This document shows, piece by piece, positions 1 through 64,000 of a stretch of 64,000 nt of DNA. The stretch covers positions 310,001-374,000 of the forward strand of contig NC_014136.1 of NCBI RefSeq assembly GCF_000092505.1, read 5' to 3'. Numbering within the stretch: position 1 is the stretch's first letter; each line of letters starts with the position of its first letter. The DNA comes from Leuconostoc kimchii IMSNU 11154 (GTDB taxonomy: Bacteria > Bacillota > Bacilli > Lactobacillales > Lactobacillaceae). The notes beneath the pieces are model-generated. The model did not search any database. It saw only the letters and a program-made list of their open reading frames with translations, and was not told where the DNA came from. The translations under genes and the position numbers were made by a program.

Positions 1-820
1 TCAACATCACACCAGTGTAGAGCACACCGGTAAATGGTGTCCCCTCTTGTTGCATTGCCCTAATTGTTGGTGCCACGAGTTCTGAAATTGCCTGTGATTT
101 TGTGATTTCACTAATCCAACGTACTGGACTATACGCACCCATTCCACCAGTGTTTGGTCCTTTATCCTGATCAAAACGGCGCTTATGGTCTTGTGCCAAT
201 GGTGCATGTACCATTGCCCCATTTGGACCCACAAGCGTAAAAATAGAAAATTCAACACCTTCAAGATATTCTTCAATCACTAACACGGCAGTTGGATTAC
301 CTTGATACAAATGAGTTAAATACGTCACAGCTTGTGCCTCATCAAAAATAATGGTGACCCCTTTACCCAATGCTAAGCCATCTAATTTAAATACAATAGG
401 TAATCCAAACGTTTTTAATACATGCTCTGCTGCTGCTAGAGAATGAACTGTTTGAGACTTTGCAGTCGGAATGTCGTACTTTTGTAAAAGCTCATTTGTG
501 AATGATTTTGAGCCCTCCAATTGCGCTGCTGCCTTAGAAGGCCCAAAAATAGTTAATCCCGCTGCTTCAAATAAATCAACAATGCCTAAAGTCAGCGGTT
601 CTTCATTCCCAACAAATGTCAAATCAACTGCCTGTGCTAACGCAAAATTACGCAAAGCGGGTAAGTTTGTCGCTGCGATGCTTTCACACTGTATCCCCGA
701 ATCAGTCATACCATCATTTCCAGGTGCGACAATTACCTGACTGACCTGCTGACTACGCAAAAACGTCTGCGCTAAAGCATGCTCGCGTGCACCGGAACCA
801 ATAATCAATACTGTTTTCAT
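1..820 (-). CDS. purD: phosphoribosylamine-glycine ligase, 3' end outside window
   Basis: GAR synthetase, the second step of IMP synthesis: it joins glycine to phosphoribosylamine with ATP. The start is the ATG at 818-820, preceded by a GAGG ribosome binding site. The protein opens with MKTVLIIGSGAREHALA, the usual PurD nucleotide-binding start, and continues into an ATP-grasp region with KLDGLALGKGV and TGGMGAYSP. About 273 residues are visible of a usual ~420; the C-terminal part lies left of the window, so this is an edge cut, not a broken gene. It follows the Nudix gene and has its own promoter and PurR-like sites. Identification is from family knowledge of motifs. Confidence 0.96.
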   Translation of the reverse strand, partial: MKTVLIIGSGAREHALAQTFLRSQQVSQVIVAPGNDGMTDSGIQCESIAATNLPALRNFALAQAVDLTFVGNEEPLTLGIVDLFEAAGLTIFGPSKAAAQLEGSKSFTNELLQKYDIPTAKSQTVHSLAAAEHVLKTFGLPIVFKLDGLALGKGVTIIFDEAQAVTYLTHLYQGNPTAVLVIEEYLEGVEFSIFTLVGPNGAMVHAPLAQDHKRRFDQDKGPNTGGMGAYSPVRWISEITKSQAISELVAPTIRAMQQEGTPFTGVLYTGVML

Positions 821-846
821 CGTATCCTCTAGCCTCTTAATATCAT

Positions 847-874
847 ATTATAAGTCTAGTTTATCAGATTTAAA
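847..874 (-). promoter_or_regulatory. purD promoter
   Basis: On the minus strand a perfect -10 TATAAT (847-852) follows a weak -35 TTTAAA (869-874) with 16 bp between. Transcription would begin near 840, giving a leader of about 20 bases before the purD ATG. The weak -35 suits a promoter that needs an activator, which would fit the CGAAC site at 884-889 just upstream. Confidence 0.6.
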
Positions 875-883
875 CACTACTTT

Positions 884-979
884 GTTCGTTTATAAATTAT
901 ATTTTTCTCAAAAAACAAAAAAACGTTCGTTTTTTACGAACGTTTATCTAATATTTATGATCTTATCCGAACGTTTGGA
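884..979 (-). promoter_or_regulatory. PurR-like operator cluster upstream of purD
   Basis: Three blocks of CGAAC half-sites: ACGAAC (884-889), a perfect palindrome with arms AAACGTTCGT (921-930) and ACGAACGTTT (936-945), and TCCGAACGTTTGGA (966-979). The CCGAAC core matches the PurBox known from Lactococcus. The palindrome and the 14 bp element recur with the same 21 bp gap upstream of purE. Binding by PurR is inferred. Confidence 0.7.
909..945 (-). terminator. rho-independent terminator after the Nudix gene
   Basis: Read on the minus strand, the palindrome 921-945 forms a 10 bp stem with a 5-base loop, followed by an almost unbroken run of T (909-920). It can end the Nudix transcript while also carrying two CGAAC half-sites. 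Confidence 0.6.
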
Positions 980-989
980 ATGTATCCGG

Positions 990-1451
990 TTACAACCAAG
1001 TTGTTTGACGCCGGCCCTCGATTGATGCACTCAGTGCCAACTCACTAATTTCCAGTGTATCGAATACCGGTAACATTTCCATGAATGTTTCTGGCGTTTG
1101 CATATTTTTTAAAGCATCACGCGTTGTCCAAAATATTTCACCCTCACGTCCAGAATGAATCTCACCTTGATAATTCGTCGCCTTAAATAGCATGACAATA
1201 TATCGTGCACCATCTTGTATTGGCCATTCTTTTATACCAACTAATGTTGGATTTATCACTGTCAGGCCAGTTTCTTCATATGCTTCGCGAATAACACTTG
1301 CTACAATTGTTTCGTTAGTTTCAATATGGCCACCTGGAAAAGTAACACCCGGCCAAGATGGATTTTTTCGATCCTCAACCAAAACTTCCTTGGTCGTTGA
1401 ATTTTCAATCATAATCATATTCGTTAATTCAACAGGTATTGTTCTTGACAT
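990..1451 (-). CDS. Nudix hydrolase (MutT/YtkD-like)
   Basis: Nudix proteins cleave nucleoside diphosphates linked to another group; this one resembles MutT-type nucleotide pyrophosphatases, but the substrate cannot be read from sequence. The Nudix box is complete: GGHIETNE followed by REAYEETGL at residues ~40-65. I start at the second ATG (1451), which stands 7 bases from GAGGA; the first ATG is too close. 153 residues, usual for the family. It lies between purH and purD, both minus strand, with its own promoter, so it splits the last gene from the pur operon. Confidence 0.85.
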   Translation of the reverse strand: MSRTIPVELTNMIMIENSTTKEVLVEDRKNPSWPGVTFPGGHIETNETIVASVIREAYEETGLTVINPTLVGIKEWPIQDGARYIVMLFKATNYQGEIHSGREGEIFWTTRDALKNMQTPETFMEMLPVFDTLEISELALSASIEGRRQTTWL

Positions 1452-1470
1452 GTGCATTCCTCTGTCAAAA

Positions 1471-1498
1471 ATTATAACATAAAATGCTTACCTAACAA
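1471..1498 (-). promoter_or_regulatory. promoter of the Nudix gene
   Basis: Minus strand -35 TTGTTA (1493-1498), 16 bp spacer, perfect -10 TATAAT (1471-1476), about 20 bases before the start codon. No CGAAC site is visible here, so this promoter seems independent of purine control. Confidence 0.6.
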
Positions 1499-1516
1499 AC
1501 GCACATGATATCGCTT

Positions 1517-3043
1517 TTAATGTTTAAAATGACGCGTACCTGAGAAAACAAGTACAACCCCTAATTCGTCTGCCTTGGCAATTGAATCCTTATCCTTGAT
1601 TGACCCACCTGGTTCAACAATCGCATTAATACCGTGCTCAGCCGCGTATTGCACAGAATCATCCATTGGAAAAAAGGCATCTGAAGCCAAGACAGCTTCA
1701 TCAAATCCCACTTTAGTGGTCGCTTTTTGAATTGAATAAACAACAGAATCAATTCTATTAGGTTGCCCTGCACCCATTCCTAATGTTTGCCCATCTCGAG
1801 CAACGATAATCGCATTAGATTTAACATGCTTCACAACTTTTTGTGCAAAAATCAGCGCGCGTAATTGTTCAGCAGTTGGCTGCGCTTTTGAAACGACTTC
1901 AAAATTTGCTTCTGTTTCCTCATGTAGATCACGTTCTTGCACAACAACGCCACCCAATACTGAGGTCACTTCCAATTTTTGAGGAATAACAGTTGTAAAT
2001 GGTAATTTGAGTAACCGTAAGTTTTTCTTAGCTGACAAAATTTCAAAAGCCTCTGGCGTAAAGCTTGGCGCAATAATGATTTCTAAGAAAATACCATGCA
2101 TCTTTTCAGCCGTTATGGCATCAACCTCACGATTCAAGGCAACAATGCCACCAAATATGGATACACTATCAGCTGCAAAAGCTTTATCCCAAGCTTCCTC
2201 TAATGTCTGCCCTTGGCCGATACCTGCAGGATTCATATGTTTAACTGTTACAACTGTTGTCTCTTTAAACTCGGCAATGATACGCAAGGCAGCATCTGCA
2301 TCACGAATATTATTGTATGATAATTGCTTACCATGTAATATATCAGCATGCAACACCGAATATGTTTCCGGCAAGGCAACCTTATAAGCAGCGGCCTTTT
2401 GATGAGGGTTTTCGCCATAACGCATATCATCAAACTTTTCATATGGTAATGTTAGCTTGTCAGGAAATTCTGAGGTTGTTAAATAATCAGCGATTAAAGC
2501 ATCATAACTCGCTGTATGTTGAAATACTTTGGCTGCAAGCAATTGACGATAAGTCGTATCTACTTCCCCAGCCTGAAGTTTATTAATTATAACATCATAA
2601 TCATTTGGATCAACAATTGGTAAGACAGCAGAAAAGTTTTTTGCAGCTGACCGTAACATGGAAGGACCACCGATATCAATATTCTCAATAGCCTCAGCCT
2701 GGGAAACACCAGGTTTTTGAATGGTTGTTTTAAATGGATAAAGATTCACAACAACCATATCAATTGGCGTAATGTTAAATTCTGACAATTTCGCCATATG
2801 TTCAGGCAAATCACGTCGTGCTAGCAGTCCCGCATGTACACGCGGATGCAAAGTTTTAACGCGACCATCCAACATTTCTGGAAAGTCCGTTACATCGTCA
2901 ATGGCAATAACATCAAGTCCTGCTTCAGTAAGCACGCGATGTGTCCCACCAGTTGAAACTAATTCATATCCTAATTCAACTAATTTTTTAGCAAATGGTA
3001 CAAGACCACTTTTATCAGAAACGCTAAGTAATGCACGTGTCAT
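1517..3043 (-). CDS. purH: bifunctional AICAR formyltransferase / IMP cyclohydrolase
   Basis: Performs the last two steps of IMP synthesis: formyl transfer from 10-formyl-THF to AICAR, then ring closure. The N-terminal cyclohydrolase part (~1-200) has [16 protein letters not shown] and [16 protein letters not shown]. The C-terminal transformylase part has KHMNPAGIG, the family KHxNPCG motif with Ala in place of Cys; the Lys-His pair is kept. 508 residues is the normal length. The start overlaps the end of purN by 4 bases, so the two are translationally coupled. Confidence 0.97.
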
Positions 3044-3630
3044 TGTAAGAATACTCCTTTATTAAGTAACTGTTCTAAAGTGTTTGGATATAAAACATGT
3101 TCGACATTATGGATACGTGTCTCTAGGGCTAATAATGTATCTTCAGGTAACCTTGGCACTGACTGTTGGTCAATAATAGTCCCTGTATCAACACCACTAT
3201 CCACAAAATGTACCGTAACGCCCGTCTCACCGACACCTGCTTCATAAGCATCTAAAATACTATGACGCCCAGGAAACTGAGGTAACATTGCTGGGTGTAA
3301 ATTAATAATCTTACCAGGATATGCATCAATTAATTTTGGTGTCAAAATCCGCATATAACCCGCTAGCAAAATACCATTCACATCATCTTTTACTAATTGC
3401 TCAAGAATGACTTGTTCAGCCAATGATTTCGTGTCATAATCAGAATATTTAATGACTGTAGCTGGTACGCCAAATAATTTAGCAAGATTTAGCGCGCCCG
3501 CTGTCGATTTATCAACGATTAATCGCACAATTTCAGCATTTAATTGCCGTTGTAAAATCGCATCATGTAAGGCTTGAAAATTTGTGCCAGTCCCTGATGC
3601 AAAAACAGCTAATCTTACTTTTTTCACCAT
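3040..3630 (-). CDS. purN: phosphoribosylglycinamide formyltransferase (THF-dependent)
   Basis: Transfers a formyl group from 10-formyl-THF to GAR. Motifs: [13 protein letters not shown] at the N-terminus for phosphate binding, [12 protein letters not shown] with the catalytic Asn-His pair, and [14 protein letters not shown] with the catalytic Asp. 196 residues, normal. It overlaps purM upstream by 7 bases and purH downstream by 4 within the pur operon. No purT is visible, so this is the GAR formylation route here. Confidence 0.97.
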
Positions 3631-4661
3631 GGCTCATCTCCCGAAAAAGTTACTCTGGACCCTGATTCAGCAGTGATTTCACCAATAACGTACGCTGCTT
3701 GACTGTTAGCTTTTAATTGCGTCATAACTGCATCACGGTTTTCTAACTTAACCACTAAAATCATGCCCAAACCATTGTTAAACGTTAATAACATATCCTC
3801 AATAGACAACTGACCTGCAACCTGAAGTTGATTAAATATTGGCAATATTGGCCACGATCCCCAAATGATGTGAGCAGACAAATTTGACGTGTATGCACGC
3901 GGTAAGTTTTCAGTAATGCCCCCACCAGTGATATGAGCCATTGACTGTACCAAGCCCTTTTCAACCAACGGCCAAACTGTCTCAGCATACAAAGCAGTTG
4001 GTGTCATTAACACGTTTTGCTCATCGACAGACAAATTTTTAAAATCATCAGCTGTTTCAATCCCAAGCACTTGGCGGACAAGAGAGTAGCCATTCGAATG
4101 GATGCCGGAAGAAGGTAACCCAATCAAAACATCCCCAGCGGTGACATTTTCAGGTTTCAGAAGCTGATCTTGTTCTGCAATACCGACAGCAAACGCGGCA
4201 AGATCAAAATGATTTGGTGCGTATAATCCTGGTAACTCAGCACTTTCACCACCAATAAGTGCCATGCCAGATGCTTTAGCGGCTTTTGCAACACCAGTGA
4301 CAATTTCTGCTACAACTTCTGGTCGCATTTTATCCACTGCCAAGTAGTCTAACATAAATGCTGGTTTAGCCCCTTGTGCCAAAATATCATTAGCTACCAT
4401 GGCAACTAAATCTTGACCGATGGTGTCATGTTTATTGGCTGCAATGGCTAATAGCAACTTAGTGCCAACACCATCCGCGCCAGACACTAACACAGGATTT
4501 TGATAACCAGAACCTAGTGAAAAAGCTGCACCAAACCCACCAATACCATCCAATACACGTGGCGTGTATGTGTCAGCAACAGCATCTTTCATCAGTGCCA
4601 CTGCTTTTTCACCAGCTTTAATATCTACGCCTGCTCGTTGATAGGCATTTTGTTCCGTCAT
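3624..4661 (-). CDS. purM: phosphoribosylformylglycinamidine cyclo-ligase (AIR synthetase)
   Basis: Closes the imidazole ring of FGAM to AIR with ATP. It shows the PurM features [20 protein letters not shown] and [11 protein letters not shown], and [12 protein letters not shown] in the second half. 345 residues, full length. It overlaps purF by 4 bases upstream (ATGA type) and purN downstream, as expected in this operon. Confidence 0.97.
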
Positions 4662-6268
4662 GCTTGTACTCCCTGAATTGTTTGTGAATCTAAATGAATC
4701 GTCCCATCTGCCAACATTTCCTCATTACGTAACGAAGCAACTTGACGTGGATGGTAAGTATCTATTGGTTCGGGTGAAAAATGCACGTCACCAGACGTCA
4801 CAAACTTTTCCAGACTTGCCGCGTAATCATAAATGGGGCTTGGGTATTGCCCATCAAAATAGGCAGTTGTCAATCCCGTCCCCTGCCCATCATATGGCAA
4901 GTCGATAGCTTTGACTAAGGCACCAACCGATAAAAAGCCAAGTGAATCAGCTTCAATTTTGTCGCGCATTTCTTCTAGTGTATTATTAGCACCCATTAAT
5001 TCATCTGTCGTTTGCATATCAATACCATAAAATGAAGGGAACTTAAATACTGGACTAGCAATACGAACATGTACTGATTTAGCACCTGCCTCTTTAAGCA
5101 TACGGACAATAAACATTGACGTTGTACCACGAACAATTGAATCGTCCACCAAAACAACATTCTTATTGCGAACAACTTCTTTAACAGCGCTCAATTTCAT
5201 TCGAACTGCACGTTCACGCTTATCTTGTGTGGGTTCAATAAACGTACGCGCAATATATTGATTTTTAACCAAACCCATTTCATTTGGTAAACCAGTTTCT
5301 TCAGCAAATCCTGCTGCAGCTGACAAACTTGAATTTGGCACACCAACAACAATATCCGCATCTGGTACTGGATTTTCTCTGGCTAGTGCGGCTCCCATAC
5401 GTTTACGTGCCTTATGAACATTGACACCGTAAATAGTCGAATCTGGCCGTGCAAAATAAATGTATTCCATCGCATCAATATTTAACGTTGTTTTATCAGT
5501 ATATTTGTCAATGGTCAATCCAGTGTCATCAATAACAATTAACTCACCTGGTTGTACATCTCGAACAAATCGCGCGCCGATAACATCTAATGCAGCCGTT
5601 TCCGAGGTGACAATATAGTTTCCTTCGGCCATTTGTCCAATGACAAATGGCCGAAAAGCGTGCGGATCCAAAGCCGCGTACAAACCATGTGACGTGAGTA
5701 ATAAATATGCAAATCCACCATGAACAGTACGAAGTGCCTCTTTTAATTTATCTACAAATGCGACCGCTTTTGACCGGCGAATTAAGTGTAGTAAAATTTC
5801 AGAGTCAGACGAACTTTGAAAAATCGCGCCGTCCTGTTCTAAATTTTGGCGTAATGTTTTCGCATTAGTTAGATTACCATTATGAGCCAATGCAATTTGC
5901 ATGTCATGAAAATTAACCATAAGGGGTTGAATATTTTCAATACCATGTGAGCCTGCAGTAGCATAACGGACATGCCCAATGGCACTTTTACCGGTTAATG
6001 CCTCGATTCGTGCTGGATCACGAAAGACATCGCTTAATAAACCTAAACCACGCTCTTGCCATAGATGACCATTATTATTTGAAACAATTCCGGCACCCTC
6101 TTGGCCACGATGCTGTAATGCATGCAAACCATAATAAGTGATCTGAGCCGCATCATCACGCCCCCATACGCCAAAAATACCACATTCTTCATTTAAACTA
6201 CGCACGTTGACCCGTGATTTTTCGGTTTGTTGGTCAACGTGTCGTTGCGCTAAGCTTCTAATTTCCAT
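4658..6268 (-). CDS. purF: amidophosphoribosyltransferase
   Basis: First committed step of purine synthesis: PRPP plus glutamine to phosphoribosylamine. The N-terminal Ntn glutaminase begins at Cys29 in [11 protein letters not shown], so a leader of 28 residues must be removed; this is longer than the ~11 of Bacillus. The PRTase PRPP loop is [14 protein letters not shown]. The chosen ATG (6268) has AGGAG 8 bases upstream and lies inside the last codons of purL, an overlap of 19 bases. 536 residues. Feedback control by nucleotides is known for the family, not shown here. Confidence 0.96.
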
Positions 6269-8472
6269 GAGATGCTCTCCTGATAAACCTTTTGAGTTTC
6301 TTGACGAGACAAGATGATTTGTTGTGTTGCCGTTGTCAGCATCATATCGTTTGTATTCGTTACCTGCCCGAGTAAGGTTGCTTTTTGACCAGCCAATTGT
6401 TCAAAAGCAACAACTTGACTTTCTGGTACACTGACAATAAACCGACTTGGTGTTTCAGAAAACAAGTATTTATCAGCCAACGTTGTTTTAACATCAAAAC
6501 TCAACTGTCCTGAAAAACTACTTTCTACCAATGCAACAATCGCCCCACCTTCTGACAAATCATGCGCACTTGCTAAAAGATGTTGGGCAATTGCGGTACG
6601 TACTAACTTTTGAGATGACATTTCTGCTGCATCATCAAATTCAAAAAGTTGGCCACCAATGTCCCCTGTTTGCATTTTTTGAATTTCCGAACCATTAAAA
6701 CTATCCAAAGTTTCACCAATAATATAAATCTTATCTCCGACATTTTTGAAGCCTATTGTTGTTGCTATGCTCACATCTTCTAACAAACCAACCATACCAA
6801 CCATTGGTGTTGGATAAATTGCTTGACCATCTGTTTCATTATAGAGTGACACGTTACCAGAAATAATTGGTGTGTCCAATTTTTTTGCAACAGCATTAAT
6901 CCCTGCCACTGCCTGGTCCAACTCATAGTATACTTCTGGATTATCTGGTGAACCAAAATTCAAACCATCTGTAATACCAATTGGCAATGCACCTGTTGCT
7001 ACAATATTCCTAGCGGCTTCAGCTACTGCCATTTTGGCACCAACATAAGGATTTAAATATAAATAGCGCGCGTTGACATCGGTAGTCATTGCCAAAGCCT
7101 TTTTAGTTCCGCGAATACGAATTAAACTGGCATCCCCACCCGGCTTAATCACTGTATCTGAACGTACCATTGAGTCAAAATGACGAAATAATTTAGCTTT
7201 AGAAGCAATTGTTGGTTGGGCAAGTAATGACAAAATCGTCTGTTTCACATCTGATACATCCGGCTGATACTGCCTTTTTGACATGTCTAATAGACGTTTT
7301 GGTTCGACCATTGGTAAAGTTTGTTTAGGCGCATGTGTCAAAAAGTCAATCGGTACGTCAGCCACAACTTGATGGTCAAATTCTAAAATATAACGTCCAT
7401 TATCTGTTACATCACCAATAATGACAGCATCTAAATCTGCGTCTTCGAATAAATCAATGATTGCCTGTTCTTCTCCACGTTTAACAACAAATAACATACG
7501 TTCCTGTGATTCAGACAACATCAATTCATAAGGCGTCATGTTTGTCTCGCGCTGTGGTACTTTGTTTAAATCTAACGTAATACCCATACCTGCTTTTGCG
7601 GCCATCTCCGAGCTAGAAGATAGTAACCCAGCAGCACCCATATCCTGAATACCAACGATAATATCCGAATGCAACTTAACTGCCTTAAGCGTTGCATCCA
7701 TGACCAGTTTTTCTAAAAATGGATCTCCCACTTGAACAGCCGAACGATCTGAAGCATGCTCGGTTGAAAATTCCGCTGATGCAAACGACGCGCCGTTAAT
7801 GCCATCACGTCCTGTTTTCGCACCGACATAAATAATTGAATTACCAACACCTTTCGCTTGTCCAACTTGCATGGCAGCTTGATCCATCAAACCTACTGCC
7901 ATCACGTTAACTAACGGATTACCTGAGTAAACTGAATCAAATCCGATTTCACCACCAACAGTTGGAATACCAATCGCATTACCATAACCTGCAATACCTG
8001 CAATGACACCATCAACAATATGTCTTGTATGCGCATCATCTAATTCACCAAACCTAAGCGAATCCAGCACTGCAATTGGTTGAGCGCCCATTGAAAAAAT
8101 GTCACGTAAAATGCCGCCCACGCCAGTGGCTGCACCTTCATATGGTTCTACAAAACTTGGGTGATTGTGACTCTCTGCTTTGAAAACAACTGCTTGACCA
8201 TCACCAATATCTAAAATACCAGCGCCTTCACCTGGCCCTTGTAAAACACGCGCATTCGTTGACCAAAATTTACGTAAAATTGGTTTTGATTTTTTATAGG
8301 ATACATGTTCTGACCACATGCCTGAAAATATGCCTGCTTCAGTAAAATTAGGTAATCGATTAAGTTCAGTGACAATGAGATTGTACTCTGATTCCGTCAG
8401 TCCCCATTGTTTATATACTTTTGAATCGCGAACTTGCTCAGGTGTTAGTTCTTTATTTTTGACGATTGTCAT
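6250..8472 (-). CDS. purL: phosphoribosylformylglycinamidine synthase, large subunit
   Basis: Makes FGAM from FGAR with ATP, using ammonia delivered by PurQ and the PurS scaffold. 740 residues is the short Gram-positive form, not the ~1300-residue fused enzyme, in line with separate purS and purQ upstream. Seen motifs: [14 protein letters not shown] near residue 50, [29 protein letters not shown], and a second AIRS-like half with GNVSLYNET. Confidence 0.97.
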
Positions 8473-8515
8473 TTTTATACCTTTCGTTAACCCGTTCTAC
8501 CAACCAATGACTGAC

Positions 8516-9184
8516 TTACACATTTGTTAAAATGCTAGATAGTATACTTTTAAAGAAGTTTTGACCATCAATGTTGCCTGTTACCTCATCGACAGCACGT
8601 TCTGGATGTGGCATCATGCCAAATATATTGCCACGCTCATTCATAATACCTGCAATATCATGCACCGAACCATTTGGATTGTTTACGTATCGAAAAACAA
8701 TTTGATTATTCGCTTCTAACTTTTCCAAAGTCACATCATCTGCAAAATAATTCCCTTCACCATGCGCAATTGGCACAATAATTGATTCAGACGTCTCATA
8801 GGCGTTCGTATAAGCTGTTTCATGATTAGCAATGCTTAACTCAACTTCATCACAAATGAAACCTGGGTTTGCATTCATGAGGAGTTGCCCTGGTAGCAAT
8901 CCTGCTTCCGTCAAAATTTGGAAACCATTACAAATACCAACAATAACTTTCCCATCGTTTGCCGCTTGCGTAACAGCACTCATAATAGGCGAAAATCGCG
9001 CAATTGCACCTGTTCTCAAATAATCCCCATATGAAAAGCCACCAGGCAAAAAAATGGCATCAAAATCCTTTAAATCGGTTTGCTTGGGTGAAACAATTTG
9101 TGCATCGACACCGAAATCCTGCAAGGCATATAACATATCAAAATCACAATTAGAGCCGGGAAAGCTAATCACAGCCGCCTTCAT
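8516..9184 (-). CDS. purQ: phosphoribosylformylglycinamidine synthase, glutaminase subunit
   Basis: Class I glutamine amidotransferase that feeds ammonia to PurL. The nucleophile Cys is in [11 protein letters not shown], the oxyanion/first motif is FPGSNCDFD and [12 protein letters not shown], and the His-Glu pair is in [10 protein letters not shown]. 222 residues, full length. It overlaps purS by 4 bases; 43 bases separate it from purL. Confidence 0.97.
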
Positions 9185-9447
9185 GCATTCACCTCATCTG
9201 ATACCAAACTCAAATCGAAATGATAGGTTTCAGTATTTTGATTAATGAGCAATGCATCTGTGAAACTCTCCACCTCAGCAGTAGCTGCATCAATGTTCTT
9301 AGCATCTAATTTGACTTCAAAATACTTACCTTGTGACACTTGCGCCACACCTGCGTAATCCAATCGCTTAAGCGCAGATTTAATAACTTCACCTTGTGGA
9401 TCTAAAATTGATGGTTTATACGTAACATAAATTTTCGCTAGATACAT
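9181..9447 (-). CDS. purS: phosphoribosylformylglycinamidine synthase, PurS subunit
   Basis: Small dimeric scaffold that joins PurQ and PurL. 88 residues with the typical [26 protein letters not shown] start (shown here as [12 protein letters not shown] and LKRLDY) and GKYFEV in the middle. It stands between purC and purQ, the standard position. Confidence 0.95.
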
Positions 9448-9458
9448 GTGTTTTCTCC

Positions 9459-10202
9459 TTAGATAACCTGTTGCAATCGATTAAGTACATCACGATAACC
9501 CACTGTGACATCCCCACTGTGTTGTCGAAAAATATCTTTGTCTAATGATTTACCAGATAGTGTGTCTATCAATCGCATATTATCTGGTGACAATTCATCA
9601 GCCAGGCGTAGGTCACCGGTGGCCGTTCTACCAAATTCCAGCTTAAAATCAACTAAGCCAATCCCTATTTGTTCAAATAAAGCGTGTAATAATTGGTTAA
9701 CGTCCTGTGAAACCCGACGCAATTGTGCTAATTCTTCACTAGTGGCAAGATTTAAAGCCAAAATTTGTGAATCATTTATAAACGGGTCATCCAAAGCATC
9801 TGATTTAAAATAAAACTCTTGCACAAGTGGCTCTAATTTTGTCATTGGTGTCACCGCATACTTACTCACAAAGTGCCCTGATGCATAATTTCTGCTGACC
9901 ACTTCAATTGGTATAATATCCAAAGCAGTCACAAGTTCATCAGTCGCTGAAATTTTTTTAAGATAATGATTTTCAATGCCTTTCCTTGTGAGATAATCAA
10001 ACAATAAATGACTAATTTCACTATTTAAAGCACCTTTCCCAGTAATTGTTTCTTTGACTTTACCGTTTAACGCAGTAGCTTGGTCTAAATAATGCACCCA
10101 CAATATATCTGGATCATTTGTTGTGTAAACTGTTTTTGCTTTTCCAGTGTACTTTAAACTTTCTTGTTTAATGTTCTGGTTTTGATACGTCACGTTGACC
10201 AT
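9459..10202 (-). CDS. purC: SAICAR synthase
   Basis: Joins aspartate to CAIR. Contains YTGKAKTVY at the N-terminus, SRNYASGHFV, and DFKLEFGR with DELSPDNMRL, all hallmark motifs. I choose the ATG at 10202, which has GGAG 8 bases upstream; an upstream ATG at 10247 has no such site. With that start the gene overlaps the 3' end of purK by 35 bases and is 247 residues, close to the family norm. Confidence 0.96.
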   Translation of the reverse strand: MVNVTYQNQNIKQESLKYTGKAKTVYTTNDPDILWVHYLDQATALNGKVKETITGKGALNSEISHLLFDYLTRKGIENHYLKKISATDELVTALDIIPIEVVSRNYASGHFVSKYAVTPMTKLEPLVQEFYFKSDALDDPFINDSQILALNLATSEELAQLRRVSQDVNQLLHALFEQIGIGLVDFKLEFGRTATGDLRLADELSPDNMRLIDTLSGKSLDKDIFRQHSGDVTVGYRDVLNRLQQVI

Positions 10203-11304
10203 GTATTTGGCTCCATTCATATAATTTTTTAATATTTTCTTCACCAAGAACAGTAATATGACCCATTTTTCGATTGTGTTTCATCACTGACTTTCCATAG
10301 TCATGGAAATGCCATTCAGGATGATTTACAAGATCTTCTCGGGCTTGTTGGAGCTCATTGCCCAATAAATTGAGCATCAATGCTGGTTTTTCAGATACAA
10401 TTTCTGGTAATGGTAGGCCCATAATACTGCGAATATGACCTTCAAATTGAGATATATTAGTCCCTTCAATAGTATAATGACCTGAATTATGCGGCCGTGG
10501 AGCTAATTCGTTAACCCATATGTGATCTTCACTAACAAATAGTTCAATGCCTAAAACGCCCCGTAAGTTCAAACTGTCAGCAATGCGGGTTGCAATATGA
10601 CGAATTTTTTCGGCCTCAACCTCACTTATTTTTGCTGGCGCAAAACTCGTTTTTAAAATATGATTGACATGCACATTTTCAGCAATAGGCCATAATGATA
10701 CATGATTTCCCACATCGCGTGTCACCATAATACTCAATTCTTTTTTAAATGCCACACGTTGTTCCAAAATCAAAGGCACGTTTGGAAAATCAGCCTTTAA
10801 TTGCGCAATATCTGATTCACTTTCTACGGGCCACTGTCCGTGACCATCATAACCACCACTCACCGTTTTGAGTATTGCTGGCAAAGTTATTCGTTGAATA
10901 GCCGATTTAAAATCATCCAACGATTCAATAGCCATAAATTGTGTCACTGGTACTTTAGCAACATCACGAATAAATGCTTTTTCCGTTAAACGGTTACTTG
11001 TGATTTCAAGTAGTTTCGTACCTTGTGGCACATCTGTTGTTTGTTGTGATAATGCAGTCACATCAACATTTTCAAACTCATACGTTAAAATATCACTGTG
11101 CGAAGATAGTTCCTTTAGCGCAACTTGATCATCATAGTTCGCCACAATTTGAAAATCTGATACTTGCCCAGCTGGTGAATCAGCCGTCGGGTCCAAGATG
11201 CCAACTTTATAACCCATTGACTTAGCAGAAAGTGCCATCATTTGACCTAACTGTCCGCCACCAATAATACCAATCGTTGCAGGCGGTAATACAACATTTG
11301 TCAT
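10168..11304 (-). CDS. purK: 5-(carboxyamino)imidazole ribonucleotide synthase
   Basis: ATP-grasp enzyme that carboxylates AIR with bicarbonate; PurE then moves the carboxyl group. N-terminal IGIIGGGQLGQMMA and the ATP-grasp part with KTVSGGYDGHGQ and ELAPRPHNSGHYT are visible. 378 residues, full length. It overlaps purE by 4 bases. Confidence 0.97.
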   Translation of the reverse strand: MTNVVLPPATIGIIGGGQLGQMMALSAKSMGYKVGILDPTADSPAGQVSDFQIVANYDDQVALKELSSHSDILTYEFENVDVTALSQQTTDVPQGTKLLEITSNRLTEKAFIRDVAKVPVTQFMAIESLDDFKSAIQRITLPAILKTVSGGYDGHGQWPVESESDIAQLKADFPNVPLILEQRVAFKKELSIMVTRDVGNHVSLWPIAENVHVNHILKTSFAPAKISEVEAEKIRHIATRIADSLNLRGVLGIELFVSEDHIWVNELAPRPHNSGHYTIEGTNISQFEGHIRSIMGLPLPEIVSEKPALMLNLLGNELQQAREDLVNHPEWHFHDYGKSVMKHNRKMGHITVLGEENIKKLYEWSQIHGQRDVSKPEH

Positions 11305-11786
11305 AATAAGTCAGCCTCACTATCAATTGATTTTTGTGTTTGTTGTTTACGAAATGCAATCAGATTATCCAAAATTTTTTCATCACGTAGCGCGATAATT
11401 TGTGCAGCTAAGATGGCGGCATTTTTTGCACCTGCATCGCCTATTGCAACAGTTGCCACAGGAACACCTGCTGGCATTTGAACGATGGATAGTAGTGAAT
11501 CTAAGCCATTTAGGGCATGCGATTGCATTGGCACACCAATCACTGGTATTGTTGTATTTGCAGCAATCATTCCTGGTAAGTGTGCAGCACCACCAGCGCC
11601 TGCAATAATAACTTGTAGCGCATTTTTAGCAGCTGATTGTCCAAAACTTTGTAACTGATCAGGCATTCTATGAGCCGAAATAATATGCTTTTCATATGTT
11701 ATTCCCAATTCATCTAATAACACCGTCGTTTTTTTCATGGTTTCCCAATCACTTGTTGACCCCATGACAACAGAAACTTGCGACAT
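11301..11786 (-). CDS. purE: N5-carboxyaminoimidazole ribonucleotide mutase
   Basis: Converts N5-CAIR to CAIR. MGSTSDWETM, SAHRMPDQL and GAGGAAHLPGM are class I PurE motifs. The start is the ATG at 11786, right after a strong GGAGGAGA; an in-frame ATG 45 bases upstream would lie in the leader next to the -10 and is rejected. 161 residues. First gene of the pur operon, with PurR-like sites upstream. Confidence 0.96.
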   Translation of the reverse strand: MSQVSVVMGSTSDWETMKKTTVLLDELGITYEKHIISAHRMPDQLQSFGQSAAKNALQVIIAGAGGAAHLPGMIAANTTIPVIGVPMQSHALNGLDSLLSIVQMPAGVPVATVAIGDAGAKNAAILAAQIIALRDEKILDNLIAFRKQQTQKSIDSEADLL

Positions 11787-11805
11787 AATCTCCTCCATTG
11801 TTCGC

Positions 11806-11978
11806 CTTATATCACAAAAACAAAGTAACATTTAGCATTTGTTCGTTTACAATTTAAATTTAACAGATTTTAAACTTAAATACTTCGTTTTTAAATAAGA
11901 ATATTCACACAAATAAAATAAATGTTCGTTATTTACGAACATTTTAACTTATTTTCAATTAAGCTCCGAACGTTTGGA
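11806..11978 (-). promoter_or_regulatory. purE promoter and PurR-like operators
   Basis: An extended -10, TGATATAAG (TATAAG at 11806-11811), lies about 20 bases before the ATG. ACGAAC is at 11841-11846, about 35 bp upstream of the -10. A palindrome with arms AAATGTTCGT and ACGAACATTT spans 11920-11944, and TCCGAACGTTTGGA is at 11965-11978. The same palindrome/element pair with the same 21 bp gap occurs at purD. PurR binding is inferred. Confidence 0.7.
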
Positions 11979-11993
11979 TTTGAAGCGTTTTCA

Positions 11994-12028
11994 TTTCAGT
12001 AAAAACTTAATATTCGTTTTTACTGAAA
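11994..12028. repeat. 13 bp perfect inverted repeat in the purE-glnP gap
   Basis: TTTCAGTAAAAAC (11994-12006) is followed after nine bases by its exact complement (12016-12028). It lies between the glnP terminator and the purE operators. It could be a second terminator stem or a binding site; nothing decides between them. Confidence 0.5.
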
Positions 12029-12063
12029 AAAACCTCTAATTTGGAAAAAATCCAAATTAGAGG
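12024..12063 (-). terminator. terminator after the fused ABC transporter gene
   Basis: Perfect 13 bp stem (12033-12045 with 12051-12063) and, on the minus strand, a run of seven T after it. It stands 28 bases after the transporter stop codon. Confidence 0.85.
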
Positions 12064-12090
12064 TTCACTATATTTTTTACGTATTGTTTT

Positions 12091-13566
12091 TTAACGACTT
12101 GTTCGGGCCATACGTTTTTCTGCATAACCCAATGCACGACTAATGCCAAACGTCAAAACAAAATAGATAAACGATGTAATTAATAACGGAAAGAACGGCT
12201 TAAAACTAGCACCTTGAACAACACCAGTTTGGAACATCAACTCCCCAACACCAATAACTGAAACAACCGACCCTTCTTTAATAATCGTCACAAACTCATT
12301 CCCCAATGCTGGTAAAATATTTTTAACTGCCTGAGGTAAAATAATATACCGCATTGCTTTTCCTTTAGACAATCCAAGTGATCGTGCTGCTTCTGTCTGA
12401 CCATAATTCACTGAGTTAATCCCTGAGCGAATAATTTCAGCAACATAAGCAGCAGAGTTCAATCCCATAGCTAAAGCACCAGCAGCAAATGCCGATAAAT
12501 TCAGACCAATAACTTGAGTACCAAAAAATACCATAAATGCTTGTACCAAAAGCGGTGTGCCACGAATATATTCGACGTATATATTACCAACTGCTTTAAG
12601 TATAAAATTTGGAGATAGTTTGAACAAAGCTAACAATGTGCCAAGAACGACACCAACAACAACTGCAATTGCAGCCAATGCCAATGTAATTAATGTCCCT
12701 TTGATAAATAAATTACCATACTTTGCCCAGAATGATTGTTTTGCAAACATCAATGTATTTGCTTCTTTTTGATAAGCTTTTAGTTTCCCAGATGATACAA
12801 TATCATCAATAGCATGATTAATTTTTGATTTCAACACTGGTGAGTTTTTAGGCATCGCAACAGACACGGCACCTTCACCTTCATTTGGCTTAGGATAAAT
12901 AACCTGCAACGCTTTATTCTGCTGTGCATAAGCTTTAGAAATCGGATCATTTAGTACAACACCGGAAATTTTTCCTGCTGACAATTGCGATACAAGGTCT
13001 GGTACCTTTTGCAAACTGACAAGCTTAGAGTCAGGCATATTATTTTGCACGAATGTTTCTTGTGTCGTTTGACGTTGTGCGCCAACTTTTTTATTAGAAA
13101 AAGACTTAACATCTTGGGTAAACGATGTGGCATTCTTTTTTAAAATTAAAACAGTCTGCTTGGGTGACAAATAAGATTTTGAGAAATCAACCACTTTTTC
13201 ACGTTCAGGTGTTGCGTTAATACCTGAAATAATCACGTCAATCTTGCCAGTTTGCACCGCACCAACAAGGCCATCGAATCCCATTTCTTTAATTTGTAAT
13301 TTGACACCCAAATCCTTAGCAATCTGTTTAGCCATGGATACTTCAAAACCAACAATTTGATCACGACCATTCACAGTTGCATGAAATTCAAAGGGAGCAT
13401 AATCAGCTGATAAACCAACTACTAGTACACCACGCTCTTTAATTTTAGTATAAGCTGGGTCTGATTCCGCTGCACTCACTTGAGGTGCTAGCGATACGAG
13501 CAAAGGCACAAGTAGTATAATACTCATAACTAATGTAGCAATATTTTTCATCATTTTATGTTTCAT
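12091..13566 (-). CDS. amino-acid ABC transporter, substrate-binding and permease fusion (GlnP-like)
   Basis: Imports a polar amino acid, probably glutamine/glutamate type. Residues 1-32 are a signal peptide; ~35-255 form a family 3 binding domain (GVLVVGLSADYAPFEF, GFEVSMAKQIA, ISGINATPERE); ~285-490 form the permease with several membrane segments and the ATPase-docking loop EAARSLGLSKGKA. The fused layout is that of GlnP in lactococci. No ATPase gene is adjacent, so the GlnQ partner must be encoded elsewhere. 491 residues; start preceded by AGGAG at about 9 bases. Confidence 0.9.
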   Translation of the reverse strand: MKHKMMKNIATLVMSIILLVPLLVSLAPQVSAAESDPAYTKIKERGVLVVGLSADYAPFEFHATVNGRDQIVGFEVSMAKQIAKDLGVKLQIKEMGFDGLVGAVQTGKIDVIISGINATPEREKVVDFSKSYLSPKQTVLILKKNATSFTQDVKSFSNKKVGAQRQTTQETFVQNNMPDSKLVSLQKVPDLVSQLSAGKISGVVLNDPISKAYAQQNKALQVIYPKPNEGEGAVSVAMPKNSPVLKSKINHAIDDIVSSGKLKAYQKEANTLMFAKQSFWAKYGNLFIKGTLITLALAAIAVVVGVVLGTLLALFKLSPNFILKAVGNIYVEYIRGTPLLVQAFMVFFGTQVIGLNLSAFAAGALAMGLNSAAYVAEIIRSGINSVNYGQTEAARSLGLSKGKAMRYIILPQAVKNILPALGNEFVTIIKEGSVVSVIGVGELMFQTGVVQGASFKPFFPLLITSFIYFVLTFGISRALGYAEKRMARTSR

Positions 13567-13602
13567 ATTGGTTATTCTCCTCTATCCTAAATCACGTAAT
13601 TA

Positions 13603-13631
13603 ATCATAACTTAATATGAATTTTTATGCAA
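13603..13631 (-). promoter_or_regulatory. promoter of the fused ABC transporter gene
   Basis: Minus strand -35 TTGCAT (13626-13631), 17 bp, -10 TATGAT (13603-13608), about 40 bases before the start codon. Confidence 0.6.
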
Positions 13632-13693
13632 CAACGTCGTGATAATATCCATTATTTTACTGTATATTCCAGCAATAAATGTATAAATCTTCA

Positions 13694-13717
13694 TAAAAAA
13701 ACGCCACATCGTGACGT
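13694..13717 (-). terminator. rnpB terminator
   Basis: Seven base pair stem (13701-13707 with 13711-13717) with a 3-base loop, followed on the minus strand by TTTTTTT. It lies just after the mature 3' end of RNase P RNA. Confidence 0.8.
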
Positions 13718-13725
13718 CACCTGTT

Positions 13726-14109
13726 GTAAGTATCTGTAGGCCATGTTTTGTTCCAGTAATATGCAGGTACATATTACCTTCGGTAATCATCTATCTAAGT
13801 TTGTTTTATCAAACTATACCAACCATCGCTTCAATTCGCTAGATTAGCCGCCCCTACCAAAAGTTTGGGTTGCCCGCTTGTGGGGTTTACCTCGTCTCAA
13901 ACGCTAGCTTTCACTAACGCATACGTTTCTATGGCACCTTCGAGTCTATTAAGACATAGCGCGTAACACCTTAGCCTGTTCGACCGCCGTGACATTTCTG
14001 TCCCTGGGTTTATTCTTTATCCCAGCACAAACACTACAACCATCACAGGTTGTGCGAGCATGGACCTTCCTCACGTCAGAAATATGACGCGCAATTACCC
14101 GATACTTAC
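13726..14109 (-). ncRNA. rnpB: RNase P RNA (type B)
   Basis: Catalytic RNA that matures tRNA 5' ends. The two ends pair: GTAAGTATC at the 5' end (14101-14109) with GATACTTAC at the 3' end (13726-13734), forming P1. Shortly after the 5' end comes GAGGAAGGTCCATGCTCGCA, close to the P4 signature GAGGAAAGTCCATGCTC. About 384 nt, and the gpsB neighbour is usual in low-GC Gram-positives. There is no open frame here, which explains this long gap between genes. Confidence 0.93.
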
Positions 14110-14142
14110 AAAATAAAATATATTAGCGTGCTTTTATGTTAC

Positions 14143-14535
14143 TTATGCATTATTTGAAGCATCATGTCCAAATACAGCACGTTCCAAATTAGCTACACGT
14201 TTGATTAAATCTAAATTAGTAACTGTTTGAACAGGCTTTGGTGCTGCTACCACAACTGGCTCTTCAGGTACCTCAACAATAGGATCGGCAGCCACAGCTA
14301 TCGGCTTTGGCTGCTTCTGCAATGCAACTAGCTGTTCTTGTGATGACTTCAAAGCACCTTGTAGACGCGCCACTTCATTCTGCAATTGATCAACACGACC
14401 CGCATAAGCGCCATAGTCCTTGATAATATCATCCAAAAAGCTGTCGACATCAGCCGGATCATAACCAACGCCCATTCGCTTCTGCTTAAAAACGCGTTCT
14501 AAAATATCTTTTTGCGTGTATTTTACTTGTTCCAC
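14143..14535 (-). CDS. gpsB: cell division protein GpsB
   Basis: DivIVA-like coiled-coil protein that links cell-wall synthesis (often PBP1) to division. The N-terminus has YTQKDILERVFKQKRMGVGY then DPADVDSFLDDIIKDY, the GpsB membrane/partner-binding fold; a coiled coil follows, then a Pro/Val-rich linker and a short C-terminal helix NLDLIKRVANLERAVFG. Start is GTG at 14535, 7 bases after GAGGTG. 130 residues. The pbp1A gene is nearby in the same direction. Confidence 0.93.
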   Translation of the reverse strand: MEQVKYTQKDILERVFKQKRMGVGYDPADVDSFLDDIIKDYGAYAGRVDQLQNEVARLQGALKSSQEQLVALQKQPKPIAVAADPIVEVPEEPVVVAAPKPVQTVTNLDLIKRVANLERAVFGHDASNNA

Positions 14536-14610
14536 AAGTTCACACCTCATTTATTTTTTTACTTATTCTATATTACCAATAATTCTATACAAATACAAGG
14601 GCATTACGCT

Positions 14611-15183
14611 TTATTCATAAAAATTATGTTTTTCAGCCTGTATCTCTTCATATTCAGTTGCATACTCCTGCAAGCGATCCATATCAATTAATGTCAAAGG
14701 ATAGGGCATAATGGCTTGTTGCTTCTGTATCACCCGGTAGTCATATACTGTCTTACCTTCAAATGCCGTATCATAAACAAGCAACGCACCGTCAGTGTGT
14801 GTTAACATAAACTTTTGATAACTTTGTAGTTGATGTGGACCCTGATAAGGTGCATTCGAGACACTTTCTGCAAAATCACTTTTAGCCAATAATTCTTTTA
14901 GCTTGGCTTGACTGTTAGCTTGCCACTGACTACCAAATGCTTGAAACGGCAGCATGATAGCTACTTTCAAACTCGGAAATTCCGCTTTTAATTCGATGAC
15001 AACTTCAACCGTCCATTGCTCAATACCCAGTTGACCACCAGTAATTATCCACTCAAGGCCATTATCAATTTGTTCTCTTAGTACACGTTTTAAAGCATAT
15101 TTAATCACAACTATTTTGGGATCTTTATCACCAAACGTCCCCATCTCATAACTTCGATAACCGGTAACCCAGAGTCTTAGCAT
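14611..15183 (-). CDS. ypsA: YpsA family protein (DUF1273, SLOG fold)
   Basis: YpsA proteins have a SLOG/Rossmann fold thought to bind a nucleotide or its derivative; in Bacillus the gene sits beside gpsB and affects division. Seen: [14 protein letters not shown] at the start, [14 protein letters not shown] (glycine-rich loop), and [12 protein letters not shown] near the end. The start at 15183 has GAGGTGAAGAG upstream; a longer frame back to 15258 runs into the pbp1A end and is not used. 190 residues. Confidence 0.88.
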
Positions 15184-15232
15184 CTCTTCACCTCTACAAT
15201 AAAAGCCTTGCTCTCGCAAGACTTTTGAAATA

Positions 15233-17410
15233 TTAATTGTTTCCAGTCGTGGCGCCAACAGCAGCAGATCCAGAAATACCAGCCTCTGCCGGTGTTTCTC
15301 CAGATTGTGGCAACGAATTCACTGCTGGTAACCCGCCATTACTCCATTTTTCACCTTTAACTTCATATTCAACAATATTGCCCTTCACACGTGGCGTCAC
15401 CGTATCAGGTGCTGCCCAATCAGTATTTGGCTTATTTTGCATAGCATATGACATCACTCTTTGATAAAATTGTGCTGGCAAATCTTGGTAATTCCATGGA
15501 ATATAATCCTTGTTAGGCCAATCATAACCAGTCCAAACTGACAAAGCATACGACTTTGTATACCCTGTAAACCATGCATCTTTAATCGCTTGGTTTGGCA
15601 TATTTTCTTCATCGCCGTAACCAACTAAGCCTGACTTACCTGCTTGATGCAAACCGGCAATAGCCGCATCAGCCGCCGTGGCATTTGGTTTAATAACACC
15701 TTTCATCATATCAGTTAACATGAATGCTGTACTTGTCTTCATTGCACGTTTTCCAGTAACGTTATAATTATGTGTTGTGCCATCAGCAGTTACAATTTTA
15801 CTAATATAAGTCGGTTTATAATAAGTCCCACCATTGGCAATAGCCCCAAAAGCACCAGCCTCTTCTTCGGTAGACACATCAATACCAATAGCCGCTGAAC
15901 CACCAGGTGTCTCTTTTGTTGGCACACCCAATCCGTTCACAAATTTCTCTGCATTTGCACCGCCGACTTCTTCTAAAGTTCGAGCAGCCGGAATATTACG
16001 TGATTGCGTTAAAGCACTTCTCATTGTAATATTTCCCATATCTTTTCGATCCCAGTTATAAACAGTTGTACTAGTACCAGGATACTTATACTGCTTATCT
16101 TCAACGGTGCGATTAGTGGGCCAATTTAGATATTCAATCGCTGGACCGTAATCCAAAAGTGGCTTAACAGATGATCCACCCGACCTACCTGTTAACGTTG
16201 CATGATTAGTGCCCTGCAAAATTGGCATATTACGCCCACCTACTTGAGCTACGACACGTCCCGTATTTGGGTCTGTCATTGTGGCACCAATTTGAGCGTC
16301 TTCTGAAGGAAATGCAACAGTATTACCATTAGCATTGTCATACATAGATTGCTGTAACTTTGAATCCATGTTTGTATAAATTTTCAAACCAGCTTTAGTT
16401 GTATCATAGCCTAATGCCTCTGCTTCCTTTAACGTTGACTGAACATAAGCATCCGCCACCTTACGGTTGTTATTAGCTAGCTCTGCTTTAGATGTTAAGT
16501 CTTGTAGTCCATCAGACACTGGCTTATTAATCGCCTCGTTAGCTTGTTTTTGAGTCACCGCGCCGTATTTAACCATTGCATTCAAAACAGTATCACGCCG
16601 TTCTTTAGCTCTTGAATTATCTTTCAAATAAGGATCATAATTAGTCGGCGACTGTGGCATACCTGCTAATAATGCAATTTGATCCAAAGATAATTCTGTT
16701 AACGGTTTGCCATAAAAATACTCGGACGCAGTTTTCATACCAGAAACACCATGTCCCATATAGACTTTATTCATATAAAAAGTTAATATTTCGTCTTTTG
16801 AAAAATTTTTCTCAACACGCATTGCCAGCCAAGCTTCTTGTGCTTTCCGTTTAATTGTTTGATCAGCAGTTGACGTACTAAACACAGATAACTTAACCAA
16901 TTGCTGAGTCAAAGTTGAACCACCTTGCATGCCCAAAGAAGAACCACGAACATTGGCCAATGCTGCCCCCGCAATACGAATCGGGTCAACACCGTTATGT
17001 TTATAAAAACGTCGATCTTCAGTCGCAACAACAGCCTGTTTTAACGCTTTTGGAATCTCATTAGAATTGGCATAATCACGCTCAACGGTTGATAACTTCC
17101 AAATTGATTGACCCTGTGAGTCATAAATAGCACTTGACGGTTCGGAGGCTAAATTAGATTCTGTAATATTTGGGGCATCGTTTGCATACGTGATAAACAC
17201 CGCAGTTCCAGCCAAAGCACCTATCACACCTAACACAAGTAACCATAGAAATATGATCAGAAACCATCGTCGTTTCTTTTTTGGCTTTCTCGGTTTTTTA
17301 GGGCCATCAGAATTTCCTGGACGTGGCGTTCGTGGGGGCTCAGTTGCTGGATGATTGTCATACATATTTTGGTTACGATTAACACGTGACCATTGATTCT
17401 CATTTGCCAT
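15233..17410 (-). CDS. pbp1A: class A penicillin-binding protein 1A
   Basis: Bifunctional peptidoglycan synthase on the outer face of the membrane. Basic Pro/Lys-rich cytoplasmic tail (1-48), one membrane segment (~49-75), GT51 glycosyltransferase with catalytic Glu131 in [11 protein letters not shown] and [11 protein letters not shown], and a transpeptidase with SSVK (~410), SRN and KSG in place of the more usual KTG. 725 residues with a Ser/Gly/Ala-rich end. Follows recU by 23 bases, the common recU-ponA arrangement. Confidence 0.95.
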
Positions 17411-17433
17411 AATTGCTGGAGTACTCCTAATTG

Positions 17434-18048
17434 TCAGTTTAAATGTTCAAAGTATCGGTCAACTGCTTTTAAATAATCCAAACTTGGATTTAAGCTGTTC
17501 GGCACAACGTAGCTGTCACGCACAATATCTTGGTAAGAAATTGACTGTTTTCCTTTTAATTTTTGCCACTGTGCAATTAAGTGCTGGGCTGGATAAACAT
17601 ACGTTTCATTTAAAGTTGTAAATTTAATAATCACAAAACCGATACCATTTTGAGCCAAAATACTGCCTAAATGAACGATTTGATGTTCATGAAAATTTTT
17701 CAATGGAAAAGATGTTTTATTCTTGGTTTCTTTTGCATCAAAATCAATATAATGCCCTTGGTAAACACCGTTGTAGTCTGTGGTAGACGCCTGTTTGAAG
17801 TAGGCCTCAGTAACTTTTGCTGCAGACCGCGCTGGATAATCAACTTTCACAATTGTGATTGGCGTGGGCTTTTTGTGAATAACGGCTAAATGATTCGCTA
17901 AATAATAATCATTGGCTAAATTGATCTCTTCTTCAAGTCCCATACCGCGTTTACCAAACATCAAAGCTTTTTTCGTTGTTTTACCGGTACGTATCGTGTT
18001 TTTAACGTCTGCTGTATGATGTGTTCCAATAGGATAATTGATTGCCAT
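17434..18048 (-). CDS. recU: Holliday junction resolvase RecU
   Basis: Cuts Holliday junctions in recombination and chromosome segregation. N-terminal disordered basic part, then GKRGMGLEEEINLAN, and the nuclease core with HYIDFDAKETK (D-E-K catalytic set) and FPLKNFHEHQI. 204 residues, normal. First gene of a recU-pbp1A operon. Confidence 0.95.
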   Translation of the reverse strand: MAINYPIGTHHTADVKNTIRTGKTTKKALMFGKRGMGLEEEINLANDYYLANHLAVIHKKPTPITIVKVDYPARSAAKVTEAYFKQASTTDYNGVYQGHYIDFDAKETKNKTSFPLKNFHEHQIVHLGSILAQNGIGFVIIKFTTLNETYVYPAQHLIAQWQKLKGKQSISYQDIVRDSYVVPNSLNPSLDYLKAVDRYFEHLN

Positions 18049-18074
18049 TAAGATCCTGATCCTTATTTTTAAAC

Positions 18075-18103
18075 TATATACTTACTATTTTACCATAAAA
18101 CAA
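18075..18103 (-). promoter_or_regulatory. recU promoter
   Basis: Minus strand -35 TTGTTT (18098-18103), 17 bp spacer, -10 TATATA (18075-18080). It overlaps the T tail of the upstream terminator. Confidence 0.6.
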
Positions 18104-18129
18104 AAGATGGTAAATTTTAATTTACCATC
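18093..18129 (-). terminator. terminator upstream of recU
   Basis: Inverted repeat GATGGTAAAT / ATTTACCATC (18106-18129) with a short A/T loop, then TTTTGTTTT on the minus strand. It ends transcripts of the gene at 18178-18600. Confidence 0.75.
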
Positions 18130-18177
18130 TCCTGCATGATATCAATATTACAACTGTTCAATTAGTCTACTTAAACA

Positions 18178-18600
18178 TTATTTTTTATCACTTTTAGTGT
18201 ATTTAAATCCCTCTGTCAGGCTTGCTAATCCATCAGCAGACTCAACAACAAAAGACTGTTTATCATCTGATAATTTAGCTGTCATATTGTACGAATCAAT
18301 TGTCATCTTTAATTCATTACCAGAAATTGTATATGTGCCAGAATGTGTTTTTTCTCCGTCAGAATATTCAATTACCTTGTCCCCATCGAATTTTAAAGTA
18401 TCAGTTGATGACACCAATATCAAATTTGTTGTGTGTGAGTATTCACCTGTCAAATGTTTGGGAAGAGAAAAAAATATGCAAAGACCAATAATCACGACCA
18501 ACACCGCGCTACCAGAAATTATTATATTTTTATTAATTTGACCATTTGCGTTTTTTATTTTTAAAGCACTCATTATTTTATTCCATTTCATTATAATCAT
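18178..18600 (-). CDS. membrane-anchored hypothetical protein
   Basis: 140 residues. A basic N-terminus, one membrane segment at ~28-46 (IIISGSAVLVVIIGLCIFF), then an extracellular domain of about 90 residues with TGEYSH, GDKVIEYSDGEKTHSGTYTI and LSDDKQSFVVES. This resembles small secreted beta-rich domains (DUF4950/DUF5640-like), which is a loose resemblance only. The start codon lacks a clear ribosome binding site, so the N-terminus is uncertain. Confidence 0.65.
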   Translation of the reverse strand: MIIMKWNKIMSALKIKNANGQINKNIIISGSAVLVVIIGLCIFFSLPKHLTGEYSHTTNLILVSSTDTLKFDGDKVIEYSDGEKTHSGTYTISGNELKMTIDSYNMTAKLSDDKQSFVVESADGLASLTEGFKYTKSDKK

Positions 18601-18633
18601 ACTAAGGTACTTAACTTGTTTAACATAGCAATG

Positions 18634-19404
18634 TTAAGGTTTAAGAATAGCGTAGGCTTGTCCAATAAAGTCTTCAACACTTTTAGAATCTGACAATATC
18701 AAAGAGATTTTTGGATAAGAAATAAAATCAGTTAAGATATCAAAATGCCATTCATAATAATCAGTGGTATTTGCTTGTGTAGCAGTCTGAGCACCACCAA
18801 CGGATAGGCCAGATTTTCCTACTGCAGTTGCAAGACCGACGGAGTTAGATGTGCTACTCGTTTGTGCCCCAGTATGCACACGTTCTCTACTGACTTCTTT
18901 GATATTATCTTTATGATAGGCAACTAACAATTCTTTATCCACATCAAAATAAACACATCCTTGGTTGCCATAAATCAAACATCTTCTGCCAATTCTATAG
19001 CTTTTCCACTGGTCCACCATCAATTTTTTTGCTAGTGGTTGAATAAACATATCCGTATGTTCATACCAAGTTAACATCAAATCATTATGAGCTGCGTTTA
19101 ATTCAACAGTCAGTTTTTGACTGAAACCACCTTTTTTTCTAAACATAAAAGATGCAATTAGCAATAACAAACCGCCAAATGCCATAAAGCATATACCAGC
19201 TATAAGACAACTAATACTCACCCATTTGTATATTTTTTGTTTGTTCTCTATCTCTGCTTTTTTTTGTGCATAAATCTGATTAGCTGTGATACCTTTATCC
19301 CAATGATCAAAATTTGGGAGATCTACAAATTCATACAAATGCCATTTTCCTGGCATATTTTCTGATACCATAAATTTTTTCTCTCTTCCATCCATAATAG
19401 TCAA
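18634..19404 (-). CDS. membrane protein of unknown function
   Basis: 256 residues. Two neighbouring hydrophobic stretches at ~62-88 form one hairpin or two membrane segments; the rest looks soluble, with a Ser/Gly/Thr-rich stretch (~180-215) before a C-terminal PH-like region. Residue Met12 could also be the start (GGAAGAGAG upstream). I do not recognise the family. Confidence 0.65.
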   Translation of the reverse strand: MTIMDGREKKFMVSENMPGKWHLYEFVDLPNFDHWDKGITANQIYAQKKAEIENKQKIYKWVSISCLIAGICFMAFGGLLLLIASFMFRKKGGFSQKLTVELNAAHNDLMLTWYEHTDMFIQPLAKKLMVDQWKSYRIGRRCLIYGNQGCVYFDVDKELLVAYHKDNIKEVSRERVHTGAQTSSTSNSVGLATAVGKSGLSVGGAQTATQANTTDYYEWHFDILTDFISYPKISLILSDSKSVEDFIGQAYAILKP

Positions 19405-19432
19405 TCAAAAAAATGCTACCATGTTAGGTAGC
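19405..19432 (-). terminator. terminator after the LysM gene
   Basis: Stem GCTACC (19415-19420) with GGTAGC (19427-19432), then TTTTTTT on the minus strand. Confidence 0.75.
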
Positions 19433-19483
19433 TATTCTTTCTGGCTCACGCCAATACGATATATTACTATTTAGTGACCTTAA

Positions 19484-20320
19484 TTAGTTCCAACCATCAT
19501 TATCAAAGTAAGTACCATTTGGTGCTTGCGTCCCTGTATCAGGGTCAACAGGGTTTTCAGGTGAGCCAGCTTCGGCATGCTTAACACCTGAATTATCTGT
19601 TGATGTAGCAGGTGTTGTTGTACCCTTATCAGTTGATGCGGCTGAACCATTATTAGTTGATGTATTGTTTTTTGATGATATAGCTGGTGTATTCTGCGTA
19701 GTCGTCGATCCAGCAACTGCTGGCGTGCTTGATGCAGTGGTTGGTGTGTCACTAACTACTGGTGTGCTTGATGTAGTGGTTGTCGTGCCACTAACTGCTG
19801 GTACACTGGCAGGAGTTTCCGTGCCACTAACTGCTGGTGTACCTGATGCAGTGGTTTCTGTACCAGTCACTGCTGGTGTACTTGTTGTTACTTTGGTGCC
19901 AGCAGTTCGATTACTAGATATCACAGCCGTGATGTTAGCAACTTGACTATTGAACTCTTTTTGATGCACTAAGGTAACACCTGCAAAGATACTGTTGGCA
20001 TCGGGAATACCATAACGTGAAGCCAAATCATTTACACTGATACCAGTAGCTACTGAAATGGTTCCTAATGTATCACCCCATTGCACTTCGTAATTGTCTA
20101 AGTCATTTGATTTCTTTTGACTAGCAATATTTTGCTTAACCGTTTCTGTGGAATTCGCTTGCCAATTGACTTTTTTAGCTGTACTTTGCTTTGAAGAGTC
20201 TGTGTTGGTACTTACACTCGCCATTACAACACCACTCCCAACAACCAATGTCATCATACCAACACTGACAAGATACTTACCAAACTTTACTAATTTCCAC
20301 TTGTGATTTTCATTCATCAT
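19484..20320 (-). CDS. secreted LysM protein with Thr/Ser/Pro-rich tail
   Basis: 278 residues. Signal-type hydrophobic segment at ~14-35 (VSVGMMTLVVGSGVVMASV); one LysM domain at ~77-118 (YEVQWGDTLGTISVATGISV) that binds peptidoglycan; then imperfect repeats of TPAVSGTET type (~140-215), probably cell-wall spanning and possibly glycosylated; the end is acidic and polar (GTYFDNDGWN). No LPXTG is present and no catalytic domain is seen. It may be an adhesin or a wall-associated stress protein. Confidence 0.82.
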   Translation of the reverse strand: MMNENHKWKLVKFGKYLVSVGMMTLVVGSGVVMASVSTNTDSSKQSTAKKVNWQANSTETVKQNIASQKKSNDLDNYEVQWGDTLGTISVATGISVNDLASRYGIPDANSIFAGVTLVHQKEFNSQVANITAVISSNRTAGTKVTTSTPAVTGTETTASGTPAVSGTETPASVPAVSGTTTTTSSTPVVSDTPTTASSTPAVAGSTTTQNTPAISSKNNTSTNNGSAASTDKGTTTPATSTDNSGVKHAEAGSPENPVDPDTGTQAPNGTYFDNDGWN

Positions 20321-20461
20321 TTCAATTCCCCGCTTTCAATTATTTGTTTAATAACAAAATTATAATACCACATTTTTCAGAAAGTATCAATTTAACTATT
20401 ACTTTATGCACCCAATACTGGTATGTGACTCTGATATTCTAATAGGAAAGGTGAATTTAAC

Positions 20462-20773
20462 ATGCAGACAGACTTTTTCGGGGAAAAACTTAAAGCAGTA
20501 AGAAAATCTAAAAATCTGACACAATTAGAATTATCAAAACGTTTAGAGGTAAGCAAAGGCACTATTTCAGCCTATGAACAAGGCCTATCATATCCGTCAC
20601 TTGAAACACTAGTTAAAATTTGTGAAATTTTAAATACTTCTTCTGATTACCTACTAAGCCTATCGGATAATTTAACGTTTAAAATGGGTGGATTAACGAG
20701 TGAACAGATGAATAGTGTTTTGCAATTTATTGCCACAATCGAACGGGCTAACAGAATACTTGAGGAAAATTAG
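20462..20773 (+). CDS. XRE-family transcriptional regulator
   Basis: 103 residues. N-terminal HTH (~7-62) with KNLTQLELSKRLEVSKGTIS and LETLVKICEILNTSSDYLL, then a short helical tail. Ribosome binding site AGGAAAGG about 10 bases upstream. It is chromosomal, in the opposite direction to its neighbours, and converges with guaA in the pre-integration chromosome. Confidence 0.85.
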   Translation: MQTDFFGEKLKAVRKSKNLTQLELSKRLEVSKGTISAYEQGLSYPSLETLVKICEILNTSSDYLLSLSDNLTFKMGGLTSEQMNSVLQFIATIERANRILEEN

Positions 20774-20821
20774 TAACTAAAAAACTTTAAAATGATACCA
20801 AATAATTAACTTATATCACAA

Positions 20822-20860
20822 AAAAAGATTACGATAATATCACATTATCGTAATCTTTTT
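20822..20860. terminator. bidirectional terminator, original guaA/XRE terminator
   Basis: Perfect 17 bp stem (20822-20838 with 20844-20860) that begins with A and ends with T runs, so it works both ways. It serves the XRE gene from the left and, before phage insertion, would have served guaA from the right. Confidence 0.85.
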
Positions 20861-20920
20861 TGATAGAAGCACATCAAATATGGCCTAAAAGAAAAGCACT
20901 ATCTGTACATTATTTAAATT

Positions 20921-20935
20921 TTATTCCCATTCAAC
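20921..20935. repeat. attachment core, chromosome-distal junction
   Basis: TTATTCCCATTCAAC, identical to the last bases of guaA at 61685-61699. Left of it begins the sequence that originally followed guaA, including the shared terminator. Confidence 0.88.
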
Positions 20936-21028
20936 TAAAATACCGATATTGTTTCGTTCTATGTCTTGTGCAAGCATTGAATTTACTGGTTTTATAGCTA
21001 TTAGATACCACTGGATATTAATAGTAAG

Positions 21029-21046
21029 TCCCCAGAACGTCCCCAA
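21029..21046 (+). promoter_or_regulatory. probable integrase arm-type sites, left end
   Basis: Two direct copies of GTCCCCA (21029-21035, 21040-21046), 11 bp apart. The same heptamer occurs twice near the other end (61632-61648), in the same orientation. This placement inside both ends fits arm-type integrase sites. Confidence 0.6.
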
Positions 21047-21134
21047 TTTATAGGTATCTTTTATATGCAAAATAACTAGCAACTTGTAAGTGTTTTTTAA
21101 TTCAATCTCGTATCATTAGTTGAAAGGAAATAAT

Positions 21135-21314
21135 ATGAACAACGAAAAAACAATACGAGCCATCTTAAGAATCATGCCACCCACGACAATTCATAAACGG
21201 ACCGGCATTGATATTTACTTGATTGATGCGCACCAGAAATACAATGAGCCACTTGACTTAAACAACGAGCAACAACGTGCATTAAATGACTGGGCTAGTG
21301 AAATACTTGAATAG
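21135..21314 (+). CDS. small phage protein next to attachment site
   Basis: 59 residues, starting at the ATG at 21135 after GAAAGGAAAT. Mostly helical and polar, no recognised domain. It stands alone in plus direction between the attachment site and the DUF3800 gene, so it is probably expressed from the lysogen. Confidence 0.55.
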   Translation: MNNEKTIRAILRIMPPTTIHKRTGIDIYLIDAHQKYNEPLDLNNEQQRALNDWASEILE

Positions 21315-21327
21315 AACGCAAATAAAA

Positions 21328-21362
21328 ACACCTGCGAGGATTTTTCCGAGTAGGCGTTTCTT
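21328..21362 (+). terminator. possible terminator after the small gene
   Basis: Imperfect stem ACACCTGCGAGGA / TCCGAGTAGGCGT around a T loop, then TTTCTTT. Several mismatches, so weak. Confidence 0.35.
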
Positions 21363-21493
21363 TAATATGTACGGGTATTGCAATACACCGGCTTGTGCAC
21401 AACAGCTGAGATATAAACATATTAATCCCGACATGTATTGGCTAATGTACCCTTATGTCATTATAATAACAAATTTATTTAAATCACGCAATA

Positions 21494-22153
21494 CTATTTT
21501 CCAAATTCTTTATAGGGAAAATGTTGTCTTGTGCCAATTCTTGGACGTATTTTATCAAGAAAAGGCTCATAATTGTATTCGAACTTACATTGAATGGCGT
21601 GTGCAATGAAATCAGCAACCTGAATTCCCTCGAATTTATGTGATTTAACAGATTTAACCTCGATCCCTAATGTGTATTTTTTCATTTCAAACCAAGCTAA
21701 GTGTTTTATATATTCATCAATGTTAAATCCGTTTTTCACGGCTTGATTTCTTTCATCGATATAAAATTCTAACCTATCACCATCGCCTAAGTGTTTTATA
21801 ACTGGTTTAACTATGTATGAGACCAAATAATTATACAAAATATTCTGATTTTCAAGTAACTTGCTGTCAATTTTGGTTAAGTCAACGGTTATATAACGAA
21901 CAACAAAATAAGAATTTACTATTTTACGAATAACGTATTCTCTAATTACTATGTCACTATTTGCTGCCTTTACTTCGCCAAGACTTGTAGCAATGCTTGG
22001 AAAATTTCGTTTTACTTGACCAGTAATTCTTCTCATATTTCTAATTAATTTTTGATGGTTGGATTCACTTACTTCAATGGCCGCAATTGTGAAATAGCGC
22101 CCATCACTCCCAAAATTGCCTGATTCATCAATATATACAAATTTTTTCGACAT
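21494..22153 (-). CDS. DUF3800 protein, prophage accessory gene
   Basis: 219 residues. The N-terminal FVYIDESGNFG, the central YIDERNQ and the C-terminal IQVADFIAHAI are the three acidic motifs of DUF3800, a family with an RNase H-like fold found in phages and in defence neighbourhoods; its activity is unknown. I start at ATG 22153; a GTG at 22165 is also possible. It lies beyond the late terminator with its own promoter, at the very end of the prophage, the usual site of lysogenic conversion genes. Confidence 0.82.
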   Translation of the reverse strand: MSKKFVYIDESGNFGSDGRYFTIAAIEVSESNHQKLIRNMRRITGQVKRNFPSIATSLGEVKAANSDIVIREYVIRKIVNSYFVVRYITVDLTKIDSKLLENQNILYNYLVSYIVKPVIKHLGDGDRLEFYIDERNQAVKNGFNIDEYIKHLAWFEMKKYTLGIEVKSVKSHKFEGIQVADFIAHAIQCKFEYNYEPFLDKIRPRIGTRQHFPYKEFGK

Positions 22154-22180
22154 TTTTATTTTCACTTTATTTTTTTAATC

Positions 22181-22189
22181 ATTATATCA
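22181..22189 (-). promoter_or_regulatory. extended -10 promoter of the DUF3800 gene
   Basis: TGATATAAT on the minus strand (TATAAT at 22181-22186), with no good -35. It overlaps the end of the late operon terminator and precedes the gene by about 25 bases. Confidence 0.5.
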
Positions 22190-22290
22190 CAAAAAAACAC
22201 CCAACCAGATTATGAAGTGAACCCAATAACTTGGACAGAATAAAAATCTGTTCAGAAAGTTATTGGGTTCACATCAATTATCCAGTTGGG
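22190..22290 (-). terminator. late operon terminator, loop enlarged by an inserted palindrome
   Basis: Outer arms CCCAACTGGATAAT / ATAATCTGGTTGGG (22277-22290 with 22200-22213) are followed on the minus strand by TGTTTTTTTG. Between the arms lies a second, longer palindrome (22217-22272). It ends transcription after the holin gene. Confidence 0.7.
22217..22272. repeat. 56 bp palindromic element resembling two IS ends
   Basis: Perfect 16 bp arms GTGAACCCAATAACTT (22217-22232, complement 22257-22272) enclose GGACAGA and TCTGTTC. TGAACCC...GGACA looks like IS3-family terminal repeats, here end to end without a transposase. No target duplication is visible. Confidence 0.5.
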
Positions 22291-22301
22291 CATTTTTGTG
22301 G

Positions 22302-22607
22302 TTATTCAGTTTTCTTTTCTTCGGACTTTCCAAATCCATTACTAAATCCATCAATGATTGAAGTAATAGATTTAGTGGCTGTCTCATTTAATCCGGTTGA
22401 TGCGAACCCAGCCCATACGCCAAGTACAACATCTTGAACTAGCTTGGTATCTTTGGTGTATAGCGATAGCGCTACCGCTACCAAAGCGCCAATGATGACC
22501 GCTACGAGTGGCAATAAATGATTGTTTATTTTGGTAGGCTTTAAAACTTGAACCACCAACCAAGTGATGATTAGAATTGCAATGTTTGAATCAATATTAA
22601 ATGTCAT
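22302..22607 (-). CDS. phage holin
   Basis: 101 residues. Two or three membrane segments (~9-25, ~32-50, possibly ~60-75) and a charged C-terminal tail ending KSEEKKTE, as in Gram-positive phage holins. It lies directly after the endolysin, reversed from the more common holin-first order. Holins open the membrane at the time of lysis. Confidence 0.82.
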   Translation of the reverse strand: MTFNIDSNIAILIITWLVVQVLKPTKINNHLLPLVAVIIGALVAVALSLYTKDTKLVQDVVLGVWAGFASTGLNETATKSITSIIDGFSNGFGKSEEKKTE

Positions 22608-22619
22608 TATTTCCCCTTA

Positions 22620-23711
22620 TTATTTGATTATTGCGAAACTCTTCATCATCCAAACAGGTTCACCGCCAATTTGAACTTGAACTGCTGTAGCTGTTTGACT
22701 TAGCACTTTGTACTTACCAGCCAAAGTGAAGTACTCCATTTGACCATTATTACCCTTAATTGTTTGGTTGCTCAATTTGTGGCCATAACGGTCAGTCAAC
22801 GTAAAGGCGCTGATTGGCATGTAGTTGTTGTAATCGATGACTGGAATGCCCATGTCGTTGTTCACGCCGTAAATCTTGTTATTCCAAGTTGTCCAGTAAT
22901 CAGCCACATACACGCCACTGAATGTTGCATATTGTGTCTTAGCTGGTTTAGTTGGTATCGTTGTTGATTGCGCAGGCTTAGCAGCTACTTGTTCAGCAGG
23001 TTTAGCATTATCAAGGCTGCCGTTGACCATAACATTACCATCAACACCATAGTGGTTATCTGCATACTGCCAAATCTTCACGTTTGAATAATTTGGGAAG
23101 TATTGCATAGGTGGTGTTGCTTGGTGTGCTGTAGTCAAATACCACGCTAACCACAAAGCATTAGGGTAACGTGCGTTGATACGGCTCAAATCGACATATG
23201 AGTTCACGTATGACGTGTAGCTGTAGAACATAGGCTTGTAACCCGCGGCGTAAATGGCATCCATGAATGTCAAAATAGCTGTAGTATTGTTAGCCTTGTT
23301 GTAGCCTGCGCCTGCCTCGTAGTCTAAGGCAATATATGACCCTTTAGCTAGTCCTGCATTCCGCGCGTCTTGAATGGCTAATTGCGCGTGATAAGCGGCT
23401 TCACTGACTGAATCACCAAATTCACCCCAGAAATAGCCTGCGGTTTGCATGCCTGCTCGATCAGCGTTTTGGATCTGATTATAGGCTTTAGGGTTAGCAT
23501 AATGCGCACCCTCACCGCCGCCACGTCCGCCCAACTTAACAATGGTAAATTGATCGCCAACTTGTTTAAATGAGCTGAAATACTGTTGTGAGTCTCCCTG
23601 GTAACTAGCGACATCAATGCCGTTCGTATTGGCTGATGCACCTGTTGCAACGGCAACAAAAAAAGCAACTGCTCCGAATAAGGCAACCGCTGTGCGTTTT
23701 AGTTTATTCAT
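22620..23711 (-). CDS. endolysin, GH25 muramidase with signal peptide
   Basis: Cleaves peptidoglycan glycan chains. Residues 1-28 are a clear Sec signal (MNKLKRTAVALFGAVAFFVA, cleavage after GASA). The GH25 domain follows (~32-215): GIDVASYQG, YIALDYEAG with the catalytic Asp/Glu, and WQYADNHYGVDGN. A linker rich in Pro/Lys/Ala leads to a C-terminal ~100-residue part with ADYWTTWNNKIYGVNNDMG, probably cell-wall binding. 363 residues. Signal-bearing lysins are known from Oenococcus phage fOg44; export by Sec would separate lysin transport from the holin. Confidence 0.92.
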   Translation of the reverse strand: MNKLKRTAVALFGAVAFFVAVATGASANTNGIDVASYQGDSQQYFSSFKQVGDQFTIVKLGGRGGGEGAHYANPKAYNQIQNADRAGMQTAGYFWGEFGDSVSEAAYHAQLAIQDARNAGLAKGSYIALDYEAGAGYNKANNTTAILTFMDAIYAAGYKPMFYSYTSYVNSYVDLSRINARYPNALWLAWYLTTAHQATPPMQYFPNYSNVKIWQYADNHYGVDGNVMVNGSLDNAKPAEQVAAKPAQSTTIPTKPAKTQYATFSGVYVADYWTTWNNKIYGVNNDMGIPVIDYNNYMPISAFTLTDRYGHKLSNQTIKGNNGQMEYFTLAGKYKVLSQTATAVQVQIGGEPVWMMKSFAIIK

Positions 23712-23736
23712 TTTTTCTCCTCAAAAAAAAAGACAA

Positions 23737-24036
23737 CTAAGCTGTCTTCATTAGTTCATCAATTTTTCTGGTCAATTTCTCGACTTGCTCGCGCAAAGCC
23801 TTATTTTCCAGTGTCAAATTACCGTTATCATTGCGTAAATCTTCAATTTCGCCGCTTAAATTAGAAACCTGATTTGACAGCTCTTTAACCAATGCGCCTT
23901 GCGTCGCGAACATTTCACTAACCGTGTCATCGTGATTTTTAACAGTATCTTCTTTTTTGCCACGCCACGCAAAGAAACCAGTGGCAATGGTGCCAATAAC
24001 TGCTAGTGTTGGGGCTAAATACTCAATACCGATCAC
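23737..24036 (-). CDS. membrane-anchored coiled-coil protein (XhlA-like position)
   Basis: 99 residues: one N-terminal membrane segment (~7-24), then a long coiled coil (~40-95) with heptads such as LSNQVSNLSGEIEDL. The position before the lysin matches hemolysin XhlA-type proteins, although there the membrane segment is C-terminal. Overlaps the previous gene by 14 bases. Confidence 0.65.
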   Translation of the reverse strand: MIGIEYLAPTLAVIGTIATGFFAWRGKKEDTVKNHDDTVSEMFATQGALVKELSNQVSNLSGEIEDLRNDNGNLTLENKALREQVEKLTRKIDELMKTA

Positions 24037-24424
24037 CGCCTTTCAATTTGTACCGCGGTTCCTCCCAAGCACTCAGGAACACATTAATCGTGATGACAAT
24101 AAATATGAATGGTGCAATGGTCACATTACCAGTGACGACAATATTCATGATGTAACTACCTGCTAGTAACGCCCACATGCCCCCCGATAACGCTATCAGC
24201 ACCAAACGTATGCGATACCAATAAAAGTCCCACAATGAGTTAACTAGCAAGGTAAAGCCAATCAAGACGTAAATAAGTCCCAATATCGGGTTATCCAACA
24301 AACCTAGCGCCCACGGTAAACGACCGTCTAATTGCTGATAATGCAGCATGATAATAGCCCCAATGATGATTTCTTCAACCGCTACCGTGACCCAGTTTCT
24401 ATTTTTCCAAAAATGTTTTTTCAT
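24023..24424 (-). CDS. phage membrane protein, lysis region
   Basis: 133 residues with about four hydrophobic segments (~12-28, ~43-62, ~72-92, ~98-118) and a basic N-terminus MKKHFWKNRNW. Unknown family; the place between baseplate and lysin suggests a lysis or superinfection role, or a second holin. Confidence 0.6.
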   Translation of the reverse strand: MKKHFWKNRNWVTVAVEEIIIGAIIMLHYQQLDGRLPWALGLLDNPILGLIYVLIGFTLLVNSLWDFYWYRIRLVLIALSGGMWALLAGSYIMNIVVTGNVTIAPFIFIVITINVFLSAWEEPRYKLKGGDRY

Positions 24425-24433
24425 TTAATACAC

Positions 24434-26884
24434 CTAAATCGTCTGTTTGATAGCAGCATACATCACGTCCGCCATCTTCTTGTAACCTATTTCAGAGGGG
24501 TGGAAGTGGTCTATTCCAATATAGTCCACTCTCTCTGGCTGGTATTCATTAGCTGGTATTTGCTGATATTGCATATCCCAAAGGGTATCGATATTCAAAT
24601 AATATGGCGCAATATAAATACGCTCATCAGTGCGATTGTCGAAATCTTGAATTGTTTGATTGAGCAATGCTGCAATGTTATCTCTACGGGCATCATTTCG
24701 GAAATTGCCAAATGATGAGTAGATGTGTGTTAAACCAATAACAATCACCGTATCTGGTTTAACAGCCCTGATTTGACTAATGAAAAAGTTGTAGTGGTCT
24801 GTTTGAGACAACGACGTACCATTAGTAACATACCGGTTGGGATCGTTTAATCCAAAATTAATGACGACAATATCAGGCGCTGCCATGTTATTCTGTGTCA
24901 AGTACCAAGCCCAATCAAATTCCTTCTTTTCTGGATTGTAGAATGAGTTCGTATTGCCTGTATCATCGGTTTTGTCAACATAGTGCAACGCACCAGCACC
25001 CCATCCACTTCGTGCTTCGTGACTAACGCCATCTTTTACCCGTGTGCCAACTAAGGTAAATTTAGTGGCATCAGACGCCAAACGATCACGAATACTATCC
25101 AACAAATAAAGTGATTCAGATGTTGACTCACCAATAATCATGACTGACTTATTTCCGCCATTTTTAGTGGCATCAACACGCTGAACAGGGATATATTGAT
25201 AAGGGTCTTCATTCCTTGTCTTAACGCCTAATTGCGTGTCTGCTGCTTCAACCAATCCTATCTTTTGAGTACCAAGTGTTTTAGTTGCAATGACATTCTT
25301 ATCATCATAAACACTGCCTGATTTTAACAAATTAGTTAATACGACATTAGCAGTCTTGCCATTCATGACAGGATAAACAGATGGTAACATTAGCTCGTCT
25401 TGTGTCTCATTTGTAGCGTCTGCCCATTTAAGAACTTCTGAAACATTTTTAACACCGTAGAACACCGGTTTAAACGTAAAGATGTCACCACGCATTTGTG
25501 TAATTTGCATCTTAGCCATCTTTGGGTTGGCAATTAGTGCCTTCTTAAAATCAAACACAACATCAGTGCCATCTAAGTAGAGAAAATCTAGTGTCTTAGT
25601 ACCATCATTGTATTGTGTACCAAAATTGGCAATGACCTTCCCTGTATTGTCAAACAACATAATGAATTGACCACTGTCTAATACTGTCTGTTTGAATTTC
25701 ATCAAACCTTTGTCGGGCAAATTAGTTAATTCCATGGCAGCATAGACATCACTGTTACCAAAATTCAGCTCGCCTGTCGTGGTATTCCAAGAGATATTAC
25801 GTTGACGGTAGAGTGGCTTAATATCAACTGGCAAGTACTCATTTGAAAGCTCGGTCAGTGCCTTGTTAGTCACATTATTAGTGTCACTCAGCGCCATTAA
25901 ATCAGTTAAATATTGCTCCTTGCTTACTTTGACATATAGCTGAGACTGCTGAGTGTATGGCTGGGCAATATAGATGTATTTTTCAGTCAATTGATTGAAA
26001 ACATATTGCATATCAATTACTAATTCAGAGTCAGTAACTGTGTACCCTTGACGTGTGAATGATGACCCACCAGCATTTAATTCATCGACTGTTTTTTCAA
26101 ACACCAAAGTGTTGCCGTCTGCCAAGGTGGCTGCAATAAATTTAGCGTTGATGGGCAAGATTGGTAATCTCATCGTCCCTTGTGGCAATACTGGTATCTT
26201 AGTTACGAAAAAATTAGGCGAGGTAATATAAGCAATGTTCACGTTGCTAGTCGATATATAGCGATTAGCTAATACGGTCATTTGATTAGTCACATCTGTG
26301 CGCTTAGCTATTTTTCGTGAATCAACTACACCATCAGCTAAGCCAACCGCTTGATAAACACCACCATCAACCCATGAGCCATTTGACCACAAGTACTTGT
26401 GACCATTATCAGACGTGATAAATATACCTGCCTTACCACTTGGATAGGTACTCTTTAGCGCTGCCAAGTTAGCAAATACTTCAGGTGTTAGGCTAATTTG
26501 TGCTAACTTGGTGTCAATTTCACTGTCTTGGTGGTCTAAGCGGTTTTTAAGTGTGCTGTACCCATTACCTGCATTGTCCGAACGTGCCTCAATGACTTCT
26601 GATTTTGTTTCACGTCCTTCATTCAATGCTGTTTCAGCTGTTGCTTGGTCAGCGTCACCACGTGATTTCAAAGTCTTATAAGACTTTCCTGAACGGTCAA
26701 TCCGTGCTTGTGTCACTTCGTTTTGACTGGCTAATGGTACGCCACCCAACATGTCTAATATTTGCTTGTTGAGTGTGTCGCCTTGACCATCAACCGCGAC
26801 TTGTATTTTTTCAAAGTTATCGCCTAGTTGGGTTCTTAAGACCTGTCCTAGGTTCAAGTCAAGATTTGTTTCTAATTTTTCCAT
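24434..26884 (-). CDS. baseplate/receptor-binding protein with SGNH hydrolase domain
   Basis: 816 residues from the ATG at 26884 (AAGGAG 4 bases upstream). The N-terminal ~170 residues have SYKTLKSRGDADQ and GYSTLKNRLDHQDSEID, collar-type repeats of phage baseplate proteins. A beta-rich middle follows. The C-terminal ~230 residues are an SGNH/GDSL esterase: Ser block IIGESTSES (~585), GWGAGAL, NFGLNDPNR (~675) and DHFHPSEIGY (~795) with the Asp-His pair. It likely removes acyl groups from a cell-surface polysaccharide or teichoic acid during adsorption. Confidence 0.85.
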   Translation of the reverse strand: MEKLETNLDLNLGQVLRTQLGDNFEKIQVAVDGQGDTLNKQILDMLGGVPLASQNEVTQARIDRSGKSYKTLKSRGDADQATAETALNEGRETKSEVIEARSDNAGNGYSTLKNRLDHQDSEIDTKLAQISLTPEVFANLAALKSTYPSGKAGIFITSDNGHKYLWSNGSWVDGGVYQAVGLADGVVDSRKIAKRTDVTNQMTVLANRYISTSNVNIAYITSPNFFVTKIPVLPQGTMRLPILPINAKFIAATLADGNTLVFEKTVDELNAGGSSFTRQGYTVTDSELVIDMQYVFNQLTEKYIYIAQPYTQQSQLYVKVSKEQYLTDLMALSDTNNVTNKALTELSNEYLPVDIKPLYRQRNISWNTTTGELNFGNSDVYAAMELTNLPDKGLMKFKQTVLDSGQFIMLFDNTGKVIANFGTQYNDGTKTLDFLYLDGTDVVFDFKKALIANPKMAKMQITQMRGDIFTFKPVFYGVKNVSEVLKWADATNETQDELMLPSVYPVMNGKTANVVLTNLLKSGSVYDDKNVIATKTLGTQKIGLVEAADTQLGVKTRNEDPYQYIPVQRVDATKNGGNKSVMIIGESTSESLYLLDSIRDRLASDATKFTLVGTRVKDGVSHEARSGWGAGALHYVDKTDDTGNTNSFYNPEKKEFDWAWYLTQNNMAAPDIVVINFGLNDPNRYVTNGTSLSQTDHYNFFISQIRAVKPDTVIVIGLTHIYSSFGNFRNDARRDNIAALLNQTIQDFDNRTDERIYIAPYYLNIDTLWDMQYQQIPANEYQPERVDYIGIDHFHPSEIGYKKMADVMYAAIKQTI

Positions 26885-26892
26885 GTGTCTCC

Positions 26893-27879
26893 TTAAGCAA
26901 CAACCCATGTTGCTGATATTCTAATGGTGGTACCTACCGGCAATGTGCCACCAATAACATTTGTTTCACCGATTGACACGTCATCTAGCGTGACACCACC
27001 ATTAGTTTGAAATACTAAGTCGCCACGGACTTTTTGTTTACTACTAGGTGCGTTAGTGGCTATTGCAACACGATATTCTGCAAATGGCAAGCAGTCACTA
27101 GGAATGAGCGTTTCGGCATGATATGAGTTCAAATCAGTAATATCTATTGCAATTTTTAAATTGCCATATGCCGTCACGATCTTGCCTGAACGAACAAATA
27201 TGATTGAAGAACTGGCGTCGTAATAAGTTCCTAACCCATTAACTTTTGTTTGAACGCTTTTAACTTCTTGAAGTAGTGCCCCGCTTGGTGCTTTGATATT
27301 GCCACTGGAGTCACTCGTGATAACTCTGCGCCACGGACTCCATATGTTGTTCACGTCATAATATGAGCGTATGAACGTCCCTGCTGAGTCATTAGTCGTG
27401 TATTCAGTGACGATTTGAACAACACCCGCCGCACGATAAACTTGCATTGTCAAGGCATGTGTTGTCGGTGCATTTGTCATACTAACAACATCTTTATCTT
27501 TGTCTGAATAAAAAAATCCCTCTTGGGTGTAAGTGTCTAAATCACTACCTGCTGGTATTTTTTCTGATTTCAAGGCAAACTTAGCATTTTCATCAACTAA
27601 TATTTTGCCGTCAACTAATAAATGACCTGAATCGTCAAATGATAACTCGTGATTACCACTATTTAACGCTTCAAAAGTGACCTTGTCAAATTTAAAATCA
27701 CTGAAATCTGATTTGGTGAAGTGGAACCCATCGGGTAACGCAAGTGACCTTATTGATCCGTCTTTTGCATCTGGAATTATGGTAAGGCCATCGTCCGGGG
27801 ATACACTTATTTTAGGTAGAAAATTCTCATCTTCAAAAGACAATATTGGTCTAGTGTTCCAATTGTTCGACATTATCAT
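26893..27879 (-). CDS. tail fibre / baseplate protein with pyocin-knob-like region
   Basis: 328 residues, beta-rich. The middle part (~110-195) has LDTYTQEGFFYS and SYYDVNNIWSPWRRV, typical of the pyocin knob region of phage fibres. The C-terminus (TLPVGTTIRISATWVVA) is like trimeric fibre ends. It stands between the tail endopeptidase position and the SGNH protein and is probably part of host recognition. Confidence 0.72.
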   Translation of the reverse strand: MIMSNNWNTRPILSFEDENFLPKISVSPDDGLTIIPDAKDGSIRSLALPDGFHFTKSDFSDFKFDKVTFEALNSGNHELSFDDSGHLLVDGKILVDENAKFALKSEKIPAGSDLDTYTQEGFFYSDKDKDVVSMTNAPTTHALTMQVYRAAGVVQIVTEYTTNDSAGTFIRSYYDVNNIWSPWRRVITSDSSGNIKAPSGALLQEVKSVQTKVNGLGTYYDASSSIIFVRSGKIVTAYGNLKIAIDITDLNSYHAETLIPSDCLPFAEYRVAIATNAPSSKQKVRGDLVFQTNGGVTLDDVSIGETNVIGGTLPVGTTIRISATWVVA

Positions 27880-27894
27880 TCATCTCCTTTTTAC

Positions 27895-29034
27895 TTATAT
27901 AACATGTCCGCCGCCGCGATAGTCATACCATATGCCATCTGTAGTGATTACGTTGATCTTATCACTTGTATTTTTAACTGAAATTGCTAGATCCTTATTC
28001 AAATTTTTAGCTTGGTTAAGTGCATTACGATTACTGCGCTGGTAATCTAGCACTGTTTTAGCATTGCTATTTAAAGTTAGTGACGTTTTTTGGGTGTCAT
28101 CCAGTGGGTAATAACTGTAGGCTACAACCATTACGTTGGTCACAAATCCCGTATCTAATATTTCTAATCTTCTAATTTCACCTGGAACGGGTTCATCACT
28201 ATCTAAATAATCTAATGAAACAGAAATGGAGGGTTCAACAATAAATTTTTCTTTTGCAGCTTCATCTGCAGCCTGCACGTCATGAAAACGTTCATCTGAA
28301 AAATCTCCACCGTCCCATACACCGTATTTGGCTATGGAGTCGTCATCTTTAACAATATGGGGCTGAAACCATACCGAATTGTTATCTTTAGTTGCACTAA
28401 CTACTGTTAGCTGATTAACTAGAGATGTTGAATCGTAAGTCAATGACATATTGTCAGTGTTATATCCATATCCTAATCTGTTGCCAAGATTTTTAGAAAA
28501 TGATTGTTTAGAGTAAATCAAAATTTTCTTGTTATCTGGATAAATGATGGCGTCCGGCCATGTAGAAATAATTTGTGACAAGCCGTCAAACACGTTGTTG
28601 CCACCCAAATCAGTTATTTGTTGTTTTGAAAAATTTCCCTTGACCTCATATGTGTAACCAAATGTGTTCTTGTCCAAATAAAAAGCAAGCACATCATTAA
28701 CTGAATAAGTCAATGTGCCTGCCTTTTTATCGTGTTTGAAGATTTTACGGACATCTAAATAAATATGAGTGGCGGTTATGCCAATCGTATTGTAACCAGC
28801 TGAATAGTTGGGTATCATTTGTTTGATTGCAAACTGCTGGTCATGCCAAGTAATGATATTTTCAGGTATTAATAACGTGAAACCGGCTGAATTATCTGCA
28901 TAGGCAGTAAATGTCATTTGATAACTGCTGTTGTTTTCCCAACTGACATTAAACGATGAATTAATTAAGCTAGTAATCGGTTCTTTTAGGGTGCTGTCTC
29001 GATTGCTAACTGTTAACATATCGTATTTAATCAA
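27895..29034 (-). CDS. tail tip protein (Tal/prophage endopeptidase tail family)
   Basis: About 379 residues. Typical N-terminus LTVSNRDSTLKEPITSLINS and a gp27-like fold, as in tail-associated Tal proteins without an added lytic domain. The frame is open further upstream, but a TTG at 29034 that overlaps the Dit stop is the likeliest start; an ATG at 29019 is possible. No good ribosome binding site is seen, so coupling to Dit is assumed. Confidence 0.75.
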   Translation of the reverse strand: MIKYDMLTVSNRDSTLKEPITSLINSSFNVSWENNSSYQMTFTAYADNSAGFTLLIPENIITWHDQQFAIKQMIPNYSAGYNTIGITATHIYLDVRKIFKHDKKAGTLTYSVNDVLAFYLDKNTFGYTYEVKGNFSKQQITDLGGNNVFDGLSQIISTWPDAIIYPDNKKILIYSKQSFSKNLGNRLGYGYNTDNMSLTYDSTSLVNQLTVVSATKDNNSVWFQPHIVKDDDSIAKYGVWDGGDFSDERFHDVQAADEAAKEKFIVEPSISVSLDYLDSDEPVPGEIRRLEILDTGFVTNVMVVAYSYYPLDDTQKTSLTLNSNAKTVLDYQRSNRNALNQAKNLNKDLAISVKNTSDKINVITTDGIWYDYRGGGHVI

Positions 29035-29857
29035 TGTAAACGAACGGAAAACTAAAAATAGTACGATGACTGGTAGCACCCGTTACCACTATGTCATTCC
29101 AACCCTTTTCTAGCTTTAAATAACCAAAATCACTATCCTTTGAGTCAGGTAACCCGTTAAGGCTAGTTTTCAAACCGTTCAACATCACATTTTCGTTCAT
29201 TGTTAACGCGCGGTTAAATTGATACGCTGTCGCGTTTGTTTTATTTTCAATTCTATAAAAATCACCTTCAAAATTAATTCTAAGCAACAAATCATGTCGC
29301 TGATAATAAGGATCTATCGCGATGTCACTTGGATTATAAATTCTAAATTTGTTCTCTGAATGTGTGTATGTGGGTCTCTCGGGTAGTTTGAAATTCATAC
29401 CAAATGAGATATCATCGCTAGATATTTGATCACTGCGCGTTAATGAATACTTGTAACCACTAGGTATTTCAAATTGAATCGAAAAAACTGAATCACTATT
29501 GCCATCTGATATATGTTTAATATCAAAAGATGCTGGCCTGCCATACATCACTTTTTGAAAATCAATATCAGTCCTGAACCGTACTAGGTCCCTATCACCG
29601 AATATCTGATACATTTCATGTCTCAATAACTTTTGATCGTAGTAGCTCTTAGCTATCATTAAAAAATCAGCGGTAAATACTAATTTGCCAAAAGTTGTTG
29701 TTGTAAAGCGATTCCCATCACGTGAATTAGTGTCATCCTGGTATAAATTATTAAATGCAGGCGTTGAATCTCCTCCCAAATATTGAATATTGGGCAAACG
29801 GACATTAAGATCAAATTCTTCTTGACCTTTTAACTTTATTAAAAATGTCGGCTTGAT
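29027..29857 (-). CDS. distal tail protein (Dit)
   Basis: Siphovirus tail hub. The open frame runs back to just after the tape measure stop. A strong AGGAGG lies at the correct distance from ATC codons (29858-29860 and 29855-29857) and there is no ATG, GTG or TTG at that place; the first usual start in frame is a TTG at 29797, which would remove about 20 residues of the conserved N-terminus (KPTFLIKLKGQEEFDLNVRL). I give the longer version with an ATC start. The protein has FGKLVFTADFLM and the usual Dit galectin-like end. Confidence 0.78.
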   Translation of the reverse strand: MKPTFLIKLKGQEEFDLNVRLPNIQYLGGDSTPAFNNLYQDDTNSRDGNRFTTTTFGKLVFTADFLMIAKSYYDQKLLRHEMYQIFGDRDLVRFRTDIDFQKVMYGRPASFDIKHISDGNSDSVFSIQFEIPSGYKYSLTRSDQISSDDISFGMNFKLPERPTYTHSENKFRIYNPSDIAIDPYYQRHDLLLRINFEGDFYRIENKTNATAYQFNRALTMNENVMLNGLKTSLNGLPDSKDSDFGYLKLEKGWNDIVVTGATSHRTIFSFPFVYID

Positions 29858-29875
29858 GATAAGCCTCCTTTCCTA

Positions 29876-32800
29876 TCAAAATGCTTGATAATCCCTTAAA
29901 TTGCCATCGCTGGCCTGCTTTCTGTACAAGTCACTTCTGTCTAAAACGGCATATCCTTGCGTTGGGTTATTACCCTGTGAAACTAGCTGAGATAAGAACC
30001 CTATCATTTGATCAAACTTACCTTCTAATTTAGAAATTACCTCACTGTCATTGCTGTTTGACTGATTACTATTATTCGATGATACGCTTGGTGTATTCTG
30101 AGCGAAATGCGTTACTGTTTCGCCCAATAACTCCATTGCACGAGATTTCTTAGATAGGTCCCAAGGAATAACAGCTTCCGTCATGCCACCTTCTGCAATG
30201 TTTGCAACATGCGGAACATTTGTAATTGTGCCGTTAGCATATCCATGACCTTGTCCTAAGAACGATAAGTCGTTTCCATATCTATTTTTAGCATAATTTA
30301 ATCCTGCGAGAATGTTGTCATAGCCATTCATGATGTTAGTGTGTCCTGCTGCTGCATAAGCTCTAAACGTTCCAGGCTTAACTTGCATCAATCCCGTAGC
30401 ATTACCATCAGCAAGTCCATCATTTCCACCCATTGCGCTAGCGTTTCCACCAGACTCAGTTTGAATCTGGCGCAATACCTTGTTAACCATGCTTGAGCTA
30501 GTGCTTAATCCGACTTGTCCCAATGCCTTAACAACATCACCGCGCCAACGTCCGACACCATCTCCTGCTGGTTCTGAACCACCACTATCTTGCAAGGGCG
30601 CAATAAACTTCTTGATCCAATCAAACATACCGCCGACTTGTGACCTAACCAGCTTATTCAATCCAGATTCCTGTTTGTTGCTACTATCATCAGTTTTCAT
30701 GCCAGGAACACGACGATATGGACTAGCTGCTAGTTTTTCAGACCAATCAGATACATTAGCCCACCCGATGTTTGGGTTAGATTGCGGTGATTGCGCGCTA
30801 TACATGCGACCATTACCACCGTATACGCCAACGTGTTGACTTCCACCTTCACCAAAGAACACTAAGTCACCAGATGATGGATTTGAAACAGCTGTAGAAC
30901 TGTTATATTGGTCTCCTGAATAGTGAGGAAATGATTTACCCAACTCATCTAAGGCTGCCTGCACAAGTCCTGAACAATCATATCCATCAGGTCCTGTAGC
31001 TCCCCAAACGTAAGGCTTGCCATTGCCTAACTTAATCATCTTGCTCAGCAGAGCGGAGTTACTAGCGCTATCATCTCCAGCATCTTTAGCCATGCCCCAC
31101 AGTGTTGACCACCACGGCTTTGCTTGTTCTTTAACAGGCTTATCGAACACGTGATCCTCTAGCGCATTAAATACATCGCCATTATCGCGATTGCGCTTTG
31201 GATTAAACGTTTTCGCCATGCTGTCTATTGGATGAGCCACTGCATCTGTTATAAAACTAAACATCTCCGTAAAGCGCTTAGTGCTATCTTTAATGCTATC
31301 CCAAACGTCAGCAAAGAAGCCTGTGCCGCTAGCGAATCTGCTTATTTTTTGTTGACCCAGCATCATAGCTGTTTCAGTTGCGTTTAACACCTCTGTGCCA
31401 GGCAACAATGGGCGAATGACGTTTGTCCCTTGTACTAATTCGGGCTTACCGTTTGGATGTATTAACATCTCGCGGTTTCCTGTTTGAGGGCTATCATTGC
31501 CATCATTCAGCATTGCCATAATTGGTGATGTTATTGGTTTCCTGATTTTAGAAAATAAACCAGTTCCTGATGCAAACTTCGTAGGTGGCGGTGTGATCGT
31601 TTGTTTGCTACCACCAAATTTACTGACCAGAGCGTTTATGGCTTTAACACCAACGCCTATCGGTCCAAACGAGTTTCCTAATCCGCCAACAACAATCTTT
31701 TTAAACGTTTCCCAAAATGAGCTACTGCCACTTTTAACATGAGAATGCGTTTCGTCAGAACTTTTAGTAACACCTTTTTTCTGATCTTCGGCAGCTTTTT
31801 TAACGTCATCTCTTTGTTTTCTAGCTGATTTTACCGTGCTATTGTACTTGTCAGTGGCTGCGTTAGATACTTTGTTGCGCTCGTCTCTAGCTTTATCAAT
31901 CGTGCCGTCTCGTTGGTCTTTGGCGGCTTGAATTGTATCATCACGCTTTTTGTTAGCCTGTTTGGTTACCTCTGCCCTTTGTTCTTTAGCGTATTGAGAA
32001 TTACCTTTAAATTGCCTATTGGCAGAATCAATGGTGTTTTGAGCCTCTTTTTTAGCAGCATCAGAAACAGAGTTGAATTGGTTGTTTGCTGCCTTTGAAA
32101 TATTCTTAAATTTCTTTTCAGCAGTTTCAGTTGTCGACTTATATTGCTTATCGGCAAAGCCTTTGACTGCATCATATTCTTTTTTAGAATTAGAGTAAGC
32201 TTTTTTTAACTCACTGTCAGACAACTTTCCCTTCTTCTTTACTAAATCACTTAAAATCTTATTTTGTTGATTTGACGATAACTGTATCTTTCCTGTTAAG
32301 GTGGTGTGGAGTTTAGCCTCTGCTATGGTTGTTTGAGTGGCATCTTTAATAGTGAGCTTGTTAATGGCTTTCTTCTTGTCTTTATCGACTTGAGCCACAG
32401 CTTGTTCTTTTTTCTTGTAGTCCCTTTGGACTTGTAATGACGTATCGCCGTACTTAGCAGCATCCTCGCCAATTATCTTGTCCCACTTATTACCAACAGT
32501 TCTTTTATCTTTGGCTGCTTTTTCCTCCAATGATGTACGCTTTTGAGCGTAATATTTAGTTAATGCTGTACGATCAGACTGGCTCAGTTTTTCAATATTC
32601 CCAGACTTTTTCGCTTCATCTTGAATATCTTTGAGACGTTTATCGTACTCCACCTTAGTTAAATAGCCATTTTTGTAAAGCAAATCAACGTCTTTTTTGT
32701 CACGCTTTGCTTTATCATCGTAGTATTTCTTATTGGCCTTATCTAAATCTTTATAAGCATCTTTAACATCTATTTTAGGAACTTTAATCGGATGCTTTTT

Positions 32801-35509
32801 GAAAGCATTAGACAATTTTTCAGTGATGGACTGCGCTACCTTGGTGCTTCCTAAAGCATCACCAATGCCAGCACCGAGCATTGCACCTGCAGCTGTTCCG
32901 GCACCGGGAATAACACTACCTAATACTGCACCTATGCCACCACCAATAACTGTTCCTGCCGTCTTCCCACCAGCTTTATAAGCATCGTCAGCCTTTTTAG
33001 ATTTAAAGGCCGTTACAACACTTGAACCAACGTCCCAACCAGCTACAGCAGCACCTAGAATGCCAGTTACTTTACCAGCTATCGGCAATACTTTTGATGC
33101 GATTGATGTTGTTTTCAAAGCACCGCCGGCACCAGCGACACGACTAAGTCCAACATCAGTAGCAACTTCTCCACCGACATTAGCGGCAGTTTTAGTAACT
33201 GATGCTTTACCGCCGCCTATACCAGCCGCGTTTAATGCCGCCGTTGTCTTCAATACACCGTTTAATTCACGATAAGTTCCAATGGCTGTTTTTATCCATC
33301 CAATGGTATCACTTATCTTTTTAAATGCCCATATCCCTGCAAATATAGAGGCAAATATTTTAACTTCGGTTGTGTGCGTTCCGATAAACTTAATCATATT
33401 AAGTAATGCATCAGAAACTTTAGCAATGCCACCGGCTATAACTTCTAATCCGTGTTGACCGGCTTTAGAATCAAAAGCTTTAGTCATTGATACAGCGGTA
33501 TCAGCTAATACCGGTAACATTTTTTTACCAAGCATGATCATAGCTGCTTCGCCGGCCATTTTGAATTGAGACAGTTCGGCTTTGACTGATGCCATATTTT
33601 TTGTGGCCAAGTTGGCTACATACCCTTGTCCATCAGCTGATTTTTTAACCTTGCCATTCAACTCATCAAGCTCTTTGTTGTTTTGAGCAAGGATAATACC
33701 AGCTTGTTGACCGGTCGTGCCAAATAGGCTATTAAATACAGAGTTCTTTTGAGCAGTACCCATGTGCTTAGTAGCTTCATTGATAACTTCCATCTGCTTA
33801 GTCAAACTAACCAAATTTCCGTTTGAATCAACCAATTGACTTTTACTAATTCCAAGACTGCTAAGCATGTCACCAGTGCCACCAGATTTGACAGCTTGCA
33901 CCTTGCTTTCTAATTTATCAATGGCGTCTTGCTGCGTTTTAGTAGCTGATGCTGATGCTTTTTTACTCTTTGTGCCATCTTTTTCAGCGGCTGCGATTTC
34001 TTCAATTTTCTTCTTATGCTCGGCTATCTTAGAATTGTAGCCTTCAACCGCTGCGGTTTGACCTCGTTGTGCAGCATCTTGGTCACTTATCGCACTAGTT
34101 AATGAATTAATAACTTTACGAAGTCCAGTACCAGCTTTATCAGCTTCAAGTCCGTGGTTAGACAAAATACCCATTGCTGATGATGTTTCAGATAGTGCAT
34201 AACCGGCACTATGAGCAGAATCACCGACATATTCCATCCCTTTTCCAAGCGATTGGAAGTCAGTTGCGGTCATATCAGCGGCATAGGCTAGTTGGTTAAC
34301 GACATCTTTGGTGTTTTTGGTCATCTTAGCAGCGTTATCAGTACGCATGCCATACGCATCAACAACTTGCGATGTAACACTCAAAACGTCATTAAAATCA
34401 TCCCCAGATGCAACAGATGCTTGCAATTCGGAACGCATAGCTCCTAAAGCTTCAGCTGATGTATAACCTCGTTTGATTAATTCTTGATAACCATCAGCAA
34501 TGTCTTTCTGTGACTTTCCGTATTCGACAGAATACTTAGAGCCGTCTTTTTGCATTTGGTTAACATTTTTTTGAGCTTCAGCAGCTTTCTCACCACCAGT
34601 AGTAGCTAGGTTAAGAGTCTTGATGTAAGACTCTTGCAAGTCAGCAGCTGTTTGCGCGCCTTTAATAGAGACTGCACCGATACCAACAGCTAGCAGTCCA
34701 CTGCTTCTAGCTAATTCTTTCGCTTTTTGAGTAGCAGCGTGAAAACCATTGCCCATTTTATCAGCTGCACGATAAGCGGCGTTTGCTCCTGATGAAAAAC
34801 GTCCAAACCCATACGGATTAGCGTTATTAACTTCACGTTGTGCAGATTTAAACTCGTTCTTCATCTTAGCTACGCTTGTAGCCGTTTCGTTAACTCTTAC
34901 ACTTTGTTTGCGATATACCTCGTTTGTCGTGCCACTTTCAGCAGCTATACGCTTGAGTTCATCTTCTTGCTTAACGTACTGCTGAGAAAGGTTTGATAAT
35001 GATGATTTGAGAGAATTGGCATGTGAGATATTAGCTTGTCGTTCCTTACCCTCGGCTTTCAGGCGATCGACATACGATCCAGAAACGGCATTCATCTGTT
35101 TATACTCTTGTTGCAACTTTGCTAAACCGCTAGTCTGATATTCCATTGACGACTTAGCACGCTGTTGCTGTGATTCCAAGCTCGCTAATCTTTGGTTAGC
35201 TTGTTGAATATTTTTTTCGTACTTTAAGAATGATTCGGCGCCTTCTTTTGTGGTGGTATCTAACCCTTTTTGGCGTTGTTGTAACTCGCTTATCTTATTC
35301 TTTTGGGCGTCCATTTCACGTCCAAGCCCTTGATAGCGTTCTTGAGATGCCTTTAAGTAATCACCAGATGATTTTGCAGCTGCTTCTTGTGCCTTCCAAG
35401 CATTTTTAACAGACGTAACAGCATTGCCTAGGCCGCGTAAACTATTGGTAGCTTTAAGTGTATCTAACGCTATAGCCGTTGCCATCTCGGCTTGTATTCT
35501 CTCAACCAT
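29876..35509 (-). CDS. tape measure protein with NlpC/P60 and SLT domains
   Basis: 1877 residues, sets the tail length (by rule of thumb about 280 nm) and carries two wall-degrading domains. N-terminal coiled coil; TP901-type core near residues 300-480; membrane-like Gly/Ala-rich helices ~780-880; a long Lys/Asp coiled coil with AAKDQRDGTIDKARDERNK-type repeats ~1000-1250. NlpC/P60 peptidase: GYDCSGLVQAAL (Cys ~1511) and SQHVGVYGG (His ~1558). Lytic transglycosylase: QIQTESGGNASAMGG (Glu ~1680) and ATGLMQVKPGTFRAYA. Start follows the gpGT stop directly (TAATAAATG). Confidence 0.93.
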   Translation of the reverse strand: MVERIQAEMATAIALDTLKATNSLRGLGNAVTSVKNAWKAQEAAAKSSGDYLKASQERYQGLGREMDAQKNKISELQQRQKGLDTTTKEGAESFLKYEKNIQQANQRLASLESQQQRAKSSMEYQTSGLAKLQQEYKQMNAVSGSYVDRLKAEGKERQANISHANSLKSSLSNLSQQYVKQEDELKRIAAESGTTNEVYRKQSVRVNETATSVAKMKNEFKSAQREVNNANPYGFGRFSSGANAAYRAADKMGNGFHAATQKAKELARSSGLLAVGIGAVSIKGAQTAADLQESYIKTLNLATTGGEKAAEAQKNVNQMQKDGSKYSVEYGKSQKDIADGYQELIKRGYTSAEALGAMRSELQASVASGDDFNDVLSVTSQVVDAYGMRTDNAAKMTKNTKDVVNQLAYAADMTATDFQSLGKGMEYVGDSAHSAGYALSETSSAMGILSNHGLEADKAGTGLRKVINSLTSAISDQDAAQRGQTAAVEGYNSKIAEHKKKIEEIAAAEKDGTKSKKASASATKTQQDAIDKLESKVQAVKSGGTGDMLSSLGISKSQLVDSNGNLVSLTKQMEVINEATKHMGTAQKNSVFNSLFGTTGQQAGIILAQNNKELDELNGKVKKSADGQGYVANLATKNMASVKAELSQFKMAGEAAMIMLGKKMLPVLADTAVSMTKAFDSKAGQHGLEVIAGGIAKVSDALLNMIKFIGTHTTEVKIFASIFAGIWAFKKISDTIGWIKTAIGTYRELNGVLKTTAALNAAGIGGGKASVTKTAANVGGEVATDVGLSRVAGAGGALKTTSIASKVLPIAGKVTGILGAAVAGWDVGSSVVTAFKSKKADDAYKAGGKTAGTVIGGGIGAVLGSVIPGAGTAAGAMLGAGIGDALGSTKVAQSITEKLSNAFKKHPIKVPKIDVKDAYKDLDKANKKYYDDKAKRDKKDVDLLYKNGYLTKVEYDKRLKDIQDEAKKSGNIEKLSQSDRTALTKYYAQKRTSLEEKAAKDKRTVGNKWDKIIGEDAAKYGDTSLQVQRDYKKKEQAVAQVDKDKKKAINKLTIKDATQTTIAEAKLHTTLTGKIQLSSNQQNKILSDLVKKKGKLSDSELKKAYSNSKKEYDAVKGFADKQYKSTTETAEKKFKNISKAANNQFNSVSDAAKKEAQNTIDSANRQFKGNSQYAKEQRAEVTKQANKKRDDTIQAAKDQRDGTIDKARDERNKVSNAATDKYNSTVKSARKQRDDVKKAAEDQKKGVTKSSDETHSHVKSGSSSFWETFKKIVVGGLGNSFGPIGVGVKAINALVSKFGGSKQTITPPPTKFASGTGLFSKIRKPITSPIMAMLNDGNDSPQTGNREMLIHPNGKPELVQGTNVIRPLLPGTEVLNATETAMMLGQQKISRFASGTGFFADVWDSIKDSTKRFTEMFSFITDAVAHPIDSMAKTFNPKRNRDNGDVFNALEDHVFDKPVKEQAKPWWSTLWGMAKDAGDDSASNSALLSKMIKLGNGKPYVWGATGPDGYDCSGLVQAALDELGKSFPHYSGDQYNSSTAVSNPSSGDLVFFGEGGSQHVGVYGGNGRMYSAQSPQSNPNIGWANVSDWSEKLAASPYRRVPGMKTDDSSNKQESGLNKLVRSQVGGMFDWIKKFIAPLQDSGGSEPAGDGVGRWRGDVVKALGQVGLSTSSSMVNKVLRQIQTESGGNASAMGGNDGLADGNATGLMQVKPGTFRAYAAAGHTNIMNGYDNILAGLNYAKNRYGNDLSFLGQGHGYANGTITNVPHVANIAEGGMTEAVIPWDLSKKSRAMELLGETVTHFAQNTPSVSSNNSNQSNSNDSEVISKLEGKFDQMIGFLSQLVSQGNNPTQGYAVLDRSDLYRKQASDGNLRDYQAF

Positions 35510-35512
35510 TTA

Positions 35513-36129
35513 TTATCCTTCCTCTGGTAATTTCAGACCCATTTGTTTAGCGATTTCAAGCGGATCACCAGCGCGTTTATCAGGTTCTTTTGCATTCATC
35601 ATGTTCATGAATGCGAAGTAATCTTGATTATCTAAATCTCCCGGCAAAATACCATACTCTTTAAATAATTGTTTTTTGAAGTAACGCAACTCTTCAAGTT
35701 GGTTTTTTTTGTCGAATACTAATCTTCTGATTCGACTGGTTCTGCTTTTGGGTCTTCTGCTTCTTCCTCTGCTTTGCGCTTTTGTTCTAGAACAGCCAAG
35801 TTATAATCAGAATCGCTCATACCTCGCATGCGCATTGTAACGTACCAATATGCCTCACCAAATTGAGTTGGGTCAATACTATCTTTAATCTTGGCGATTT
35901 CTTCATCTGACAAATCAAATACATTTTGAATAAGGTCAACCATTATTTTGGTAGACTTTATTCTGTTTTTCTTAGCTTCTAACTCTGAAAGATCTTCTTC
36001 ATCTTGAAGTTCATCTATTTCGATTTCTGTCTCTTCTAACTTTTCGAATAAACCAAACGTTAAACGAACCCCTACTGTTTTGCGGATGCCAAACTTGTTT
36101 AATTTAATCTTTTCTGTGTTAACTGCCAT
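35513..36129 (-). CDS. tail assembly chaperone gpGT made by -1 frameshift
   Basis: The second frame (35513-35745) has no start of its own but encodes a 50-60 residue typical gpT end (LPGDLDNQDYFAFMNMMNAKE). The slippery heptamer C CCA AAA, in the gpG frame, lies at 35746-35752, eight codons before the gpG stop. A -1 shift there joins the frames with no stop between, for a product of about 205 residues. This is the standard gpG/gpGT arrangement before a tape measure gene. Confidence 0.85.
35719..36129 (-). CDS. tail assembly chaperone gpG
   Basis: 136 residues, mostly helical and acidic, ending in a Glu-rich stretch that contains the slip site. It is the unshifted product, made in excess over gpGT during tail assembly, and follows the major tail protein as expected. 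Confidence 0.85.
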   Translation of the reverse strand: MAVNTEKIKLNKFGIRKTVGVRLTFGLFEKLEETEIEIDELQDEEDLSELEAKKNRIKSTKIMVDLIQNVFDLSDEEIAKIKDSIDPTQFGEAYWYVTMRMRGMSDSDYNLAVLEQKRKAEEEAEDPKAEPVESED

Positions 36130-36206
36130 TTTTAGGCTCCTTTTCTATATGTACAAAACCGCCCATTTTCATGTATTGTTTATTTATATGGCGAATTGGT
36201 TCTTTT

Positions 36207-36848
36207 TTATCCTTGACCACCAGCTGGCGGAACAGTTGCAGCAGTATATCCAGGGAATGTTTCTACGAACAAATCATCTAATTTGAATGCAGAAATCAAA
36301 TCCGTGTACACTGCGTAAGGTTCCCCATCAAACTGTGCATCAACAATTGGATCTTGGGTGGTCAACGTCATTGTATCGTTAGAATCTGTTTCGGCAGCAT
36401 TATTAGTTCCCATAGTCTTGTTGCCTTCAGTGATAATTCCGTTTGCGAATGCGTAATAAATCTTATTACGCTTGTCCAACGTACGTGTTACTGCAATAGC
36501 GGCAACGTGGGCATCTTCAATACCGTTAACAAATCGTCCCTTACCATTAGTCACCTTACCAAGTAACTTTTGCTTGGCCTCGAATCCAATATCCAAAAGT
36601 GTAAATTCTGCAGTTGGATAAGAGCGTGGATGCGTTGAACGCTTTGCTTTGTCGTTTGCATATTGCAAAGTTGGCGCTGTGTCCATAGAGTTAATTTGAA
36701 TTTGTGTCGCACCTTCGGCGGTAGCTTCTGGGTGTCCATCAACCTCATAGATGCCGGTTGCGCTTAATCCATCGTCTCCTTTAATCAATTGACCTGTTTT
36801 GTCGTCAATTAAACCAAAATACGATGTAACAATACCTTGTGTTGCCAT
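36207..36848 (-). CDS. major tail protein
   Basis: 213 residues; forms the tail tube. Starts MATQGIVTSYFGLIDDKTGQ, continues with GATQIQINSMDTAPTLQYANDK (phi13-type tail protein pattern; shown in part) and a Pro/Gly end. AGGAGG-like site upstream (TTGGAGGATT). Position before gpG and after the tail terminator genes fits. Confidence 0.85.
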   Translation of the reverse strand: MATQGIVTSYFGLIDDKTGQLIKGDDGLSATGIYEVDGHPEATAEGATQIQINSMDTAPTLQYANDKAKRSTHPRSYPTAEFTLLDIGFEAKQKLLGKVTNGKGRFVNGIEDAHVAAIAVTRTLDKRNKIYYAFANGIITEGNKTMGTNNAAETDSNDTMTLTTQDPIVDAQFDGEPYAVYTDLISAFKLDDLFVETFPGYTAATVPPAGGQG

Positions 36849-36851
36849 GAA

Positions 36852-37229
36852 TTAATCCTCCAATAGATAATTTTTTTCAAAATAAAAAACCTTAGTCACT
36901 TGATCAGTTTTCGGGTCATTTATGTGTGATTTTGATTGAGTAATTACCCAATCGTTTTTTTCTAGTAATCTTGCTAATTTTATTTCAACGTCAAGTATTG
37001 GCTGATTAAAATCAGTCCCGTAAAATATTTGTACCTCAACGCCATAATTCATATTCCTGAAACGGTTATTGGCTCTCTTATCCAAATCATTAACCGTCTC
37101 CGCGATCAAGATAACAGTTGACTGCACGTCTTTTTGATATTCTTCATCAATACTTGTCGTAAAAACAGCGTCAGCAATTTTCAATGATTCAATTAAATCT
37201 TTAACCTCATAAGTTGGTAATATCATCAT
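36852..37229 (-). CDS. tail completion/terminator protein (DUF806-like)
   Basis: 125 residues with YEVKDLIESLKIAD at the start and YFEKNYLL at the end, like DUF806 head-tail joining proteins. Overlaps the gp10-like gene by 4 bases. Family assignment rests on position and general look. Confidence 0.7.
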   Translation of the reverse strand: MMILPTYEVKDLIESLKIADAVFTTSIDEEYQKDVQSTVILIAETVNDLDKRANNRFRNMNYGVEVQIFYGTDFNQPILDVEIKLARLLEKNDWVITQSKSHINDPKTDQVTKVFYFEKNYLLED

Positions 37230-37639
37230 TTACCACCTTTCAAAAGCCTTTGATATTCAGCATATTGCGCCACTAAAACAGCATGACGTGAATTACGCCG
37301 CGTTTCATCAACAAAGTGATCTGCCGGTATAAATTTTGTCCCATCGTTGAGCAATCGAGCAATACGTGCATGGTTAATACCTTTGGCAGTGAATCCAACC
37401 AAAGAAGATCCGTCGACGATGTAATCGATATTGGCGTTTGAAACTTCTATTGAATCTGCTAAATGATCAACCTTGCTTGTATCACGATCGCCACTGTAGT
37501 GTTTTGTCTTAGTAACATCATGCAACGCTCGTTTATAAACTTCGGCGCCTACCAGCGTAATTTTTTTACGTTGTTGCAAGTTAGGCACTAGGTTATTCAC
37601 TTCGTTCAACCAAACATCCAATGCAGCATCAAGTTCCAT
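37226..37639 (-). CDS. HK97 gp10-like head-tail protein
   Basis: 137 residues from the ATG at 37639, which has CGGGAG 6-7 bases upstream and overlaps the preceding stop; the frame is open further upstream but with no such site. Contains GAEVYKRALHDVTKTKHYSG and GINHARIARLLNDGTKFIPADHFVDE, the gp10 family's conserved end. Confidence 0.82.
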   Translation of the reverse strand: MELDAALDVWLNEVNNLVPNLQQRKKITLVGAEVYKRALHDVTKTKHYSGDRDTSKVDHLADSIEVSNANIDYIVDGSSLVGFTAKGINHARIARLLNDGTKFIPADHFVDETRRNSRHAVLVAQYAEYQRLLKGGK

Positions 37640-38000
37640 CAAACGCTCCCGACGGTTCTTTCGTGATCGTGACATAGTCAAACGCGATGGGTCCGTTTGA
37701 TTCGTCAGATGATACATATTTAATATCATGAACCTTGCCAGTTTTGATGAACCTAACTTTTAGGTTATCTGTGACGCTCTCATTGTGCCTGACAGCGATT
37801 ATTTTAGTTTCTTGAATATCTGTCCCAAAAATAGAATCAGACTGTGTGGTGGAACGGCTACGCGGTGCAAAACGCAACTGTTTAGTCGTGGGGACGAATA
37901 CTTGTGTTTTTCTGCCTGTATTTTTGTTGTCAACTGATTTAACAGTACCGAATTCAACTTTTCCAATAAAATTACTAGGTTTTAACTTACCGCTAACCAT
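37629..38000 (-). CDS. head closure (stopper) protein
   Basis: 123 residues, beta-rich, with IIAVRHNES and YVTITKE. The size, and the place between connector and gp10, fit SPP1 gp16-like head closure proteins. Overlaps both neighbours. Confidence 0.75.
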   Translation of the reverse strand: MVSGKLKPSNFIGKVEFGTVKSVDNKNTGRKTQVFVPTTKQLRFAPRSRSTTQSDSIFGTDIQETKIIAVRHNESVTDNLKVRFIKTGKVHDIKYVSSDESNGPIAFDYVTITKEPSGAFDGT

Positions 38001-38319
38001 TTGTCCTACCTACTTTCCACCTAATTTTGTTAAGCATGTACTGATAGGATTTTGGATAGGATATTTGTTGGCCAGATAAGGCACCACGCGAGTAATAATT
38101 AAAATCGACTAATGTTCTAATTGCCTGATTGAAAATAGTTAACTTGCGATATTCTTCGATGTTAATTGAAGAATCTATTGAACCGCGAGCATCTTCTTCG
38201 GCATATTCAATCAAATTATTAAGAACGTCATCATCACCATCAATAGCTAAATAATCTTGCATATCAGCCACCGTAACGCCTATTGAAGGTGCACGAGGCG
38301 AATTTGTTTCATCTGCCAT
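37993..38319 (-). CDS. head-tail connector protein (gp6-like)
   Basis: 108 residues, helical: VTVADMQDYLAIDGDDDV and IRTLVDFNYYSRG are typical of gp6/gp15 DNA-packaging connectors. Follows the major capsid gene. Confidence 0.8.
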   Translation of the reverse strand: MADETNSPRAPSIGVTVADMQDYLAIDGDDDVLNNLIEYAEEDARGSIDSSINIEEYRKLTIFNQAIRTLVDFNYYSRGALSGQQISYPKSYQYMLNKIRWKVGRTNG

Positions 38320-38329
38320 AAATTACTCC

Positions 38330-39493
38330 TTATTTACCGTCGCTGCCTGCGGGTGTTGCTGTGTTGGTGATAAAGTAACCAGCTTTATCATCCGCTTTCT
38401 TAACACCGAAACGGAATGCAGCACCTAAGTAACGGCCATAAATCTTACTGTCCTCCCAAGCCAAGATAATTTCCTGACGGTTAGGGAATAGAACACCACG
38501 CTTTGTATCACCGATAAACGCCTTTTGGTCACCTGCGTTGCCGAACAAATCGTCGCCAATTACATAAACAGGCACACCTAACAAAGTGTGTCCAGAAGTT
38601 TGTGCTAACGATGCTATTGATTCTTGAAGCAAATAACGTCCATTCTTGTCTTTCAATGTATCAACGGCGTTGTAGAACGATTGGCTAGCGATAATTACAC
38701 GAGTATAGGCTGGATCTAAATCAACATTCAAAATGTGCTTGATTTGGTCAGCCAATGTATCACTCGTAGTTGCCTTAGCAGTAAATGATTGTAACACTGG
38801 CGCAATTAATGCATTGTATGTGTTAACCTTCTTCTCGCCGATTGATTGGCCCACCAATGCTGTCAAATCAACTTTTGTATCGGCGATTGATTCTTCTGAA
38901 AGAGGAATCGCACCACGGTATGTGGCAACTGACCAATCTATTTCCTTGAAAGTTGGTTCGGCCAACTTAGGATTTTCAGCAAGTTCAGCAACAGAATTGA
39001 AACGATCAGTAGCACGTTGCAAAATTGGGTACTTACCACTTGGCGTGGTAACAGGTGTCTTGTTAACCAAAGTTGACAGGTCAACAACCGAATCAACTTC
39101 GGCAGATGGATCATAAATAATTTCTTCTGGAATCAACACGCCGACTTCTGATGAAGTAACTTGTGAAGAAACCGCATCAGAAATTTTTGAACCGCGAGAA
39201 TGAATGAAGTCGTTGATGCCTTGCTTTTTCGCAGCGAGATCAGCAGTTTTATTGTCCAAAACGTTAGTCTTTTTACCATCATTTTTCGGCTCTGACGCAA
39301 CGTCTTCAAAGCTCTTTAGTTGAGAGTTCAAAATATCGCGGCGTGTTTTTGAATCCGTTAATTCATCTTGAACTTTATTGATGTCTTCCAAACTTGCGGA
39401 ATCGTCTTGAACCATGTTGTTCAATTTAGAATTTAAATCTGACGCCTTAGTGCTAGCATCACGAAATGCCGCTTGTAGTTGTTCTTTATTCAT
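38330..39493 (-). CDS. major capsid protein, HK97 fold
   Basis: 387 residues. The first ~100 are a charged helical scaffold (delta) domain, normally removed by the prohead protease; the rest has VSSQVTSSEVGVLIPEE and TPVTTPSGKYPI, then YVIGDDLFG and the C-terminal DTKRGVLFPNRQEIILAWE, which match HK97-type capsids of lactic phages. Confidence 0.9.
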   Translation of the reverse strand: MNKEQLQAAFRDASTKASDLNSKLNNMVQDDSASLEDINKVQDELTDSKTRRDILNSQLKSFEDVASEPKNDGKKTNVLDNKTADLAAKKQGINDFIHSRGSKISDAVSSQVTSSEVGVLIPEEIIYDPSAEVDSVVDLSTLVNKTPVTTPSGKYPILQRATDRFNSVAELAENPKLAEPTFKEIDWSVATYRGAIPLSEESIADTKVDLTALVGQSIGEKKVNTYNALIAPVLQSFTAKATTSDTLADQIKHILNVDLDPAYTRVIIASQSFYNAVDTLKDKNGRYLLQESIASLAQTSGHTLLGVPVYVIGDDLFGNAGDQKAFIGDTKRGVLFPNRQEIILAWEDSKIYGRYLGAAFRFGVKKADDKAGYFITNTATPAGSDGK

Positions 39494-39506
39494 TTATTTT
39501 TTCTCC

Positions 39507-40196
39507 TCATTTACGTAAAATAGCCAACTTGGCTTGCACGAGTTTGTCGTGTTCGCTAGGCTGACTATCAGTTTTGTTGTTTTTTAGTTCTTTATTTTCA
39601 TTAACCAAATCTTTAATTCGATTAATCGTCTTACGCGGCAGTACATTGCTGATTGAATTTGTCACAGGTTCGGTTTCGAACGTCATAATTTCATCAGCAA
39701 GCCCAAGTTCAATTGCATCATCGGCATTGATCCATGTCTCTTTATCCATCATGGCGAGGAACTCATCAACTGGACGACCCGTCTTGACAGCATAAGCCTT
39801 AGCGATAGCTTTATCGGTAGACTTTAAAGCATTAGACGTCTTGTCTAAATCGTTGTGATTGCCGCCCGCATAAGTGGATGCATTATGAATCATCAGTTGA
39901 GCAACGGGCGAAATTTGAACAGTATCACCAGCCATGGCAATAATCGAAGCAGCACTGTATGCGGAACTTTCAACTTGAATAATAACCCTACCCTGGTAAT
40001 TTCGTAACCCGGTGTAAATCTCGTTAGCCGCATCAACCTCACCACCACCAGAGTTGATGGCAATTTCTAAATCAGAACCATCATCAGGCAATTTACTTAA
40101 AACATCAGCTGGTGATGTGACGCTCATGCCGAGCCAATCACGATAAATATTTGCATCATCATCGTTTGTGATCATGCCTTTAATGTTTAATCTCAT
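39507..40196 (-). CDS. prohead protease, ClpP family
   Basis: 229 residues. Catalytic Ser in ESSAYSAASIIAMAG, His in LMIHNAST, with INSGGGEVDAANEIY as the ClpP handle. It cleaves the scaffold part of the capsid protein; 4-base overlap with portal. The end is helical and could serve as an internal scaffold. Confidence 0.9.
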   Translation of the reverse strand: MRLNIKGMITNDDDANIYRDWLGMSVTSPADVLSKLPDDGSDLEIAINSGGGEVDAANEIYTGLRNYQGRVIIQVESSAYSAASIIAMAGDTVQISPVAQLMIHNASTYAGGNHNDLDKTSNALKSTDKAIAKAYAVKTGRPVDEFLAMMDKETWINADDAIELGLADEIMTFETEPVTNSISNVLPRKTINRIKDLVNENKELKNNKTDSQPSEHDKLVQAKLAILRK

Positions 40197-41335
40197 TCAC
40201 TCTCTCCTTTCTCCTGAACAGGTGGCACGTATGCAGGTAAATTAATTGGCAGCACGCCATATTTCTTGAGCATGAACTCTCCTTGCGCTTGACCCAAGGT
40301 GCCGACTTTTACCATGTCGTTAATTTGACTGACACGGGTAGCATCATCGACATATTGCAAGTCGAGTGACAAGTCATCGGCGTTCATTTTCAAAACAATT
40401 TCATCAATAACCGGTGCTACGTAACTAATTAGATTTTCGTAGTAAAGGTTTTTAATTTGCGTGCTGTTGCTGTGTTGACTCTCGGTACTATTACCACCCC
40501 CTAACATGTCTACTGGTACACCAAACGCCTTACTAATTTGGTTAGCGGAGTATTCAGCGTTGTTATTCAAAGCCTTAAATACATCTGCCTTCATTTCGAA
40601 TTGGTTAAACGTAGAATTGGCATCCAAAACCATCAAGCGGCCATTATTATCGCCGTTATTTGCTTTTTCAAATGCGTCTCGTGCAGCATCGGCATCACCT
40701 TGTTCAAGCAAAGCATTACTAATTTGCAGTACGGATGTTGGCGTGATGCGGTTTTTAATTAAATTCAAACTTTGATCCGCGCTTGCTGTCGAAACCGTCA
40801 ATTCTTTGGTTAAACTTTCCAAAGGCGACATCCCCACCAAGTACTGATAAGTTGCATCAGGCATCAGTCTAAAATGCAACATTTCGCCCTGGGTTAATTT
40901 TCGTTCTGGATGGTTGTTGTATTCAGCTAGAGTATAAACAGCTCCCTGATTTGAGCTGTCAATATCAATACTGATAATCGAAGATGGTGGTATTTGTTCC
41001 AAATAATCCAAATCTAACGGCACGTAAGCATTACCGCTTAGCAACAGTTGGATAACAACTCCCTGCCAAAACGAAAAGCGACCAATCAACTTTGATGGTT
41101 GATTAAGTCGCTCATTTACATATGTGTTTTCTGAATTAAATCTAGCACTCGCTATGTCACTCGCAATTCGATTAATGACACTGAATATATCACTGTTTTT
41201 AAGCGCGTTTCCGCCACCAACATATCCTATAGGTAGTCCAACGATTTTAGAAATGACGGGGTCGTATCCACGAGTAGCAGGATAACTAACGTCACTTATT
41301 TTATGGTGTCGATTTCTCGAAGTCATTAATCCCAT
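40193..41335 (-). CDS. portal protein, HK97 family
   Basis: 380 residues. Contains NRIASDIASARF, YVPLDLDY, VGMSPLESLTKEL and ISKAFGVPVDMLGGG, which are the known HK97-type portal signatures. Forms the ring for DNA entry. Confidence 0.92.
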   Translation of the reverse strand: MGLMTSRNRHHKISDVSYPATRGYDPVISKIVGLPIGYVGGGNALKNSDIFSVINRIASDIASARFNSENTYVNERLNQPSKLIGRFSFWQGVVIQLLLSGNAYVPLDLDYLEQIPPSSIISIDIDSSNQGAVYTLAEYNNHPERKLTQGEMLHFRLMPDATYQYLVGMSPLESLTKELTVSTASADQSLNLIKNRITPTSVLQISNALLEQGDADAARDAFEKANNGDNNGRLMVLDANSTFNQFEMKADVFKALNNNAEYSANQISKAFGVPVDMLGGGNSTESQHSNSTQIKNLYYENLISYVAPVIDEIVLKMNADDLSLDLQYVDDATRVSQINDMVKVGTLGQAQGEFMLKKYGVLPINLPAYVPPVQEKGESE

Positions 41336-41338
41336 TCA

Positions 41339-41527
41339 TCATTCACCCCTTTCATTTTCAACAATTACAGCCATAACAACCAGACTTATTCCAGTAACGA
41401 TAAAACCGGCAATGAAGTTAAAACTAAAAACGCCAATGTCAATCATTACGATGCCTGAAATAAAAAGAATGACGCCTAATAGGTTCTGCCATAATGTATT
41501 AATTAATTTTGTAAAATTTTTAATCAT
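41339..41527 (-). CDS. small membrane protein (DUF1056-like)
   Basis: 62 residues with two membrane segments (~14-32, ~34-54). A small membrane protein between large terminase and portal is usual in Lactococcus/Lactobacillus phages (DUF1056). Function unknown. Confidence 0.7.
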   Translation of the reverse strand: MIKNFTKLINTLWQNLLGVILFISGIVMIDIGVFSFNFIAGFIVTGISLVVMAVIVENERGE

Positions 41528-43407
41528 CCAAACATCCTCTTGAAATAATCTTTCTTTTCTTCTCGACTCAAGTCATTAAAGGGATTATAGTCCGCGTCCT
41601 TAAAGCCCTCAAAGTAGAATTGAGCGCCCGTATGTGCATTTATCAGCGCATCAGACGTGTCAATGTGGTCACTTGTTCTGTTCAATCGGTCAATTTTAAC
41701 GGCACCACCTCTATCCTCAACCAAAACAGAATTTGTGAACCCGTCAATGATTAATGGGTCATTTAAAATTTCAGCATTGCCGTTAATAAATTGCCCCTGT
41801 AAGTCCTTGGTTGGGTTAGATAAAACCTGTGAAGTTGGTCTAACAGTAGATACCGGCCACTCATCATGATAATTTTCAATGCGCTTCAATAACCAATCAG
41901 ACAAGTTGGGGTCAAGGGCTATCATTTTAACTTTCAAGTCGTTATCAGCAATAAAACTTTCTAACCAGTGATAAACTTGGTCCTTATCAATCGTTCCCTC
42001 AGGACTTCTAGTTATTGCACAAAAGCCCTCATTTTCCAATTCACGGTAATTAAGTCCGTCTTGTTTTTCTTTAGCCTCGATAGATTTAGCTTGAGAAAAC
42101 GGAATAAAACTGAACTGTTTACAAAAGTATTCATCTTTGTTTACTTCTCGATGCGGAAAAATAAACCCAAATGATGTATTATCATTACTTTGGCTGCCAT
42201 CGAAACCGATATAAACATCATGACCATAAATGTCAAAATATTCAATGATGTTTTTTTGAATATTCTCAAGAGACAAGTAACTGTTCTGAAATTTACGACT
42301 CCAAATATTCAGTGACTTGTTAACGAATGTAGCCAGCTCGCCACTTCTGTCAGCATCATCCCTGTCTTTGATCAAACTGCTAAGCTCTGATTTATATTTT
42401 TCTTCGCTTAATTCATTTAAGTTTGGGTTAGATTTATGCCAAATATCCTCATCGAATACTTCGTTTTCGCTGTCTTGGGCGTAAATAATCTGAAAGGTAT
42501 TGTCTGCCTCGCGCAAATCATCTTGTTCGATAATCTTGCGCATTAAGTCTTGGTCTTTTTTGAATTTAACCTTAGCATTTGGATAAGCGGTTGAAATTTT
42601 AACAAACATACGGTTTTTAATACCGTTTTGTCCTGACGTTATTTGCCGCAAAGTTTCATTTTTATCAGGCTTTAGATTGCCAATCTCATCGTAAACAGCA
42701 ATAACGTTGTGAAACGAGTCAAAACCACCGCCTTCTGATGTACCCTTACGAATAGTATTCTTACTAATACGTCCTATTACTTGCTGAGTTTGCGCATCGA
42801 CATCATTCTCTTTAGCCCACGCTTGAAACTCAGGCATCTTAATGAGCCTACCGGCTTGAATCGACACATCGTTGAACAACTTAGTAGCATGTTCGCTATC
42901 ATAACTAGCGACAAGGAAATCTTGTGATGTTGCTTCAGCGGCTACCATGAAGTAATAAAAGTTAACTAGCATAGATGCAATGAATGTTTTACCTTGTCTA
43001 CGAGCAACGCTAATGTTAGATGTCGTGAACCTTGTACCATTTTCTTCTGTACGCCAACCTAACAAGCTATCTAATATGAAAGACTGCCAATTATAAGGTT
43101 TTAGTGTCACTCTGAAATTATCCGGATTCGGTAGTATTCGTGTGAAACTTTCGATCATGTCAACATAATCTATTTCATAATGATAGGGAAAATCACTATT
43201 TCCTTGTCTGCCCAAGTCTTGCAAATGTCTAAAACAAGCGAGTTGTGAGTCTCGACCAGTGATATATTTATCAGTAAACAATACATCATAGGCATATTGA
43301 GTAGCTGGATCATTGTATTTATCTAAATAGCGTTTGTATCGTCTTTTTTCGGACTTAACAGTTCCTTTAATATCTGTAACGCCAACTAAATTAAATGTCC
43401 GTGCCAA
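41524..43407 (-). CDS. terminase large subunit
   Basis: 627 residues. ATPase: Walker A-like NISVARRQGKTFIAS, Walker B VIAVYDEIGNL. Nuclease: YIGFDGSQSNDNTSFGF, later NRTSDHIDTSDALINAH. It packages and cuts phage DNA. Overlaps the small subunit by 17 bases. Confidence 0.95.
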   Translation of the reverse strand: MARTFNLVGVTDIKGTVKSEKRRYKRYLDKYNDPATQYAYDVLFTDKYITGRDSQLACFRHLQDLGRQGNSDFPYHYEIDYVDMIESFTRILPNPDNFRVTLKPYNWQSFILDSLLGWRTEENGTRFTTSNISVARRQGKTFIASMLVNFYYFMVAAEATSQDFLVASYDSEHATKLFNDVSIQAGRLIKMPEFQAWAKENDVDAQTQQVIGRISKNTIRKGTSEGGGFDSFHNVIAVYDEIGNLKPDKNETLRQITSGQNGIKNRMFVKISTAYPNAKVKFKKDQDLMRKIIEQDDLREADNTFQIIYAQDSENEVFDEDIWHKSNPNLNELSEEKYKSELSSLIKDRDDADRSGELATFVNKSLNIWSRKFQNSYLSLENIQKNIIEYFDIYGHDVYIGFDGSQSNDNTSFGFIFPHREVNKDEYFCKQFSFIPFSQAKSIEAKEKQDGLNYRELENEGFCAITRSPEGTIDKDQVYHWLESFIADNDLKVKMIALDPNLSDWLLKRIENYHDEWPVSTVRPTSQVLSNPTKDLQGQFINGNAEILNDPLIIDGFTNSVLVEDRGGAVKIDRLNRTSDHIDTSDALINAHTGAQFYFEGFKDADYNPFNDLSREEKKDYFKRMFG

Positions 43408-43912
43408 AGCTTAACCTCCTTATGTTGCTTACGCCCTTTTCGGATGCCAAAGGCTCGCTGGGAGCTATCTGACCAGAACGTGAGTCAAAAGATAACCCTA
43501 GGTCTATAGCCAACGATTTCATCGTCTTGATGCTATCGTTCATTATTGAGTATGCAGGATTCTTCTTACTAAAATCTGTTGTTTTATTACCCTCATTATC
43601 AAAATTATAGGCAAATATACCGTTTTCTGATATTTCTTTTTCTGCAATTATATAGGTTGCGTATGATGAACAAAACGATTCAAGATTAACTGTATCAATT
43701 TGCTTTATGGTGCCTAATTTTAGTAACTCAGGAACTATTTTTTTCCAAATTGTCACTCCGCTTCCTTTTAAATGATAAGGAGGGGTATCTTGTAGCTCGG
43801 TAAGTCCATTTTGTTTTTCCTGAAACTCTAAATTACGTTCTCGTTGGTCTGCTCTGACAGACTCATCGGTGCTAGTCGTTCTTTTTCTTCCAGCATTACG
43901 TTTATTTACCAA
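43391..43912 (-). CDS. terminase small subunit, P27 family
   Basis: About 173 residues from a TTG at 43912 that follows AAAGGGGGTG at 5-6 bases; the frame is open to 43957 without a better start. Begins VNKRNAGRKRTT; LKGSGVTIWKKIVPEL is the P27 signature. Recognises the packaging site; with HNH protein this type is usually found in cos phages. Confidence 0.88.
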   Translation of the reverse strand: MVNKRNAGRKRTTSTDESVRADQRERNLEFQEKQNGLTELQDTPPYHLKGSGVTIWKKIVPELLKLGTIKQIDTVNLESFCSSYATYIIAEKEISENGIFAYNFDNEGNKTTDFSKKNPAYSIMNDSIKTMKSLAIDLGLSFDSRSGQIAPSEPLASEKGVSNIRRLSFGTDI

Positions 43913-44039
43913 ACAAACACCCCCTTTCACCAAAAGTTTGTGGTATATTAAAAGCATGTTTAAAACTCGTTAAACGTTGTTATATCAACGTTTTAAATTT
44001 AAAAATAGCCCATGTAAAAAGTTTTAATTTCTGCATTCG

Positions 44040-44110
44040 TAATAAATCAGGACGCCACTTAGTGACGCTCTCTCCATCAACCCCTACCCGGGGGTATTTT
44101 TTATATATAC
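44040..44110. other. candidate cos region
   Basis: Between HNH/44153-44335 and the terminase genes, a G/C-rich ACCCCTACCCGGGGGT (around 44088-44103) stands out from AT-rich surroundings, next to a near-palindrome GACGCCACTTAGTGACGC at about 44051-44068. Position and composition fit a cohesive end site; the exact cut is not readable. Confidence 0.35.
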
Positions 44111-44152
44111 ACGAACATTAAGCTAACATTCTCTTTATTTTTAAGCATATTG

Positions 44153-44335
44153 TTATACTTTTTGAGAATATTGATCAATCAACACTCCGCGCTTATATAC
44201 GCTTACAGAATTGAATGCTACTGAATCACCAGCAAATATGAACGGCTCTTTTATAATAACTTTCTTACTAATTTTCAACCTTCTTAAATAACTTGAATTA
44301 ACTTTAGATTTATTAAATCGTTTCGCTACTTTCAT
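44153..44335 (-). CDS. small basic hypothetical protein
   Basis: 60 residues, rich in Lys/Arg (MKVAKRFNKSKVNSSYLRRL). Ribosome binding site AAAGGAAAT upstream. No family recognised. It lies inside the packaging region. Confidence 0.5.
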   Translation of the reverse strand: MKVAKRFNKSKVNSSYLRRLKISKKVIIKEPFIFAGDSVAFNSVSVYKRGVLIDQYSQKV

Positions 44336-44480
44336 TTATATTTCCTTTCAACTCAAAATCATTTGTTTATTGCTTAATCATCAACTTACCAACATCAATC
44401 AATAATTTTTGTAAGTTGTCAATAAGAAAACGAATCAACAATGTAAACAATTGAAAAACTTATTTGAGTTATAATAACAA

Positions 44481-45014
44481 TCAATCTTCATTCAATCTTT
44501 CATCGTGTTTCTTAATCGAATCCAATATCCAATCACGAACATCATCACATTGCCACGCCTTGCTTGTATCAATGTTCTCTATCGAAGTTCCATCATCATA
44601 AACATCATCTTCAAGCACGCCCTTGTACCAGTGACACCTCTTGCATATGACCCACAGGTTGCCCTTGTCTAGCTGCTTACGCTTATCTACCTTTCTGGGG
44701 ATGATATGATCTACAACTAAGTAACCTTTGGATGTACTTGTTCGACCGCAACACTCACACGTGAACATTGCTTGTTGCTTCATTCCTAATGCTAAATGCT
44801 TCCATGTTGTCGTGTGATAGAACGCATTGGCTTCTTTGTCACGACTATGCATGTTGTAATCTTTGTTCTGTCGCTTGCGTTCATACGTTGACTTAGGTTT
44901 GAACTCTGGCTTAGGTCGATACATTCCTTTGTGCGTCTCACAGTATGGATTGTTTTGTACATAAGGTATAGTGTTGTGGCAATCAGGCTTACGACATATC
45001 TTTACTCTAGCCAT
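44481..45014 (-). CDS. HNH endonuclease
   Basis: 177 residues. Zinc/HNH core: FTCECCGRTS, VVDHIIPRK, NLWVICKRCHWYK. A further Cys/His pair near the N-terminus (CRKPDCHN, YCETH). HNH proteins next to terminases stimulate cos cutting in related phages. Confidence 0.9.
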   Translation of the reverse strand: MARVKICRKPDCHNTIPYVQNNPYCETHKGMYRPKPEFKPKSTYERKRQNKDYNMHSRDKEANAFYHTTTWKHLALGMKQQAMFTCECCGRTSTSKGYLVVDHIIPRKVDKRKQLDKGNLWVICKRCHWYKGVLEDDVYDDGTSIENIDTSKAWQCDDVRDWILDSIKKHDERLNED

Positions 45015-45020
45015 TGGTTA

Positions 45021-45524
45021 CTACCATTTTACAGGTCTTATACGCTTTGAGATCGGCGTATCGAATGTTTCTTTTGAGACTGATTGGACATATTTAAGAC
45101 TGTCAAATTCCTGTGTCAGTATGATGATTTTATCTAAAGTTTCATATAATTCAAAAGCACCAACGTGCATCTTGCGAGCTTTTACGTTTCCTTTGTGGTT
45201 GTCGTAACTGAAATCATATCCTTCTGGGTCACTAAGCAACTTATCTGAATTAACAATGATAAAACTTCCATCGTGCAGGACGATGATATCCTTATCCGGA
45301 TTTGTTTCTTGAAACAAAATCGTATCTTTTATATTCGTTTCATAAACGATTTCTTCCCAAGCAAAGTGATAATCACGGAAAAACTTACCACCTTTACGAG
45401 GTTCTGAAATATCAAGAATATAAACACCTCGTTCATCTGCACTGTCAACCGTATATCCCTGATCTAAAAGTATGTTTAACTGTTGAACACCTTGAAAATC
45501 TTCTACTAGAATTGCTTTCTTCAT
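45021..45524 (-). CDS. hypothetical phage protein
   Basis: 167 residues from the ATG at 45524 (GGGTGAGTAAC upstream). No family recognised. IIVLHDGSFIIVNSDKLLSD resembles a stretch of the next gene upstream (VIKAHDGTYIYFNANEQL), so the two may be distant relatives. Confidence 0.65.
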   Translation of the reverse strand: MKKAILVEDFQGVQQLNILLDQGYTVDSADERGVYILDISEPRKGGKFFRDYHFAWEEIVYETNIKDTILFQETNPDKDIIVLHDGSFIIVNSDKLLSDPEGYDFSYDNHKGNVKARKMHVGAFELYETLDKIIILTQEFDSLKYVQSVSKETFDTPISKRIRPVKW

Positions 45525-45529
45525 GTTAC

Positions 45530-45790
45530 TCACCCTTTCCTACTGAATTTATTTACAATATCAACCAGCCGCTTATAAAACATATGTCTGTCTGATATTC
45601 TTTCGTTTTCAATGTGTTCATCAAGTTTGTTAGCTGGATTAGAATAGAACTCTTTAACATGCAGCTGTTCGTTAGCATTGAAATAGATATAAGTCCCATC
45701 GTGCGCTTTGATTACGCCATCATAAACATTATCAAGGTGTATGCTTTTATCTTTACTGCATTTGATTATTCCGGTTCCGGTAGTCCTCAT
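45530..45790 (-). CDS. hypothetical phage protein
   Basis: 86 residues, GAGGAGAGAAC site upstream. No recognised domain, except the short similarity to the following gene noted there. Probably part of the same transcript as the HNH and terminase genes. Confidence 0.6.
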   Translation of the reverse strand: MRTTGTGIIKCSKDKSIHLDNVYDGVIKAHDGTYIYFNANEQLHVKEFYSNPANKLDEHIENERISDRHMFYKRLVDIVNKFSRKG

Positions 45791-45804
45791 TCGTTCTCTC
45801 CTCC

Positions 45805-46140
45805 TTAACCAATCATGAAGTAGCCAATGATTACTAATAAACCAATTAACCCAATATATGACATGAGCATAAGACGTTCAGCTATCTCTATGCGACGTTG
45901 TTGGCTTACGATAGTTGATTTCAATGAGCTAATCTCCGACTTAAGCGAATGAATCTCTTGCTCATTACTTTCAATACGTGTTCTCAGTTGCGTCACTTCG
46001 TATGCCGTATTTACCGCGTGTTCTTCAACATCGTCACGCAAATGCATTATTTCTAACGTATGATTTGCGGTAACGGATTGTGTGTATTCTTTGCCAGCCT
46101 CATCAATAATGTTGGTTATCGTTTCAATATCAACCGTCAT
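45805..46140 (-). CDS. coiled-coil protein with C-terminal membrane anchor
   Basis: 111 residues from ATG 46140 (AGGAG 6 bases upstream; an ATG at 46158 is possible). Coiled coil ~25-90 with heptads (LRTRIESNEQEIHSLKSEI) and a C-terminal membrane segment (LMSYIGLIGLLVIIGYFMIG). The layout is that of XhlA, though it is far from the lysis genes. Confidence 0.6.
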   Translation of the reverse strand: MTVDIETITNIIDEAGKEYTQSVTANHTLEIMHLRDDVEEHAVNTAYEVTQLRTRIESNEQEIHSLKSEISSLKSTIVSQQRRIEIAERLMLMSYIGLIGLLVIIGYFMIG

Positions 46141-46142
46141 AG

Positions 46143-46340
46143 TCATCTCCTCATCCACATCATATGGCTCTTGTAGTCTATCTGCCTGTTATCCAACACT
46201 TCTGATACAATCTGCACTCTTGCTCTCGCATGTCGTGCTGCACTCTCACGTTTCAAGTCATCAGCGTGTTGTTTGTTAATTTGTGTCGCTGTCTTGATAT
46301 GGCGCTTGCGTTTGCGAGCTGTTCGTTCTGATTCATTCAT
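46143..46340 (-). CDS. basic hypothetical protein
   Basis: 65 residues, ATG at 46340 with GGAG upstream. Very rich in Arg/Lys/His (TARKRKRHIKTATQ), perhaps nucleic-acid binding. Begins just after a terminator, so it may be the first gene of the late transcript. Confidence 0.55.
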   Translation of the reverse strand: MNESERTARKRKRHIKTATQINKQHADDLKRESAARHARARVQIVSEVLDNRQIDYKSHMMWMRR

Positions 46341-46350
46341 GGTTAACTCC

Positions 46351-46376
46351 AATAAAAAAGCACCCGTTAAGGTGCT
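46351..46376 (-). terminator. terminator between the tRNA-like region and late genes
   Basis: Stem AGCACC / GGTGCT (46359-46376 with loop CGTTAA) followed on the minus strand by TTTTTTATT. It would stop early transcription and leaves the late genes to the ArpU-type regulator or antitermination. Confidence 0.7.
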
Positions 46377-46443
46377 AAATAATATGTACGAGCATTCCTG
46401 CTCATATAACATTAAGTGCTAGTCCGTCTTCCTTGGCTAGCAA

Positions 46444-46500
46444 TGTGAATGGCAGGACTCGAACCTACTGTAAGCCACACTAAGTATTACATTCACCCAC
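46444..46500 (-). tRNA. shortened tRNA-like sequence
   Basis: Read on the minus strand: a good T-arm (GTAGGTTCGAGTCCTGC) and an acceptor pair (5' GTGGGTG or GTGAATG with 3' CATTCAC, then A). Only ~23 bases lie between them, enough for one arm, not for both D and anticodon arms. Either a decayed tRNA or a tRNA-like structure. No anticodon assigned. Confidence 0.4.
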
Positions 46501-46563
46501 AGAAATCACCTAACTAGTATAAAGTCGCTTTCAATTGAATTAGCAACTATGGCGATAACTGAA

Positions 46564-46688
46564 TTGACAGGGTAAGGATTTGCACCTTGCAAGATAGCCT
46601 CGGAATGTTCGGCCAGCTCCGACTTTTAAAACCCAATTGTTAACTATCAACATTGTCTTTTTGCGTCTACCTATTCCGCCACCTGCCA
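46564..46688 (-). tRNA. Leu-type tRNA-like sequence with enlarged middle
   Basis: 5' part TGGCAGGTGGCGGAATAGGT with the D-arm GCG...CGC is very close to leucine tRNAs. The 3' part pairs fully with the acceptor (TGGCAGG with CCTGTCA) and has a T-arm-like AAGGTGCAAATCCTT. The total is about 125 bases against the usual ~87, and the anticodon arm is not clear. Decayed, or carrying an insertion. Confidence 0.45.
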
Positions 46689-46824
46689 CGATAGATATTC
46701 CAACCTATCTATTTAACCCAAATACTTATCTGTTCCTTCAGGCGTGTTCTTCGTTTGATAATTATCAACACTACCATTATTGCACCTTTTTCAGGTCAAA
46801 AACTCGCAAAAAACTCGCATGTTT

Positions 46825-47244
46825 TCAGGGGTGTGAGTTATCCACAGCCTTAAACATTGACTCTCGATATATCTTTTTAATGGCAGTCATATCTCGATAA
46901 CATTGGCTCTCTGACTTAGACAACATACGCGCCACCTGATACCAACTCCGTTTTCGCCGTCTATCGTACTTAAGTTGCAACATGGCACGTTCTTCACTCG
47001 TTAGTATTTTCAAGAAGTTAGTCATCAACCACTCGTCACGTATGAACGATTGTAAAATGTAGTCACTCTCTTGAATGATTAGACCATCATCCACTGGACG
47101 TGTATGTTTGTTCTGCGCACGGCCACCACCAATATTCTCATCAATCATATCTGGCAACTTTAACTCTTTTTTGCGTTGCACGATCTGCATGTCAATTATG
47201 CCTGAATAATAATCGCTTAAGAATTTATCAATCTTATCTGCCAC
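46825..47244 (-). CDS. ArpU/RinA-type late transcription regulator
   Basis: 139 residues. Sigma-70 region 4-like C-terminus: LTSEERAMLQLKYDRRRKRSWYQVA and LSKSESQCYRDMTAIKKIY. Proteins of this kind stand at the end of the early region and activate the late promoter. Nothing else in the prophage fits that job. Confidence 0.82.
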   Translation of the reverse strand: MADKIDKFLSDYYSGIIDMQIVQRKKELKLPDMIDENIGGGRAQNKHTRPVDDGLIIQESDYILQSFIRDEWLMTNFLKILTSEERAMLQLKYDRRRKRSWYQVARMLSKSESQCYRDMTAIKKIYRESMFKAVDNSHP

Positions 47245-47278
47245 GCGTTACTCCTTTCTCAACCAAATGTAGTTAACA

Positions 47279-47347
47279 TCACTCCACCTCCAACTCAACC
47301 GCGTGTATTTTAGGTTTTGACCGCTTATTAACTTCTGATTCTGTCAT
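47279..47347 (-). CDS. possible 22-residue peptide
   Basis: Short open frame starting MTESEVNKRSKPK, overlapping the stop of the previous gene by 4 bases. Supported only by its coupling position. Confidence 0.25.
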   Translation of the reverse strand: MTESEVNKRSKPKIHAVELEVE

Positions 47348-47556
47348 AATTTTTTAGCCTCATATATTTTAAAACCATCACGTACAACAGTATATCCGTA
47401 GAAGTCTTCTAAAATATCTTTCGCGCGATTTATATCAATACGAATTGTTTTGTCATCCAGTTCGTATTCATGTCGATATTCTCTGATGTCGATGCGCCTT
47501 TTAAAATAAAAATCATGAACCAAATGACCGACACGATAATCTTTTCTAACTTTCAT
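47344..47556 (-). CDS. hypothetical phage protein, winged-helix-like
   Basis: 70 residues. DDKTIRIDINRAKDILEDFYGYTVVRDG resembles a DeoR-type winged helix (given here as two pieces, DDKTIRIDINRAKDI and YGYTVVRDG). Overlaps the next upstream gene by 4 bases. Confidence 0.55.
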   Translation of the reverse strand: MKVRKDYRVGHLVHDFYFKRRIDIREYRHEYELDDKTIRIDINRAKDILEDFYGYTVVRDGFKIYEAKKL

Positions 47557-47825
47557 TTCACTACCTCTCCATTCCTGTAATGAAATCCAATCTCGGATAA
47601 ACTTCTCTTAATTGTCGATAGCGACACGTTGCAATGCTTCGCGATTAAATCAAGTTCTAATACATTGTCTTCCTTAATCAACTTCCTGATTTTGCTGTTT
47701 CGCTGGTATCGCATCTGGCGCTGTTGCACTGTCCGTTTGTCAAATGCTTGTTTGTATTGCCCGCGCTGTTTCGCAGTTTGACGATACGAGTTTTCAGAAT
47801 CGTCTAAATAATCTTCTAGCTTCAT
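47553..47825 (-). CDS. hypothetical phage protein with HTH-like end
   Basis: 90 residues, Gln/Arg-rich N-terminal half, then LDLIAKHCNVSLSTIKRSL, which reads as a helix-turn-helix. It may regulate with the ArpU-type protein; that is a guess from position. Confidence 0.6.
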   Translation of the reverse strand: MKLEDYLDDSENSYRQTAKQRGQYKQAFDKRTVQQRQMRYQRNSKIRKLIKEDNVLELDLIAKHCNVSLSTIKRSLSEIGFHYRNGEVVK

Positions 47826-47827
47826 TG

Positions 47828-48048
47828 TTATTCCTCCACAACCTTAATCACGTTTGGATCTAACCATGCACGCATTGCGTTTGTTGCTGTTATATGTTCA
47901 TCTTGTGCCCATTCTGCACAGTTAGTCATATTCCAACCTGCTGTATGGTACTTCCATTGACCATTTCTTGTGCCGCCCATTCAGGCATTAGATCCACCCT
48001 GTATTGAAATTCTTCAACTACTACTGGCTTCGCTCTGTATTTAGCCAT
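47828..48048 (-). pseudogene. frameshifted small phage gene
   Basis: The first frame reads MAKYRAKPVVVEEFQYRVDL then MPEWAAQ; a second frame continues RNGQWKYHTAGWNMTNCAEW to VIKVVEE at 47828. Together they give one protein of the common phage KYRKKPVVVEA type. A one-base change near 47965-47975 breaks it. Good ribosome binding site (GGAGGAAAATTA), so only a shortened peptide would be made. Confidence 0.6.
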
Positions 48049-48359
48049 TAATTTTCCTCCGTATATTTTCCAAATAACTCATCTTTTAATAAATCAAAAA
48101 TTTTAGAGTGACCTACAACATCAAATTTATTACTGTTTTCAATATTTTTTAAATCATCTTTGTAAAATGCTTGATTATCAATTTCTATTTTTCCGTGCAA
48201 ATGAATAGCTCTCACATATCTTCCATTAACACCCATGTAAATGAAATTTCTACTCCAGTATTGATTTTCTTTTTCAAAATATTTGTCATGTGAAGCCATG
48301 TTATTTCTAACAATGTCGCCGATTTCAGGATATGCTCTAAACTTAATCTCTCTGCTCAT
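48048..48359 (-). CDS. hypothetical phage protein (YopX-like start)
   Basis: 103 residues. REIKFRAY at the N-terminus is like YopX proteins, but the rest (IYMGVNGRYVRAIHLHGKIE) does not settle it. Overlaps the preceding gene by 17 bases. Confidence 0.6.
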   Translation of the reverse strand: MSREIKFRAYPEIGDIVRNNMASHDKYFEKENQYWSRNFIYMGVNGRYVRAIHLHGKIEIDNQAFYKDDLKNIENSNKFDVVGHSKIFDLLKDELFGKYTEEN

Positions 48360-48564
48360 CTGTAACCTCCACTAATTCAATTGCGTTCTTTGATGATAGG
48401 TAATTGTTGAAGTAATCTACAAATTCTGATAATGTGATAACCCAATTTTTACCTTTTAGTAGTGAATATCCCTCGTTGACTAAATCTCCGTTTTTATATC
48501 GCGTGTCATAGTACGCATTGAAATTGTCTAGTGCACCCGGGATTATTTCTTTTATTCGTTTCAT
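48343..48564 (-). CDS. hypothetical phage protein
   Basis: 73 residues, no recognised domain. Starts 8 bases after the recombinase stop, in the same transcript, with AGGAGTAAAG upstream. Confidence 0.6.
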   Translation of the reverse strand: MKRIKEIIPGALDNFNAYYDTRYKNGDLVNEGYSLLKGKNWVITLSEFVDYFNNYLSSKNAIELVEVTDEQRD

Positions 48565-48572
48565 CTTTACTC

Positions 48573-49637
48573 CTAAGCAAATACCAACTTAACTTTATCG
48601 ACTTCTCTATCTTCGATTTCTTTTTGCAGATGACCATAAATCTTATTGATCATATCCGTGTTTGAATGCCCAACCTGCTTAGCAATGTAATTTATTTGAA
48701 TGCCGTTTGAGATTAGTGTTGAGATGTAGCTGTGGCGCAATTTGTGTACTGAAATCGCGCCAATGCCTCTCAATTTCAAATATTGGTGCAACTTCTCGTT
48801 GACTGTTGAATTAAAGATATGCTTATCTTTCTCATGAAGTAGTGGTAAGTCGCTATCGCTAAGATTATTTTTTTCTGAATACTCATGATATTCGAATAAT
48901 AGTTTTTCGATTGTTGGATCAATATTTACGGTGCGAATGCTGGACAGATTTTTTGTCGGCATAAAGCCGCCTGTTCTGGTCTTGTAATTCCACGTCTTAT
49001 TAATTGACAATTTGCCATCAGAAACATCAGATATTTGAATTCCCATAACCTCACTAATACGTGCCCCTGTATGAATTGCAACCGCTAGTATCATCAAGTA
49101 GGTTTGCTCAGATATTGGACCATTTTTAAATATTGGTTCCTTGTTTAATACTTCTTCTAGTTTGAAATCCAAATAATTTTTAAATCCCACGAACTCCTTC
49201 ATATCTAGCCATTTCTTTTCGTTCTTTTTGTCGGAACGTTTTTCAGGACTCCAACTGTTTTCAACTGAGTGAATGACAATGTTTGTCTTACTAAATCCAG
49301 TGATGAAACCGTCATCAACCGCATAATTCAGTGATGAATATATCAAGTTTTTAAAATCAGTTACTGTTTGATGTTGTCTTGTCTTTCCGTACTCATCTAA
49401 CATAAACTGCAATACTTGCCGATTATTCTCTAAATCAGTTAACTTCAACTCGTGTAAATTATTTTCCAACCACTTTTTTGTAAGTTGGTACTTGCAATAA
49501 GTAACTTTAGTCACGAAATCCTTTTTGTAATTTACTGCAAACCATTCAAAATATTCCCAAAATTTCATCTTGCTAACAGATGATACTATTTTCTGTTTTA
49601 AACTTTCAACTTCAACATCAGATGTCAAATATTCCAT
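48573..49637 (-). CDS. second tyrosine recombinase, inside the lytic operon
   Basis: 354 residues. All catalytic features are visible: Arg in TGARISEVMG, Lys/Arg strand PTKNLSSIRTVNI, HKLRHSYIS, GHSNTDMINKIYGHL with the nucleophile Tyr. N-terminal SAM-like core-binding part ~25-130. It is transcribed with early genes, overlaps the methylase-like gene by 20 bases, and lies 11 kb from the true integrase. Its role is unknown: it might act on phage DNA, resolve dimers, or be a captured integrase. Confidence 0.88.
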   Translation of the reverse strand: MEYLTSDVEVESLKQKIVSSVSKMKFWEYFEWFAVNYKKDFVTKVTYCKYQLTKKWLENNLHELKLTDLENNRQVLQFMLDEYGKTRQHQTVTDFKNLIYSSLNYAVDDGFITGFSKTNIVIHSVENSWSPEKRSDKKNEKKWLDMKEFVGFKNYLDFKLEEVLNKEPIFKNGPISEQTYLMILAVAIHTGARISEVMGIQISDVSDGKLSINKTWNYKTRTGGFMPTKNLSSIRTVNIDPTIEKLLFEYHEYSEKNNLSDSDLPLLHEKDKHIFNSTVNEKLHQYLKLRGIGAISVHKLRHSYISTLISNGIQINYIAKQVGHSNTDMINKIYGHLQKEIEDREVDKVKLVFA

Positions 49638-50283
49638 ATGTGTTTAACTCACTTTCTATATGCGCTTCGTATTTCTCGCCTTCCCATTTTTGAATACCGA
49701 AATATTTTTTGACTTCATCAGAATAGGGCATGATATTCACGCTTGAAAAACCCAAAAAGTCATCATTATCATTTTGAATAAAGAAAACGCCACGCGCTTC
49801 TCTGGTCAACACATCACCGTGTACCACGGCAGCGTTTATTCCGCGTATTGCTAGGTTAAAAATCAAGAATGGTAGCGCCCTGTCTGACAATTCTTCCGCG
49901 AAGAACAGGTAATTAGACGGCTTGTAATCAAACGGACTAGTAGCCATTTGGTCTTGATGCCATTTTCTGATTAGCATGCCACCTGTTCCAGCTGTTGGTT
50001 CGTAGTAACTGTTACTAGTGCCGACAATCTTTGACAATATATCTGATATTGAATCAGGCGTAAAATCTTGTTTGTTTTTCTTCCGTTCCGCCTGTTCCTC
50101 TTCGTAATATTCATGAAATCCGTCATATGATAAATCTCTAGTATATTCGTCTAAATATCTCATCATTGCCGTTTCACGTTTTTCTTTGTCGAGAACGATC
50201 TTCATCATTTCATCTGGTAGTTTAAACGACTCTTTAACTCCAAATATCTCGTGTATTGTTTTACTGGCTGTTTTAATCATCAT
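49618..50283 (-). CDS. N6-adenine methylase-like protein, catalytic motif missing
   Basis: 221 residues. SAM-binding motif I YEPTAGTGGMLIRKW at ~93-107 with QDFTPDSISDIL before it, as in HsdM-type methylases; NLAIRGINAAVVHGDVL follows. The NPPY/F motif IV is not found; the nearest is SVNIMPYSDE. Either a divergent phage family or an inactive protein. It could protect against host restriction only if active. Confidence 0.75.
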   Translation of the reverse strand: MMIKTASKTIHEIFGVKESFKLPDEMMKIVLDKEKRETAMMRYLDEYTRDLSYDGFHEYYEEEQAERKKNKQDFTPDSISDILSKIVGTSNSYYEPTAGTGGMLIRKWHQDQMATSPFDYKPSNYLFFAEELSDRALPFLIFNLAIRGINAAVVHGDVLTREARGVFFIQNDNDDFLGFSSVNIMPYSDEVKKYFGIQKWEGEKYEAHIESELNTYGIFDI

Positions 50284-50537
50284 TTCTCCTCTATGAATTT
50301 TTCTAGTTTTAAATCAAGCGCTTTGGACAATTTAACAATTGAGCTAAAATACGGGTCGCGTCTCCTGCCACTAACGATCATAATGACGTTGTTCCCATCG
50401 TTAAATCCCCCCCTGCGAGCCACATCTGCATATCTGTAATCCAATGCCAACATCTGTTTAGCAACTAATCTACCAATATGCGTATTTTCAGGGTCTTATG
50501 AAAAGAAAATTAAATTGTCGTGTCTGAGTTCTCTCAT
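50280..50537 (-). pseudogene. XRE-like regulator with in-frame stop
   Basis: Starts at ATG 50537, coupled to rusA by 4 bases: MRELRHDNLIFFS, then TAA at codon 14, then the same frame goes on as DPENTHIGRLVAKQML and RRRDPYFSSIVKLSKALDL to 50280. The second part is HTH-like. A single base change would restore an 85-residue protein. Confidence 0.6.
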
Positions 50538-50932
50538 GTTCTTGCCTCTATTTCGTAAATTTCAACTCTTGGCTCGGCTTTGTCGATGTAAAAATCGTGG
50601 TCAAATCCGTTGATGTTTTTAAAATTGTCATTATCCAGAAACGGACGTCTGTGCGTGATGGCCTTTTGCATGCCATCAAATATAAATTTTTGTGTAAATG
50701 CCCAGTTGTCTGGGTCAATTCTCTTGTCTGGTAAATACCAGTCAAACTTTAATTTGCACGGCCAATTAAATGCCACGCCATCGACCATTGCTTGAAGAAA
50801 TATTGATCTTGCATACAAAGTCCCTTGCTTTTTCAACTTAGCTGCAATGAATTTATTCTTTCTTTCAGCTTCAATATATTTGTTTAGTGTCAATGGTTTC
50901 AAAACCGTTAACCCTAACGTAACTTTTTCCAT
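50534..50932 (-). CDS. rusA: RusA family Holliday junction resolvase
   Basis: 132 residues. RIDPDNWAFTQKFIFDGMQKA and FLDNDN carry the conserved Asp residues of RusA. Resolves junctions made by the ERF pathway during phage DNA replication. Confidence 0.85.
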   Translation of the reverse strand: MEKVTLGLTVLKPLTLNKYIEAERKNKFIAAKLKKQGTLYARSIFLQAMVDGVAFNWPCKLKFDWYLPDKRIDPDNWAFTQKFIFDGMQKAITHRRPFLDNDNFKNINGFDHDFYIDKAEPRVEIYEIEART

Positions 50933-51073
50933 TGTTTTTTACCCTCTAAAACGTTCACTGTGATATTTTAGCTTTCAAACGTCTATTTATACCAGATGAC
51001 TATTTAAATGTGTTATTCGCTAGTTTAACTAGTAAATAATCGTCTTAGAACTCACACGCCATCGTTAGCTCGC

Positions 51074-51247
51074 TTAAATAATCTGCAACGCTTCATCAAA
51101 ACCAAATTCACTACGCGTCTTTTCAGAACGTCCCTTGCCTGTGTGTTTCACAATGCTGTTGCTGTTAATGTATCGACGGCATGCAATCGCGTTGCCAATA
51201 AAATAAATAACTTGCGTCTTGATGCCAATCACTTTATGATTTTCCAA
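51074..51247 (-). CDS. small phage protein
   Basis: 57 residues from a TTG at 51247, which has AGAGGA 7 bases upstream inside the end of the HNHc gene. Reads MENHKVIGIKTQVIYFIG and ends EFGFDEALQII. No family recognised; overlap and coupling support it. Confidence 0.45.
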   Translation of the reverse strand: MENHKVIGIKTQVIYFIGNAIACRRYINSNSIVKHTGKGRSEKTRSEFGFDEALQII

Positions 51248-51923
51248 ATTTCCGTCCTCTGATTTCTAGTTCTTTTAATATTTCTGGCGTGACCAACACG
51301 CCGTTAATGTGATATTTACTTTTAAATTCTGACAGTCCAACGCTGTGCAACTCCATATGATGCGCGTGGCTCAAACTAAACACCGTGTTGCCAACGTTAC
51401 TGATGGCGTTTCTATCTCGTCCCATGCCAACCGCGTGTTCGCCGTGAGCTAGCTCAACTGGTCGTGAACCGTCAATAACATCAAAACCCTCAATCAGAGC
51501 CTTGTACTCCCAATGTTTTATTTCATCGGGTTCTAACGCATCTAGTGGCTTAAAACTCAATGGCACATCGTGTTCTGCCACAAAGTCCAACATGAATGTG
51601 ATGAGCTCCGCTGCTACTGATTTTTCGACATCTCGTAACGAGAACTCGTCTAAGTCCTTCCATTGCTCGAACCACATCTTAAACATTTGCTTGACGTATT
51701 CCGGCATGTCGCCTGACCAATTAGAGATGTCACGGAACAGTGCGTATATGAATTTGCGTTGCTTGCTGCTAATCTCACGGTCATCAGTCACTTGTATCTC
51801 AACTAATGTCTGTTTAAACAACTGATAGGTTGCCAAGAATTGATTAGCGCTTGTTTCATCTTCAAATCTAAATATGATTTCATTACCCGCTTTTTTAGTT
51901 GGGTACGCTTGAAAAATTTTCAT
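51234..51923 (-). CDS. putative HNHc nuclease / recombination mediator
   Basis: 229 residues, like the phage HNHc_6 family. SSKQRKFIYALFRDISNWSG in the middle and, near the end, GMGRDRNAISNVGNTVFSLS then HAHHMELHSVG. Found beside ERF in many lactic phages and thought to act in recombination. Confidence 0.8.
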   Translation of the reverse strand: MKIFQAYPTKKAGNEIIFRFEDETSANQFLATYQLFKQTLVEIQVTDDREISSKQRKFIYALFRDISNWSGDMPEYVKQMFKMWFEQWKDLDEFSLRDVEKSVAAELITFMLDFVAEHDVPLSFKPLDALEPDEIKHWEYKALIEGFDVIDGSRPVELAHGEHAVGMGRDRNAISNVGNTVFSLSHAHHMELHSVGLSEFKSKYHINGVLVTPEILKELEIRGRKFGKS

Positions 51924-52046
51924 TTGTTCACCTCATGGGCATCTCACCCATCTGCATGGTTACGCCATGTCGAGCGGACGCAGGAAATTCTGACAAACCT
52001 CTTCCACTGGACTAATCAGTTTTACGACGATGATTAGGTCGTAAGG

Positions 52047-52691
52047 TTACTGTTGTTCTTCTGTTTCTGCTTTTTGATGCCACTCTGTAACTGTCGCGAG
52101 TAACTGCTTATAATTGTCTTCATGAACAAATTTAAGCGCTGGTACTCCTGCTGCTTTCAGGGCGAATGACAGTAGTTCTTTGCCGCTCATTTTGGAAGCT
52201 TCGTCAATCATTCTGACTAACAATGACAATTGTTCTTGAGTGATCAACTTCGCCTCTGGCTGCTTTGGCGGTTGGCTGTTACTTTGGCGGTTGGCTACTT
52301 TTCCTGCACTGTTGCCATCGTCATCAACATCACTCGCAATCCCAAAAGCCATGGATAGGCTGTATCGCCTGGCATAGGTTAGTGCTGACCCTTCCGCCTG
52401 CGCCGAGTTTGTGCCACGGTTCCCTAAATCATCAGCCACCCGTGAGCCAACTAAATCCAATGTCTCACCATAGCCAATAATTCGTGTTAACATTACGCCA
52501 TCTTGAACAATGTTCGTGAAGAAAAAACTAGCACCTGCTTTTTTCTTGGCATTAATAATCGAATTGATGACTGCATCTAGCGTGACGTAGCTAGATTTAA
52601 ACATCGGGTTGCTCGCGTCTTTCTTAGGCTGTTCAATGTTGTTCTGCGTTTCTGCCAACGCTTCAAATAGATTCTTAAAATCTGCCATCAT
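52047..52691 (-). CDS. erf: ERF family single-strand annealing protein
   Basis: 214 residues. MFKSSYVTLDAVINSI, and GTNSAQAEGSALTYARRYSL followed by DVDDDGN, are the ERF motifs. Anneals single strands in phage recombination. The C-terminal part after a Gln/Pro/Ser linker is probably a partner-binding tail. A 123-base gap before the next gene holds no gene I can support. Confidence 0.9.
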   Translation of the reverse strand: MMADFKNLFEALAETQNNIEQPKKDASNPMFKSSYVTLDAVINSIINAKKKAGASFFFTNIVQDGVMLTRIIGYGETLDLVGSRVADDLGNRGTNSAQAEGSALTYARRYSLSMAFGIASDVDDDGNSAGKVANRQSNSQPPKQPEAKLITQEQLSLLVRMIDEASKMSGKELLSFALKAAGVPALKFVHEDNYKQLLATVTEWHQKAETEEQQ

Positions 52692-53584
52692 TCACCTCTA
52701 AATTTAATACCACGTGATTTCATGAAGTCAGCTAAATCATTCAAATCAGCCACTGTGGCTTCAAGAATGTGCACTGTACGGTTATATCGTTTCTCAACCG
52801 GCTTTGGTTGAATGACTTCACCATCTTCATCAACTAGCTTGTCGCCCACTTGTTTAGCATTAGATTCACGTTCTTGTTGGCGCTTAATCTCAGCCTCTTT
52901 AGCGCGTTTATCTTCATCTTCTTTAGCTTGCCTAATTTCAATATCACGATGAATTTGTGCTTTGACGTCCGCCAAGTCGCGATAATCAAGCATTGAAACA
53001 TATGGTGAAGCTTCCACGCCAACGCTACTAGCCTCAATCTCTATTTGATTGATTTTCAACGCGTGTAATTCGTCATCTTTTTTGATTTGGGTAATCTGTG
53101 CATCAATCTCGCTTAACATGTCATTACGGCTGTAAGTCTTGTTTAGCCACTTTTCATTGAACTGGATACGCGCCCAATCAACACCCTGTTCACTCGCTAG
53201 GGTTATCACATCATTCATGATTACCGCACGGCGTCGTTCTTTGATTTCGTTTTCAATCGGCAACATTTGTGATTTCAACAAATCAGATGCCTGCTTACCT
53301 TGCTTTTCAATCGACATCATCTTCTTTTTGACATCAGGCCAATTACCTAATACTCGTTCTTCAATGTTTTTTCGTTGGCTGCTGATGTCCTTAATTGTTT
53401 TGGCGATTTCGCTGCGCAAATCTTTTGCTTTGCCATAACTTTCTTCAACAACTGGAAACTCTTTGTATTTATTCAGCATCTGGTCAGTGTTTTCTACCAG
53501 TGCATCTAAATCAGGCACTTCAATATTTGCCGGCGTTAGCTCAGCTATTTCTAGTGCATTAATTGTTGCTACTTCATTTGCCAT
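52688..53584 (-). CDS. DUF1351 phage protein
   Basis: 298 residues from ATG 53584 (CAGGAGAACA upstream). A long coiled-coil protein with SQRKNIEERVLGNWPDVKKK and an Arg/Lys/Glu-rich central helix; this is the DUF1351 pattern, regularly found before ERF. Function unknown, probably recombination or DNA binding. Confidence 0.78.
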   Translation of the reverse strand: MANEVATINALEIAELTPANIEVPDLDALVENTDQMLNKYKEFPVVEESYGKAKDLRSEIAKTIKDISSQRKNIEERVLGNWPDVKKKMMSIEKQGKQASDLLKSQMLPIENEIKERRRAVIMNDVITLASEQGVDWARIQFNEKWLNKTYSRNDMLSEIDAQITQIKKDDELHALKINQIEIEASSVGVEASPYVSMLDYRDLADVKAQIHRDIEIRQAKEDEDKRAKEAEIKRQQERESNAKQVGDKLVDEDGEVIQPKPVEKRYNRTVHILEATVADLNDLADFMKSRGIKFRGE

Positions 53585-53597
53585 GTTGTTCTCCTGT

Positions 53598-53783
53598 CTA
53601 ATCAATGCTTAAAATTAAATTACTAATCTCTTCGTTTAACTCTTGAATGCAGTCGTTGGCTTGATCTATCTTTTCGTATGCCTTACTGCGTTCGGATTCC
53701 AAATATTCAATACGCGACTGCATACGTTCCCAATTTCTGTCTGGCTTATCAGGCTTGTAAAAATCAATTGCATCTTGAACCAT
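53598..53783 (-). CDS. small coiled-coil phage protein
   Basis: 61 residues, MQSRIEYLESERSKAYEKID and NDCIQELNEEISNLI form a coiled coil. Unknown role. GAGGAATAAGGCAA lies upstream. Confidence 0.6.
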   Translation of the reverse strand: MVQDAIDFYKPDKPDRNWERMQSRIEYLESERSKAYEKIDQANDCIQELNEEISNLILSID

Positions 53784-53812
53784 TTGCCTTATTCCTCATT
53801 TCTTGCTATATT
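53784..53812 (+). promoter_or_regulatory. possible plus-strand promoter
   Basis: TTGCCT (53784-53789), 17 bp, TATATT (53807-53812). It points into a short space that ends in a plus-strand terminator, against the lytic transcript. Confidence 0.4.
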
Positions 53813-53818
53813 TGAGGT

Positions 53819-53880
53819 ATTATTTTTGTGAATAATTTATACCTCACGTCTAACCACGCCAATGGCTAGGCGTTTTTTTA
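53819..53880 (+). ncRNA. candidate small plus-strand RNA
   Basis: From the expected start near 53819 to a terminator CGCC-N8-GGCG plus seven T (around 53858-53879), about 60 nt. A repeat TGAGGTA / TACCTCA (53813-53819 with 53847-53853) lies at its beginning. A 13-codon GTG frame is also possible. No evidence of expression. Confidence 0.35.
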
Positions 53881-54027
53881 CTGTTCAATTTCTTCAAAGC
53901 CCCAGTCGCCACCAAAGCATTTCAATGCCCTGACGCGTGCATCTATCCAACTAAATCTATCGGACGTTTTCACGTCGCGTTCGACTATTTCGCCGTTTTC
54001 CGTGCGCACTGCTTGATATTTTGTCAT
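53878..54027 (-). CDS. 49-residue phage protein
   Basis: Starts MTKYQAVRTENGEIVERDVK and ends DWGFEEIEQ, with a 4-base overlap with the stop of the helicase loader gene and GGAGG upstream. No family recognised. Confidence 0.6.
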   Translation of the reverse strand: MTKYQAVRTENGEIVERDVKTSDRFSWIDARVRALKCFGGDWGFEEIEQ

Positions 54028-54797
54028 CTGATATCCTCCAATCCAGCAAACAACAACACATTTTCTGTTTTCTTAGTCACTAATCGACTAATTAACTTGT
54101 CATTGTACATGCCCTCTAATTCGCTCCTGACGTTATTTGACGTCACGATGGTACTCTTAGTCCTTTTATCGTTTTCGTCCACCTCATAGCGCGCATCAGC
54201 CACTCTCATGTAGAACTGCTGTAAACGTTCGGTTGCTTGCTTGCCATTTCCAGACATGCCTACTTCTGAACCAAAGTCATCAAGTATCAAAACGTCAACC
54301 TCTTGCATCGACTTTGCGATACGATCTAATTTAGCTCTGGCACCCAAATCACTAAATTCATACATGACTGATTCACGTAACGCCACAGTACTAACAAACA
54401 TCACTGTCTTGTGGCTGTATCTTTCCAATGCATTGACTAGCGCTAAGGTGATGGCTGTTTTACCAGTACCGGCATTGCCAAGAATGAAGATGTTGAAGTT
54501 ATCAGACCTTAGTCGTTTGAAAATATCCGTTGCTTGATTTTTGATTTTTGTAGCCAGCTTCACGTTTGTTTGTCGTTCTGGTAACCACCTCTCAAATGTG
54601 AATGTTGCCTTTCGGTTCGATGGCCATAGACTATCGCGGTCATATACCTTACGTTTCAATGCGAGATAATCAGCTGCTGCTTTTTCTTCTGCTTGTTTGT
54701 CGATGTCCGCTAACTTAGTTGCTAGTTCTTCCTCGCTAAGTAACGTGCCACCGTGTGATTTAATCCATTCAGTTGCAAAGTCTGATACGTTATTCAT
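54024..54797 (-). CDS. DnaC/DnaI-type helicase loader
   Basis: 257 residues, AAA+ ATPase. Walker A GNAGTGKTA at 107-115, Walker B VDVLILDDFG, and a C-terminal box VTSNNVRSELEGM. Loads the host DnaB helicase on the phage origin. Follows the replisome organizer, its normal partner. Confidence 0.9.
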   Translation of the reverse strand: MNNVSDFATEWIKSHGGTLLSEEELATKLADIDKQAEEKAAADYLALKRKVYDRDSLWPSNRKATFTFERWLPERQTNVKLATKIKNQATDIFKRLRSDNFNIFILGNAGTGKTAITLALVNALERYSHKTVMFVSTVALRESVMYEFSDLGARAKLDRIAKSMQEVDVLILDDFGSEVGMSGNGKQATERLQQFYMRVADARYEVDENDKRTKSTIVTSNNVRSELEGMYNDKLISRLVTKKTENVLLFAGLEDIR

Positions 54798-54800
54798 AAT

Positions 54801-55592
54801 CTATTCCTTGTAGTATTTACCCAATGCTGCTCGCATGCCTTCTTCCTGTGTCATGTTGCGCATATCAGTATTATTTGGTTTGACATTGTTCTCGTTGAGA
54901 TAACCCTCAAACTTATTGCTAAATAATGTTTCTGGTCGTAAGAACTTGTTCATTTTTTGATCATTAACCCATTGACTACTCTTAACATCAATCACTGCTT
55001 TGAAATCATCTAAGCTAAACCCCTCGTTAAAACGTGCTTTAATCAGTGATTTTGTTTTTGAACCGCTACTTCGGTATTTATTTCTAGTCTTTTTATTCAA
55101 GTAATCAACAATTTCTTTGTAGGGCACGTGGTCGGGTTCGTCAGAACCAGACAATATATCTTTACTATCCTTACCTAACCTATCCTTACCTAACCTATCC
55201 TGTGCGGACATTTGGTTGTCGTCTGGTTGCGAAATGGTTGTCATTTTGTTTCTAATGAAGTAAGACCCATCTACGTCAACGTTTAAAATACTTTTTTCAG
55301 AACGGTAAATTGTTGGTTTCATTCTGTCTTTTCGTATTTTATTGTTCAAATTCCAATCTTTTACAACGCTGACACCGTTCTCAAACATGATGATAAAACC
55401 CTTAGCTTTTAATAGTGATAAATCATCGCTGTTTGCACCATAAGCTCGGCTTAACATTTTTGCATTACCGATAAACCCCTCATCATCTGCTTCCATTCCT
55501 AAGTGAAAGTACAGTAGTTGACTCGACATTGGCATATCTACAAATGTGTCACTTGTTGTAATTTCTTTGCTAAACATTCTTCTTTGCGCCAT
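54801..55592 (-). CDS. phage replisome organizer
   Basis: 263 residues. N-terminal winged helix (~1-110): MAQRRMFSKEITTSDTFVDM and LLYFHLGMEADDEGF, phage_rep_org_N type. The middle has a repeated DRLGKDRLGKD, coded by DNA iterons. C-terminal ~100 residues: VPYKEIVDYLNKKTRNKYR and FLRPETLFSNKFEGYL, the DnaD-like C-terminal part. Binds the origin and recruits the loader. Confidence 0.92.
   Translation of the reverse strand: MAQRRMFSKEITTSDTFVDMPMSSQLLYFHLGMEADDEGFIGNAKMLSRAYGANSDDLSLLKAKGFIIMFENGVSVVKDWNLNNKIRKDRMKPTIYRSEKSILNVDVDGSYFIRNKMTTISQPDDNQMSAQDRLGKDRLGKDSKDILSGSDEPDHVPYKEIVDYLNKKTRNKYRSSGSKTKSLIKARFNEGFSLDDFKAVIDVKSSQWVNDQKMNKFLRPETLFSNKFEGYLNENNVKPNNTDMRNMTQEEGMRAALGKYYKE
55165..55200. 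repeat. iterons inside the replisome organizer gene, candidate origin
   Basis: CTATCCTTACCTAAC twice in a row (55165-55179, 55180-55194), followed by a partial third copy CTATCC (55195-55200). Phages of this type usually have their origin inside this gene. Confidence 0.6.
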
Positions 55593-55594
55593 GA

Positions 55595-55801
55595 CTACCC
55601 CTCTTCCTTACTTCTAAATTCATCTAAGCTGACATCTAATGCATCAGCTATTTTTTCCATTGTGTTGAAATCTGTACCAGCACTTTCATCATTTTTAATT
55701 CGATAAACTGTACTCATATCAACACCTGAATTTTTGCCTAGCCAATACCATGACTTGCCTTTTTCTTGTAACAATTTATTCAATTTTTCATTTATTTTCA
55801 T
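55595..55801 (-). CDS. XRE-type small regulator
   Basis: 68 residues if started at MKINEKLN (55801); a TTG at 55807 is better spaced from AAAGGA and would add two residues. HTH: SWYWLGKNSGVDMSTVYRI and MEKIADALDVSLDEF. First gene of the replication transcript after the plus-strand accessory gene; it diverges from that gene and might control it. Confidence 0.75.
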   Translation of the reverse strand: MKINEKLNKLLQEKGKSWYWLGKNSGVDMSTVYRIKNDESAGTDFNTMEKIADALDVSLDEFRSKEEG

Positions 55802-55854
55802 GTACAAATACTGTCCTTTCAGTACTAGTTTTGATCTTATTGTTCTTTTATTCT

Positions 55855-55862
55855 GGTATGAT
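55855..55862 (+). promoter_or_regulatory. extended -10 of the plus-strand accessory gene
   Basis: TGGTATGAT (TATGAT at 55857-55862) has the TG of an extended -10; no -35 at good distance. It lies about 36 bases before the start codon of the next gene and would allow expression in the lysogen. Confidence 0.4.
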
Positions 55863-55897
55863 TGAGTTATCAAATAATTTTAAAAAAGGTGCATTTA

Positions 55898-56446
55898 ATG
55901 ACTAAAAAAATTTTTTTCGTTTCGCCCATTGGATCAGAAGGTTCTGCAGAAAGACGCACCTCTGATTTTGTTTTGAAATCTATTATAAAACCAGTGTCTG
56001 AGAGATTAGATTATGAAACACTGCGTTCAGATTTAATTAACAGTACAAATACTATTGATCAAGACATTATTAACCAATTAAATAGCGCTGATTTGGTTAT
56101 TGCTGACGTTACTGGTACTAACGCAAATGTCATGTTTGAATTAGGTTATCGGTTTTCATTAAAATCACCGTTAATCGTAATCGCTCAGTCAGTTGCTGAA
56201 CTGCCGTTCGACATACATAATTTGCGTGTAATGATTTACGAAAAAGAGTTACCAGACCTTGAAAAAATGCAATCACAACTAGAACAAATGATTAAAGTTT
56301 TTGAAAACTTTAAGCCTGAATCAGAATCTAAAAATTTGGGTGAAGAAATGGGAGAGAAAATGGCTCTCGACGCTATTTCAAGTGGTGATTTTTCTAAAAT
56401 AAAGGAATTTGCAGAATTAGCAAAGACTTTTGGTTTGGATAAATAA
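55898..56446 (+). CDS. nucleoside 2-deoxyribosyltransferase-fold / TIR-like accessory protein
   Basis: 182 residues from ATG 55898 (AAAGGTG upstream). KIFFVSPIGSEGSAERRTSD at the N-terminus, then NSTNTIDQDIINQLNSADLV, IADVTGTNANVMFELGYRFS and LIVIAQ. This is the NDT/TIR-like flavodoxin-type fold with the family's ADLVIAD-T-NPNV-ELG series. Such domains bind or cut nucleotides and are often parts of defence or stress systems. A helical tail (~130-182) may mediate assembly. It is the only plus-strand gene inside the lytic half, a classic cargo position. Confidence 0.78.
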   Translation: MTKKIFFVSPIGSEGSAERRTSDFVLKSIIKPVSERLDYETLRSDLINSTNTIDQDIINQLNSADLVIADVTGTNANVMFELGYRFSLKSPLIVIAQSVAELPFDIHNLRVMIYEKELPDLEKMQSQLEQMIKVFENFKPESESKNLGEEMGEKMALDAISSGDFSKIKEFAELAKTFGLDK

Positions 56447-56548
56447 TTATTTTTTTGAATTCAACCCATCTACAAAACCTAATAAGAAGTTGACTTGTGC
56501 CTTTAACTCGTTAATTTCTTTTTTTAATTCCATAATTTCTTTATTCAT
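56447..56548 (-). CDS. 33-residue coiled-coil peptide
   Basis: MNKEIMELKKEINELKAQVN then FLLGFVDGLNSKK, with GGAGG upstream. Its stop touches the stop of the plus-strand gene. Small helical phage peptide of unknown use. Confidence 0.5.
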   Translation of the reverse strand: MNKEIMELKKEINELKAQVNFLLGFVDGLNSKK

Positions 56549-56552
56549 TTTC

Positions 56553-56726
56553 CTAATCCTCCACTACATTGTTAATTAAGAACGCTGCTTCTTTTTCTGT
56601 GTAACCATTCTTGATAAGTTCTTCGTAATCGTGTTGCGCTTCTCGCTCATTAAACCGGTTCTCATCCCATCTGAACAGTGCGATGCCTGCTGAGATGATG
56701 ATGAACCATGTGATTGCTGTTGCCAT
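56553..56726 (-). CDS. 57-residue membrane-anchored protein
   Basis: One N-terminal membrane segment (AITWFIIISAGIALF) and a charged tail (YEELIKNGYTEKEAAFLI). AGGAGG upstream. Unknown function. Confidence 0.6.
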   Translation of the reverse strand: MATAITWFIIISAGIALFRWDENRFNEREAQHDYEELIKNGYTEKEAAFLINNVVED

Positions 56727-56736
56727 TTGTTACCTC

Positions 56737-56997
56737 CTAAATTTCACCATCATATGTTTTTCCAACGGATACGGCTGCTTTGAACTTCTCCCAAGACAGC
56801 AACGGAATAATCCCGCCACGGTCAAATGGAATAAATGGTGCGTCTGGTCTACCCAATAGATACTTACGCAATGTTGCGATATTTGTTCGTTCGTACAACT
56901 CTAGTTGGTTCATTGTTAATGAAGGTGGCCAACCAATTTCGTGATAAAGTCGTAACTCTTCAATTCTTTCTGGTGTTAATTGATATGCTGTTGCCAT
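56737..56997 (-). CDS. hypothetical phage early protein
   Basis: 86 residues. LTMNQLELYERTNIATLRKYL reads as an HTH-like segment (shown as NQLELYERTNIATLRKYL), so DNA binding is possible. Strong site AAGGAGAAATT upstream. Confidence 0.6.
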   Translation of the reverse strand: MATAYQLTPERIEELRLYHEIGWPPSLTMNQLELYERTNIATLRKYLLGRPDAPFIPFDRGGIIPLLSWEKFKAAVSVGKTYDGEI

Positions 56998-57006
56998 AAT
57001 TTCTCC

Positions 57007-57057
57007 TTAATTGTTTAAAAACCGATCGCGACACTCGATAAAATCAATCATGCTCAT
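57007..57057 (-). CDS. possible 16-residue peptide
   Basis: MSMIDFIECRDRFLNN, overlapping the antirepressor stop by 4 bases. Coupling is the only support. Confidence 0.25.
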   Translation of the reverse strand: MSMIDFIECRDRFLNN

Positions 57058-57797
57058 GCCGCGCCTCCTTTTTCTTGCAAAAACTTGTTCACGAAGTAAA
57101 TTTGACCTTTTCCAGTAACCTTAGGCGTACTAGTTGTACGTACTGAACCATCAGGGTTATTAACTGTTCGTGTCTTTGTTTCCATAATTTCTAAGTCCAT
57201 ACTCTTTTGAGTTGGCAAGTTATGTTGCTCTCCTCGTACGCCTAAATATTCATGTTCGCGTAACCAAGTGAACAAACGATTTTGACCAATGTTTACGCCA
57301 TTTTGTCGCAGTATTTTCGCTAACTGTCCAATCAGAATACTGTTGTTGCTCGTGTCAACTGCATCAGCAAATAGTGCTTTAGGTTTCATTTCAGCAATGA
57401 TTTGGTCTTTCTGATCAAGTAATAACTGTGACGCTTTCAAGCCAAGTGCCATTTGATAAGATGGATCTTGTGAAAGTTGCTTATATCGCTTTTCAACTTG
57501 AATGAAATAATCACGAATTTGTTGACTTTTTTCAGTTTTTGACATCATAGCCACGTTCTTGGCCATGTCGACCGTGAGTGAATAATCTTGAATATTTTGA
57601 AGCTTGTCAGGGTTAGCTTTGTTATAGGGCGTACCTGTAAGTACACCCTTAAAATCAACTCCGTCAACGTACATTTCTTGGTATTGTTCAAACCAAGCGC
57701 TAAAACGTTTCTTAACACCAAGTTCTTTATATAATTCCCGAGCACTTACTCGTGCCTCGCCTTGTTCGTTTTGGTTAATCTTGATAATTTCGTTCAT
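57054..57797 (-). CDS. phage antirepressor (AntA + KilA-C)
   Basis: 247 residues. N-terminal AntA/AntB: EARVSARELYKELGVKKRFS and YSLTVDMAKNVAMMSKTEK. C-terminal KilAC: LAKILRQNGVNIGQNRLFTW and KGQIYFVNKFLQE. Acts against the repressor or otherwise controls the switch; sits at the beginning of the lytic transcript. Confidence 0.88.
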   Translation of the reverse strand: MNEIIKINQNEQGEARVSARELYKELGVKKRFSAWFEQYQEMYVDGVDFKGVLTGTPYNKANPDKLQNIQDYSLTVDMAKNVAMMSKTEKSQQIRDYFIQVEKRYKQLSQDPSYQMALGLKASQLLLDQKDQIIAEMKPKALFADAVDTSNNSILIGQLAKILRQNGVNIGQNRLFTWLREHEYLGVRGEQHNLPTQKSMDLEIMETKTRTVNNPDGSVRTTSTPKVTGKGQIYFVNKFLQEKGGAA

Positions 57798-57887
57798 GTG
57801 TTTACCTTTCTAATGTTGTAAATTGTGATAAGTGCTATCCTTTAGTTACTGGCTCATTTGCCTAGTCTTATGAAAGGAGAAAAAATA

Positions 57888-58148
57888 ATGAATGAATTTG
57901 AAAATGTTCATTTAGAACATGAGTACTCACTAGAATCTGGAACATTACACGTTGATACACCAGGTTCTAAACATTTCAAAGATATTTTTATTGAAGAGAC
58001 CCCATCTCTATTAAGAAAAATATCTTTGTACGATAACGGTTTGATTATTTATTTTGAGCAGACATCTTCAAAGATTGTCTTACGTACCAATCGCCCACTC
58101 TACCAAATCGGCGACGGTAAGTTTTCAATTGAAGACCCTGAGAAGTAA
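57888..58148 (+). CDS. small plus-strand phage protein
   Basis: 86 residues from ATG 57888 with a very good AAAGGAG site. No domain recognised; acidic, beta-rich (YSLESGTLHVDTPGSKHF, GLIIYFEQTSSKIVLR). A plus-strand terminator follows within 25 bases. It is convergent with, and overlaps by 104 bases, the minus-strand frame 58045-58227. Confidence 0.6.
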   Translation: MNEFENVHLEHEYSLESGTLHVDTPGSKHFKDIFIEETPSLLRKISLYDNGLIIYFEQTSSKIVLRTNRPLYQIGDGKFSIEDPEK

Positions 58149-58227
58149 CAATTGAAATCGATCCCGTCTGGGTACCAGTCACTTGCGTGATTTGGTACCT
58201 TTTTCTATTGATTGTTTTTGTTGCCAT
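58045..58227 (-). CDS. small basic phage protein, overlaps a convergent gene
   Basis: 60 residues. MATKTINRKRYQITQVTGTQ, with an excellent AGGAGGAAGAAAGC site just downstream of cro. The second half lies antisense to the plus-strand gene, so it may be the trimmed end of a longer ancestral protein. Confidence 0.45.
   Translation of the reverse strand: MATKTINRKRYQITQVTGTQTGSISIVTSQGLQLKTYRRRFGRVGDWYVRQSLKMSAQNK
58171..58205 (+). terminator. plus-strand terminator inside the minus-strand gene
   Basis: GGTACCA (58171-58177) pairs with TGGTACC (58193-58199), with an inner TCAC/GTGA pair, then TTTTT. Ends the transcript of the plus-strand gene at 57888-58148. Confidence 0.7.
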
Positions 58228-58239
58228 GCTTTCTTCCTC

Positions 58240-58476
58240 CTATGTTAGTTGTTCAGTTTTCTGAACTTTAACTGTAAAAAAATAAGCCGCCATTTCGTTA
58301 TCGCTAATATCAAGAACTTTGCAGATATTCAATATTTCGTCTTGACGAAACGGAACACCTTTTAATTTATTGGTTAGCGAAGCCGCTGAAATTCCAATCT
58401 CTCTGGATAGAGAGCTTTGATTGAATCCCTTCGACTTAATTCGTCCATACAGACGCTCATAATCAAACTTTATCAT
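58240..58476 (-). CDS. Cro-like regulator
   Basis: 78 residues. HTH: KGFNQSSLSREIGISAASLT and LNICKVLDISDNEM. Diverges from the repressor gene and is the first gene under the lytic promoter; strong AAAGGAGGTG site. One operator copy lies in its last codons. Confidence 0.85.
   Translation of the reverse strand: MIKFDYERLYGRIKSKGFNQSSLSREIGISAASLTNKLKGVPFRQDEILNICKVLDISDNEMAAYFFTVKVQKTEQLT
58251..58266. promoter_or_regulatory. operator copy in the cro 3' end
   Basis: GTTCAGTTTTCTGAAC, a perfect palindrome identical to the one at 58498-58513. A site here could block transcription or let a repressor loop between both places. Confidence 0.7.
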
Positions 58477-58497
58477 TTTGCACCTCCTTTACTTTTA

Positions 58498-58604
58498 GTT
58501 CAGTTTTCTGAACACCCTTATAGTAACACCTATATTTTCATAATGCAACAAATTTGTTTAGTTTTTCTGAACTTTTTTTATTTTATAGTTGAGTTTTACT
58601 GAAC
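58498..58604. promoter_or_regulatory. cI-cro operators
   Basis: Three sites: GTTCAGTTTTCTGAAC (58498-58513), GTTTAGTTTTTCTGAAC (58556-58572) and GTTGAGTTTTACTGAAC (58588-58604). The first is at the start of the lytic transcript, the second just upstream of the lytic -35, the third over the repressor promoter -35 and spacer. Confidence 0.8.
58520..58548 (-). promoter_or_regulatory. lytic (cro) promoter
   Basis: -35 TTGCAT (58543-58548), 17 bp, -10 TACTAT (58520-58525) on the minus strand. Drives the leftward lytic transcript. Confidence 0.75.
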
Positions 58605-58617
58605 TTTAGTTTATACT
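58589..58617 (+). promoter_or_regulatory. repressor (cI) promoter
   Basis: -35 TTGAGT (58589-58594), 17 bp, -10 TATACT (58612-58617). Overlapped by the third operator, so it should be autoregulated. Confidence 0.75.
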
Positions 58618-58645
58618 TATTTATGACCTATTAAGGAGAAAAAAT

Positions 58646-59338
58646 ATGGAAAGTTTTAATTCTAGACTTAAAATAGCTATGGATCACAAAAACATAAAAC
58701 CTGCAGATTTAGCAAAAATGACGGGAATTGGAAAGTCTTCTATAAGCCAATGGCTTGCTGGAAAATATTCTGCAAAGCAAGATAACATATTTGTTATCGC
58801 TAAAACATTAAATATTAATCCAAGCTGGTTAATTGGTGCTGACGTCCCAATGAATGACGAGTCTATATTAGATAAAATATATAATGTGGCTAACAAAATC
58901 AGCAAGGAACGTCAAGAAAAAGTTTACAAATACACAAAGCAACAGTACAATGAGCAAAATAAAATTGTTCAGATGCCCATAAAACGAGAAGTTGTTATAT
59001 CAGGAGCCGTTTCTGCTGGTACTGGCGAGTATTTGGGAGACGGTCATGAAGAAACAGTCGCTTATGAAGGCGAAATACCACCACACGACTTTGCAGTCAT
59101 CGTAAACGGCGATTCGATGGAACCTACTTTTGCAGACAAGCAAATCATATTTGTCGATAAGACTAAAGAAGTGTTCAACGGTCAGTTCATCATTGCTGAT
59201 TATGATCAACAAGCCTACGTCAAAAAATTCATGAGTGATGAAAACGGCGCACGCCTTGTGTCGTTAAATCCAAAATACAATGATATGCCGTTAGATGAAA
59301 ATCATGAATTATCAGTATTCGGGGTCGTCGTTCTATAA
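58646..59338 (+). CDS. CI-like repressor with S24 peptidase domain
   Basis: 230 residues. N-terminal HTH (~5-62): IKPADLAKMTGIGKSSISQW. C-terminal LexA-like part: cleavage region VSAGTGEYLG, catalytic Ser in VNGDSMEPT, Lys in QAYVKKF. So lysis should be inducible by RecA-dependent self-cleavage (family knowledge). RBS AAGGAG. Confidence 0.92.
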   Translation: MESFNSRLKIAMDHKNIKPADLAKMTGIGKSSISQWLAGKYSAKQDNIFVIAKTLNINPSWLIGADVPMNDESILDKIYNVANKISKERQEKVYKYTKQQYNEQNKIVQMPIKREVVISGAVSAGTGEYLGDGHEETVAYEGEIPPHDFAVIVNGDSMEPTFADKQIIFVDKTKEVFNGQFIIADYDQQAYVKKFMSDENGARLVSLNPKYNDMPLDENHELSVFGVVVL

Positions 59339-59404
59339 ACCGCTATGCGGTGTACATATATGTGCTAAGTGTTCACATTAAACCGCTGGTGGAGATAAAT
59401 AGAT

Positions 59405-60412
59405 ATGTCACAGGAGAATGGTAATTTTTATAAGAAACCGTGGTTGTGGGTATTAATTACGATCGGGGTCGTATTGTTGCTGATTGCGCTAATATCGGCA
59501 ACAAACAAAAAGGACTCCAATGTTAAGGCAACGGATAGTTCAAGCAAACAAAAAGTCTATAATTTGAAAGTTAGCAGCGTCAAAGCAAATGATACGTCTG
59601 ACTGGGAAATTTCAGGTACAACATCAGCGCCGGATGGAGCAAAGGTGTTTGCGACATACGGAGACTCTTCTGATACTGATTATTTTGGAGTAAACGCAGC
59701 TACTTCAAAATCTATGACTTCTTGGGCAAAGGTAAACAATGGAAAATTTACCATGCTTGTTGATCCTTTGACATTACATTATTACAGCGAATATAAAACA
59801 GATACACCCATTAAAGCGTACCTTTTTGCTGTCACTGATTTAAAGGGAAGTCTATCTAAATACAATGTAGAGTCTAAAATAAGTGACGATTTACAATACG
59901 ACATTGCCAAGAATATAAAAAAGACTAATCTAGTACTGAACAAGTCACAAGCAGACTACTACAACAGCTTAGGCTCTTCTAGTTCTAGCGAGAAACCAGA
60001 CGATGATGAAACTTCATCGTCAAGTAGTGAAGCTACCGATGCTAGCTCATCAGACGATGCATCATCATATCAAACAGGAATTACATATGATCAAATAGCA
60101 AGGACGCCAGATGACTACAAAGGCAAAAAAATGCAATTTACCGGTAAAGTAGTCCAAGTAATGGAAGATGATGATGAAACCCAAATACGATTAGCGGTTG
60201 ACGGAAATTCAGATAACATTATTTTAGTTGGATATGATCCAGATACATTGAAAGGCTCACGAGTTTTGGAAGATGATTTAGTAACCATATCTGGAGACAG
60301 TGTTGGAACAGTTTCATATAAATCTGCTATCAGTGGCAAAATAACCGTGCCAGCGATATATGCTAAAATCGTTAACGACCAAGGAAAAGCTAGTGATGAC
60401 TATGGTTATTAA
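59405..60412 (+). CDS. membrane-anchored protein with OB-fold-like end, possible superinfection exclusion
   Basis: 335 residues. N-terminal membrane segment (~13-30, WLWVLITIGVVLLLIALIS), an extracellular part (~55-180), a Ser/Asp/Glu-rich linker (~195-225) and a C-terminal OB-fold-like domain (~230-325: YKGKKMQFTGKVVQV, DDLVTISGDSVGTVSY). Proteins of this kind between repressor and integrase are known in lactic phages; some, like the lipoprotein Ltp, block DNA entry of other phages. Function here is inferred only from place and layout. Confidence 0.75.
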   Translation: MSQENGNFYKKPWLWVLITIGVVLLLIALISATNKKDSNVKATDSSSKQKVYNLKVSSVKANDTSDWEISGTTSAPDGAKVFATYGDSSDTDYFGVNAATSKSMTSWAKVNNGKFTMLVDPLTLHYYSEYKTDTPIKAYLFAVTDLKGSLSKYNVESKISDDLQYDIAKNIKKTNLVLNKSQADYYNSLGSSSSSEKPDDDETSSSSSEATDASSSDDASSYQTGITYDQIARTPDDYKGKKMQFTGKVVQVMEDDDETQIRLAVDGNSDNIILVGYDPDTLKGSRVLEDDLVTISGDSVGTVSYKSAISGKITVPAIYAKIVNDQGKASDDYGY

Positions 60413-60430
60413 AATATAAAAATAGACAAA

Positions 60431-60470
60431 TAAAAAAGCACACCCAACCGGCAAAAGTTAGAGGTGTGCT
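60431..60470 (-). terminator. minus-strand terminator in the lysogeny region
   Basis: AGCACACC (60437-60444) pairs with GGTGTGCT (60463-60470); on the minus strand T6 follows. No minus-strand gene lies here, so it would catch transcripts coming from guaA. Confidence 0.6.
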
Positions 60471-60492
60471 AAAGACAAAAATAAAAACGCAC

Positions 60493-60533
60493 GGGGCGTT
60501 CTTGATAATTATATCAGATATAAGCCCCTTTTT
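60493..60533 (+). terminator. plus-strand terminator before integrase
   Basis: GGGGC (60493-60497) with GCCCC (60524-60528), an inner TTGATAATTATATCA-type stem, then TTTTT. Separates the membrane protein transcript from int; its T run leads into the int ribosome binding site. Confidence 0.6.
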
Positions 60534-60549
60534 AAAGGAGGCTTTTTAT

Positions 60550-61620
60550 ATGGCGAGTTTTGAAAAACGTGGCAAAAAATGGCGGGCTGTTGTATCCGTT
60601 ACCGGTAACAAAGGCATTAGAAAGAAAATATCGAAAACTTTCGATACCAAAAAAGAAGCCTCTGCTTGGTCTATTGAACAAGAAAACAAGTCAAACAACG
60701 GCTATGATGTGTTCAGTAGTAAAATACTTTATAGTGATTACTATATAAAGTGGGTAGAAACGTATAAGCGCCCTATCATCAGAGAATCTACGTACATAAG
60801 ATATAAATCATGGATAAAAAATGTACAGAATTTGTTTGCTGGTATCCGTTTAGATCAACTAACTAATTATCGGATTCAACAATTAATCAATCAATACGGA
60901 GAAACCCATACTTTGAAATCCACACAAGGCTTTCTGGTTTCTGTCAGAAGTTCCTTGAAAGATGCCTTATTAGATGGCTATATAGATAAAGATATATTTA
61001 GCAGAGTTAGAGCAAACAGTCACTTTGAAACACATAAATCAGAAAACTATCTCAGCGCTGAAGAATTTGAGAGATTGCAGACTTTTTTGTATGAAAATCA
61101 AAATCAAATGGTTCAGAATTCAAAATTGCTAATGGTATTAATTGCTTTGGAAACTGGTGCAAGACTAGGTGAAATATTCGCGTTACGAACATCAGATATA
61201 CAACCAAATAAAATCATCATTGATGAATCATATTCAGCATCTTCTCATGAATATACCGCTCCGAAAACCAATTCATCTATTCGGTCAGTCAGCATATCAC
61301 AAAAATTAAATAGCGCAATAGAAAATTATATAAAGAACACCGCAAAAACTGACTTACTTTTTAAGCCGCAATATAGAGCTAATGTGGGTCACACTCTTGA
61401 AACAATTCTAAAACATGCTGGTGTACATCAAATTCGCTTTCATGGTCTGAGGCACTCACACGTTTCTTATCTATTGCATAAAGGTGTAGATATAGCTTAC
61501 ATATCAAAACGAGTTGGCCATTCTAATACGACTATCACGCTCCAAGTATATGCACATCTACTAAAAGAAAAAGAACAAGCGCAAGATGCACTCGTTCTCG
61601 ATATACTTTCTAACCATTAA
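60550..61620 (+). CDS. int: tyrosine integrase
   Basis: 356 residues from ATG 60550, after AAAGGAGG; the frame is open to 60466 but without a site. Arm-binding N-terminus FEKRGKKWRAVVSVTGNKG, core-binding part ~65-165, catalytic part with TGARLGEIFALR, NSSIRSVSI, HGLRHSHVS and GHSNTTITLQVYAHL (Tyr). Adjacent to the attachment site in guaA, so this is the enzyme that inserted the prophage. Confidence 0.95.
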   Translation: MASFEKRGKKWRAVVSVTGNKGIRKKISKTFDTKKEASAWSIEQENKSNNGYDVFSSKILYSDYYIKWVETYKRPIIRESTYIRYKSWIKNVQNLFAGIRLDQLTNYRIQQLINQYGETHTLKSTQGFLVSVRSSLKDALLDGYIDKDIFSRVRANSHFETHKSENYLSAEEFERLQTFLYENQNQMVQNSKLLMVLIALETGARLGEIFALRTSDIQPNKIIIDESYSASSHEYTAPKTNSSIRSVSISQKLNSAIENYIKNTAKTDLLFKPQYRANVGHTLETILKHAGVHQIRFHGLRHSHVSYLLHKGVDIAYISKRVGHSNTTITLQVYAHLLKEKEQAQDALVLDILSNH

Positions 61621-61631
61621 ATATTTCTCTT

Positions 61632-61648
61632 GTCCCCAATAGTCCCCA
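61632..61648 (+). promoter_or_regulatory. probable integrase arm-type sites, right end
   Basis: GTCCCCA at 61632-61638 and 61642-61648, 10 bp apart, between int and guaA. Matches the pair at 21029-21046. Confidence 0.6.
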
Positions 61649-61684
61649 AGAATACTATTAAACAGCTATTTTAAAGGGTGTAAA

Positions 61685-61699
61685 TTATTCCCATTCAAC
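61685..61699. repeat. attachment core within guaA 3' end
   Basis: TTATTCCCATTCAAC, complement of the last codons VEWE and stop of guaA. The phage core restores the exact reading frame and stop. Confidence 0.88.
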
Positions 61700-63232
61700 C
61701 GTAGCTGGTGGCTTAGCAGTAATATCATAGACCACGCGGTTAATATGTCCAACCTCATTAACAATACGTGCTGAAATTTTCTGGAGCAATGGCCAAGGTA
61801 GCTGCGCAAAGTCAGCCGTCATGCCATCAACTGAAGTAATCGCTCTTATAGCAATTGTATAATCATAGGTACGATAATCACCCATGACGCCCACTGAACG
61901 AACACCAGTTAAAACAGTAAAATACTGCCAAACATCAGCTTCGAGACCAGCTTTTGAAATTTCATCACGCAAAATCCAATCAGAATCTCGTACAATTTCG
62001 AGCTTATCTTCTGTAATATCGCCCAATATACGAATGCCTAACCCAGGGCCTGGAAATGGTTGTCGCCAAACCATTTCATGAGGCATATCGAGTGCTTCAC
62101 CAAGTTCACGTACCTCATCTTTGAATAACGTATTAAGTGGCTCGATTAACTTAAATTGTAAGTCTTCTGGTAAGCCCCCAACATTATGATGTGATTTAAT
62201 TGTTTGAGCAGTATCTGTTCCTGACTCAATCACATCAGTATATAAAGTGCCTTGTGCTAAGAACTCAATACCATCCAACTTTGTTGCTTCATCATTGAAC
62301 ACTTGAATAAATTCATTACCAATGATTTTACGCTTTTGTTCGGGATCTGTGATACCTGCCAATTTTGACAAAAAGCGTTCTTGGGCATCCACTTTGATAA
62401 TATTCAAACCAAACTGTTGCCCCATCATTTCCATAACTTGTTCAGCTTCATTTTTACGCAACAAGCCATGATCAACAAAAATAGATGTTAGTTGGCTTCC
62501 TATGGCTTTATGCAATAAAACACCAACAACTGATGAATCAACACCGCCAGAAAGACCTAACAAAACTTTTTTATCACCAACAACCTCACGAATATGCGCT
62601 ATTTGTTCATCTATAAACCCACTCATATCCCAATTAGCTTCAGCATGCGCAATATCGAAAACGAAATTGTGCAAAATTTGTTGACCATGTTCAGAAAGTG
62701 TCGTTTCCGCATGAAATTGTACACCATACAATCGCCGTTGATCATCAGCAATGGCAGCAATCGGTGTTGCATCAGAACCACCAGCCACCACAAAGCCATC
62801 CGGTAAGTTCACGACATTATCTGAGTGACTCATCAAAACCGTTTGAGAATCTGGTGTATTTGCAAGTAACAACCCAGATTTTTGCTTTTGATGCAAAATT
62901 GTTTGTCCAAACTCACCATTGCCAGGATTAGCTTCGACTTTTCCACCTAAGGTTTGTGCCATTAATTGCATACCGTAGCACACACCAAGAATTGGTAGAC
63001 CAAGATCAAAGATAGCCTTATCCACTGTAAAAGCATTTGCTTCATATACAGACATTGGACCGCCAGACAGAATAATTGCTTTAGGATTATACGCTTTAAT
63101 TTCCGCTATTGTCATATTGCGAGACTTCAGCTCTGAAAAAACACCCATCTCACGTATTCGGCGGGTAATTAATTGGTTATATTGACTACCGTAGTCCAAT
63201 ACCAGGACTTTATCGGCATTTACTTCAGCCAT
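61685..63232 (-). CDS. guaA: GMP synthase (glutamine-hydrolysing)
   Basis: Converts XMP to GMP. 515 residues from ATG 63232 (AAGGAG upstream; the ATG at 63268 is an alternative). Glutaminase part: [12 protein letters not shown], Cys in [24 protein letters not shown] pyrophosphatase P-loop [14 protein letters not shown]-terminal dimer domain ends TVEWE. Lies downstream of the guaB-like gene. Its 3' end is the prophage attachment site and its former terminator is now 40 kb away. Confidence 0.96.
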
Positions 63233-63285
63233 TGTGTTACTCTCCTTCAAATTCAAAGTAAATTTCATCTTTGTCAGAATAATTA

Positions 63286-64000
63286 TTACTTTGCATAGTT
63301 TGGTGCAATTTTAGTAATTTCAACATCATGTGGATGTGACTCACGAAGTCCATTATCAGTTATTTGAACAAATTGTGCTGTTAATTTCAAGTCTAATACG
63401 GTTGATGATCCTGTATAACCCATACCAGCTCTCAGACCACCATCTGCCTGAAAAATAGCATCATCTATAGACATATCGCCACCAGCAAATGTGCCATCTG
63501 CCTCTAAAACCTCACCCTTGAGTAGATCTGTCACTAAAACAGCGTCTGCGCCAGCTGAAATGGCTTTTACAACATCACCAGAATAGTGTACACCACCAGA
63601 TGAAATAACAGCTTTATCAAAATCAGCTGCTACTTCAGCAATAGCCATTGTAGTAGTTAAAAATGGATAGAATGTGTTATTGGGTAAATCTGAATTGACC
63701 GCGCGACCAGCAATCACTGCATCAACACCATCTTGATATAGCGCACCCGCAATACCTTGGTCTTCAACAGTACCAACCGCGATAAACACTGTTGGATAAG
63801 CTTTTCGAACATCTTTTACAATAGCATTTGTTTCTGCATCCAAATCATCTTGTAAATAAAAGAATATAGCATCTGCGCCTGCTGATACAAGCTTTTCAAC
63901 GCGTGCTTGCGCATCTGTGATCAACCAAACCTCAGCAGCAACACGAACTTTCCCAAGTGCATCCAAAAAGGCATTCGGATATTTTTCTAAGTCAACTGGC
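63286..64000 (-). CDS. guaB: IMP dehydrogenase-like protein, 5' end outside window
   Basis: About 237 C-terminal residues are visible. The end [37 protein letters not shown] is clearly IMPDH. But the catalytic loop GSICTTR is replaced ([19 protein letters not shown]), there is no Cys at all in this part, the substrate motif ADGG is SSGG, and the YRGMGS motif is missing. It may be non-catalytic or do something else. The name guaB reflects kinship and the place before guaA only. Confidence 0.75.

Follow-up and report, generated by a model that had tools for sequence, protein, structure and literature searches.

A candidate NDT/TIR-like effector gene and a small convergent partner gene form an exchangeable cassette against the early lytic operon of a Lactobacillales prophage

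The window analyzed here, a stretch of 64,000 nucleotides from Leuconostoc kimchii, contains a prophage of a Lactobacillales genome. On the strand opposite its early lytic operon lies a gene coding for a protein of NDT/TIR-like fold, and convergent with it we found a 33-aa gene, overlooked in the initial annotation, which abuts the stop codon of the larger gene tail to tail with 0 nt overlap. The two genes lie in a cassette that is replaced as a whole in a second prophage of the same genome. We read the larger protein as a lysogen-expressed defence enzyme that would cleave NAD or nucleotides, and the small lytic-phase protein as the means by which self-targeting would be prevented, an interpretation that we hold with about even confidence. 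The features of the region are as follows.

54024-54797, minus strand: IstB/DnaC-like ATPase (PF01695, 9.9e-8), a helicase loader by position
54801-55592, minus strand: DnaD-like replication protein, flanking the slot on one side
55595-55801, minus strand: small XRE/Cro-like protein, resident of the replication operon and divergent from the effector gene
55809-55824, no strand: palindrome TACTGtcctttCAGTA between the divergent genes, a possible XRE operator
55854-55862, plus strand: TGGTATGAT, match to an extended -10 promoter, in front of the effector gene
55863-56535, no strand: exchangeable cassette, without similarity to the second prophage
55886-55889, plus strand: AAGG, ribosome-binding site of the effector gene as read from the sequence
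55898-56446, plus strand: NDT/TIR-like effector candidate, 182 aa, start ATG
56447-56548, minus strand: small partner gene in the lytic operon, 33 aa, motif VNFLLGFVDGL
56553-56726, minus strand: lytic gene for 57 aa, flanking the slot on the other side; its counterpart in the second prophage is 95% identical
56558-56562, minus strand: GGAGG before the ATG, ribosome-binding site of the partner gene as read from the sequence
57054-57797, minus strand: antirepressor (AntA/KilAC)
58240-58476, minus strand: Cro-like repressor (DUF739)
58646-59338, plus strand: CI-like repressor (HTH_3 and Peptidase_S24), on the effector strand
60466-61620, plus strand: phage integrase (PF00589, 3.2e-23), on the effector strand

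The genes of the early lytic operon around the effector gene lie on the minus strand throughout, in the order antirepressor, 86 aa, 57 aa, 33 aa, XRE, DnaD-like and IstB/DnaC-like, and the effector gene shares its strand with the CI-like repressor and the integrase. The initial annotation had placed the gene against the lytic operon, with the antirepressor on one side and the replication genes on the other, and this position was borne out. Other genes of the window were noted in passing. A second lysogeny-strand gene (57888-58148, plus strand, 86 aa) lies between antirepressor and cro, its product has no PHROG match at E <= 0.1, and the second prophage of the genome has a different 75-aa gene on the lysogeny strand at a similar place (L102 2249-2476); this is possibly another exchangeable slot. 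Inside the lytic region, the stretch 48573-50283 (minus strand) contains a second tyrosine-recombinase gene (PF00589, 3.6e-19, 354 aa), directly preceded by a short N6-methylase-like gene (PF02384, 1.9e-8, 221 aa); the two may be what is left of another element. Past the lysin end of the prophage, a DUF3800 gene (21494-22165, minus strand; 1.2e-15) and a gene that looks XRE-like by eye (20462-20773, plus strand) are possible accessory genes.

The effector gene is real, as initially annotated. Its 182-aa product consists of a catalytic domain (residues 1 to about 138) and a weakly predicted helical tail (147-177). The proposed fold was likewise upheld: the protein has a Rossmann-like fold and, within a conserved "FELG" / ELG motif, the glutamate E81, which is invariant in both of our alignments, A1 and A2. 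Across the 41 rows of alignment A1, R43, V67, D70, N77, E81, R85, P103 and D105 are invariant. The Pfam family PF05014 (Nuc_deoxyrib_tr) matches 32 of the 41 A1 members at E <= 0.01 and the window protein at E 3.6e-5, with 24.3 bits, which is under the curated cut-off of 28.8 bits. The profile of PHROG 3634 matches residues 2-162 (E 5.1e-49), and the nearest named relative, from Leuconostoc mesenteroides, is 88% identical. Since DNPH1, NDT and TIR matches were tied in Z in the structure comparison, the fold leaves the substrate unnamed; a viral-model search also returned NDT-, CMP-hydrolase- and TIR-named matches alike. In a reading of the DNPH1 alignment by eye, what we take to be the aspartate D80 of DNPH1 falls on I57 of the effector, which counts against our main reading.

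DNPH1/Rcl and the nucleoside 2-deoxyribosyltransferases have the fold and the ELG glutamate in common with the effector. The protein might be a phage enzyme of nucleotide salvage or nucleotide modification, not of defence. DNPH1/Rcl and the deoxyribosyltransferases are metabolic enzymes, however, whereas the window gene is antisense prophage cargo: it occupies the lysogeny strand opposite the replication genes and has a promoter match of its own. Furthermore, N77 and R85, invariant in the effector family, are not shared by DNPH1 in the printed alignment, of which the printed part does not extend to R43 and the PFD motif. We consider a salvage or modifying enzyme quite improbable. DUF4062 "Swarozyc" and other TIR-like NADases have a fold of the TIR/NDT superfamily with a catalytic glutamate and act in antiphage defence (PMC13174449, preprint), but they belong to a different Pfam family, and the consulted passages of that preprint mention no antisense partner. 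Membership of the window protein in the DUF4062/Swarozyc family was rejected: DUF4062 gave no match to it at E <= 1 and was absent from the families listed for the 41 A1 members (E <= 0.01).

The initial annotation had also given the gene its own start signals, and these are present on the lysogeny strand: an extended -10 match, AAGG and ATG. At the position matching the -10 element, the second prophage has TGGTATAAT. The extended -10 site is missing from the output of a sigma-70 scan, because that scan also demands a -35 element. The small divergent XRE gene, on the other hand, had been proposed as the regulator of the cargo, and this part of the initial interpretation did not stand, while fold, E81, promoter match and lysogeny strand did. 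XRE homologues lie directly before the DnaD gene in loci without this cargo (L096, 54% identical; L102, 93%; L106, 52%; L108, 49%), so that XRE is not cargo-specific and remains with the resident replication operon as the cargo changes. It may act on the shared divergent promoter region, and from its sequence the palindrome at 55809-55824, which is imperfect in the second prophage, could be its operator. The 33-aa gene is the better candidate for specific control of the effector.

A gene of 33 codons might be a chance ORF or an annotation artefact, and we rejected this on the basis of a profile search and of counts around control genes. The profile was trained on 30 small proteins with the window's own left out, which makes the test of the window gene independent of its own letters, and among 25,001 ORFs of all loci it found the window ORF at E 4.5e-8. 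When Lactobacillaceae and Lactococcus were also removed from the training, the score of the window partner weakened to E 0.0029 and that of L015 to 1.2. Of the 74 profile matches at E <= 1e-7, 73 converge with a relative at its 3' end, and the one remaining (L059) sits behind a shortened effector frame. In PHROGs the window partner has no significant match (best 0.014).

The form of the motif shared by many of the small proteins is [ILV]x[YF][LYI]xG, and the placement of the small gene relative to the effector gene ranges from a 7-base gap to a 65-base overlap. That the motif merely results from overlap was rejected for the window (0 nt), phage SA13 (7 nt), L089 (11 nt) and L210 (7 nt gap). 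In the other Streptococcus-type loci the overlap is 29-65 nt and the motif falls mostly within it, so that in most Streptococcus loci its sequence is not independent of the effector gene. For eight Streptococcus-type partners, counting sites outside the overlap, we found 9, 8 and 18 variable sites at codon positions 1, 2 and 3, a modest effect in the expected direction. The partner tail lacks the motif in L132, L134, L211 and L213 and is shortened in L037/L038.

Relatives of the effector were collected from 56 matching phage records, from viral contigs (the best 80 of 323 kept) and from genome contigs (the best 80 of at least 542 kept); at E <= 1e-10 a match was obtained in 33 of 395 genomes of the order. 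Dereplication left 33 phage or viral loci with a relative of 150-262 aa. In 27 of these an extended -10 element occurs within 110 bases upstream (3.9 expected from shuffles), and in 29, with genes called by script, both neighbours lie on the opposite strand; of 79 relatives longer than 262 aa, only 11 are antisense to both neighbours. In SA13 the relative stands directly before the DnaD-like and IstB-like genes, where the window has XRE in between, and in other phages its neighbour is cro or the antirepressor. A convergent small gene with the motif accompanies 28 of 58 dereplicated relatives (150-262 aa) and 1 of 445 control genes, for which we took the remaining genes of these loci that code for 100 aa or more; this count is descriptive because the pattern came from inspecting these same loci. 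When every convergent small ORF that has a ribosome site is counted, with or without the motif, the numbers are 40/58 and 52/445. Such an ORF is missing in 18 of the 58 relatives, L002 included, which nests inside a partner-bearing clade. A single kind of partner for all relatives was rejected: type 1, with the motif, is found in 28/58, and two further kinds, sorted by eye, in 5/58 and 4/58. Mapped onto a catalytic-domain tree, type 1 requires 5 changes, where shuffles give 19.6, a clustering that near-copies favour.

The antisense position in 29 of 33 loci is also what control by transcription alone would give, lytic read-through silencing the effector and the small ORF being a resident lytic gene or a by-product. 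This explanation gains from the 21 of 58 relatives that have none of the three partner kinds and from the Tha/Ith system, in which Pith-1 transcription has a minor role besides the protein (PMC11087260). It is opposed by the motif, which is kept where the genes do not overlap, as in the window, and in distant phages. Given also the joint replacement of cargo and small gene in the cases that follow, we consider control by transcription alone unlikely.

The second prophage of the genome (L249, identical to L102 over 6,577 bases; G000:C6:1880500-1887500) has 57-aa and XRE proteins 95% and 93% identical to those of the window. Its DNA matches that of the window at 86% over 55465-55862 and at 94% over 56536-56737. 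The similarity stops at 55862, where the -10 box ends, and resumes at 56536, after ATGAATAAAGAAA of the small gene, i.e. at codon 5. It follows that the slot includes the promoter match and the beginning of the small gene, and that the effector and the body of the partner are exchanged together. In the second prophage the slot is filled by an antisense cargo of 137 aa (L102 4216-4629, minus strand), for which neither PADLOC (E <= 0.01) nor Pfam (above cut-off) gave a match, and by a convergent 53-aa gene (4074-4235, plus strand). This joint change of cargo and small gene argues against a resident lytic gene whose product is indifferent to the effector.

The same is seen between two S. aureus phages, SA13 and 80alpha, whose slot-flanking genes are 96% and 76% identical. 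The slot of SA13 holds an NDT-like gene with a 39-aa partner, and that of 80alpha holds the Abi_alpha gene gp19 (PF14337, E 8.8e-45; PADLOC PDC-S47, 3.8e-43), which also speaks against nucleotide salvage as the function of the NDT-like protein. An unannotated 38-aa ORF of 80alpha (L013 8408-8524, plus strand) overlaps the 3' end of gp19 by 8 bases and is unlike the SA13 partner. Its last 17 residues are unchanged in 45 Staphylococcus phage records; the remainder of the query matched nothing in that search, for which the low-complexity filter may be the reason. According to a figure legend, orf11 and orf19 of 80alpha switch transcription clearly on induction, with orf17 in place of orf19 once (PMC11087260); we have taken orf19 to be the antisense gene gp19.

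The proposal of a defence cargo is further supported by other phages, which carry defence-like genes, Abi_alpha, DUF4145-like or HExxH, at comparable positions. In Streptococcus phages the first part of the small protein is nearly constant, and 61 records match SM1 gp13 at E <= 0.1. We opened nine records among the 40 matches listed, and in seven the 3' end of the small gene meets a convergent antisense gene of 227-243 aa: five DUF4145-like and two with HExxH (by eye), the tails of the small proteins differing accordingly. "DUF4145-like" denotes here a chain of matches with links below cut-off: PF13643 matches SM1 gp14 at 5.5e-4 and the L244 cargo at 0.0026, and the L238 cargo, for which Pfam gave no match, is 49% identical to SM1 gp14. 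That the tails track the cargo in the opened loci is a further argument against control by transcription alone. In EJ-1 the cargo reads on through the small gene, which has an altered end, and the depositors annotated an extended -10 promoter for the antisense gene; in phiARI0031 the small gene is present and the cargo was not found. SM1 pairs the effector type studied here with gp10, and gp14 with gp13. Another antisense gene of SM1, gp7, matches DUF4145 above cut-off and PADLOC PD-T7-4 (1.5e-15), and its small neighbour gp6 is of another kind. DUF4145 has been assigned to the HEPN superfamily (PMC3710099). Antisense HExxH genes (by eye) with a convergent partner of 80-89 aa occur in the Streptococcus phages L239 (1501-2474) and L245 (1501-2478); both partners have the constant first part, and the L239 cargo has a weak PADLOC match to capP (0.0093). 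The small proteins of SM1, SA13, Javan37 and IPP61 fall in PHROGs 20017, 19309, 6029 and 4488, which, like the effector family PHROG 3634, are all annotated as of unknown function.

The closest precedents of the window pair are Tha/Ith and Tai/Ati, pairs of the noncontiguous-operon type in which an immune gene is made in lysogeny and a counter-immune gene on the opposite strand in the lytic cycle (PMC11087260, PMC11364771). The window has this layout, with a candidate immune gene opposite an operon that contains the candidate partner. Tha/Ith of S. aureus phage 80alpha likewise joins a lysogen-expressed immune gene to a small overlapping antisense gene of the lytic phase, but Tha, a HEPN RNase, is encoded in the cI operon, with Ith running in the opposite direction within the lysogeny module (PMC11087260), whereas the window has its effector in the lytic half and a different protein of 33 aa as partner; identity with Tha/Ith itself was rejected, the effector fold being NDT/TIR instead of HEPN. 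Tai/Ati of phi80, an immune gene opposite a lytic operon carrying the cognate counter-defence gene, has the same geometry (PMC11364771). Tai/Ati differs in that it involves the late Q operon, inhibition of tail assembly and a Gram-negative phage (PMC11364771). A type II toxin-antitoxin system was excluded, as the genes are convergent on opposite strands rather than in one operon. We noticed no description of the effector-partner pair in the titles and abstract openings of the papers, at most 20 per search, listed from the open PMC literature.

By the logic of Tha/Ith and Tai/Ati, we read the window pair as an effector and its off-switch. In the lysogen, with the lytic operon silent, the extended -10 promoter of the effector gene would drive its transcription. 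An incoming phage would trigger the putative N-glycosidase, E81 would cleave NAD or a nucleotide, and the infection would stop. On prophage induction, the lytic operon would run through the cassette from the opposite side; head-on or antisense transcription would lower expression of the effector, and the 33-aa partner made from this operon would bind the effector and keep it off. The two genes would move between phages as one cassette.

The small protein might instead activate or aim the effector, a resident effector sensing it as an early product of a superinfecting related phage. The 61 Streptococcus phage records that have its first part in common would suit such a pathogen marker, and the lysogen itself would presumably make little lytic transcript. 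Under this arrangement, however, the prophage would kill its own induction, and in both tested precedents the lytic-phase partner inhibits (PMC11087260, PMC11364771). Furthermore, phiARI0031, with its small gene and no cargo found, resembles phage phi7206, which keeps ith-2 without the cargo and whose authors read this as immune evasion (PMC11087260). An activating partner seems to us highly improbable, and inhibition remains our preferred reading.

More tentatively, and with somewhat less than even confidence, we suggest that the early lytic region of temperate Bacillota phages may contain an immune slot of a general kind with exchangeable content, in which an NDT/TIR-like, Abi_alpha, DUF4145-like or HExxH effector lies antisense behind a resident promoter, each with a cognate small off-switch whose first part is resident and whose tail belongs to the effector. 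With the head of the off-switch supplied by the resident operon and the tail by the effector, immunity and self-protection would be swapped in one recombination step. The two prophages of this genome, with similar promoter and flanks and different cassettes, offer a natural test of effector-partner matching, and further cases could be sought as genes that oppose the lytic operon and face a tiny convergent gene at the 3' end. If our interpretation is true, the pair would add a new effector class and a new family of small proteins to the few known prophage immune/counter-immune pairs.
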